Virus record (IMG/VR): IMGVR_UViG_3300007722_000088 | Coordinates: 1 to 27,409 of that record | Length of the DNA: 27,409 nt | Source of the DNA: a virus | Reading direction: 5' to 3' (one strand) | Shown: positions 1 to 27,409 of the stretch, in pieces | Numbering within the stretch: position 1 is the stretch's first letter | Layout: every line of letters starts with the position of its first letter | Notes under the pieces: model-generated | What the model was told of the DNA's origin: nothing | What the model saw: only the letters and a program-made list of their open reading frames with translations | Database searches by the model: none | Position numbers and translations under genes: made by a program

Positions 1-419
1 CTCTCTTCCAATTCAATAAGTTTTTTTGTATCCGTCATTTTTCTTTTAATGTCGGATAGAATAGATTGGAGGTGAGCTTTTTCATGGCCGTCGAAAACAG
101 CCAATCCTTCCTTAGCTAACTTTTCCATAACCATTTCCTCAGCCAAATCAGATTTAATAGCCTTTCTATCAGCTCGCATTGCTGTCAAATCTGATTTCAT
201 TCTATTCATTAAGGATGTTCTATCTACTTCGTATCGATATATCTCCTTCGTTTTAGACTGAATTTGTTTGGTGAGGTCGAGAGTTTCCCTCGAAGACTTT
301 GTAATCGAGTCAGATACATCTTCCAACTCACGCTCAACAGCCAAGATATCACGTTTACTCTTAGCGTAGTCTGCTGTGAGTTTTTGGATTTCTGATAATC
401 TTTCTTTTTCGTTGGCCAT
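1..419 (-). CDS. Coiled-coil protein, partial (C-terminus beyond window)
   Basis: An ATG at 419 opens a frame that runs without a stop to the window edge, giving about 139 codons of N-terminal sequence. The translation begins MANEKERLSEIQKLTADYAK and is almost entirely charged heptad-like helix, rich in Lys, Glu, Asp and Arg, as expected for a long coiled coil. It lies 48 nt downstream of the gp51-like frame on the same strand, so it belongs to the tail/baseplate transcription direction; a TATAAATA box lies in the gap. No family was recognised. It could be a structural, tape-measure-like or scaffold protein, but that is inference from the coiled coil and position only. Confidence 0.75.
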   Translation of the reverse strand, partial: MANEKERLSEIQKLTADYAKSKRDILAVERELEDVSDSITKSSRETLDLTKQIQSKTKEIYRYEVDRTSLMNRMKSDLTAMRADRKAIKSDLAEEMVMEKLAKEGLAVFDGHEKAHLQSILSDIKRKMTDTKKLIELEE

Positions 420-434
420 ATTTTATAGTGTACC

Positions 435-442
435 TATAAATA
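435..442 (-). promoter_or_regulatory. TATAAATA-type octamer upstream of the gene at 419
   Basis: The plus strand reads TATAAATA, so the gene strand reads TATTTATA, 15 nt before the ATG at 419. The same octamer recurs upstream of many minus-strand genes here. It equals the T4 late promoter octamer, but in the opposite orientation to the gene. Confidence 0.45.
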
Positions 443-467
443 TTATCAGTTCCGGCCTTTTGAACTA

Positions 468-752
468 TCATTTTCTGACAACTTGACCCGGCTGTGGGCC
501 CTTGTCAGCCGCTTTCTGCTGCTTGGCTTCACCTTCCTTAACTGACACCAGTTTTCTTAGGTAAAATCGACGCATTTGGACAGGAAGTGAGTATACGCCC
601 TCATGTGTGAAACCCCCTTGTCCGTAATAACAGAGATTGAAGAGTTCGTCGTGTAACTGAGACTTATAATTACTCGCTAGGCCAAAAAAAGTCCACACCA
701 AGTGGCAATGCCATCCTCGCGGTGTGGCCGCACGCTGGACATGTGAAATCAA
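468..752 (-). CDS. gp51-like baseplate/tail assembly protein, probably made by frameshift from the gp26-like gene
   Basis: This frame overlaps the last 83 nt of the gp26-like gene in the +1 (equivalently -2) frame. The family-like part lies after the overlap: a helical stretch, then YYGQGGFTHEGVYSLPVQMR and RRFYLRKL, then a polar tail ending at 468. The motif pattern (YYGxGGF, VYxxPVxxRRFY) matches a short protein that follows gp26 in T4-like phages; in T4, gene 51 directly follows gene 26. The only starts in frame are TTG/GTG inside the gp26-like gene: TTG at 752 has no Shine-Dalgarno, while GAGGA precedes a TTG/GTG pair by 12-15 nt. A run of seven U at 684-690 just before the gp26-like stop allows a slip that would fuse the two as ...DFF-GLASNYKS. 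Residues before that run are probably not translated in this frame. Confidence 0.6.
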   Translation of the reverse strand: MISHVQRAATPRGWHCHLVWTFFGLASNYKSQLHDELFNLCYYGQGGFTHEGVYSLPVQMRRFYLRKLVSVKEGEAKQQKAADKGPQPGQVVRK

Positions 753-1500
753 AGTTCATGTCCAAGTCGGGGTTGTTTCCCCTAATATGTGAACGAAGGG
801 ATCGTGAATCCATAGCGGTTAATTCCGTATCAACAAATTTCTTAATCAAGTTACGGTCTTCGTTACCGTCGATAGCAACAATCATGTATTTGAGGCGGGT
901 GGTCATCTCAGGAGAAACACCGTTTGGTGAAATCTTGGAGAGGCTCTTCAGTTCCGTGTCAATGGATTGTTCGTCCCGATGAGTCAATAACTTGTATGAA
1001 ATATTCTTTTTAGACTGTGGAAGTTCGTAGTTAAAACGATTTACTCCCTTTGAAAGTTTTGAAAAGTCAAACTCTTTCGAATGAAGTTCGGAAAGATTAA
1101 CTACAAATTCGCTTTCTTCACCACACTCAGTACACTTAATTTTGGCTGGATATTTATCACCATATGCTAAACGACGAGCAGCAATGAAAATAGCATTCTT
1201 ATCACCAATCAAAATATCATCCAATTTTATTGCTGGGTTGATGATTAAAGCTTTTAGAAGTTCATCCAATACGATACCTTTCTTAATGAGATTCTGACTT
1301 GTCAAAATATCTTCTTCCTTAGCCGTCATGAATTTTAACTCAATGCGACCTGATGATAGCGGAGACTCTGGTGGATAAAAATGTCCTTCAGTCGGAAGGT
1401 CGATGAATTCTGTTGGGTATGTCTGTTTTACAGGGATATCCGATTGTCCCACTTGGACTGGCTGCGGCGCTCTTGCGATTGGTATATTTTGGTTTTCCAT
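670..1500 (-). CDS. 26: Baseplate hub / tail assembly chaperone, T4 gp26-like
   Basis: This is a 276-residue protein of the T4 gp26 (T4_baseplate) type, which acts in baseplate hub or tail assembly. After a proline-rich N-terminus it shows the family core: TEFIDLPTEGHFYPPESPLS (about residues 30-49), then FMTAKEEDIL, LIKKGIVLDELL, and GDKNAIFIAARRLAYG. Two CxxC pairs, C123/C126 (CTECGEE) and C254/C257 (CPACGH), look like one split zinc ribbon. The C-terminus, PLGVDFFWPSE, follows the conserved FFWP ending I associate with this group. The ATG at 1500 is the first in frame and a hairpin terminator lies upstream. The 3' end overlaps the gp51-like frame at a U7 run. Family assignment is firm; the exact role (hub subunit or chaperone) is less so. 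Confidence 0.8.
   Translation of the reverse strand: MENQNIPIARAPQPVQVGQSDIPVKQTYPTEFIDLPTEGHFYPPESPLSSGRIELKFMTAKEEDILTSQNLIKKGIVLDELLKALIINPAIKLDDILIGDKNAIFIAARRLAYGDKYPAKIKCTECGEESEFVVNLSELHSKEFDFSKLSKGVNRFNYELPQSKKNISYKLLTHRDEQSIDTELKSLSKISPNGVSPEMTTRLKYMIVAIDGNEDRNLIKKFVDTELTAMDSRSLRSHIRGNNPDLDMNFDFTCPACGHTARMALPLGVDFFWPSE
684..690 (-). other. Candidate slippery site (U7) between gp26-like and gp51-like frames
   Basis: In the gp26-like frame the mRNA reads GAC UUU UUU UGG and stops six codons after the first UUU. A +1 step, or a -2 slip of Phe-tRNA on the U run, enters the gp51-like frame, which then stays open to 468. The run sits where a frameshift would join two proteins that both look real. 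Confidence 0.5.
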
Positions 1501-1524
1501 AAACTTTTGAATAATCTTGTTTCG

Positions 1525-1532
1525 TATATATA
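1525..1532 (-). promoter_or_regulatory. TATATATA box upstream of the gp26-like gene
   Basis: This self-complementary TATATATA lies 24 nt before the ATG at 1500 and just downstream (on the minus strand) of the terminator at 1570-1601. It matches the TAT(A/T)TATA pattern seen upstream of other late genes. Confidence 0.35.
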
Positions 1533-1569
1533 TCGTTTAAATAAAACTTTTTGACGAAAAGAAGGCATA

Positions 1570-1601
1570 AAAAAAGGATTGGTATTTCACAATCCTTTTT
1601 T
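1570..1601 (-). terminator. Rho-independent terminator (bidirectional shape)
   Basis: A 12-bp perfect stem, AAAAAAGGATTG with CAATCCTTTTTT, encloses an 8-nt loop. U tracts form on either strand. It lies just after the leader-protein operon (1634-3662) and before the gp26-like gene, so it separates two minus-strand transcription units. Confidence 0.8.
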
Positions 1602-1633
1602 AAGTATAAACGTTGGCGTCTTGTTATAACCAA

Positions 1634-2602
1634 TTATGTTTTTGAACCTGTTATTTTAATTTCCTTTGAGCCGGGGTCGAATCTCAAAATGAAGCGCTTT
1701 AATCCCTGTACCTTTTCTGGAGTAACCTTTATCATGTTCAAAATTTTTAATACATCGGGAGAAAGTTTAGCATCTATCTTTCCTGTAAATGCCATGACTT
1801 CTTTTTCCAAATATGACTGCAATTGATTTGGCCCGTAGTATGGTAAATCTGGGTCTAACTCTATAACATTGCCCGATGGGTCGATGAATTCAAATGCATA
1901 GACATCATCAACAACCTCCGGCGCCGTATCAGAGGATGCATCAGAAAACGCATCGGCTGGAACTGATGCTTTACCTTTATAATTTAGGCCAGTATTTTTT
2001 ACAGCGGTTGTCCGGTTAGCATTGCCAGCACCAAGGGCGCCCTTGGTGCGATATTCATCAACCGCCTCTTTTACCAAAAACTGCAGGGCCTCTTTGAGAC
2101 TCTTTTTCTTAGGAGCGGTTCCTCCGACGGGACGTTTAGTACCTTCCTTCTTCTCACCAACAGGAACCTTTGGTGTGTCGGACTTCTTCACGACACGCTT
2201 GGTCTCAGTGTTTTTCTTCTTTTCCTTGACCGGCAACTTTGTGCCTTCCTTCTTTTCCTTTGGTTTATCCGTCGAGGTGATTGATTTGGAATCAGATTTC
2301 ATCTTCGTATTAGGAGTTTTCTTGGATGCCACGGTATTGCCGGATAATCCTTTTTTAGCTTCGGTCAGGGTGGTTTCTTCGATTTCTACTTCTTCGAGAA
2401 CCTCGCGTATCATTTGTTTAAGTTCGTTCTTCTTCATAATATTTTCGTGTTGGGTACTTTTTTCCAACTTGTTTAAAGCAATGTCCTCTGCGGATTCTTT
2501 ATCTTGTGAATCCTGATGAGCGCCGACCAAATCCGAAGGGATCTCATTGGAACCGTCTTCTAACATTTCCCGTATCATTTGTTTTAGTTCTGATTTTTTC
2601 AT
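1634..2602 (-). CDS. Leader-bearing virion-type protein with a duplicated N-terminal leader
   Basis: This 322-residue protein has no recognised enzymatic domain. Residues 1-15 (MKKSELKQMIREMLE) and 56-70 (MKKNELKQMIREVLE) are near-copies of one amphipathic helical leader, and neighbouring proteins carry it too. A TLTE|A sequence near residue 80 matches the (L/I)xE|(A/G/S) consensus of the T4 prohead protease gp21. Residues of about 85-175 are very Lys/Pro-rich and repetitive (KKEGTK, PVGEKKEGTKRPVGG). The last 100 residues look globular. The second leader starts with ATG at 2437 preceded by GAAAATATT, so an internal start or an old gene fusion is possible. It is the last gene of an operon with 3-nt and 4-nt spacers upstream and ends before a strong terminator. 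Its role is unknown; internal head protein is an inference. Confidence 0.8.
   Translation of the reverse strand: MKKSELKQMIREMLEDGSNEIPSDLVGAHQDSQDKESAEDIALNKLEKSTQHENIMKKNELKQMIREVLEEVEIEETTLTEAKKGLSGNTVASKKTPNTKMKSDSKSITSTDKPKEKKEGTKLPVKEKKKNTETKRVVKKSDTPKVPVGEKKEGTKRPVGGTAPKKKSLKEALQFLVKEAVDEYRTKGALGAGNANRTTAVKNTGLNYKGKASVPADAFSDASSDTAPEVVDDVYAFEFIDPSGNVIELDPDLPYYGPNQLQSYLEKEVMAFTGKIDAKLSPDVLKILNMIKVTPEKVQGLKRFILRFDPGSKEIKITGSKT
2028..2049. repeat. 22-bp perfect palindrome inside a coding region
   Basis: GCACCAAGGGC is followed immediately by its exact reverse complement GCCCTTGGTGC. It lies in the 322-residue leader protein, coding around KGALGAG. It is unusually GC-rich for the region and could fold as a cruciform or mRNA hairpin. 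Confidence 0.85.
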
Positions 2603-2605
2603 GTA

Positions 2606-3208
2606 TTATACCTTCGATTGTATTCGTTGTAGTTCGGCGTTTTTGCGAGCCAACTCGGTTTCTTTACGACTAATTTGGTTCTGTAGTGGTGTAACGGCTT
2701 TGGCCAATTTACCCTTTAAATTCTGCATGTCGGTTTGAATCTTGTTTTTGTCTCTTTCAAGATTAGCAATTTTTTTCTGATCATTTGGATTCGCCGATTG
2801 AGATGTGCTAAGAGCATCTACCATGGCATCGGCCGGACTCATTGGTTCTCCAATTTCCTCTAAATGCGACTTCTTTAGATAGTTTGGTTTTGCCTCCTCA
2901 ATGTCGTGGATTAAATTGACCATTGAATTGATAATACCGTCCGGCTTTAATTGATAAGCAACGTTCCGCAAATTCCCATTTTTAGCATCTTTAGCTACAA
3001 CTTCTAAATCATTAGCAATTTTCTGTTTCCATTGACTGTATAACATATTACCGTAACCATTTAACTGAATAATTGGATCTGCACTGCGGCGATTCCCTAC
3101 AGGCTTGTCCATGATATATCCATACTTCGATCCAGCTTTATCCATAGCCTCATTTAATCGGTTTCGGATAATGGACTTGACAATCTCCTTTAATTCAGCT
3201 TTTTTCAT
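2606..3208 (-). CDS. Leader-bearing virion-type protein with C-terminal coiled coil
   Basis: This is a 200-residue protein of unknown function. It opens with MKKAELKEIVKSIIRNRLNE followed by Ala, so RLNE|A gives a gp21-like (L/I)xE|A site right at the end of the helical leader. A middle region of mixed composition (about 25-130) is followed by a linker rich in Ser, Gln and Asn. Residues of about 140-200 form a heptad-like coiled coil rich in Lys, Glu, Gln and Leu. It starts 4 nt after the stop of the upstream gene and ends 3 nt before the next start, so the three genes are one operon. The shared leader with both flanking kinds of protein suggests targeting to the same virion compartment; this is inference. 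Confidence 0.8.
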   Translation of the reverse strand: MKKAELKEIVKSIIRNRLNEAMDKAGSKYGYIMDKPVGNRRSADPIIQLNGYGNMLYSQWKQKIANDLEVVAKDAKNGNLRNVAYQLKPDGIINSMVNLIHDIEEAKPNYLKKSHLEEIGEPMSPADAMVDALSTSQSANPNDQKKIANLERDKNKIQTDMQNLKGKLAKAVTPLQNQISRKETELARKNAELQRIQSKV

Positions 3209-3212
3209 GATA

Positions 3213-3662
3213 TTATTCGTCCCATCCGACCGTCATTTCAACCTGTAAAATAAGAGTTTTTTCTCCATTAAGCCGCCCTCGCTTTATAACTTCTGCAAAA
3301 CCAGATGTGTATGGAGACCCAGGTCTAGCTTCCGACCTTAGTCTCTTAGCAATTGTCTCTAACAAACGCTCTTCATAGGTCTCCTCGTCTTCGGTCAAAT
3401 TAGAAATCACCTCAGGATCATCAACGGGTACAGCTAATTTCCATGAATAAATTGTTGTCCCACTCTCTTCTCCCGAATTATCAACTTTGATGGATAGCGG
3501 AACAATGTATTTATCAAATGGAAATCCTAAAATACCCCTCACATCTTGTTCAGTGCCCGCTTTTACAGCTTCAGTAAAGACCTCTTCCACACATTCCATG
3601 ATAATATCACGAATAAAATTGGTTTTGCTATGAACAGCACGTTGGTTTTTTGGGGGATGCAT
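3213..3662 (-). CDS. Hypothetical late protein with leader-like N-terminal helix
   Basis: This 149-residue protein has no recognised family. The region around residues 12-32 (FIRDIIMECVEEVFTE then AV) resembles the leader helix of the two downstream genes, including a final (hydrophobic)TE|A, although it lacks the MKK start. An ATG at 3599, inside this helix, is an alternative start. The body is acidic and strand-rich, with segments such as TIYSWKLAVPVDDPEV and GEKTLILQVEMTVGWDE that suggest a beta fold. A TATAAATA box lies 18 nt upstream of the ATG, making this the probable first gene of the operon that runs to 1634. Confidence 0.75.
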   Translation of the reverse strand: MHPPKNQRAVHSKTNFIRDIIMECVEEVFTEAVKAGTEQDVRGILGFPFDKYIVPLSIKVDNSGEESGTTIYSWKLAVPVDDPEVISNLTEDEETYEERLLETIAKRLRSEARPGSPYTSGFAEVIKRGRLNGEKTLILQVEMTVGWDE

Positions 3663-3680
3663 TAGGTAGGTGAAGTTTTC

Positions 3681-3688
3681 TATAAATA
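3681..3688 (-). promoter_or_regulatory. TATAAATA-type octamer upstream of the gene at 3662
   Basis: The plus strand reads TATAAATA and the gene strand TATTTATA, 18 nt before the ATG at 3662. It is an exact copy of the octamer found before five other minus-strand genes. Confidence 0.45.
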
Positions 3689-3714
3689 TACACCAAACCG
3701 CAGAATCCGCTGAT

Positions 3715-3894
3715 TTAGCGTATCAAGTTTCTCAGAAAGTCAAGATGGTGGACGCCTTCATACTTTGCGACGAAATAACAGAAAGACGCCACCACATGGG
3801 GAGTTTCTTTTTTTAATAACTCTGACATCTTTTGATATTCTTCGTCCCTGAACATCTCAAGGTATTCTTCGCATCTACTGTCTAAATTTTCCAT
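3715..3894 (-). CDS. Small hypothetical protein (59 aa)
   Basis: ATG at 3894 opens a 59-codon frame ending with TAA at 3715. It begins MENLDSRCEEYLEMFRDEEY and ends HHLDFLRNLIR; it is mostly helical and acidic at the N-terminus. The ATG sits one base after the stop of the HNH nuclease gene (TGACATG), the tight spacing of translationally coupled genes, and the frame fills most of the gap before the next gene. No family was recognised. It is too short for many gene callers, but its position and clean helical composition argue that it is real. Confidence 0.6.
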   Translation of the reverse strand: MENLDSRCEEYLEMFRDEEYQKMSELLKKETPHVVASFCYFVAKYEGVHHLDFLRNLIR

Positions 3895-3895
3895 G

Positions 3896-4159
3896 TCACT
3901 TTTTAGTCTTGAAACATGGTAGAAATTCCGGAGGCTTATTTCGTATCCATTTAAGATATTTTTGAAACCGTGGTTGATCTTTTAAAGCCGCGGGTGTATT
4001 ATAGACGTTACTTAACTCATTGTTAGTAAATAAATCGTGGATTGTATTATGACACGGTATACAGATGGTAGTTTTCTCCTTACCACCCTTTGCTCGTGGG
4101 ACAAAGTGGTGATCGTTAGAGTATTCAACATCACGACGGCATAAGGGGCAATTAAACAT
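3896..4159 (-). CDS. HNH endonuclease
   Basis: This 87-residue protein has a compact HNH fold. CPLC (residues 4-7) and CIPCHNTIH (about 33-41) form the zinc-binding knuckles, with DHHFVPRAKGG between them, giving the DHH...CxxCHxxIH order of the HNH family. The catalytic histidine is expected in DHH. Nothing follows the domain except a short tail with QPRFQKYLKWIRNKP. Small HNH proteins like this act as free-standing homing or nicking endonucleases in T4-like phages. It sits between two structural-type genes and is translationally tight with the 59-residue gene downstream. Confidence 0.85.
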   Translation of the reverse strand: MFNCPLCRRDVEYSNDHHFVPRAKGGKEKTTICIPCHNTIHDLFTNNELSNVYNTPAALKDQPRFQKYLKWIRNKPPEFLPCFKTKK

Positions 4160-4205
4160 CCACCAACATTTACAAGACTATTGGTAGTTTGTCAACCACC
4201 AACTT

Positions 4206-5147
4206 TTACATCCATTGACCCGGACGTTGATTTCGCGGAGAATAACTCTTCCCAGCAACATACTTGTCTAACACCAACTCACCAAGCTGGTCCAAAATAG
4301 CCTTATCTGTAACCGGCCGCTCACTCGCGTCAAATGCTCCCACCCTTTCCACCGATTCCGGAACTTCTGCCAAAGTGTCGCGGCCCTGGCCAGAGTAACC
4401 TCTTCGGGCATCAAACTCGTGGTCCACAGAGACTTCGTTCCACCCAAATTCAGCGCTTACAAAATAAATTTGTCCATTCAAAGTTACTTCTTCATCTTCT
4501 ACATCCCATTCCTCATTTGGTGCTTCTTGCATTACACGATTTTTTAAACCAGCGATTTGTCCACCCAATTCTTTCAAACCGTGCATCTGAATAAGCTCAT
4601 CGGCCAAAGCGACGATTTGAGTTAATTTTGCTTGTTGATTGTTGGCTGGACTTATCGTGTTAATGATCCTCTTTATAAGTCTACCAATTTCAACCTCGCG
4701 TTTTTCTTCCGGGTTATTTACATCACCCTCGGCGTGTTCAAATACACCCTCTTCACTATCTGCACAATCCTTATATTGGTATCCTTGTTTTTTCTCCCAC
4801 GAACTTAGTGCGTTTGGGGTTTTGCGGGTAGGACACGGAAATCTAGAAGGATGTGATTGATTGTGTCGATTTATTTTTCTATCAAAATCGTCACGCTCAT
4901 CTTGGTCCGGGTCATGGTCTTCCGAAACGTCTTTGTTTTCCCAAGCTGCCCACATCTCATTTACACGAACATCGCCTTCATTTTTCTTATTGTGAATTGC
5001 CCACATGGTAGAATATGCTTTCGGCGTCTCTCCATAGTGCTTAATAAGTTTATCATGTAGAGATTTTGGAAAATTTGGTGGGGCTGTTTCCGTCATCATC
5101 TCATTAATCGATTCACGGATGAGTTTTTGAATTTCTGTTTTTTTCAT
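4206..5147 (-). CDS. Leader-bearing hypothetical virion-type protein
   Basis: The start is taken at ATG 5147 because the protein then opens with MKKTEIQKLIRESINEMMTE, the same leader seen at 2602, 2437 and 3208; an earlier in-frame start at 5198 would put 17 unlikely residues in front. This gives 313 residues. After the leader comes FPKSLHDKLIKHYG and AYSTMWAIHNKK, a short domain I associate with marine phage hypothetical proteins, then an acidic low-complexity region (DHDPDQDERDDFD). A Cys-containing segment, FPCPTRKTPNALSSWEKKQ, follows, then helical and strand-rich parts. No enzymatic motif was seen. The TATAAATA box 18 nt upstream and terminator-like hairpin at 5200-5232 make it its own late unit. 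Confidence 0.8.
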   Translation of the reverse strand: MKKTEIQKLIRESINEMMTETAPPNFPKSLHDKLIKHYGETPKAYSTMWAIHNKKNEGDVRVNEMWAAWENKDVSEDHDPDQDERDDFDRKINRHNQSHPSRFPCPTRKTPNALSSWEKKQGYQYKDCADSEEGVFEHAEGDVNNPEEKREVEIGRLIKRIINTISPANNQQAKLTQIVALADELIQMHGLKELGGQIAGLKNRVMQEAPNEEWDVEDEEVTLNGQIYFVSAEFGWNEVSVDHEFDARRGYSGQGRDTLAEVPESVERVGAFDASERPVTDKAILDQLGELVLDKYVAGKSYSPRNQRPGQWM

Positions 5148-5165
5148 AGTATCAGGGTGTCGATA

Positions 5166-5173
5166 TATAAATA
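5166..5173 (-). promoter_or_regulatory. TATAAATA-type octamer upstream of the gene at 5147
   Basis: The plus strand reads TATAAATA (gene strand TATTTATA), 18 nt before ATG 5147. This is the same spacing as at 3681-3688. Confidence 0.45.
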
Positions 5174-5199
5174 GAAGTGTGGTGTGTGAAAGAAGCACA

Positions 5200-5232
5200 A
5201 AAAATCCCCTATTTTCATAGAGGATATTTTTA
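5200..5232 (-). terminator. Probable terminator after the tail tube gene
   Basis: An imperfect inverted repeat pairs CCCCTAT with ATAGAGG (one mismatch) around a TTTC loop. It is flanked by A and T runs on both sides, so a U tract follows the hairpin on either strand. It lies directly after the tail tube stop. Confidence 0.55.
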
Positions 5233-5244
5233 GACTTATCTATT

Positions 5245-5733
5245 TTAGTATTGGAGTATAGCGTAATCGTACCGCAGAGTGACGTTCATCATAAGTGCGT
5301 CACTTGTTCCCCAATCAAGGTTGTTACCATTGAAAGATTCAACAAATGCACCTTTAAGTGTCCACTCTTCAACTTTATCAAGTGCTGGGCCGAGAACGTT
5401 GATGGTGACATCTTTCTTATAGAAATCAGCGTAACCGTTGCGGCCGGTGACAGATTCATGACTCAAACGAACCCATTCCATAACAGCTTGAGCTGCGGAA
5501 GGAACAACTGGGTCATAGAGGGTAATTTCAATAGGTTGCCATTCAGACTTACCTTTGACGTAACGCTTCAAGTTGATGTGTTCTAATGTAATTGGGTTGT
5601 TGTTGAACGAAGGCCGTCCAGCTGTTTTAATCATGTACGCTGGAATTCCGTCGATGTACATCGTGAAACGATTTTGTACCTTTGGTTCCCAGCTTTGAAA
5701 GAATGCCTCATTTTGGTCTAGTAGTTCTGCCAT
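5245..5733 (-). CDS. 19: Tail tube protein, T4 gp19-like
   Basis: At 162 residues it is almost the length of T4 gp19 (163), the protein whose hexameric rings form the inner tail tube. The sequence has the family pattern: an N-terminal FFQSWEPKVQNRFTMYIDGI, then PAYMIKTAGRPSF, an EHINLKRYVKGKSEWQPIEI strand pair followed by TLYDPVVPSAAQAVMEW, and a C-terminal LKGAFVESFN with LMMNVTLRYDYAILQY. The start ATG at 5733 gives MAELLDQNEAFF with no strong Shine-Dalgarno. A TATAAATA box lies about 46 nt upstream and a terminator just downstream, so it seems to be a single-gene late unit. It is far from the sheath gene (16503-19487), whereas T4 has genes 18 and 19 adjacent. Confidence 0.9.
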   Translation of the reverse strand: MAELLDQNEAFFQSWEPKVQNRFTMYIDGIPAYMIKTAGRPSFNNNPITLEHINLKRYVKGKSEWQPIEITLYDPVVPSAAQAVMEWVRLSHESVTGRNGYADFYKKDVTINVLGPALDKVEEWTLKGAFVESFNGNNLDWGTSDALMMNVTLRYDYAILQY

Positions 5734-5779
5734 ATTAGTGTGTAGTTAAATTTAGTTTAAGCGTATTGCCCGTCTACAC

Positions 5780-5787
5780 TATAAATA
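5780..5787 (-). promoter_or_regulatory. TATAAATA-type octamer upstream of the tail tube gene
   Basis: The plus strand reads TATAAATA (gene strand TATTTATA) about 46 nt before ATG 5733, in a gap between divergently transcribed genes. It could in principle serve either strand. Confidence 0.45.
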
Positions 5788-5852
5788 AAACAAAACTCAA
5801 AAAATTGTGCAATTCTCATAGTATTTATCAGTAGTCGAACCAATCTACATTA

Positions 5853-6950
5853 ATGGCAAGAACAAGAGACCCAAAAACAGATTTACACAAGACATGCCCA
5901 ACTTGTGGCGCTAAATTTGTCTGTAAACCAAGTAGAAATAAAACATATTGCACCAAACGTTGTGCAGCCAACTCCACTACCGTGAAGGGCAAGAATAGAA
6001 CAAACGTTAAGAATACTTTTAAGAGAGTGTATGGTGGCCATCCTATGTCTCTAAAGAAACCGATTTTAAAAAACCCGCCACTTGAACCGATATTATCGGA
6101 TTTTAAAAGTGAAATCAAAGAATACGTAAGCGGTTTAATTGAAATATCCATTGATAAGTCTACGTTGTATCCAATTGATGTGGACATATTCATCCCCTTA
6201 AAAAATATTGCTATAGACTTAGTTAGAATAAGCGACAATTCAGAGGTAATGGGACAGCGGCACAAGAATTACCATTTGAATAAAACAAAGATATGTTCGC
6301 TCAAAGGAATCCGATTACTCCACATCTTCGAGAACGATTGGTCTGAACACAAAATCGCAACAAAGTCTGTTTTGGCAAACATTCTAATACATAGAAATGA
6401 AAAGATATCCGCTCGTGAATGTGAAGTGTGTAGCGTATCGTCACGTTGGAAAGATGAATTCTTATCAAAGAACCACATTAAGGGAAAAGATAGATCATCA
6501 ATCAAACTTGGACTAATCCACGAAAAAGAGTTGGTTGCAGTTATGACTGCTAATAAATCTAAATTTTCAAAATCTGATGGAATAGAAATTAACCGATTTT
6601 GTTCAAAGGCGGGTTATACGATAGTGGGGGGAATGAGTAAATTGTTTGATACTATATTAAAGTCGTACGAGCCTGCAACCGTGGTCGCTCACTGTGATAG
6701 GAGATACTTCTCGGGTGAGACATACCTAAAACTCGGATTTCATTTTGTGGATAATACTCGACCTGAGTATCGGTATGTAACAGAATCTTATGATCACCTC
6801 GAAACCAAGAATAATTGGAGAAGAGACGTGTTAAAGAAAAAACTTAAAAAATTTCAACCAGAAAAATCTGAGTGGGAGAATATGAAGGCCAATGGTTTCG
6901 ACAGGATTTGGGATTGTGGTCATTCTAAGTGGGTCTGGGCCAAAAAATGA
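5853..6950 (+). CDS. Homing endonuclease of the phage EDxHD/Vsr-like type, nuclease motif degenerate
   Basis: This is a 365-residue protein. Residues 13-40 hold a zinc finger (CPTCGAKF...YCTKRCAANS). Residues of about 95-180 match the PD-(D/E)xK-like nuclease core of phage homing endonucleases: PIDVDIFIPLKNIAIDL, then KNYHLNKTKIC, GIRLLHIFENDW and KSVLANIL. Residues of about 205-310 match the associated C-terminal domain (NHIKGKDRSS, EINRFCSKAGYTIVGGMSKL, YLKLGFHFVDNTRPEYRYV). Family members normally have ExxGxxWH at the active site; here that segment reads IDLVRISDNSEVMGQ, so the Glu is Asp and the WH is missing. It may be inactive or altered in specificity. It is the first gene of the plus-strand block, and its stop overlaps the next promoter. 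Confidence 0.75.
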   Translation: MARTRDPKTDLHKTCPTCGAKFVCKPSRNKTYCTKRCAANSTTVKGKNRTNVKNTFKRVYGGHPMSLKKPILKNPPLEPILSDFKSEIKEYVSGLIEISIDKSTLYPIDVDIFIPLKNIAIDLVRISDNSEVMGQRHKNYHLNKTKICSLKGIRLLHIFENDWSEHKIATKSVLANILIHRNEKISARECEVCSVSSRWKDEFLSKNHIKGKDRSSIKLGLIHEKELVAVMTANKSKFSKSDGIEINRFCSKAGYTIVGGMSKLFDTILKSYEPATVVAHCDRRYFSGETYLKLGFHFVDNTRPEYRYVTESYDHLETKNNWRRDVLKKKLKKFQPEKSEWENMKANGFDRIWDCGHSKWVWAKK

Positions 6951-6951
6951 C

Positions 6952-6982
6952 TTGACAGTTTATAAAAACCTGTATACGGTTG
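6952..6982 (+). promoter_or_regulatory. Early-type promoter (TTGACA / TACGGTTG) ahead of the RNA ligase
   Basis: TTGACA at 6952-6957 is followed 17 nt later by TACGGTTG at 6975-6982. It shares TTGACAnTTTATAAA with the promoters at 10046 and 12786. The -10 hexamer ends only 7 nt before the GTG start, leaving almost no 5' leader. Confidence 0.55.
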
Positions 6983-6987
6983 TGGTG

Positions 6988-7995
6988 GTGAAACATATTC
7001 CGTATCCATCTATCGAGCAGTTCCGCAGCGCAATTCATAAAGTCCGAGCCAAGGCTCGCCAAACAGGCGTTGACGTGAACGGAGACCCTGTTTATGATGA
7101 CACAATTCCCGCTCCTACACTCACTTACGAAGGTACGGTGAAGCTACATGGGACCAATGCTGCTATCGGGTGGAGAAATGGAGAGGGAGTCTGGTTTCAA
7201 TCCAGAGAAAACGTCATTACACTTGAAAAGGATAACGCTGGGTTCGTGCGTAGTTTTGAGGGTAAAGACCTAAACACTTGGCTTTCAACGATGTTTGCCC
7301 ACGCCGACGAAAAAGTCTTGTTTGGGGAATGGTGTGGGGGAAATATCCAACCAAACGTGGCTCTGTCCGGCCTCTCAAAGAGATTTGTGATATTTGCTGC
7401 GCTTATTGATGGCGAATGGCAATCACGTTCTACGGTGTCATTGATAAGTTCAGACGAATTTGGTATCGAAAACATTTACGACTATCAAACCGAGCAAATT
7501 GAAATCGACTTCAATAAGCCAGAACTCTCCCAAAACGAACTTGTCCGGTTAACTACACGGGTTGAATCTGAGTGCCCGTTTAGTAAGGCTCATGGGATTT
7601 CGGGAATTGGTGAAGGGATAGTATGGCAATGTAAAACAATTGGTTGGGATTTCCCAGAATATACCTTCAAGGTGAAGGGAGATGCACATGCCAATTCTAA
7701 AGTAACTAAACTTAAAACTGTAAATCGTCCGGAACTTAATAAAGCGATTGAAATTGCGGAGGTGGTCACGCCGCCGTGGCGGCTATCACAGATGTTGGAA
7801 GCTTCTTGTGATTTGATGAATGGGGGTATTGTTGACCGCAGAAAACTCGGCGAATATATAAGGTTAGTCACCGCCGATGTTGAAAAGGAAGATTTGGATA
7901 TTATTACATCCGCTGGACTTGAAATGAAAGATGTGGCTGGAAATATCTCTAAAATTGCCAAAAATTACTTTTTTGAACAGGAAAAATATAAATAG
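6988..7995 (+). CDS. RNA ligase, Rnl2-like
   Basis: This protein of about 335 residues is an ATP-dependent nucleotidyltransferase that seals RNA breaks. From the GTG at 6988 the sequence reads MKHIPYPSIEQF, the usual opening of this phage ligase group; a more upstream ATG lies inside the previous gene and before the promoter. Motif I is VKLHGTN with Lys52 as the predicted adenylated lysine. Further downstream, LFGEWCGG, IGEGIVWQC and FKVKGDAH fit motifs III/IIIa, IV and V. The C-terminal third is helical and probably positions the substrate. In phages such ligases repair tRNAs cut by host anticodon nucleases, which fits its place near the NAD salvage genes in a presumed counter-defence block. 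It ends in TAG, showing that TAG is used as a stop here. Confidence 0.85.
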   Translation: MKHIPYPSIEQFRSAIHKVRAKARQTGVDVNGDPVYDDTIPAPTLTYEGTVKLHGTNAAIGWRNGEGVWFQSRENVITLEKDNAGFVRSFEGKDLNTWLSTMFAHADEKVLFGEWCGGNIQPNVALSGLSKRFVIFAALIDGEWQSRSTVSLISSDEFGIENIYDYQTEQIEIDFNKPELSQNELVRLTTRVESECPFSKAHGISGIGEGIVWQCKTIGWDFPEYTFKVKGDAHANSKVTKLKTVNRPELNKAIEIAEVVTPPWRLSQMLEASCDLMNGGIVDRRKLGEYIRLVTADVEKEDLDIITSAGLEMKDVAGNISKIAKNYFFEQEKYK

Positions 7996-8000
7996 TCATT

Positions 8001-8389
8001 ATGTAAGCGTTTCCAGCCCCATCAAATTTCTACGCGAAACAAACTGCCACCAGAAGTCTCATTATTTTGGCATGTCTGTTTCATGACGTTGGGAAGATGT
8101 GGGACTATGCAGAAGCGGATGATGGTACGTGGTTCGGTACTGACCACAAGCGGAACGTCCATCACATCTCTCGCTCGGCTATTGAATGGTCTAAGGCGGT
8201 AGAAAAAACAAATACATGTCGTGACATAGAGGATGAAGATTACATGCAATTCTGACTCATCACGGCCAACGAGAATTTGGTTCTCCAGTAGCACCTAAAT
8301 CCCGATTGGCGTGGATTCTACATCTGTGTGATAACATGAGCGCTAGAATGAATGACGCCGATACGTTGGATGTAATTAGAAGAAAATAA
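8001..8389 (+). pseudogene. Decayed HD-domain phosphohydrolase (YhaM-like)
   Basis: Two frames together encode an HD domain. The first (8007-8255) gives LIILACLFHDVGKMWDY and a His-rich NVHHISRSAIEW. The second, in the -1 frame and ending with TAA at 8387-8389, gives HAILTHHGQREFGSPVAPKS, then LHLCDNMSARM. The order HD...HH...HHG.EFGSPV...D matches YhaM-like 3'-5' exoribonuclease HD domains. The join is near 8240-8246, within GATGAAGATTACATGC. At the 5' end, ATG at 8001 is followed at once by TAA in the same frame, and the usual HHaxxGGLLxH segment is missing. Nonsense, deletion and frameshift together point to a dead gene rather than recoding, unless the assembly contains indels. Confidence 0.65.
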
Positions 8390-8390
8390 G

Positions 8391-8421
8391 TTGACAAACT
8401 GAAATAAGTCCTATAGGGTTA
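8391..8421 (+). promoter_or_regulatory. Early-type promoter (TTGACA / TAGGGTTA) ahead of the gene at 8426
   Basis: TTGACA at 8391-8396 and TAGGGTTA at 8414-8421 are 17 nt apart. The -10 hexamer ends 6 nt before the ATG at 8426, so the transcript would be nearly leaderless. Confidence 0.5.
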
Positions 8422-8425
8422 TATT

Positions 8426-8737
8426 ATGTCGAATATAAATGTCGGTGAATTAAAAAATTTTATTAAACAAAATGCCGATGGTGTATGCTTTCAGTCGGTG
8501 GACTTCTCTACCGAAAGTGAGGAGCTTTCATCAAAAATCAAACAGATACTAACGAACATGTTTTCAAACTTGAGGGATGTTGAAGGAAAGGAAATCGTCA
8601 AAGAGACCGTTATCACCATTGAAAACACAGCTGAAAAATTGGGTGGAAGTGTAACTTTTACTTTAATCGGAACTGGCGAAAAAATTTCTGTAGATTTCGG
8701 GGTCGATATTGAAACAACTCCTATTAAAAATGAATAA
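8426..8737 (+). CDS. Hypothetical early protein (103 aa)
   Basis: This 103-residue protein was not recognised. It begins MSNINVGELKNFIKQNADGV. The first half is helical and acidic (KIKQILTNMFSNLRDVEG). The second half looks like a beta sheet, with alternating hydrophobic residues (VKETVITIENTAEKLGGSV, TFTLIGTGEKISVDFGVDIE). No membrane segment, signal peptide or metal-binding motif was seen. It has its own promoter just upstream and no Shine-Dalgarno. Its place between RNA repair and small membrane genes in the early-type block suggests a small host-interaction protein, but nothing in the sequence shows a function. Confidence 0.7.
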   Translation: MSNINVGELKNFIKQNADGVCFQSVDFSTESEELSSKIKQILTNMFSNLRDVEGKEIVKETVITIENTAEKLGGSVTFTLIGTGEKISVDFGVDIETTPIKNE

Positions 8738-8794
8738 AAGCCCACAGTCGAAACACCCGATGCAACTGAGACTGTGTTGGCGTAATCCAAAATT

Positions 8795-9082
8795 ATGAAA
8801 ACAAGAATCGTACTCACACTAATACTCACATCCATTTAGGGATTCCTCAACCGTGGACTGTTTTATACCGACGATGTAATCATTAAGAATACACTGGCCG
8901 TAAACACTGTAAACGGAGGGGACGCGGGGAGGGGCGACGGCGCACTTCTTGCACAGAATACCTACGCCACTTCAGGTCCAACATTAGTGTTGTTCAGCAC
9001 TCTAGCCGTTCTTACACTTCTATTCGTGGTGTGGTCTAAGCCGCTCTCAAATCTGTTCAAGTTTTCCGAAGATAAAATTTAA
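8795..9082 (+). pseudogene. Small membrane protein interrupted by an in-frame amber codon
   Basis: ATG 8795 starts MKTRIVLTLILTSI, a typical signal-anchor, followed by TAG at 8837-8839. The same frame then stays open for 80 more codons to TAA at 9080-9082. It gives GFLNRGLFYTDDVIIKNTLA, a Gly-rich loop, and a strong C-terminal membrane segment (TLVLFSTLAVLTLLFVVW) before a basic-acidic tail. A single TGG to TAG change would explain it. No ATG, GTG or TTG lies between the amber and the second membrane segment that would give a sensible protein. The lipoprotein gene follows 22 nt later. A lysis role (holin or spanin partner) is possible from topology only. Confidence 0.5.
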
Positions 9083-9104
9083 CCTGCTCAGTAACAAATA
9101 CAAA

Positions 9105-9275
9105 ATGAAAAATAAAATCAATACGCTAGTCGTAATTCCAATCAGTGCCTTGGAACTTTCTCTCACGGGGTGTGCATTCGTCCCGTTGAACCAAAGGTGC
9201 TGGAAACAGCCCAATCGAACGAAACTAGACCCAACAAAAGTCAAGGAGTTTGCTGATGCCTTGCACGACCTCTAA
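9105..9275 (+). CDS. Small lipoprotein (56 aa), possible outer spanin
   Basis: ATG 9105 starts MKNKINTLVVIPISALELSL followed by TGC AFV, a signal peptide ending in a lipobox (SLTGC), so the mature protein would be lipid-anchored at about Cys23. The remaining 34 residues are polar and include FVPLNQRCWKQPNRTKLD. The size, the lipobox and the preceding small membrane protein resemble Rz1-type outer spanin arrangements, in which an outer-membrane lipoprotein pairs with an inner-membrane partner for lysis. The tail is not especially proline-rich, so this is a suggestion only. There is no clear Shine-Dalgarno, as in the neighbouring genes. It ends 5 nt before the next start. Confidence 0.6.
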   Translation: MKNKINTLVVIPISALELSLTGCAFVPLNQRCWKQPNRTKLDPTKVKEFADALHDL

Positions 9276-9280
9276 TTTAA

Positions 9281-9688
9281 ATGAAAGACAATTACACACT
9301 AGAACCCGATAAAATCACAATCACGGAGTTGTGGGGTTTGGGCCATATTACATTCAACCCACCACTGGTGATTGAGGTATATTTACCCGAGGCACCCGAA
9401 AAGGACTATGCCCATATTGTATATGACTTTGGTATGAGTGACCGTGTTCCCATTACAAAAGAGAAAAATTGGTTAATCAATTACGCTAAAAACAATGAGG
9501 AATGTGACCCATTAAAGACCGTGTTCTCCACCATCAAGTTTGATTTGATGCATGCGTTTTTTCATTTCAACGAAGACCCGAACTACGGCCACACCCATTG
9601 GGCGTTGTATGGGAACTTGGAGAATCGGGTTGACTGCAACGATGTAGAAGAATACGGTGGAAAACCGAACCGACCTATTGAAACGTGA
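9281..9688 (+). CDS. Hypothetical protein (135 aa)
   Basis: This 135-residue soluble protein was not recognised. It starts MKDNYTLEPDKITITELWGL and is rich in aromatic and acidic residues, with segments such as VIEVYLPEAPEKDYAHIVYD and DLMHAFFHFNEDPNYGHTHW. The clustered His, Asp and aromatic residues (HAFFHFNEDP, GHTHW) could bind a metal or nucleotide, but no known motif is matched. The start is 5 nt after the lipoprotein stop. The last 32 bases are overlapped in another frame by the longest version of the NUMOD-type gene that follows. Confidence 0.65.
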   Translation: MKDNYTLEPDKITITELWGLGHITFNPPLVIEVYLPEAPEKDYAHIVYDFGMSDRVPITKEKNWLINYAKNNEECDPLKTVFSTIKFDLMHAFFHFNEDPNYGHTHWALYGNLENRVDCNDVEEYGGKPNRPIET

Positions 9689-9743
9689 GGCAGCGCTAAA
9701 GTTGGGCACAAAAAACACGGAAGCATCTAATCGGAAGACGAGC

Positions 9744-10049
9744 ATGACCATGAAAAAAAGCAAACGAGCGCAGCAACACATTAAAGAAGTATCCAAAGAA
9801 CAGCGAGCACAAATTAGCAAAGCCCTGAGCGGAAGAACTCAATCGGACAAAACGAAAGCTAAAAAAAGTAAACCAGTACTCCAACTCGGGTTGGACGGCA
9901 AGTTAATACGCAGATGGAAATCCTTGAGAGAAGCAATCGGGGAAGGCAAATTTACTCCACAACTAATGCGAGAGTGCATTGCCGGTAGTCGAGATGAATA
10001 TAAAAACTCAAATAGATGTACGAGAATAAATAACTGCGTTTGCACTTGA
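9744..10049 (+). CDS. NUMOD3/NUMOD1-type DNA-binding remnant of a homing endonuclease
   Basis: From ATG 9744 (GGAAG six bases upstream) the protein has about 101 residues; a GTG at 9657 in the same frame would add 29. The middle, EQRAQISKALSGRTQSDKTK, resembles a NUMOD3 helix (KISEALKGR). The C-terminal part, KPVLQLGLDGKLIRRWKSL followed by REAIGEGKFTPQLMRECIAG, matches the NUMOD1 pattern (VxQxDxxGxxIxxWxSxxEA...IxxCxxG). These modules are the DNA-binding tails of GIY-YIG and HNH homing endonucleases. No nuclease domain precedes them, and the upstream gene is unrelated. It is probably a remnant or a stand-alone DNA-binding protein. Its TGA overlaps the promoter of the NAD genes. Confidence 0.6.
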   Translation: MTMKKSKRAQQHIKEVSKEQRAQISKALSGRTQSDKTKAKKSKPVLQLGLDGKLIRRWKSLREAIGEGKFTPQLMRECIAGSRDEYKNSNRCTRINNCVCT

Positions 10050-10075
10050 CATTTATAAAGTGCCGTATATATTTA
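10046..10075 (+). promoter_or_regulatory. Promoter of the NAD salvage operon (TTGACA / TATATTTA)
   Basis: TTGACA at 10046-10051 and TATATTTA at 10068-10075 are 16 nt apart. Unlike its relatives, this promoter is followed by a leader of about 65 nt and a Shine-Dalgarno (AAAGGA) before the ATG at 10147. Confidence 0.55.
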
Positions 10076-10146
10076 TGAGTGTAGCAAGAGTGTTATTGAT
10101 GACTCGAACTACATTACAACTCAAAAACTAGATAAAGGATAAGTTT

Positions 10147-11133
10147 ATGAATATGAAACCAGTAGAAAAGGATTATACCGTGGGCGTAATTGTGGCGCGT
10201 TTTCAGTGTGCCTCTCTCCACGAAGCACACAAAGAACTGATTGATACAGTTCTTTCTAACCATCCTAAAGTGATGATATTCCTTGGGTTAAGTCCCGTAA
10301 GAGGAAGTATTTACGACCCGCTAGACTTCCAGCCCCGCAAACAAATGATTCTTGAGGCATATCCCCACGATAAATTTCCAAACTTGTCTATTGGCTACGT
10401 CAAAGACAATCGTTCTGATTCCGATTGGTCCACTAAGCTGGATGAAAATATCAGAACGGAAATGGAACCAAATGACACAGTTGTTCTTTATGGCAGCCGA
10501 GATTCATTTTTGACCCACTACACTGGCAAATTCGATGTTCGCGAGTTGCAGTCCACTCGTTACGTCTCAGGCACCGAACTGAGAGCCAAGATTGCTCAGG
10601 CACCTCAGAATAATCCACAATTTCGGGCGGGAGCTATTTGGGCAACGGCCCAGCGATACCCACTGGTTTACTCCACTGTTGATATCCTGGTATTCGACCC
10701 TAAAGAACGTCGAGTTCTTTTGGCCCGTAAGCCCCTCGAAAGCCAGTATCGTTTCGTAGGTGGTTTTGCCGACCCAAAGGATGATTCGTTTGAAGTTTCC
10801 GCTCTTCGTGAACTGTCTGAGGAAACTGGTCTAGCCGTTGGTCTGGTCGGACTCCGTTACGTCGGGAGCAAGAAGGTTGATGACTGGCGCTATGCTAACA
10901 ATCCTTCTGAAAAAATCATGACCCATTTGTACGTTGGAGTTTACTCCATGGGCTGCCCAAAGGCGAATGATGACATTGCTGAGGTTCGTTGGTTTGATTA
11001 TGACAAATTGAACACGACCACTACAAATAGCGAAGGAACCAAATCCGCCGCTGAATTTACATTGGTGGAAGAGCACCGCCCTCTTTGGGTGATGGTTAAA
11101 AATTACATTGATACAAACTTTCCGAAGGCTTGA
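10147..11133 (+). CDS. nadM: Bifunctional NMN adenylyltransferase / Nudix hydrolase
   Basis: This 328-residue protein has two domains. Residues 1-165 are an NMN adenylyltransferase, which makes NAD+ from NMN and ATP: VGVIVARFQ and SLHEAH form the nucleotide-binding (GRFQxxHxGH-like) signature and QSTRYVSGTELRAKI (135-149) is the (I/V)SGTxxR motif. Residues of about 170-325 are a Nudix domain with a box at 205-229, GGFADPKDD... to RELSEETGL, keeping the E222 and E225/E226 catalytic set. The order matches the NadM-Nudix fusions of bacteria and KVP40-like phages, where the Nudix part acts on ADP-ribose or related products. It has a clear Shine-Dalgarno and its own promoter, and is followed by the phosphoribosyltransferase that makes its substrate. 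Confidence 0.9.
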   Translation: MNMKPVEKDYTVGVIVARFQCASLHEAHKELIDTVLSNHPKVMIFLGLSPVRGSIYDPLDFQPRKQMILEAYPHDKFPNLSIGYVKDNRSDSDWSTKLDENIRTEMEPNDTVVLYGSRDSFLTHYTGKFDVRELQSTRYVSGTELRAKIAQAPQNNPQFRAGAIWATAQRYPLVYSTVDILVFDPKERRVLLARKPLESQYRFVGGFADPKDDSFEVSALRELSEETGLAVGLVGLRYVGSKKVDDWRYANNPSEKIMTHLYVGVYSMGCPKANDDIAEVRWFDYDKLNTTTTNSEGTKSAAEFTLVEEHRPLWVMVKNYIDTNFPKA

Positions 11134-11190
11134 TATAACATAAGCCGACGAAACAACAAACAGAAATCCTGATAAAGATAAGGAAATTAT

Positions 11191-12630
11191 ATGAACAACA
11201 TAATGACACAGACTGACAGTTACAAGATGGGTGGACACTGGAATATGTACCCCGCAAACACCAATGGAGTGTATTCATACTTTGAATCCCGTAAAGGGGC
11301 AAAGTTTGACAAGACTCCGTTTTTCGGGCTTCAATACATCATCAAGAAATACCTCGTTGGTATCGTGGTAACACGAGCCAAGATTGAGCAGGCAGCAATG
11401 CTGGCCACGGCTCACTTTGGCAACAGCACCTATTTCAATCGCTCCGGTTGGGAATACATTCTCAAAGCGCACGGCGGCAAGCTGCCCCTTCGCATTAGGG
11501 CAGTGCCCGAAGGGATGCCCGTCACCGTGAATAACATTCTCATGTCGGTGGAGAACACCGACCCAAAGACCCCGTGGTTGACCAACTACGTTGAGTCTTT
11601 GCTAACTCACGTGTGGTATTCGTCTACCGTTGCCGCATTGAGTCGGTCCACCAAGGAAATGTTTACTGAATTCCTCAGTCGCACGAGCGATAATCCGGGT
11701 TGCATCAACTTCATGTTGCACGATTTTGGATATCGCGGAGCCACGACCGCCGAAGCCGCTGGTATTGGTGGATGTGCTCACATCACTAACTTTCTTGGGA
11801 CCGATACGCTTCCCGCGTTGGAATTCGCCGCCGAATACTATGGTGGCATCTGGGCCGACCGTGCCGGGGAAGACGTCAACCCTTACAGCGGTCTCGCTTA
11901 CAGTGTAGCCGCTACCGAGCACAGTGTAATGACTGCATTAGGACCAAAGGGAGAGATCGATATTCTTGAAGACCTTTTAAACAAATACCCAACCGGTATT
12001 TTGAGCGTGGTCTCAGACTCATACGACATTTACAACTTTGTTGAAAACTTTGTGTGTAAGCAGTTCAAAGACCGCATCCTTGCCCGTGATGGTGTATTCG
12101 TGGTTCGCCCTGACAGTATTTCGCCAACCCACCCAACACCGGAAGGTGAAACGTTGTGGATTGTCGAGACGTTGGCCAACAACATGGGCTACACCACCAA
12201 TAGCAAGGGCTTCAAGGTTCTCAATCCTAAGACCCGCGTATTGTGGGGCGATGGTATTGATAAGGACGGAATTGAAAAGATTCTCACCACACTTGAGAAG
12301 GCCGGATATTCTTCCGAGAACATGGTCTTCGGTATGGGCGGCGGATTGTTACAGAAGTTGAACCGCGATACTCAGAGTTTTGCATTCAAGTCGAGTGCTC
12401 AGAAGCGTGATGGTAAGTGGCACGACATTTACAAACAGCCTAAGGATTTGTCCAAGGCTTCTAAGCGTGGCAAGTTGAAGTTGTTCAAAGATGGTGATGG
12501 ATTCAAAACAGTGAGCAGCAATGACGTCGGCTACAACAACGAAACCGACATTTTGGAGACGGTCTTTGAAGATGGTGACATCATCAAAGAATACACCTTC
12601 GATGAAGTTAGAAACAATATCAAACTATGA
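11191..12630 (+). CDS. nadV: Nicotinamide phosphoribosyltransferase
   Basis: This 479-residue enzyme is full length for the NAMPT/NadV family and makes NMN from nicotinamide and PRPP. Key features in order: DSYKMGGHWNMYP near the N-terminus, HDFGYRGATTAEAA (177-190), ATEHSVMTALG (241-251, with the phosphorylated-His equivalent at His244), SVVSDSYDIYNF (272-283), VVRPDSISPTHP with Arg306 and Asp308 of the phosphate site, WGDGID, and VFGMGGGLLQKLNRDTQSFA. The start ATG at 11191 has AAGGA eight bases upstream. It follows the NMN adenylyltransferase gene by 57 nt in the same direction, so the two form a nicotinamide-to-NAD+ pathway. Its stop overlaps the next start (ATGA). Confidence 0.95.
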   Translation: MNNIMTQTDSYKMGGHWNMYPANTNGVYSYFESRKGAKFDKTPFFGLQYIIKKYLVGIVVTRAKIEQAAMLATAHFGNSTYFNRSGWEYILKAHGGKLPLRIRAVPEGMPVTVNNILMSVENTDPKTPWLTNYVESLLTHVWYSSTVAALSRSTKEMFTEFLSRTSDNPGCINFMLHDFGYRGATTAEAAGIGGCAHITNFLGTDTLPALEFAAEYYGGIWADRAGEDVNPYSGLAYSVAATEHSVMTALGPKGEIDILEDLLNKYPTGILSVVSDSYDIYNFVENFVCKQFKDRILARDGVFVVRPDSISPTHPTPEGETLWIVETLANNMGYTTNSKGFKVLNPKTRVLWGDGIDKDGIEKILTTLEKAGYSSENMVFGMGGGLLQKLNRDTQSFAFKSSAQKRDGKWHDIYKQPKDLSKASKRGKLKLFKDGDGFKTVSSNDVGYNNETDILETVFEDGDIIKEYTFDEVRNNIKL

Positions 12631-12779
12631 AAGCATCAGAAGCAAGACAAATAACAGACAGATGTGAATCACAGGATATCGGTCGCATCATAAAAATACT
12701 CGAACGTGACGGATACACCGTCAAGCGTGAGTATGGGGACCAGAGAGACCCGTATGACATACTTAAAATATCCTGGTGA
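12627..12779 (+). CDS. Small hypothetical protein (50 aa) coupled to nadV
   Basis: The ATG at 12627 overlaps the TGA of the phosphoribosyltransferase gene (ATGA), a hallmark of translational coupling. The 50-residue product begins MKASEARQITDRCESQDIGR and continues as helix-strand (IIKILERDGYTVKREYGDQR) ending DILKISW. The pattern of a helix followed by a short YxVxRE strand is like small winged or ribbon-type folds, but no family is recognised. It ends 6 nt before the next promoter. Expression with the NAD genes hints at a linked function; nothing more can be read from it. Confidence 0.6.
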   Translation: MKASEARQITDRCESQDIGRIIKILERDGYTVKREYGDQRDPYDILKISW

Positions 12780-12785
12780 ATTCTA

Positions 12786-12816
12786 TTGACATTTTATAAA
12801 CGGTTGGGTATTGTTG
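12786..12816 (+). promoter_or_regulatory. Early-type promoter (TTGACA / TATTGTTG) ahead of the gene at 12822
   Basis: TTGACA at 12786-12791 and TATTGTTG at 12809-12816 are 17 nt apart, with TTTATAAA just after the first element. The -10 hexamer ends 7 nt before ATG 12822, again predicting an almost leaderless transcript. Confidence 0.55.
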
Positions 12817-12821
12817 TGCTT

Positions 12822-13220
12822 ATGAATCATCAGTCAGATAAATATACACAACTGCTTCTTGAGAATGGATTTAAGCCACTCGACCACGAAAATCATTTCG
12901 GGAAGGGTGGCGTTCCATATGTTTACTATGCTTCACGAAAGCGTGGTACGGTCCATGAGTATGTTTCCCTAATCTATTACATGGAAGAGTTTTGTGAATC
13001 TGTATACGAACTATACTGTTCAGAAAAAAATACTCGGTCGCCAAAAGGAAACCTAAAAAAGTCTGAATCTGCAAAGCGGGGGTTCACCACGTTGCTGAGT
13101 GCTCTTCCACACACAGTGGAACAACTTCGTGAGTATGTAACTAAGTCAGAAGAAGATACAAAACTATTATCAAACACTCTATTTGAGCATCTGCTCGATT
13201 TAGAGAAAAAGAAAGACTGA
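12822..13220 (+). CDS. Hypothetical early protein (132 aa)
   Basis: The start is placed at ATG 12822 because the upstream TTG that also opens this frame is part of the TTGACA promoter element. The 132-residue product begins MNHQSDKYTQLLLENGFKPL and has a compact N-terminal part with GKGGVPYVYYASRKRGTVHE and an aromatic stretch (YVSLIYYMEEFCESVYELYC). The second half is helical and charged (PHTVEQLREYVTKSEEDTKL, FEHLLDLEKKKD). No known family or catalytic motif was recognised. It has no Shine-Dalgarno. It sits directly after the NAD salvage operon, so it is a candidate accessory or counter-defence gene by position only. Confidence 0.65.
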   Translation: MNHQSDKYTQLLLENGFKPLDHENHFGKGGVPYVYYASRKRGTVHEYVSLIYYMEEFCESVYELYCSEKNTRSPKGNLKKSESAKRGFTTLLSALPHTVEQLREYVTKSEEDTKLLSNTLFEHLLDLEKKKD

Positions 13221-13236
13221 CTATTAAGGGAACGTT

Positions 13237-13272
13237 ATGATGAAAATCGGAGTCGAGAAGTACGGTGAATAA
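13237..13272 (+). other. Very short open frame (11 codons) with a ribosome binding site
   Basis: AAGGGA lies six bases before ATG 13237, which encodes MMKIGVEKYGE and then stops. A good ribosome binding site ahead of only 11 codons suggests the 5' stub of a broken gene or a short leader peptide before the promoter at 13296. Either reading is weak. Confidence 0.25.
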
Positions 13273-13295
13273 CTCCACACAAACCCAGTATCATA

Positions 13296-13327
13296 TTGAC
13301 TAATGGTAGGTTAACTACATAGTTACA
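13296..13327 (+). promoter_or_regulatory. Possible promoter (TTGACT / TAGTTACA) ahead of the HAD-like gene
   Basis: TTGACT at 13296-13301 is followed 18 nt later by TAGTTACA at 13320-13327. It is weaker than the other plus-strand promoters, but it sits at the expected distance from an AAGGA site and the HAD-like frame. Confidence 0.35.
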
Positions 13328-13341
13328 GTTAAAGGAAGCCA

Positions 13342-13770
13342 ACGAATAAATTTAACATACAAAGAACTTTTAAAGATAAGAAGGAACGCAATTGGGAAAA
13401 GATTTCCATCTGCGTCGATTTGCACGATGTTGTACTGGAGGGAAAGTTCAATCGATTTAATGAAGGAGCGAATTTTTTTCCGAATGCTGTAAGAGTTTTG
13501 AAACAGTTTTCGTTTCGCAAAGACATTGTTTTGATTCTATGGACCTCCTCTCACGACGATGCTATGAAAAATATCATTGACCGAATGAGTGGGGAGGGTA
13601 TTGAGTTTCGGTATATTAACGAAAATCCAGAATGTCCCAACACTGAACTCTGCAATTTTAATTCTAAATTTTATTTCAACATTCTCCTTGACGATAAGGC
13701 GGGGTTCGAAGGTGAAACCGATTGGTTACTGGTTGAGGAAGAATTTAAGCGTCTGGGTGAATGGGATTAA
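13342..13770 (+). CDS. HAD-like hydrolase with a probable ACG start
   Basis: The frame is open from a stop at 13330 to TAA at 13768-13770 and encodes a small HAD-fold protein. The core reads ISICVDLHDVVLEGKFNRFN (motif I as DLHDV, a form I associate with this phage subfamily), then VLILWTSSHDD (motif II) and FYFNILLDDKAGFEGETDW (motif IV DD). No ATG, GTG or TTG lies upstream of motif I; the only TTG is inside it. ACG at 13342 has AAGGA about six bases upstream and would give MNKFNIQRTFKDKKERNWEK, a sensible N-terminus, so an ATG changed to ACG or a non-canonical start is the simplest reading. Substrate unknown. It converges with the minus-strand Nudix gene, with stops overlapping. Confidence 0.55.
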   Translation, partial: TNKFNIQRTFKDKKERNWEKISICVDLHDVVLEGKFNRFNEGANFFPNAVRVLKQFSFRKDIVLILWTSSHDDAMKNIIDRMSGEGIEFRYINENPECPNTELCNFNSKFYFNILLDDKAGFEGETDWLLVEEEFKRLGEWD

Positions 13771-14309
13771 TTATATCCAAGTCGGTTAAACATTACATGA
13801 AAAATAGGACATACAACTTTCTTAAAACTTTCTGTTTTGCTTAGCCAAACAATGTTACCAGAGTCTTCTCCGGTAGCTTCACCCGCGGTCTTGCCAGATA
13901 CGTCTAAAGCGTATAAATGGTACATTGTATCACAACTCTTGGTCCCTCTACATGTTCCAAGTGGCTCTAAATCTTTTTCTTCACATTCATATCCACCTTC
14001 TTCTTTCAATTCCTTAATAGCTGCTTGAATTGGCGTGTCTCCCTCATCTACTCCACCCGTTAACGAGCTAATTTCCGCTTGTCCACCCCAACATGGAGTC
14101 TTTTCTTTTCTAACACCGTATTTCCAACTATCTAGACCGTTTCTTTCATACAATAGAACTGCTATAATATTTCCATTACACCGTGTTTCATGACTATAAA
14201 CGTAGGTTTCTCCATCTGGAGTATCCTTGCTCATCAAAGAAACCCAATCATTTTTATAAAGTACCTTTTCTCCAGATACATCTTCACGGAGTAAATTTTT
14301 TAATAACAT
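13767..14309 (-). CDS. Nudix hydrolase
   Basis: This 180-residue protein contains a Nudix box, GGVDEGDTPIQAAIKELKEE followed by GGY (residues of about 86-108). It fits Gx5Ex7REUxEExGU with conservative changes: the first Glu is Asp and the Arg is Lys. The metal-binding EE pair is present. It would hydrolyse a nucleoside diphosphate linked to another moiety; the substrate cannot be told. The N-terminus, MLLKNLLREDVSGE, is a short amphipathic helix preceding the fold and recalls the leaders of other late proteins in the window. It is the last of three minus-strand enzyme genes, 1 nt after the nucleotidyltransferase stop, and its stop overlaps that of the convergent HAD-like gene. Confidence 0.85.
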   Translation of the reverse strand: MLLKNLLREDVSGEKVLYKNDWVSLMSKDTPDGETYVYSHETRCNGNIIAVLLYERNGLDSWKYGVRKEKTPCWGGQAEISSLTGGVDEGDTPIQAAIKELKEEGGYECEEKDLEPLGTCRGTKSCDTMYHLYALDVSGKTAGEATGEDSGNIVWLSKTESFKKVVCPIFHVMFNRLGYN

Positions 14310-14310
14310 A

Positions 14311-15030
14311 TTATACCTTATTTCTAGTTTCGTGTAGAGTCATTTCTTCGTCATAAATCTTGGCTGAATATGATTTCATGACATCTAACAATCCCTGTGC
14401 CCTTAAAATTTTGAAGACTAGATTTTCAGTAGAAAACTCTCCCTTTTTATCCAAACCAGCTTGACGAAATTTATACAATTTTGCCAGGATGATTCGTAAC
14501 TCATCGTCATCTTTGCTATTTATGGCTTTCTCAATTTCACCCTTTAGTAATGTATACTTTTTCTTAATTAGCGGCTTGTCAAACTTGATGGTTTTTCTTA
14601 CTGGTTTTTTCAGCCAAACTTTATCCTGTACTGAATAAACAGAAACGGATTCTGGCTCCTCGTTAACATTCTGAACATATAGTTCGACGTCATGACCCTT
14701 TACTTTTATTTCGTGGGACTTATTCCAATTTGTCTTGATTGCCGTGAGCATAATCCCCGCATATTTTTCATCCATGTCGAGTTCGTCATAATCTACAACG
14801 ACGTGTAAATCCAAATCAGAATACGGGGTCCAATTGTAGTTTGTTCCTGAGCCAATTAAAATAACATCTTGGATTCTTAAAGATAATTCTGCTTCGGCCA
14901 GATACTCATTGATAAAGTCTTCAACAATCTGCATGAGACGTTCTTGAACATCCGCCTTCATTACATACTCTTCATCCTTTTTGTCCCAAATATCGGGACA
15001 CAATTCGTCATTGTAAAGTGGATATTTCAT
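14311..15030 (-). CDS. Nucleotidyltransferase-fold protein
   Basis: This 239-residue protein has a polymerase-beta-like nucleotidyltransferase core: VILIGSGTNYNWTPYSDLDL then HVVVDYDEL (residues 56-83), with Gly60-Ser61 and the metal-binding Asp72 and Asp74. A further acidic position is probably in HDVELYVQN (about 118-126). The N-terminal MKYPLYNDELCPDIWDKKDE is a common opening for this phage group. The C-terminal third is Lys-rich and helical and may bind nucleic acid. The family adds a nucleotide to RNA, protein or a small molecule; which one is not visible. The start overlaps the stop of the HAD gene upstream (ATGA), so it is co-translated with it and with the Nudix gene. Confidence 0.8.
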   Translation of the reverse strand: MKYPLYNDELCPDIWDKKDEEYVMKADVQERLMQIVEDFINEYLAEAELSLRIQDVILIGSGTNYNWTPYSDLDLHVVVDYDELDMDEKYAGIMLTAIKTNWNKSHEIKVKGHDVELYVQNVNEEPESVSVYSVQDKVWLKKPVRKTIKFDKPLIKKKYTLLKGEIEKAINSKDDDELRIILAKLYKFRQAGLDKKGEFSTENLVFKILRAQGLLDVMKSYSAKIYDEEMTLHETRNKV

Positions 15031-15605
15031 ACATCTAATTCATTAAGAGCACGAATGCTGCTTGCAGCATCTCTGTGTAGAATCGCTAAATAGTTTTCTC
15101 CAGCAGCGTTCCAAGCGTCTATATTTTTTGGGGTATCGTCTACTAAAATGTGTCGAGTGTTTGGTTGATCGATAACAAACTGTGGTTTCTTTATTCCACC
15201 CGGAGCTAGGATTACTGTAATATTTTGGCCGATGTGGGTCTTAATCCACTGAGTCTTTCCGTTCAAGATGCCGGTACCCTGGCCAGCAGATAGGACAACC
15301 GGTGCTGGATTAGTATATTTCTTTTTGACATAGTTCCACAGTACCATGGCGTCAGGCATCGGGTCGAGATTGACCCAAAAATCAGGAACAGAACTAATCA
15401 ATTTCCAAAACTTTTTTCGAGCAATTTTTTCATCCCCGCCGCACATCGGTGCATCTTTAAAATTACGAGGAGAGAAGCCACCGGACAGTTTCTTAAATCC
15501 CTTATCTATATCGACAAGTACACCGTCCATGTCCATGTAAATTTGTGTCTTTAACGGGTTACCCTGTTCAATTTCGTTTATTATATTTCTTAGTAGTATA
15601 CTCAT
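15027..15605 (-). CDS. HAD-superfamily phosphatase, 5'(3')-deoxyribonucleotidase-like
   Basis: This 192-residue protein shows HAD motif I IYMDMDGVLVD (nucleophile Asp25, acid Asp27), motif II around VVLSAGQGTG, a Lys in GKTQWIKTHIG, and motif IV HILVDDTPKNIDAW. The layout fits small 5'-deoxyribonucleotidase or polynucleotide phosphatase-like HADs. The first 20 residues, MSILLRNIINEIEQGNPLKT, are an amphipathic helix in front of the catalytic strand, not part of the HAD fold, and resemble a leader. It is the first of three late-strand enzyme genes (HAD, nucleotidyltransferase, Nudix). A TATAAATA box is so close (4 nt) to the ATG that it could be a promoter only for a leaderless or upstream-started transcript. 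Confidence 0.85.
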   Translation of the reverse strand: MSILLRNIINEIEQGNPLKTQIYMDMDGVLVDIDKGFKKLSGGFSPRNFKDAPMCGGDEKIARKKFWKLISSVPDFWVNLDPMPDAMVLWNYVKKKYTNPAPVVLSAGQGTGILNGKTQWIKTHIGQNITVILAPGGIKKPQFVIDQPNTRHILVDDTPKNIDAWNAAGENYLAILHRDAASSIRALNELDV

Positions 15606-15609
15606 CCTT

Positions 15610-15617
15610 TATAAATA
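15610..15617 (-). promoter_or_regulatory. TATAAATA-type octamer just before the HAD gene
   Basis: The plus strand reads TATAAATA; the gene strand reads TATTTATA, 4 nt before ATG 15605. The position also coincides with the gap after the upstream homing endonuclease stop. Confidence 0.35.
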
Positions 15618-16418
15618 TCAGATTTTCATTCGATTGTCCAATCTTTTCTTGGATTTTTCCCACCCAACTTCAACTATATACCCCGCTTTACGGAGGCGAT
15701 CAATCCGGATAGCATCTTTCGACCAACGCTCCGAAGCGAACATTTTAAGAGATTTGTTATAATAATCGGAAAAACACTTAGCAGGATTGCAATGCCAATA
15801 ATCCCCAAAACACTCAACTACCTTATTGATAGACGGTATGTAGATATCAACAGCTACTCTGACATCTTCTAAATATTTTTCGAGTTGGGCGTCTGGATAA
15901 TTTTTAAGAATTTCGTCGTAAATTCGCCTCTGAAATTTAGACACTCGCTTTCCATTAGATTTGATACCATGTGGTGAATCGAGGAAACAAGCGGTTCCAT
16001 ATTTAGTCAAGCATGTCTGAACAGTTTTCTCCTGATTATTACACTGAACATCACCATAACGTTTTAATTTAGTCTCTGATATTTTGAGGCGAGACTTTTC
16101 ACTACGCATGGGTTGATTTTTAATTGTCCAATCTCTAGCCTTTTCTCTATGATTGTCAGATTTGGCCGCACAGTCTTGCGAACAATATTGTGGAGGCAGA
16201 TTGCTCCGATAATGTTTTTCACGCTTTCTTCTACTAAACATCTTTCTGCAATGTTTACATGGTACGGTTTCGTGATTCTGAGATTTTCTCCATTCATACA
16301 TTGCCTCTCTATCTATAAATCTCTGTTTGCGGTGCTTCCAATCGGTTGTGAATTTATTTCCTGTCCACTCACAAATTTTTTCTACTGCCGCCGGGTTTCC
16401 ATGGGATGTTATACTCAT
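15618..16418 (-). CDS. Vsr-like (EDxHD) homing endonuclease with zinc finger
   Basis: This 266-residue protein starts with a helical part and a zinc finger, VPCKHCRKMF...YCSQDCAAKS (about residues 52-87). Then come repeated YG(T/D)xx modules (KRYGDVQC, TKYGTACFLDS) typical of homing-endonuclease DNA-binding regions. The C-terminal nuclease core reads VAVDIYIPSINKVVECFGDY followed by WHCNP (about 190-215), then ERWSKDAIRIDRLRKAGYIV. This keeps the acidic residues and WH of the Vsr-like EDxHD fold, so unlike the plus-strand relative at 5853 it looks catalytically intact. It lies between the late enzyme operon and the sheath gene, a typical place for a free-standing homing endonuclease. A TATAAGTA box precedes the ATG. 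Confidence 0.8.
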   Translation of the reverse strand: MSITSHGNPAAVEKICEWTGNKFTTDWKHRKQRFIDREAMYEWRKSQNHETVPCKHCRKMFSRRKREKHYRSNLPPQYCSQDCAAKSDNHREKARDWTIKNQPMRSEKSRLKISETKLKRYGDVQCNNQEKTVQTCLTKYGTACFLDSPHGIKSNGKRVSKFQRRIYDEILKNYPDAQLEKYLEDVRVAVDIYIPSINKVVECFGDYWHCNPAKCFSDYYNKSLKMFASERWSKDAIRIDRLRKAGYIVEVGWEKSKKRLDNRMKI

Positions 16419-16422
16419 ACCC

Positions 16423-16430
16423 TATAAGTA
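16423..16430 (-). promoter_or_regulatory. TATAAGTA octamer before the homing endonuclease gene
   Basis: This one-base variant of the recurring octamer lies 4 nt before ATG 16418. Its spacing matches that of the box before the HAD gene. Confidence 0.3.
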
Positions 16431-16461
16431 TAAACTTAAAATCCAAAAATGGCAAAAAGAA

Positions 16462-16481
16462 ACCCAATTTTTCAATTGGGT
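16462..16481 (-). terminator. Terminator after the tail sheath gene
   Basis: The 8-bp perfect stem ACCCAATT/AATTGGGT has a 4-nt loop. On the minus strand it is followed by TTCTTTTT. It lies 21 nt after the sheath stop. Confidence 0.75.
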
Positions 16482-16502
16482 AACTCGTTGAATTATAATA
16501 CG

Positions 16503-19487
16503 TTACGCTGTTGGGAACACAGCACCTGTGGGCAATACGTTGAAATCCAGTACGATGAACTCAGCGGTACGCGATGGTTTCAAGTAGATTTGCCCGTAGA
16601 GGATACCACGGTCAACCATGTCTGGAGTGTTATTAGTATCATCCATTACAACCTTGAAGGCGTATAGACCACTACGTTGTTGAACTGATTCCAAGTAAGG
16701 GTTGACGATACTTAGGAAACGGTTACGTGTTGCCGATACGTTCTGTTCGAATACAAGGAAACGTGAAGACGATGCGATGTATTTCTTGAGAGCAATCATC
16801 AAACGACGAACGCTTACACGGTCGAGAGCCGATGGACTACGTTGAAGTGTTTTTTGACCCCAAGCCACGATACCTTGACCAGGGAAAGCGGCGATTGGGT
16901 TGACCTTACCTTCGTAAAGTCCATCACGCTCAACGTGTGTTAGACGGTCAACAACTTGAACAGCGGCTGGGATGCCACCACGGTTGAGACCAGCTGGTGC
17001 GAACCACTCTGCAGCAACCGCGTCATTGGCAGCGTAAACAGCCATCATAACAACGGAAGGAGGTGAAGCGATAATCTTATTTGTGTTCGTGTCCTTGATT
17101 TTCACCCATGGGTAATAAGTAGCAGCGTAATTCGTATCGAACTCACTTGCCAAATCAACTGCGTTCAACTGTGAGGACTCTCCAGCCAATTGGTTAGGAG
17201 CGATATCAAAGATATAGAACGCATCTCCACGATTTTCACACATTTCAACCGTTAGGTTAACGACGTATGGGTGTTGCTCGTAGTTAACACCTGGTGTGGT
17301 GATAAGATTGAAATCGTATTCATCAGAATTACTTAGAGCAGCAATCGCTTGACGATATCCATAGGTTCCACGAGAAACGTTGGTAGAACAATCAAGTCCT
17401 TGTTGGTTAGTGGAGAGTATGTCATCTCCACTGAGAACAGGAAGAGATGGGCTCTGACCGTCAAAGCCGCCTTGGAAACCAAGAACGAAGCGGCGTTTCT
17501 TAACTGTAGTTGATTCGGTAGAAGCAACGTATAGTGGGGAAACTCCACAATCGTCTTCCAAGTCGAAAGCGTCATTTGAAGCGGCGCTTGCACCTTGTGG
17601 GATTGGAGCGAAGTATTGTTTGTTGTCACGTTCAGGTCCAACGGCGGAGCCAGAAGGATAGAGGGCCAACAGAGTAGCGTCCGCGTCCGAAGGAGCTGGA
17701 TTGAACAATACGCCGGAAGTCCAACGACCAGGTTGTAGTAAATAAGTTGAAGCGGAGCTGTATGCCATCTTCGGAAGAACACCTCGGCGAGCGTATTCTC
17801 CACCTGTTGGTGAAGCGTAAGCAGCGAATCCGAATGGAAGGGAGTCTGTTGGCCAAGGAGCAACGGCTGTTTCAATACGAATCAACTTGCTCTTGTTAGC
17901 ATAACTTCCGAAACTTAGAACCTTACCGTTATAATCGATGTATGAATAAGTGTCACCGATACGACGGGCAACAAAGTCCGAAGAATCTGGATTCAAGTTT
18001 AGGTTATCAAACTTTTCCAAGACGATTGGACGCTTGTCTGTATCCGTGTAAGAACGGAGGATAAGAGAGAACGTGCCGTAATCTGAACCTGGGATTGAAC
18101 CAGCCGACTTTACGTTAGCGATTTCAACCTTATAGGTTGTGTTCATATCAGTTCCGTCACCGGCGGTGTGAACCTTGAACAATTGGTAGTGGTAAGAACC
18201 TGTTCCACCTGTTGAACCTGCCCAATTTGCTACTGCCTGAGATTGAATCCAAGGTGTGTAAGCGTTGGTTAGGTCGTATGTAGAAGTACCGACATCAGGT
18301 GTGATACCGTCAGAGAACGAGAGAGCGTCACGAGTTTGAACTTGAATCTTCCAACTTCCGGAAGCAAGTAACTCAGTCATGACCGTAGCCATCTTGTCGT
18401 CGAATACGTTATAGATGTAAGCAGCTTCAATTTTTGCTCCAGCAGGAACAGCTACATATCCAGCTTGTGGATTATCACCAAATACATTCGAAATGTATGC
18501 GGAACTTTCTCCATCGATGGAGAAATCATATGTTCCATAGCTTGAAGTTACGTTATTATCATCTTTGGTGTTGAGGACCAAACGATATGAGGTTGTCACA
18601 TCGGTTGTAATTGATGGGGTTAACACCGAACCACTGAATCCGTCGAGGTTTTGTCCACGGTCGAGTGCGGTATTAGCCAATACAGCCAATACAACTTCGT
18701 CACTTCCTATGGAAGCAGTCAAGCCGCCACACGCGTCTTCGATAGAAATTCCTATATTAGCTTCCCAGGTGCTTGTATTAAATTTACCATATTCTCCTGT
18801 AATCCATCCTACAACGGAGGCTTCGGTTGCACATGCACTAACAGAGGTTATTTCAACGGAACCGCTGAATGAGATTGCTTTGTTGGCAGCGTGTGGGAGA
18901 TATGATACCGACATTGTTGGTGAACCAACTAAGTTACCAGCGACGAAAGATGAACCTGTGTAGTTAGTAGCACTAATTTGTGCGGCAAAGGTTCCAACTA
19001 CAATTGTCTCTCCGGCGTAAACACCATCAACAAATGTAGCACTTAGTGTTCCGGTGATATCAAATACATCAGCGCCGTTCGATTGGCTAATAACTGTTCC
19101 AATGGACTTGCCTGTGAACGAACTACTTTCAGTAAAGCGGTCTTGTGTTCCAGGGATAGCTGTGACGAATAGAGCAGCACTCTGCGTATAACCGGCAAGA
19201 CCACCAACACGAACAATCGTTACTTCACCTTGTTGACGAATGTATTGTTGAGCGGTATAAGGGCCATATAGTTTGCCGTCGGGATCACCAAAGATACTGG
19301 TGAGGTCAGCTTCACTACGGATTACGGTTGGGGTGAAACCAGGTCCTTTTGGGAAAGGAGCGACGACTACGCCGCCAATCTGCTCAATTCCTTGAGCGAG
19401 ATATGATGAATCAATCTCCTTTGTGAAAACGCCTGGTGAAACGATGCGTTCGGATGGGCTATATTTGCCGTTTTGTTCTAATGCCAT
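16503..19487 (-). CDS. 18: Tail sheath protein, T4 gp18-like, unusually long
   Basis: The product is the contractile sheath subunit. The N-terminus (SERIVSPGVFTKEIDSSYLA, then GIEQIGGVVVAPFPKGPGFT, then LYGPYTAQQYI and VTIVRVGGLAGY) and the C-terminal domain (GLYEGKVNPIAAFPGQGIVA, WGQKTLQRSPSALDRVSVRR, LDFNVLPTGAVFPTA) are clearly gp18-type. At 994 residues it is about 335 longer than T4 gp18 (659). The extra length is mostly between about residues 100 and 500, rich in Ser, Thr, Gly and Ala with beta-like segments, and probably forms one or more surface domains. The start ATG 19487 has GGAG 11-14 bases upstream. It has its own TATAAATA box, a terminator upstream and one downstream, so it is a single-gene unit. 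Confidence 0.95.
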   Translation of the reverse strand: MALEQNGKYSPSERIVSPGVFTKEIDSSYLAQGIEQIGGVVVAPFPKGPGFTPTVIRSEADLTSIFGDPDGKLYGPYTAQQYIRQQGEVTIVRVGGLAGYTQSAALFVTAIPGTQDRFTESSSFTGKSIGTVISQSNGADVFDITGTLSATFVDGVYAGETIVVGTFAAQISATNYTGSSFVAGNLVGSPTMSVSYLPHAANKAISFSGSVEITSVSACATEASVVGWITGEYGKFNTSTWEANIGISIEDACGGLTASIGSDEVVLAVLANTALDRGQNLDGFSGSVLTPSITTDVTTSYRLVLNTKDDNNVTSSYGTYDFSIDGESSAYISNVFGDNPQAGYVAVPAGAKIEAAYIYNVFDDKMATVMTELLASGSWKIQVQTRDALSFSDGITPDVGTSTYDLTNAYTPWIQSQAVANWAGSTGGTGSYHYQLFKVHTAGDGTDMNTTYKVEIANVKSAGSIPGSDYGTFSLILRSYTDTDKRPIVLEKFDNLNLNPDSSDFVARRIGDTYSYIDYNGKVLSFGSYANKSKLIRIETAVAPWPTDSLPFGFAAYASPTGGEYARRGVLPKMAYSSASTYLLQPGRWTSGVLFNPAPSDADATLLALYPSGSAVGPERDNKQYFAPIPQGASAASNDAFDLEDDCGVSPLYVASTESTTVKKRRFVLGFQGGFDGQSPSLPVLSGDDILSTNQQGLDCSTNVSRGTYGYRQAIAALSNSDEYDFNLITTPGVNYEQHPYVVNLTVEMCENRGDAFYIFDIAPNQLAGESSQLNAVDLASEFDTNYAATYYPWVKIKDTNTNKIIASPPSVVMMAVYAANDAVAAEWFAPAGLNRGGIPAAVQVVDRLTHVERDGLYEGKVNPIAAFPGQGIVAWGQKTLQRSPSALDRVSVRRLMIALKKYIASSSRFLVFEQNVSATRNRFLSIVNPYLESVQQRSGLYAFKVVMDDTNNTPDMVDRGILYGQIYLKPSRTAEFIVLDFNVLPTGAVFPTA

Positions 19488-19531
19488 AGTGTTGTATTCT
19501 CCTGTTAAATGTCAGAAATAAAAAGTCTATC

Positions 19532-19539
19532 TATAAATA
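19532..19539 (-). promoter_or_regulatory. TATAAATA-type octamer upstream of the sheath gene
   Basis: The plus strand reads TATAAATA (gene strand TATTTATA) about 44 nt before ATG 19487, almost the same distance as in front of the tail tube gene. Confidence 0.5.
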
Positions 19540-19570
19540 TGAGTTATTTTTTCAAAACATGTAAAATGTC

Positions 19571-19604
19571 AAAAAATTAGGGAGATGCGAGCATCTCCCC
19601 AATT
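19571..19604 (-). terminator. Strong terminator between the coiled-coil gene and the sheath gene
   Basis: GGGAGATGC pairs with GCATCTCCC around a very tight loop, extended by flanking AATT pairs. On the minus strand it is followed by TTTTTT. It ends the long operon that starts at the fibre genes. Confidence 0.85.
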
Positions 19605-19624
19605 TCAATATAACCAATGACAAA

Positions 19625-19897
19625 TTAGACTTTTTTAGGTGCCGGTGTGAATATCCCTGACTGTGGATCGAGCTGACCTTCTCCATATCGGGCAACAATC
19701 TTGTCGAGGAACTCTCGCTCACGCGTTTGAAGAGCAGCGTGTTCAGCGTCTTGTTTCTTTTCAGCCGATTCCAATTGCTTCTTCTGAAGGGTAATATTAC
19801 CATAAACCATGGTAATCTGGCTGTATGAATCTCTAATAGCGGCGACCTCAGCTAACTCAGCTTCGTCGAATTTAATAGGTTGTGGTGTATTTTCCAT
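19625..19897 (-). CDS. Small coiled-coil protein (90 aa)
   Basis: This protein opens MENTPQPIKFDEAELAEVAA and has a central heptad-like helix (ITLQKKQLESAEKKQDAEHA). It ends ARYGEGQLDPQSGIFTPAPK. The combination of a helical hairpin-like coil and a YGxGxLDPxxGxFTP tail is common in small hypothetical proteins next to virion genes in T4-like marine phages; no function is known to me. It is the last gene before the strong terminator at 19571-19604. A TATATATA box lies 10 nt before the ATG, so it may also be made from its own late promoter. Confidence 0.75.
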   Translation of the reverse strand: MENTPQPIKFDEAELAEVAAIRDSYSQITMVYGNITLQKKQLESAEKKQDAEHAALQTREREFLDKIVARYGEGQLDPQSGIFTPAPKKV

Positions 19898-19907
19898 AAT
19901 GTGTATG

Positions 19908-19915
19908 TATATATA
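19908..19915 (-). promoter_or_regulatory. TATATATA box before the small coiled-coil gene
   Basis: It lies 10 nt before ATG 19897 in a 41-nt gap. It has the same spacing as the box before the beta-propeller gene at 25161. Confidence 0.3.
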
Positions 19916-19938
19916 GGTATTATAATTAAAAAACAGTG

Positions 19939-20715
19939 TTAAAAGCCTAAATTCTTTTGGCGAACAAAACCCAAGTCATAAGTTGTTTGAGATATTGGTT
20001 TATCGCCAAAGGGTAGTATCGATGGAGAACAGTATCTCCAATCTGGCCCCCACTTCTTGTCAAGGTACTCAATGTTCTTACGAGTTACATCGTTTAACTT
20101 CTCATATAATTCCGGATTTGTTCTTGTCGTTTGCCTTCCTTCGGAAGAATATTGAGTTTCGTCGCCGTTACCATGAAGATAACCAGCTTTCAAAGACATA
20201 ATCTTCTTTATGGGCTGGTGAACGAACCTAAGAAAATAGTCGGAATCCTCACAATACGCCGGATATAGATTTTCATCAAATAGTCCAAATAGCTGAATAA
20301 TACTGTCTCTGATAAGGAATAGATCCCAGCTTCCGACATCGAATTCGCCTTCATGTGCATGGATGAGTCCAACTTCTGGATCAGCCTCCGCCGCTTCATA
20401 CATTTCCTTTAAAAGACCTGGACCGAACGCAACGTCGTCATTTACAATAACCCAATATGGGCAATTCATATAACATTTGATAATCAAATTCCACGCTCCA
20501 GAAACTCCCACATTCGATGGCATGTGAGACACCACAATGTTTTTTATAAATTTGTGTTTGATTTTTTTTAATAAATCGAGTTGTTCATCTAACTCACCCT
20601 TCCCATTATTATCGATGATTACAAAGGTGTCCACGGGAAAATCAACACTCATTAGTAGCCGGGTCACCCAATACGCACTATTTACAACAGCCGTTCCTAT
20701 TACTGGTATACTCAT
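19939..20715 (-). CDS. Glycosyltransferase, GT2-like (GT-A fold)
   Basis: This 258-residue protein carries a GT-A fold pattern: FVIIDNNGKGELDEQLDLL (nucleotide-binding strand and loop), SNVGVSGAWNLIIKCY, then YWVIVNDDVAFGPGLLKEMY where NDD is the DxD-like metal motif. It continues with GSWDLFLIRDSIIQLFGLFD and YPAYCEDSDYFLRF with the ED pair typical of GT2 acceptor and catalytic sites. No membrane segment was seen, so it would act in the cytoplasm on a soluble or virion acceptor. The ATG overlaps the TGA of the radical SAM gene (ATGA), making it the last gene of the cassette that begins with the beta-propeller protein. The donor sugar and acceptor are not visible. Confidence 0.8.
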   Translation of the reverse strand: MSIPVIGTAVVNSAYWVTRLLMSVDFPVDTFVIIDNNGKGELDEQLDLLKKIKHKFIKNIVVSHMPSNVGVSGAWNLIIKCYMNCPYWVIVNDDVAFGPGLLKEMYEAAEADPEVGLIHAHEGEFDVGSWDLFLIRDSIIQLFGLFDENLYPAYCEDSDYFLRFVHQPIKKIMSLKAGYLHGNGDETQYSSEGRQTTRTNPELYEKLNDVTRKNIEYLDKKWGPDWRYCSPSILPFGDKPISQTTYDLGFVRQKNLGF

Positions 20716-21624
20716 ATTTTTATAAAATTCCTCTCATATTTAAAAATTTCATCATCTGGACTTGCTCCATTTTCGCACCGACGACACATATCAAAACATG
20801 AATATGGTTTTGGAATAATGTCGTCATAACTCTGCGTCAATAGATTCCCTATAATGTTTTCTAGCCCGTAGTCCATACAACACAACATCACAATTTGGCA
20901 ACATGACATTGTGATATAACCGCTCTTCACATTTGCAAGTTTTTGGAACATCGGATATGCCCGCCGACTTAAATCTATCTCTTAGTTTGAGAAGTTCGGG
21001 CTTCATCGTTGCTTCGCCTAAAAGATTACCGGCACGGTCCCACATCTGATATACTACAGCACTTTCGTAAATGTGTTTAACATCCTTGTGCACCGCACCC
21101 ATGGCCATCACGCTAAAATTAGTAATTTCACACTCAACCGTTTTTATTCGCTCTATCACTTCAATGTATCGTTTAGAAATCGGATGTTTAGCCAACCTTT
21201 CATCGTCTGGTAAGTGTAAAACAAATCCACCGTTAGGATTGGGTGAAAATGGTATATTTTTAATTCTATCTACATCTTCAATCGTCATTCCGATTCCGGT
21301 AGTAAAAACCGCGACCAAATGGCCCTTGGTGTGAGCATACAACAACATATCGGTTGTATCTTTATTCAACCATGGTTCTGTAAATCCTGCGAATGTTATT
21401 CGCACCTGTGTGGGCAATTTATCAAGAACTTTTTTAAAATTGTCCAACGTTAGCGTTTTTTCACCTGTATAAACTTTTTCCAATGTTCGCTGAGGACAAA
21501 ACGCGCAATCTACAACACACCCCTTCAGCGGGATGGATGTGGTTATTTCGAGGGTTGGAAATTTTACAAGTTTCCACTTGTCCATGGACACTCCTGGAAA
21601 AACTCTTACTTTGTTATCTTCCAC
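20712..21624 (-). CDS. Radical SAM enzyme with Cys-rich C-terminus, interrupted by a frameshift
   Basis: The N-terminal part has the radical SAM cluster GCVVDCAFCPQ (Cys36, Cys40, Cys43) after LVKFPTLEITTSIPL, plus RITFAGFTEPWLN (GGEP-like position). The C-terminus should be a SPASM/Twitch-like cluster domain: CKCEERLYHNVMLPNCDV in the first frame, then CCMDYGLENIIGNLLTQSYD and SCFDMCRRCENG in the +1 frame down to 20712. In the first frame the protein stops at 20824 after an unrelated tail. The shift lies in GATGTTGTGTTGTATGG near 20872-20890. The second frame ends in an ATGA overlap with the glycosyltransferase start, so 20712 is the ancestral end. Either a one-base indel or recoding is involved. 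The enzyme probably does radical chemistry on a sugar, peptide or small molecule within this cassette. Confidence 0.75.
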
Positions 21625-21625
21625 A

Positions 21626-24169
21626 TTATCGATTGTCTATGTAAATTACTACCGTCGAGTAGTATTTGATAAAATGATCATTCCACAAATCCCACTTAAT
21701 GTCTATATTATCCAGAGAAAAAACATAATGATTTATCAAGGTCTTTAAATATAAATCTCTGAATAGCCTGAACTTCTTTTTATCAGCTTCGGTATGTAAA
21801 TGAAATTCACCCGCAATTTTCTTAACATTCTTTTTTATCCACTCATAATTTTTTTCATTAAAGATATCATATTCGCCACCCTCACAGTCAGTTTTTAGAA
21901 AGTCAATTCTATCAATTGAGTGATTTGCTAGGAAGGTTGTAAATTTTATACTACCGGCAAACTTTTTCTTCGAGTACATCGCCATTGAATCTTTATTAAA
22001 AAGACCAGAAAATTCAATAGGACCATCGACTGCACCAATCCCCTTTGGTATACATTTAACCGGGACGGTAACATTTCCCATATTTCGCTCCAACGTTTTA
22101 AATAATTCGGAATGTGGTTCGAAGCAATATATCTTTTCTGGTTTATTCGATGCGGCCATATACGAAAATGGTCCGACACTTGCCCCGACATCAACTACAA
22201 CATCACCCTCTTCGACATTAAAAAACTTTTGATATGTATTTTCAATAAAATTTTCTCGATTTACAATTTTTAAAAATTCTTCATTCTTTGAAATTTCCCC
22301 CCACTCAAAATTAGTCGCTGACCCAACCGGATTCAACATATAATCTTCAGCTGCTTTCACATGGTCTCCGAGAGATTCCATCAATTCAATCATCTTAATA
22401 TCGACTAAATCTGGATGGACATACCAGTCTTCATAGTATCTCCAATCGTCAGGAGCAATATTTTTTGCAACCATTCTGTATCCATGACTCTCTAAGTATT
22501 TTCGAGACTCAACCATTACAGTACGAGTCGTATCACAATATGCGTCGTGTTCAAATGTAACGACGGCGAATTTTCGCTTATTGAACGGAATATTTAACAA
22601 AGCCTTGTACGAAACGTCCAGTGGCTCACAGTCTATTTGAAGATAATCTATGTTGGTGGGGAGTCCGTGGACGGTAAAGAGGTCTTCGTAATTTACAGTA
22701 GTGCCATCTTCTTTTACACACGGGTTCCGTCTTTCCGAAGAAAAGTCTTTTACAAAACCATCATCTATTTCAAGAGAAATTCCATTCCAATCAAATGACT
22801 GTTCTAAAAGAGCTGTATTACTTCCATAAAAAGGCTTACCAGAACCAACCTCAACGTATGTGCCGTTTCTTTTTCCATTTAACATAGTTAAAACAAATAT
22901 GTCTTGATAAGACTCTGAAAAGTTTTTCTCAACTATTTGTGATCCGCTAAATTTAAATTTGAGTCTATCGAACTTGGTCTTGTCGTAACTCACAATCACA
23001 TCTGTCTGTAGCTGATTTAAGAATTTCAAATTATTAAGGACTGCTCCTCTGTGCGTTAAATCTAAATTGTGGTCACGTATTAAATGCAAGAATGTATTTT
23101 TCGATTCGCCACATAGGCCGACCCACCAAGAACTGACAGCTCTCTCGAAAATAATTCCATATTTTCCTGGGTAATCAGTCTGTATTAATAACGGGGGAGA
23201 ATTGAAATCGCATATTTGTTCTCCTAAAGACGCTATGGTAAAGCAGTTTACCCAACCTTCCACATTTGATTCATTCTCATAAAAGCGGCTTAGTAGGTAG
23301 TAAGCCTCTGGTCGTCGCGGTAACAATACCATAGCTCTCTGTAAAAGTCCTCTCACCGATAGCCCCCGCGTACCCTGTTTTGAAAAACACATAGACGCTC
23401 TAATTAAACCTTCATACGCAAACACATCATCGGATGCTCTTTCTGCTGCTCGAATGTAGTAAGAAATAGCTGATGCGGTTTGTCCAATGGAATCATAATA
23501 AAATCCCAAATAGAAGTTTGTGTGAGGTGAAGCAGTATCTGTGATGTATCCTCGTAGTAAGGCGTGGATGTCTGAACCAATCACCTGTGTATAAAACTCA
23601 TGAACGCTAATAAGGTTTAACCACTCTCGTCTATTCTTAGCAAGGTTCTCATAAGTTAATGAATCGGTTGAAGTAAGTCGAAATGCTTTATTGTCACCCT
23701 TGCAAATTATTCCACATCCTTCATCGGTATCAACCACAACCGAAATCAATTCTTCGGAAGATCTTCTCAGTTTGACAAAAGCCTTCCAACAGTCACCGTT
23801 CCACATTCCACCTTTATAGGGGATTGCTTGAGCCTGTTCACTCATTGGATTCATATCGTGGCAAATAATATAACCATTCGGATTTAAACACATCAAAGCA
23901 TTTTTAATGTCTCGTTCAACTTGGTCAGCGTGATGTAATCCGTCAATAAAGATGATATCGAACATTTCCTCGTTCTGTCTAAAAAATTCATCAGAGTTCA
24001 TCACCAGCACAATTTCTGGATTCTTCCAATCGGATTTAACGGGATCAACACCCGTCTTTCGTTGGCAGATTACTTGATCTAAATTATTTCCATCGTATAC
24101 ACCGATTTCAAGATAAGACTTAGCACCAATCTTAGTAATCAGTGAATTTATTAAAGCGGTTCTATTCAT
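21626..24169 (-). CDS. Triple methyltransferase fusion (class I domain plus two FkbM-like domains)
   Basis: This 847-residue protein holds three SAM-binding domains. Domain 1 (about 1-170) has KSYLEIGVYDGNNLDQV and FDIIFIDGLHHADQVERDI, like Methyltransf_24. A helical, TPR-like part follows (about 195-400, e.g. HTNFYLGFYYDSIGQTASAI and PEAYYLLSRFYENESNVEGW). Domain 2 (about 415-600) has GTYVEVGSGKPFYGSNTALL and IDYLQIDCEPLDVSYKALL. Domain 3 (about 630-847) has DVVVDVGASVGPFSYMAA (from about 656) and FLKTDCEGGEYDIF (757-770), both FkbM-type. FkbM-family enzymes commonly O-methylate sugars or small molecules. Its start overlaps the upstream beta-propeller gene stop (ATGA) and its stop is 1 nt before the radical SAM start, so all are co-translated. 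Substrate is unknown. Confidence 0.8.
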   Translation of the reverse strand: MNRTALINSLITKIGAKSYLEIGVYDGNNLDQVICQRKTGVDPVKSDWKNPEIVLVMNSDEFFRQNEEMFDIIFIDGLHHADQVERDIKNALMCLNPNGYIICHDMNPMSEQAQAIPYKGGMWNGDCWKAFVKLRRSSEELISVVVDTDEGCGIICKGDNKAFRLTSTDSLTYENLAKNRREWLNLISVHEFYTQVIGSDIHALLRGYITDTASPHTNFYLGFYYDSIGQTASAISYYIRAAERASDDVFAYEGLIRASMCFSKQGTRGLSVRGLLQRAMVLLPRRPEAYYLLSRFYENESNVEGWVNCFTIASLGEQICDFNSPPLLIQTDYPGKYGIIFERAVSSWWVGLCGESKNTFLHLIRDHNLDLTHRGAVLNNLKFLNQLQTDVIVSYDKTKFDRLKFKFSGSQIVEKNFSESYQDIFVLTMLNGKRNGTYVEVGSGKPFYGSNTALLEQSFDWNGISLEIDDGFVKDFSSERRNPCVKEDGTTVNYEDLFTVHGLPTNIDYLQIDCEPLDVSYKALLNIPFNKRKFAVVTFEHDAYCDTTRTVMVESRKYLESHGYRMVAKNIAPDDWRYYEDWYVHPDLVDIKMIELMESLGDHVKAAEDYMLNPVGSATNFEWGEISKNEEFLKIVNRENFIENTYQKFFNVEEGDVVVDVGASVGPFSYMAASNKPEKIYCFEPHSELFKTLERNMGNVTVPVKCIPKGIGAVDGPIEFSGLFNKDSMAMYSKKKFAGSIKFTTFLANHSIDRIDFLKTDCEGGEYDIFNEKNYEWIKKNVKKIAGEFHLHTEADKKKFRLFRDLYLKTLINHYVFSLDNIDIKWDLWNDHFIKYYSTVVIYIDNR

Positions 24170-25161
24170 TGTGTAAAAGAGAAATCTAAAAAGTCTTCTA
24201 TGACTTTTAGCGGGGTTTTTAATATGTAAGCTGCGTTATCTTGAAATCCGAAAGTTATTAGTATGTCGTCAACGCCATAACGACACATTCCAACACTGAA
24301 CTCTACTTGGGCGTCCATCATAAAGAATTCTTTTGAGTATTTGACAATGTTCCAGTTTTTATCCCATACAATAAACCGATGGTGATATACGGCGTCTTTT
24401 CTACCGACTTCTGAATTAAATAAATCTACCTCGTGCGTCATGGCAAACCGATAATTTCCAATTGTTATAACCTGGGTTCCACCTCGTAAATCACGCCGTA
24501 AATCGGTAGAACTGTCTGTCATAGCCACTGTCTCACACGTTTTTAAAGTGGGGTCAACCCGAACCACCTCAGTTGGCATAGACCATTTTACATAATGATA
24601 TGGCATGTCGAGAATCGGCATCCAATTTTTTTCACAATACGATTTTGGATCTTTTGGTGGCGGAATGCGAAAACGTGATACTTCTTTGACACCATCTGCC
24701 CACACTTCAATCTCAGATAACTCCATACGACCTTCGCCATTTGTGGTGGTGTCACGTCTGACACCTGAAATATAGAGTTTTTGACCCCATTTAAAAATCC
24801 GCGCGTCTTCCAAACCAACAAATTCCCACAGTGGCTCGTAAGTATCAAACTTACTCATGTCAATTTTGAAAAATTTATTGATGTCAAGATTACTATCCAT
24901 CTCACAATAATAATTTGTTGTTCTAAGGTGTAAGTCGTTTTCTGGATGAAGATATGTTAGTGGTCCCCAGGGATGTAGAAATATTTTATTCTCTGAGTGG
25001 TAAAAGGTGTAGTTCACATGACGCACTACCACCAGTATTCTTCCATTGTCATTATAGACTGAGGGATTCATCAACCCCGTTCCACTAGTCAAGTCGGATG
25101 GTATGATCAGCGGCTTAATCATACCGCCAGCTTTCAAGGCTTCTTTAACAAAATTATTCAT
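24166..25161 (-). CDS. Beta-propeller glycosidase/phosphorylase-like protein (GH130/GH43-like)
   Basis: This 331-residue protein shows repeated strand blocks of a five-bladed propeller. NPSVYNDNGRILVVVRHVNY forms the opening, FVGLEDARIFKWGQKLYISG carries the typical GLEDAR signature, and EKNWMPILDMPYHYVKW follows. RRDLRGGTQVITIGNYRFAM and YHHRFIVWDKNWNIVKYSKE come next, then VEFSVGMCRYGVDDILITFG close to the end. GLEDxR, EKNW and the RGGTxxI blocks are found in GH130-like mannoside phosphorylases and in related proteins coded beside glycosyltransferases. It may therefore bind, trim or phosphorolyse a glycan; it need not be a hydrolase. It is the first gene of the modification cassette, with a TATATATA box 10 nt upstream. 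Confidence 0.7.
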   Translation of the reverse strand: MNNFVKEALKAGGMIKPLIIPSDLTSGTGLMNPSVYNDNGRILVVVRHVNYTFYHSENKIFLHPWGPLTYLHPENDLHLRTTNYYCEMDSNLDINKFFKIDMSKFDTYEPLWEFVGLEDARIFKWGQKLYISGVRRDTTTNGEGRMELSEIEVWADGVKEVSRFRIPPPKDPKSYCEKNWMPILDMPYHYVKWSMPTEVVRVDPTLKTCETVAMTDSSTDLRRDLRGGTQVITIGNYRFAMTHEVDLFNSEVGRKDAVYHHRFIVWDKNWNIVKYSKEFFMMDAQVEFSVGMCRYGVDDILITFGFQDNAAYILKTPLKVIEDFLDFSFTQ

Positions 25162-25171
25162 AAAGTGTATC

Positions 25172-25179
25172 TATATATA
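25172..25179 (-). promoter_or_regulatory. TATATATA box before the modification cassette
   Basis: It lies 10 nt before ATG 25161 at the head of the four-gene, overlap-linked cassette, the position expected for a promoter of that unit. Confidence 0.35.
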
Positions 25180-25213
25180 CTAAATGAAAAAAGTATTGTG
25201 TCGTTATAAGAAA

Positions 25214-25462
25214 TTAAACTTCGTCAGTCAAAAAAACTTTATCACCGGTGAGTATTTCAACCCGCGTTTTTAATGGCATTGTGATGGCCACAAACATATC
25301 TGCTTCACCGGGAACATCAATCGTAGAATATAGTCCCGACATAACGACAACTGGTTGATTAATTTTTTCTAAGATAACTTTTAATCCGGTATTTGGTGTA
25401 GCGTATGCAGACTGGAGGGCTGTTACTATATCATCCCTATTTAATTGTATTTCTGTTTTCAT
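25214..25462 (-). CDS. Small hypothetical protein (82 aa)
   Basis: This 82-residue protein starts MKTEIQLNRDDIVTALQSAY and consists of one helix followed by strand-rich sequence (LKVILEKINQPVVVMSGLYS, MFVAITMPLKTRVEILTGDK). It ends VFLTDEV. No family was recognised. Its place between the adhesin and the modification cassette, on the late strand, suggests a small virion or fibre-associated protein. No Shine-Dalgarno was seen. Separate from both neighbours by about 50 nt. Confidence 0.65.
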   Translation of the reverse strand: MKTEIQLNRDDIVTALQSAYATPNTGLKVILEKINQPVVVMSGLYSTIDVPGEADMFVAITMPLKTRVEILTGDKVFLTDEV

Positions 25463-25509
25463 AATTAAAGAATTTTACATAAACTGATACAACAGTCAAG
25501 TTATAATAA

Positions 25510-26436
25510 TTAACACGACGAACCCTGTGTTCCGCTCGGTGGGTTGCTATCCAAGGCACATGGAGTTTCCCACCATGTGTCATACGCGATGCCAGAGTAG
25601 TCGATAGCACTACCACTTCCACCGGCGCAATATGTCCACGTCTCATAAATGGTTCCACCATCATCGTAATACATAGTCCAATAGTGACATGCTGGTGCAG
25701 GAGTTGCTGTCGGTGTAGCTGTTGGGTTTGGCGTTGCTGTTGGGTTTGGCGTTGCTGTTGGTGCAGGAGTTGGTGTTGGTGCGTAGAATACTGGTGTGAC
25801 ACTCGTTGGGTATGCTGGCATTGTGAGATGGCCATATCGCACGAGTCCTATCTGACCATCGTCGGTTGTAGCGTAACCCGACCAGTAACCCCATGTGTAG
25901 CCGGAGATACCAGTACCGGTAATATTGACCCGCATTCCAGCTGCATAATTTCCACCACCGGACAGAGCCGAAGTACCCTGACCACCATTGACGGATAGAG
26001 TATATGTCGGGACCGGAGTTGGTGTTGGTGTAGCCGTAGGTGCAGGAGTTGGTGTAGCCGTAGGTGCAGGAGTTGGTGTAGCCGTAGGTGCAGGAGTTGG
26101 TGTAGCCGTAGGTGCAGGAGTTGGTGTAGCCGTAGGTGGCGGGGGGGTGGGCGTAGGAGTAGCCGTGGGCGCAGGAGTAGCCGTGGGCGCCGGAGTTGGA
26201 GTATACGTGATATTATAATCACAAAAGATATTGGCAAGGTCAGTATTTGCCACATAACCCGTCGCACTTGTTCTAAGCCCGGTGGCGGCTCTCGGAGTCC
26301 TACCATCAATTGGTTGGTAAACATCAATCAAATCTGTTGCGCCATCGTAAAGCTTCGTGGCATTGGTCTTGGTCCCGAAAGCATAGGACTTGAACAGGGT
26401 ATTTAAGTCACTAGCTCCACTTTTAAAACCGCTCAT
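25510..26436 (-). CDS. Adhesin/tail-fibre protein with Pro-Thr repeats and an InlB-type beta repeat
   Basis: This is a 308-residue surface-type protein. Residues 1-75 (MSGFKSGASDLNTLFKSYAF then GTKTNATKLYDGATDLIDVY) look like a fibre attachment domain. A Pro-Thr-Ala low-complexity stretch follows (APTATPTP units, about 80-140). Next comes a domain like the divergent InlB B-repeat (YTLSVNGGQGTSALSGGGNY, MRVNITGTGISGYTWGYWSG), then a second Pro-Thr stretch (TPNPTATP). The last 60 residues are rich in Trp, Tyr, Gly and Cys and probably form the ligand-binding tip. Pro-Thr linkers are classic sites of O-glycosylation, which is notable beside the downstream methyltransferase/glycosyltransferase cassette. 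It starts 2 nt after the stop of the collagen-like fibre gene. Confidence 0.75.
   Translation of the reverse strand: MSGFKSGASDLNTLFKSYAFGTKTNATKLYDGATDLIDVYQPIDGRTPRAATGLRTSATGYVANTDLANIFCDYNITYTPTPAPTATPAPTATPTPTPPPPTATPTPAPTATPTPAPTATPTPAPTATPTPAPTATPTPTPVPTYTLSVNGGQGTSALSGGGNYAAGMRVNITGTGISGYTWGYWSGYATTDDGQIGLVRYGHLTMPAYPTSVTPVFYAPTPTPAPTATPNPTATPNPTATPTATPAPACHYWTMYYDDGGTIYETWTYCAGGSGSAIDYSGIAYDTWWETPCALDSNPPSGTQGSSC
25690..25772. repeat. Short tandem repeats coding for a Pro-Thr linker
   Basis: Repeats related to GTTGCTGTTGGGTTTGGC code (on the minus strand) for PTATPNP units in the distal linker of the adhesin. This array is shorter than the one at 26014-26208. Confidence 0.7.
26014..26208. 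repeat. 24-bp tandem repeats coding for a Pro-Thr-Ala linker
   Basis: The unit GTAGGTGCAGGAGTTGGTGTAGCC recurs almost perfectly about five times, then degenerates. On the minus strand it codes for PAPTATPT. The near-identity of the units suggests recent expansion and a region prone to length change. Confidence 0.85.
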
Positions 26437-26437
26437 A

Positions 26438-27409
26438 TTATTTAATAAGTTGCTTTTTAACTTCGTTCAGTTCTACGCGAAGTTCTTTAATAGCTTCAAC
26501 CAATAATGGAATGACCTTTTCATAATGGATTGTTTTATATTTCGCTGGGTCGATTGGTGCTGGAACTACCACTTGAGGGAGTACCGCTTCAACTTCTTGA
26601 GCCGATAAGCCAACTTCAAGTTGTTTTTTGTAACCGAGTTTTTGAGCTATTTCGTTTGGTTCGTAATAGAATCCATTCAGAGCATCAACTTTATCCAAGG
26701 CGAATTTTATGTTGCCCTTGCGAGTTTTTAAAGCATTGTCTGAAAAATTGGCGGTGATAGTACCAGTGGCGGTCAGCGCACCAGCGATGGCAATCGTCGC
26801 TCCATTGTCCGTTATAATACTGTTCCCAAGGGTTGTAGCAGCTGTGTATTTTGGAATATAGGTTGTGGTGCCAGATATAGAACCTATACCTTGGATTCCC
26901 TGTATGCCTTGGATTCCCTGCGAACCAGTTGTTCCTTGGGTACCGGTAGTTCCTTGACGACCTTGTATACCTTGGATGCCTTGGGTACCAGTTGTTCCTT
27001 GGGTACCAGTTGTTCCTTGGGTACCGGTAGTTCCTTGACGACCTTGTATACCTTGGATGCCTTGGGTACCAGTTGTTCCTTGGGTACCAGTTGTTCCTTG
27101 GGTGCCAGTTGTTCCCTGGGTGCCAGTTGTTCCTTGTATTCCCTGTATGCCTTGGATTCCCTGGGTACCAGTTGTTCCTTGGGTACCAGTTATACCCTGG
27201 GTGCCAGTTGTTCCCTGGGTGCCAGTTGTTCCTTGTATTCCCTGTATGCCCTGGATTCCCTGGGTACCAGTTGTTCCTTGGGTACCAGTTGTTCCTTGTA
27301 TACCCTGGCTACCTGTTGTGCCTTGGGCGCCGGTAGTTCCTTGGATTCCTTGAATACCCTGAGTTCCAACAGTACCTTGGGTTCCTGTTGTTCCCTGTGA
27401 ACCAGTCAC
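26438..27409 (-). CDS. Collagen-like tail fibre with C-terminal S74 intramolecular chaperone (N-terminus beyond window)
   Basis: At least 323 residues lie in the window. The frame is open to the edge (a GTG at 27409 is the first codon seen), so the real start is probably outside. About 175 residues are uninterrupted G-x-y triplets, mostly GTT, GTQ, GIQ and GRQ, expected to form a collagen-like triple helix. A short beta part follows (TTYIPKYTAATTLGNSIITD). The last 110 residues are an S74-type chaperone: NFSDNALKTRKGNIKFALDK, LEVGLSAQEVEAVLPQVV and YEKVIPLLVEAIKELRVELN. This domain trimerises fibres and usually cleaves itself off at the Ser before Asp (FSD). The fibre would serve in host attachment; Thr-rich triplets are possible glycosylation sites. 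Confidence 0.85.
   Translation of the reverse strand: MTGSQGTTGTQGTVGTQGIQGIQGTTGAQGTTGSQGIQGTTGTQGTTGTQGIQGIQGIQGTTGTQGTTGTQGITGTQGTTGTQGIQGIQGIQGTTGTQGTTGTQGTTGTQGTTGTQGIQGIQGRQGTTGTQGTTGTQGTTGTQGIQGIQGRQGTTGTQGTTGSQGIQGIQGIQGIGSISGTTTYIPKYTAATTLGNSIITDNGATIAIAGALTATGTITANFSDNALKTRKGNIKFALDKVDALNGFYYEPNEIAQKLGYKKQLEVGLSAQEVEAVLPQVVVPAPIDPAKYKTIHYEKVIPLLVEAIKELRVELNEVKKQLIK
26890..27409. repeat. Nested 9-bp and 18-bp tandem repeats coding for collagen-like G-x-y triplets
   Basis: Short units such as TTGGGTACCAGTTGTTCC are arrayed in larger blocks. Some blocks of 80 bp or more are nearly identical copies (e.g. 26935-27010 and 27010-27085). The array extends to the window edge and is likely to vary in length between relatives. 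Confidence 0.85.

Follow-up and report, generated by a model that had tools for sequence, protein, structure and literature searches.

A T4-family tail assembly chaperone gene with a probable programmed +1 ribosomal frameshift in a large, mostly uncultured phage lineage

Known frameshift systems and the locus under study

Frameshifting in tail assembly chaperone (TAC) genes is known from phages lambda (G/GT) and P2 (E/E'), where the shift is -1, and from HSTV-2, where it is +1. In phage Mu the shift is -2, and a review describes tail-chaperone frameshifting as broadly conserved in long-tailed phages, "except T4" (PMC5009743). The proteins gp26 and gp51 of T4 are both listed as hub assembly chaperones in a review of that phage, and the literature infers a TAC function for them. 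According to two articles that cite the work (PMC12846349 and PMC10274946), the principle of a short TAC-N and a longer TAC-NC product in T4-like phages was set out by Vladimirov, Gautam and Davidson (Virology 2022); PMC10274946 adds that in some T4-like phages a short gene is accompanied by a longer, fused one. The tail-chaperone frameshift is a known kind of system, with a T4-like application that was published, going by these citing articles, in 2022. Two +1 sites from elsewhere are also relevant: that of RF2, which is mainly CUU_U and in a minority of species UUU_U (PMC5009743), and that of influenza PA-X at UCC_UUU_CGU (PMC3498833), which is a precedent for UUU_C.

Here we analysed a viral DNA of 27,409 nt (IMG/VR record IMGVR_UViG_3300007722_000088, positions 1 to 27,409), referred to below as the window. 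On the basis of sequence comparisons, a locus on its minus strand very probably encodes a tail assembly chaperone whose gene is translated with a programmed +1 ribosomal frameshift. As in lambda G/GT, P2 E/E', Mu and HSTV-2, a short and a long product are predicted, a single site lies before the tape measure gene and both parts are conserved; the window's family differs from these systems in having another frame and another site, and no sequence similarity of its chaperone to the lambda-type families was detected. With the T4-like phages of Vladimirov et al., as these are presented in the citing articles, the locus shares the T4 gp26/gp51 family (PF12322) and the TAC-N plus TAC-NC logic. The resemblance to RF2 (CUU_UGA_C) lies in the one-base re-pairing of the P-site codon on CUU_U or UUU_U and in a next codon UGN followed by C (UGG C in the window), whereas the A-site stop codon, the autoregulation and the conserved 5' Shine-Dalgarno-like element of RF2 have no counterpart at the window's site. 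A UUU_Y site without a stop codon or evident stimulator would be an unusual bacterial +1 site for mechanistic work. What appears to be new is the +1 class within the PF12322 family, its breadth, and a second replacement by gene duplication in a sister clade.

The gp26-like gene, its second frame and the conserved putative slip site

The gp26-like open reading frame runs from 1500 to 670 on the minus strand (stop codon at 672-670), encodes 276 aa ending in FFWPSE, and matches PF12322 with an E-value of 7e-15 (55.7 bits against a cut-off of 24.5). Its 3' end reads GAC TTT TTT TGG CCT AGC GAG TAA, with the run of seven U (U7) at 690-684, that is GAC_UUU_UUU_UGG_CC in frame; the window contains TTTTTTTGG a single time, on the coding strand. 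The second segment (468..683, minus strand), here called TAC-C and T-like as TAC-N is G-like, lies in the +1 (= -2) frame relative to the gp26-like gene, contains no ATG, and gives 71 aa from GGC at 683-681 to the stop codon at 470-468. The -1 frame at U7 closes within a few codons. The predicted fusion, TAC-NC, joins residues 1-272 of the gp26-like protein to the +1 segment and is 343 aa long. The frames, the coordinates, the U7 run and the lack of an ATG in the second frame, all named in the original prediction for this DNA, were confirmed when rechecked.

Each part was folded on its own, from its plain translation. The AlphaFold model of the gp26-like protein had a pLDDT of 87.9, and that of TAC-C consisted of three helices with a pLDDT of 79. 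The TAC-N model gave 62 matches in BFVD at E<=0.001, and many of the named ones were baseplate hub proteins of the T4 type. Among 350,542 PDB chains, the HK97 tail assembly chaperone 2ob9 ranked 4th-5th for this model, a weak and not statistically significant match (E about 2; TM 0.41-0.50 by target), and a sequence search of the PDB with TAC-N yielded no significant match. For the C-terminal part, no significant match was found in a fold search with a 73-aa model, and the window's second frame matched nothing in Pfam and PHROG. We also noticed weak, sub-threshold matches of relatives' C-terminal segments to DUF6760 (E 0.001-0.1; L042:3788-3973 and L077:3749-3937), along with one match to phrog_634; DUF6760 is possibly a remote relative of the C-terminal chaperone segment.

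To see the site in an unselected sample, we took the first 80 relatives found with the N-terminal protein alone, 72 of which had enough sequence and no tandem copy. The second-frame peptide, detected by tblastn, continued in the +1 frame from the slip site in all 72 of these loci, and a -1 shift at an X_XXY_YYZ slippery site does not describe the window's family. In a second family of 80 loci, seeded with Flavobacterium phage immuto, the +1 peptide likewise started at the site, apart from one truncated contig and L130, which was left unparsed; about half of this family read TTT CTT TGG. A further set of 143 complete loci, admitted only if the +1 frame stayed open for 50 codons or more, fell into 63 clusters at 80% amino acid identity. 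The sequence before the final T was TTTTTT or TTTCTT in nearly all of them, giving TTT YTT T, and one cluster had CTT CTT T. Across the 63 clusters there was hardly any variation from position -6 to +5 relative to the site, synonymous positions included. The third base of both slip codons was T in 63/63 clusters, in comparison to 0.02-0.5 bit at nearby synonymous positions. Where the site encodes Phe-Phe it was TTTTTT in 50/50 clusters, against an expectation of 0.60 per cluster (nominal P 9e-12, a value that ignores shared ancestry), and 22% of the Phe codons elsewhere in the gene were TTC. An alignment of homologues had been proposed as a check on the U run and the overlap, and its outcome, with the site kept across the clusters, agrees with the prediction.

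The +1 frame itself behaves as coding sequence. Its peptide follows the conserved pattern FGL..Y...IF.L.Y...G..YxLP..LR, and substitutions at codon positions 1:2:3 were distributed as 10359:6096:21930, the pattern expected of coding DNA. An ATG was absent in 37/63 clusters, and 13/63 had no ATG, GTG or TTG able to start the segment. A near-identical contig assembled independently from another sample (L001) differed from the window at 1 position in 4199 nt and had the identical U7. The conservation of the site, the bias at third positions and the same U7 in an independent assembly together indicate that the frame break is real and selected; the observation at U7 is well beyond chance. The proposal of a short gp26-like protein and a frameshifted fusion as a tail chaperone pair has in this way gained strong comparative support. 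Over the 63 clusters, we found neither a conserved 3' structure (stem-loop or pseudoknot; mean z -0.2) nor a Shine-Dalgarno-like stimulator at a consistent place 5' of the site.

In the proposed mechanism, the majority of ribosomes would read UUU UUU UGG CCU AGC GAG and then stop, producing the 276-aa TAC-N. A minority would slip one base forward while the P site holds Phe-tRNA (or Leu-tRNA in the CUU variants), which would re-pair on UUU_U/C or CUU_U in the manner of the RF2 site, and would read on through GGC CUA GCG to make the 343-aa TAC-NC. By analogy with lambda G/GT, many copies of TAC-N and few of TAC-NC may cover the product of the adjacent tape measure gene, with the C-terminal domain recruiting tail tube subunits. 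We infer the shifting of ribosomes at this site and its frequency from the sequences, and the chaperone roles and the product ratio by analogy.

Direction of the shift and other explanations

The original prediction took the -1 shift of lambda and the -2 shift of Mu as its models. At U7 alone, re-pairing of tRNA-Phe is equally good for -2 and +1, and a -2 shift of the Mu kind, in which the P-site Phe-tRNA moves back two bases and an extra Phe is decoded, would have perfect re-pairing in the window. Natural variants of the site are informative here. The second segment was still in the +1 frame in 15 loci with TTC TTT TGG and in 4 loci with TTT CTA TGG, as well as in Streptococcus phage GXN1 (TTC TTT CGT) and in the more distant Sphingomonas phage PAU (TTT TCT TAA). 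All four of these sites allow +1 re-pairing, with a tRNA on UUU moving to UUU or UUC, but would require mismatched re-pairing for a -2 shift, which makes +1 the most likely direction; we hold this with high but not complete confidence, and regard the -2 shift as unlikely. The sites CTT CTT TGG and TTT CTT TGG are also compatible with a slip of the RF2 type on CUU_U.

Three further explanations do without a ribosomal shift. RNA polymerase is known to slip on homopolymer runs, and the T7 tract of the window is such a run; minority mRNAs lacking one U or carrying two more would then encode the fusion. However, about 40 of the 143 loci contain no homopolymer above three or four T (TTTCTTTGG, TTTCTATGG, CTTCTTTGG), a further 15 loci read TTCTTTTGG, and the +1 fusion frame is kept in all of them. 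These non-homopolymer sites rule out slippage of the polymerase as a mechanism common to the loci, and for the window we give it hardly any weight. Scarcely more probable is that a small gene of its own, with a GTG, TTG or unusual start, encodes the C-terminal segment, or that this segment is translated by re-initiation after the gp26-like stop. A TTG lies upstream in the window's +1 frame, and two loci (L237 and L242) do have a separate gene, yet this reading is at odds with the clusters that lack a usable start codon, with a conserved peptide that begins exactly at the slip site, with the frozen synonymous positions of the slip codons, and with the presence of a complete fused copy where the site is lost.

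Runs like U7 are error-prone in some sequencing chemistries, and a homopolymer error in sequencing or assembly, with the true gene a single open reading frame, had been considered the main alternative. It was ruled out by the same frame break in more than 140 loci, by the independent assembly with its single mismatch, and by the isolate genomes of immuto, Mel-JY01 and RM378 together with the non-homopolymer variants of the site; the probability left to it is negligible. A programmed +1 ribosomal frameshift remains the preferred reading of the locus.

Relation to T4 gp26/gp51 and loci with the frameshift replaced

T4 gp26 (208 aa) and gp51 (249 aa) are both full PF12322 proteins (8.8e-64 and 3.9e-52). 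In gp51 the match covers residues 1-201 and is followed by a C-terminal tail of about 45 residues, which is absent from gp26. This tail aligned with the segment that cyanophages P-SSM2 and S-PM2 encode in the -1 frame (hhalign 97%, E 4e-10), and the cyanophage segment in turn aligned with the +1 segment of the window's family (91%, E 1e-6). The direct comparison between the C-terminal domain of the window's family and the gp51 tail was weak (1.6%), so that the link runs via the cyanophage family. Given that both T4 proteins are full PF12322 members and that only gp51 has the tail, this chain of homology indicates, at the level of sequence, that TAC-N corresponds to gp26 and the putative fusion TAC-NC to gp51. 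The second frame had been called gp51-like; it does resemble gp51, but only over the last ~45 residues of that protein, and the equivalent of gp51 would be the fusion product. Likewise, gene 51 was said to stand right after gene 26 in T4, and the two are indeed adjacent but divergently transcribed. T4 reaches the short form and a paralogue with a C-terminal extension through these two genes, without a frameshift. Cyanophages, phiM12 and Cr30 resemble the window's clade in using a frameshift, but theirs is -1 on U_UUU_UUY and that of the window's clade most likely +1 on UUU_Y/CUU_U. The -1 frame was found on U_UUU_UUC in P-SSM2, S-PM2, phiW-14 and huge phages related to LR756511, and on U_UUU_UUU in Cr30 and phiM12.

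The U run is lost in 12 loci of the window's sister clade, belonging to at least 5 clusters; they mostly read TTC TTC TGG at the site, and their next open reading frame encodes a second gp26-like protein in which the C-terminal segment is already fused in one frame. This second open reading frame starts with a GTG that lies no more than 11 nt away from the stop codon. Loss of the U run with a fused duplicate, versus 0/50, gave a Fisher p of about 3e-7. In the tree, the first copies grouped with the lineage of the window, and the fast-evolving second copies lay inside the same large clade and apart from T4 gp26/gp51; their position apart from the T4 proteins suggests that duplication replaced the frameshift independently of T4. 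The case that would speak against the frameshift, a separate ATG-started gene for the C-terminal part without a U run, does occur, in just two loci, L237 and L242.

Thus the window's lineage, the cyanophages and T4 belong to one family that arrives at the same protein pair by shifting +1, by shifting -1, or by having its genes duplicated or split. We consider it likely that the T4-family chaperone of a large, mostly uncultured lineage is made with a +1 slip at UUU_Y or CUU_U, where the A site holds a sense codon and no stimulator is conserved, and that one family has switched among a -1 shift, a +1 shift, genes split in two and duplications that arose twice independently, all the while retaining the pair of a short and a long product. 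Since several mechanisms yield the same pair, one can now test if selection acts on the ratio of the forms and not on the mechanism. Isolates of the lineage come from Flavobacterium, Microcystis, Rhodothermus, Bacillus, Streptococcus and Listeria hosts. Contigs of cellular genomes with close relatives (L204-L212) were mostly Bacteroidota MAGs (Flavobacteriales, Saprospiraceae, Winogradskyella, Sphingobacteriales), which suggests that Bacteroidota are common hosts of the relatives. The analysis also corrects annotation, as in most isolate genomes checked the C-terminal part is omitted, or entered on its own as gp51 or as a hypothetical gene; this was seen in immuto (L082), SP-15 (L085), LIS04 (L089) and P-SSM2 (L203).

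The tail gene cluster of the window

Next to the chaperone gene lies the start of a probable tape measure protein with a coiled coil (3..419, minus strand), which runs off the window. In the near-identical contig L001 the corresponding open reading frame encodes 898 aa with a coiled coil, and a tape measure annotation is found at the matching position in immuto and LIS04. The tail tube protein of the gp19 family (5245..5733, minus strand) is encoded upstream, within the tail gene cluster shared with the chaperone. In isolates, the chaperone locus sits between the tube and tape measure genes; in the window, additional open reading frames separate the tube gene from the chaperone gene. Consecutive ones in this interval, at 1634-2602, 2606-3208 and 4206-5198 (minus strand), carry the same short motif at the N-terminus (MKKxELKxxIRE..., with two copies in the first), which is possibly a common targeting or prohead signal.

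The same cluster includes a gene for a tail sheath protein of 994 aa (16503..19487, minus strand), which marks the phage as contractile-tailed. The match of this protein to sheath profiles is confined to its last ~330 residues, and it has a long N-terminal region besides. At 26438-27409 (minus strand) a collagen-like fibre (GTTGTQGIQG) with a Peptidase_S74 C-terminal chaperone is encoded, and the next gene, at 25510-26436 (minus strand), encodes a protein with PTPAPTATP repeats. A radical SAM protein adjoins a protein of 847 aa whose two methyltransferase domains include FkbM, at 20824-24169 (minus strand), with an uncharacterised enzyme-like open reading frame alongside; this looks like a glycan-modification cluster within the tail region. 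On the plus strand, at 10147-12630, a NUDIX-domain protein, the N-terminal part of which resembles by eye a NadM-type adenylyltransferase, is encoded beside a nicotinamide phosphoribosyltransferase (NAMPT_N and NAPRTase). We take this gene couple to be an NAD+ salvage pair, like the phage ones said to counter NAD-depleting defences.

Follow-up and report, generated by a model that had tools for sequence, protein, structure and literature searches.

The window analyzed here is a 27,409-nt stretch of viral DNA (IMG/VR record IMGVR_UViG_3300007722_000088, positions 1-27,409), in which four genes, encoding proteins that we call A, B, C, and D, lie on the minus strand between genes for a tail tube protein (gp19, 5733-5245) and a T4_baseplate protein (1500-670). 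We took the wider context of the window from a sister contig, G001 (IMGVR_UViG_3300027983_000011; 69,937 bp), which is 99.98% identical to it across window positions 1-27203. The T4_baseplate protein is followed by a long coiled-coil protein, 898 amino acids in the sister contig, which we take to be the tape measure. The features of the region are as follows, with an arrow (↓), here and below, marking the candidate cut position.

5245..5733, minus strand: tail tube protein (T4 gp19 family), upstream neighbor (Pfam/PHROGs)
4206..5147, minus strand: protein A, 313 amino acids; leader, xPPxFP...AYATMW helical domain, and acidic tail (translation, family alignment, model)
5088..5147, minus strand: leader of A, MKKTEIQKLIRESINEMMTE↓T, 20 residues (N-terminal pair ranking, AlphaFold model)
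3213..3662, minus strand: protein D, 149 amino acids, with a diverged leader (in-register scores)
3570..3629, minus strand: diverged leader of D, residues 12-31, SKTNFIRDIIMECVEEVFTE↓A (scores of 32-34 against the leader of A and the internal copy of C)
2606..3208, minus strand: protein B, 200 amino acids; leader and coiled-coil-like C terminus (translation)
3149..3208, minus strand: leader of B, MKKAELKEIVKSIIRNRLNE↓A (N-terminal pair ranking)
1634..2602, minus strand: protein C, 322 amino acids; two leader copies, Lys-rich basic region (pI about 10.4), and C-terminal domain
2555..2602, minus strand: first leader copy of C, MKKSELKQMIREMLED (N-terminal pair ranking)
2360..2437, minus strand: second, internal leader copy of C, MKKNELKQMIREVLEEVEIEETTLTE↓AKKGLSG (alignment of C relatives)
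670..1500, minus strand: T4_baseplate (PF12322, gp26/gp51-like) protein, downstream neighbor (Pfam/PHROGs)

The initial annotation held that the proteins starting at 2602, 3208, and 5147 share an N-terminal leader and are otherwise unrelated. This was borne out when the N-termini of 80 genes on the sister contig were ranked as 3,160 pairs: the leader pairs B-C, A-C, and A-B came first, second, and third, with scores of 49, 45, and 39 compared to 29 for the best pair that was not two of these leaders, and the cargo parts of the three proteins differ. The 20-residue leader of A and its next residues read MKKTEIQKLIRESINEMMTE↓TAPP, and those of B read MKKAELKEIVKSIIRNRLNE↓AMDK. Protein C opens with MKKSELKQMIREMLEDGSNE..., has MKKSELKQMIREMLED as its first leader copy, and carries the second copy internally (residues 56-81, nt 2437-2360), ending before AKKGLSG. 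The helix reported as related in the protein starting at 3662 (D) is a diverged copy of the leader, scoring in register 34 against the internal copy of C and 32 against A, both above 29; it is placed behind an 11-residue extension (MHPPKNQRAVH) and not at the N terminus, and it reads SKTNFIRDIIMECVEEVFTE↓AVKA. The cleavage-like ends ascribed to these leaders do contain real Glu-ending motifs, with two corrections to the earlier description. TLTE↓A ends the internal copy of C and not the leader at 2602, which has no clear LxE, and the strict (L/I)xE rule, followed by B and the internal copy of C, has to be relaxed for A (MMTE↓T) and D (FTE). Identical residues often differ in codon (7 of 13 between the two leader copies of C), so the likeness is kept at the protein level and does not stem from fresh DNA duplication. 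We found no strong ribosome-binding site at the starts of the leader genes; translation may start internally at the second leader copy of C.

Pfam and PHROGs assigned no function to A-D, and none of A, B, and C had a tblastn match among 50,697 phage records. Tblastn with a relative of A and with a gp21-adjacent leader protein gave chance matches only, and a search with two leaders in tandem gave none. Relatives retain the order tube-A-B, often with C, and C relatives align to the internal leader copy of C, which is internal in some of them too. For D, the sister contig supplied the sole relative among the fetched loci. The AlphaFold model of A, which has low overall confidence and a confident stretch limited to about residues 21-70, places a helix at residues 3-16, a loop holding the motif at 17-27, and then its sole confident helices at 28-75; it had no significant match in the PDB.

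We searched IMG/VR with a degenerate DNA pattern encoding M(K/N)KxE(L/F)...(I/V)..E..(I/V) and found it in at least 120 stretches, while one control pattern with rearranged codons was found in none. Among bacterial and archaeal genomes totaling 257 Gb, the leader pattern occurred in eight stretches, two of which have the full leader look, both in one metagenome bin. The fetched loci, among the matches listed, yielded 196 leader proteins that fall into 139 unrelated cargo clusters, 124 of them singletons, and several leader genes can occur per genome (six in the head cluster of G002 and five in that of G012). At most 4 of the 85 leader proteins scanned had a Pfam match, one of them to the GP88 family. 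Judged from these sequence searches, the leader is a recurrent, widespread virus module carried by more than 100 unrelated proteins of uncultured T4-like viruses. As in the T4-type capsid targeting sequence (CTS), a short leader (10-20 residues) is common to otherwise unrelated proteins.

Positions 1-14 of the leader are partly fixed by the search pattern, and positions from 15 onward are free of it. Conservation collapses past residue 20-21: residue 20 carries 1.4 bits of information and residue 22 carries 0.1. Among the matches listed, 126 of 139 cluster representatives have [LIVMF]xE with its Glu at residues 15-24, whereas shuffling within sequences gave 65.3±5.5 and 1,000 shuffles that keep column composition gave 83.5±4.0 (maximum, 99). 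This excess over the column-composition shuffles implies that the hydrophobic residue and the Glu shift together as leader length varies. The strict gp21 motif, (L/I)-x-E↓, ends the leader in 113 of the 139. Ala follows the motif in 26 of 126 cases (21%, compared to a 6% background), with Gly, Ser, and Asn next. In family A, [LIM]xE lies two residues ahead of PPxFP in all 22 distinct relatives printed, and the motif is kept in L354 (TLAE↓VAPP), L357 (KINE↓STPP), and L359 (DMDE↓SAPP) though their adjacent upstream sequence is unrelated. In family C, it precedes KGLSG, with varied linker length, in the members keeping KGLSG; the exception is L203, which lacks KGLSG. The motif in these two families may be part of the cargo domain instead of a cut site.

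Of the leader contigs tested, seven are longer than 93 kb, and every one of these carries Peptidase_S77 and Gp23. A gp21-family protease was found in 13 and gp23 in 14 of the 24 leader contigs tested; those lacking them are shorter and might be incomplete. Both proteins are also encoded by close relatives of the window. Our reading of G003, G012, and G022 covered these contigs minus their final 0.7-2.9 kb. Head genes are absent from the window's contig and from the 70-kb sister contig, so we infer, rather than observe, a gp21-family protease in the window's own phage. Of 139 genes inside the portal-to-MCP interval, 15 are leader genes, compared to 21 of 1,437 outside it (odds ratio, 8.2; P=8e-8), in a test of eleven contigs with both the protease and gp23 (nine fetched via the leader and two via the tail tube) that leans on two genomes, since G002 and G012 give 11 of the 15. 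Among the matches listed, 120 loci were found by the leader pattern alone, and head markers occur at 51, tail markers at 23, and replication markers at 12 of these. When proteins of at least 100 amino acids were scanned for [LIVMF]xE with its end at residues 8-26, 66% of those in the head cluster had it, compared to 37% outside the head cluster, the latter near the 34-35% of internal windows there.

A small protein between portal and protease (the T4 gp67/gp68 position) has an MKKS-type leader in both G012 and the cultured Flavobacterium phage immuto, whose leader proteins are gp072 and gp080; PMC7077304 (Baltic Flavobacterium), consulted for virion proteomics of immuto, omits this phage and contains no virion proteome. 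The MKK-type leaders of G003, G007, and G020 are all outside the head interval. In the closely related G026 (297 kb), the tube-A-B order is that of the window, and the far end carries portal, a variant leader gene (MTKSQLKQLIRETINDYE...), gp21, gp22, and gp23. Its major capsid protein has LLENQAKQLIDE↓A (LIDE↓A) at the position of the T4 gp23 cleavage site. The gp23 proteins of the relatives contain LLENQAKQLxxE↓(A/V/S/T), with Glu at 58-63; the corresponding T4 stretch is FENQ...FLTE↓A, whose Glu is residue 65. At the start of several gp22 proteins of the relatives stands LL(K/R/T)E↓A.

T4 internal proteins have a propeptide of 10-20 residues (PMC5694885), the ten N-terminal residues of IPIII are enough for packaging in T4 (PMC9026906, PMC5694885), and gp21 cleaves after L/I-x-E (PMC9026906). 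The CTS of IPI, IPII, and IPIII comes from Mullaney and Black 1996 (described in PMC9026906 and PMC3012670), and T-even internal proteins vary, with the CTS alone conserved (PMC3012670). The leader resembles the T4 CTS in being a short, MK-starting N-terminal segment that ends in (L/I)xE↓A and stands on unrelated, highly diverse cargo from dispersed genes, in phages with a gp21-family protease. It differs in sequence (MKKSELKxIIKEEIxxxLNE compared to T4 MKTYQEFIAE), in forming an amphipathic helix of usually about 20 residues, and in having many more cargo types; it is often encoded within the head cluster and is sometimes double or internal, and packaging of its cargo is here a prediction. 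By inspection of the N-termini in the T4 record (IPI, MKTFKEFTSTTTPVSTITE↓A; IPII/III, MKTYQEFIAE↓A; gp24, MAKINELLRE↓S), only MK and the terminal IxE are common to both, so we treat the T4 CTS as an analogy and not as evidence of descent. The propeptides of phiKZ and SPN3US are cut off by the prohead protease and are thought to target inner-head and ejection proteins (PMC5694885). Inner-head targeting and removal by a prohead protease would be common to them and the leader, whereas several of theirs are longer than 100 residues, with cited sites of the A-x-E type, in contrast to a short leader on many unrelated cargos. The gp21-cleaved propeptides of T4 gp24, gp23, and gp22 have the same cut motif but belong to shell or scaffold proteins and are no portable tag. 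We found no description of the leader in the open-access library searched. On our best reading, it is new in sequence and would work like the T4 CTS, with descent from the CTS not indicated.

Taken together, the leader is probably a capsid-targeting propeptide analogous to the T4 CTS, removed by a gp21-like protease, with its cargo loaded into the head. A prohead tag fits the register-independent LxE end, the Ala, Gly, or Ser after it, the sharp drop in conservation, the portal-to-MCP enrichment, the Peptidase_S77 genes of capsid-bearing relatives, and the T4 layout. We infer that, late in infection, the amphipathic leader helix would dock the protein to the growing prohead core, and that, once the head shell has formed, a gp21-family protease would cut after hydrophobic-x-Glu so that the leader is lost. 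The mature cargo would then remain in the head with the DNA and probably be ejected into the next host; the basic region of C would fit a DNA-associated head protein. The initial annotation had proposed a tag to the prohead or another virion compartment. The prohead tag is the best-supported reading, with packaging and cleavage as its predicted parts, and another compartment keeps some probability because the window's contig lacks head genes and the leader genes adjoin the tail tube gene.

Our doubt about head targeting arises mainly because A, B, and C adjoin the tube gene, in relatives as well as in the window. Cargo of contractile injection systems has N-terminal signals, and the leader could be a tail docking helix (for the tube lumen, tape measure, or baseplate hub) that is not cut by the prohead protease. 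This would agree with the position of A, B, and C, which in both the window and its relatives are flanked by the tail tube and PF12322/tape-measure genes, and with the tube gene in 44 of 55 family-A loci. In other phages, however, the portal-gp21-gp22-gp23 interval is enriched in genes with this leader, which is also found on the gp67/68-position protein and has an end that matches the prohead protease motif. Moreover, T4 gp19 itself directly adjoins gp20 and the prohead core genes. We therefore consider tail docking unlikely. Also counted against the head reading were the acidity of mature A and D, the first C copy without a clear LxE, the leaders of G003, G007, and G020, and the limitation of similarity to the T4 CTS to MK and the end motif.

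Alternatively, the leader might be a general assembly or interaction helix (for a scaffold, chaperone, or host factor), spread by modular gene shuffling, with LxE as the helix end. Its strong amphipathicity (moment of 0.44 compared to 0.26 in control segments) is in keeping with such a helix, as is its presence on dispersed orphan genes, for example the four leader genes close together at 54-57 kb of G007. However, the LxE end is held across helix lengths more often than column composition predicts, no enrichment was seen for LxD or ExL at the leader end, and LxE is kept ahead of cargo domains whose upstream sequence is unrelated, making this explanation quite improbable. Amphipathic Lys/Glu-rich helices are common in the proteins of AT-rich phages, but chance likeness of such N-termini is highly improbable and was rejected on the pattern controls in IMG/VR and in cellular genomes.

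It is possible, and we suggest it tentatively, that many uncultured T4-like phages, forming a large group, load their virion cargo by a general code consisting of one portable leader that a protease can remove. Well over 100 mostly orphan families would then be delivered with the DNA, including tail-adjacent proteins and, in some cases, polyprotein-like copies bearing two leaders. If the leader is a capsid-targeting propeptide, a simple sequence rule would predict which uncharacterized proteins of a phage go into the head and are injected early, at the start of infection, where anti-defense and takeover proteins act. Since Pfam leaves at least 81 of the 85 scanned leader proteins unmatched, the leader would offer a way to discover hidden injected proteins, and it would be a candidate tag for loading cargo into the heads of phages besides T4.

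An internal copy of the leader is frequent in family C, where it is preceded by an unrelated N-terminal part, a layout that looks in sequence as if two genes had been fused. Members with such a copy are as follows:

window 1634-2602, minus strand
L011 13125-14513
L022 11608-12663
L401 3003-3986, on related contig G027

We also found leader-like helices at approximately residues 55 to 75 (KEIKEMIRKIVREEV and KIKEIVREIIREIITEKY) of two head-cluster proteins of G002, another related contig, suggesting that an N-terminal place is not required for the tag:

L245 10753-11193 (G002 250753-251193), minus strand
L245 13737-14228 (G002 253737-254228), minus strand

T4 Alt is cleaved at both ends (PMC9026906). 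Short N-termini ending hydrophobic-x-Glu (slash, putative cut point) occur in three enzyme-like proteins, which may be packaged enzymes: a HAD-type nucleotidase (MSILLRNIINE/; again in the close relative G026, as MHILLKNILKE/A), a NUDIX protein (MLLKNLLRE/), and a third (MTMKLKSILSE/T). Their coordinates are as follows:

window 15605-15027
window 14309-13767
G001 (sister contig) 21104-20484

Two further features concern the tail:

window 16503-19487, tail sheath protein
window 26438-27409, GTQGTTGTQG repeats resembling collagen

The sheath protein, at 994 aa compared to 659 aa for T4 gp18, matches the sheath family chiefly within its C-terminal third. The repeats, where G001 stops, are followed by a terminal region resembling an intramolecular chaperone domain, and the protein looks like a tail fibre.

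Two adjacent genes were tentatively assigned by eye from their sequences:

window 10147-11133, nucleotidylyltransferase-NUDIX fusion
window 11191-12630, nicotinamide phosphoribosyltransferase-like protein

On that assignment, the pair suggests phage-encoded NAD salvage.
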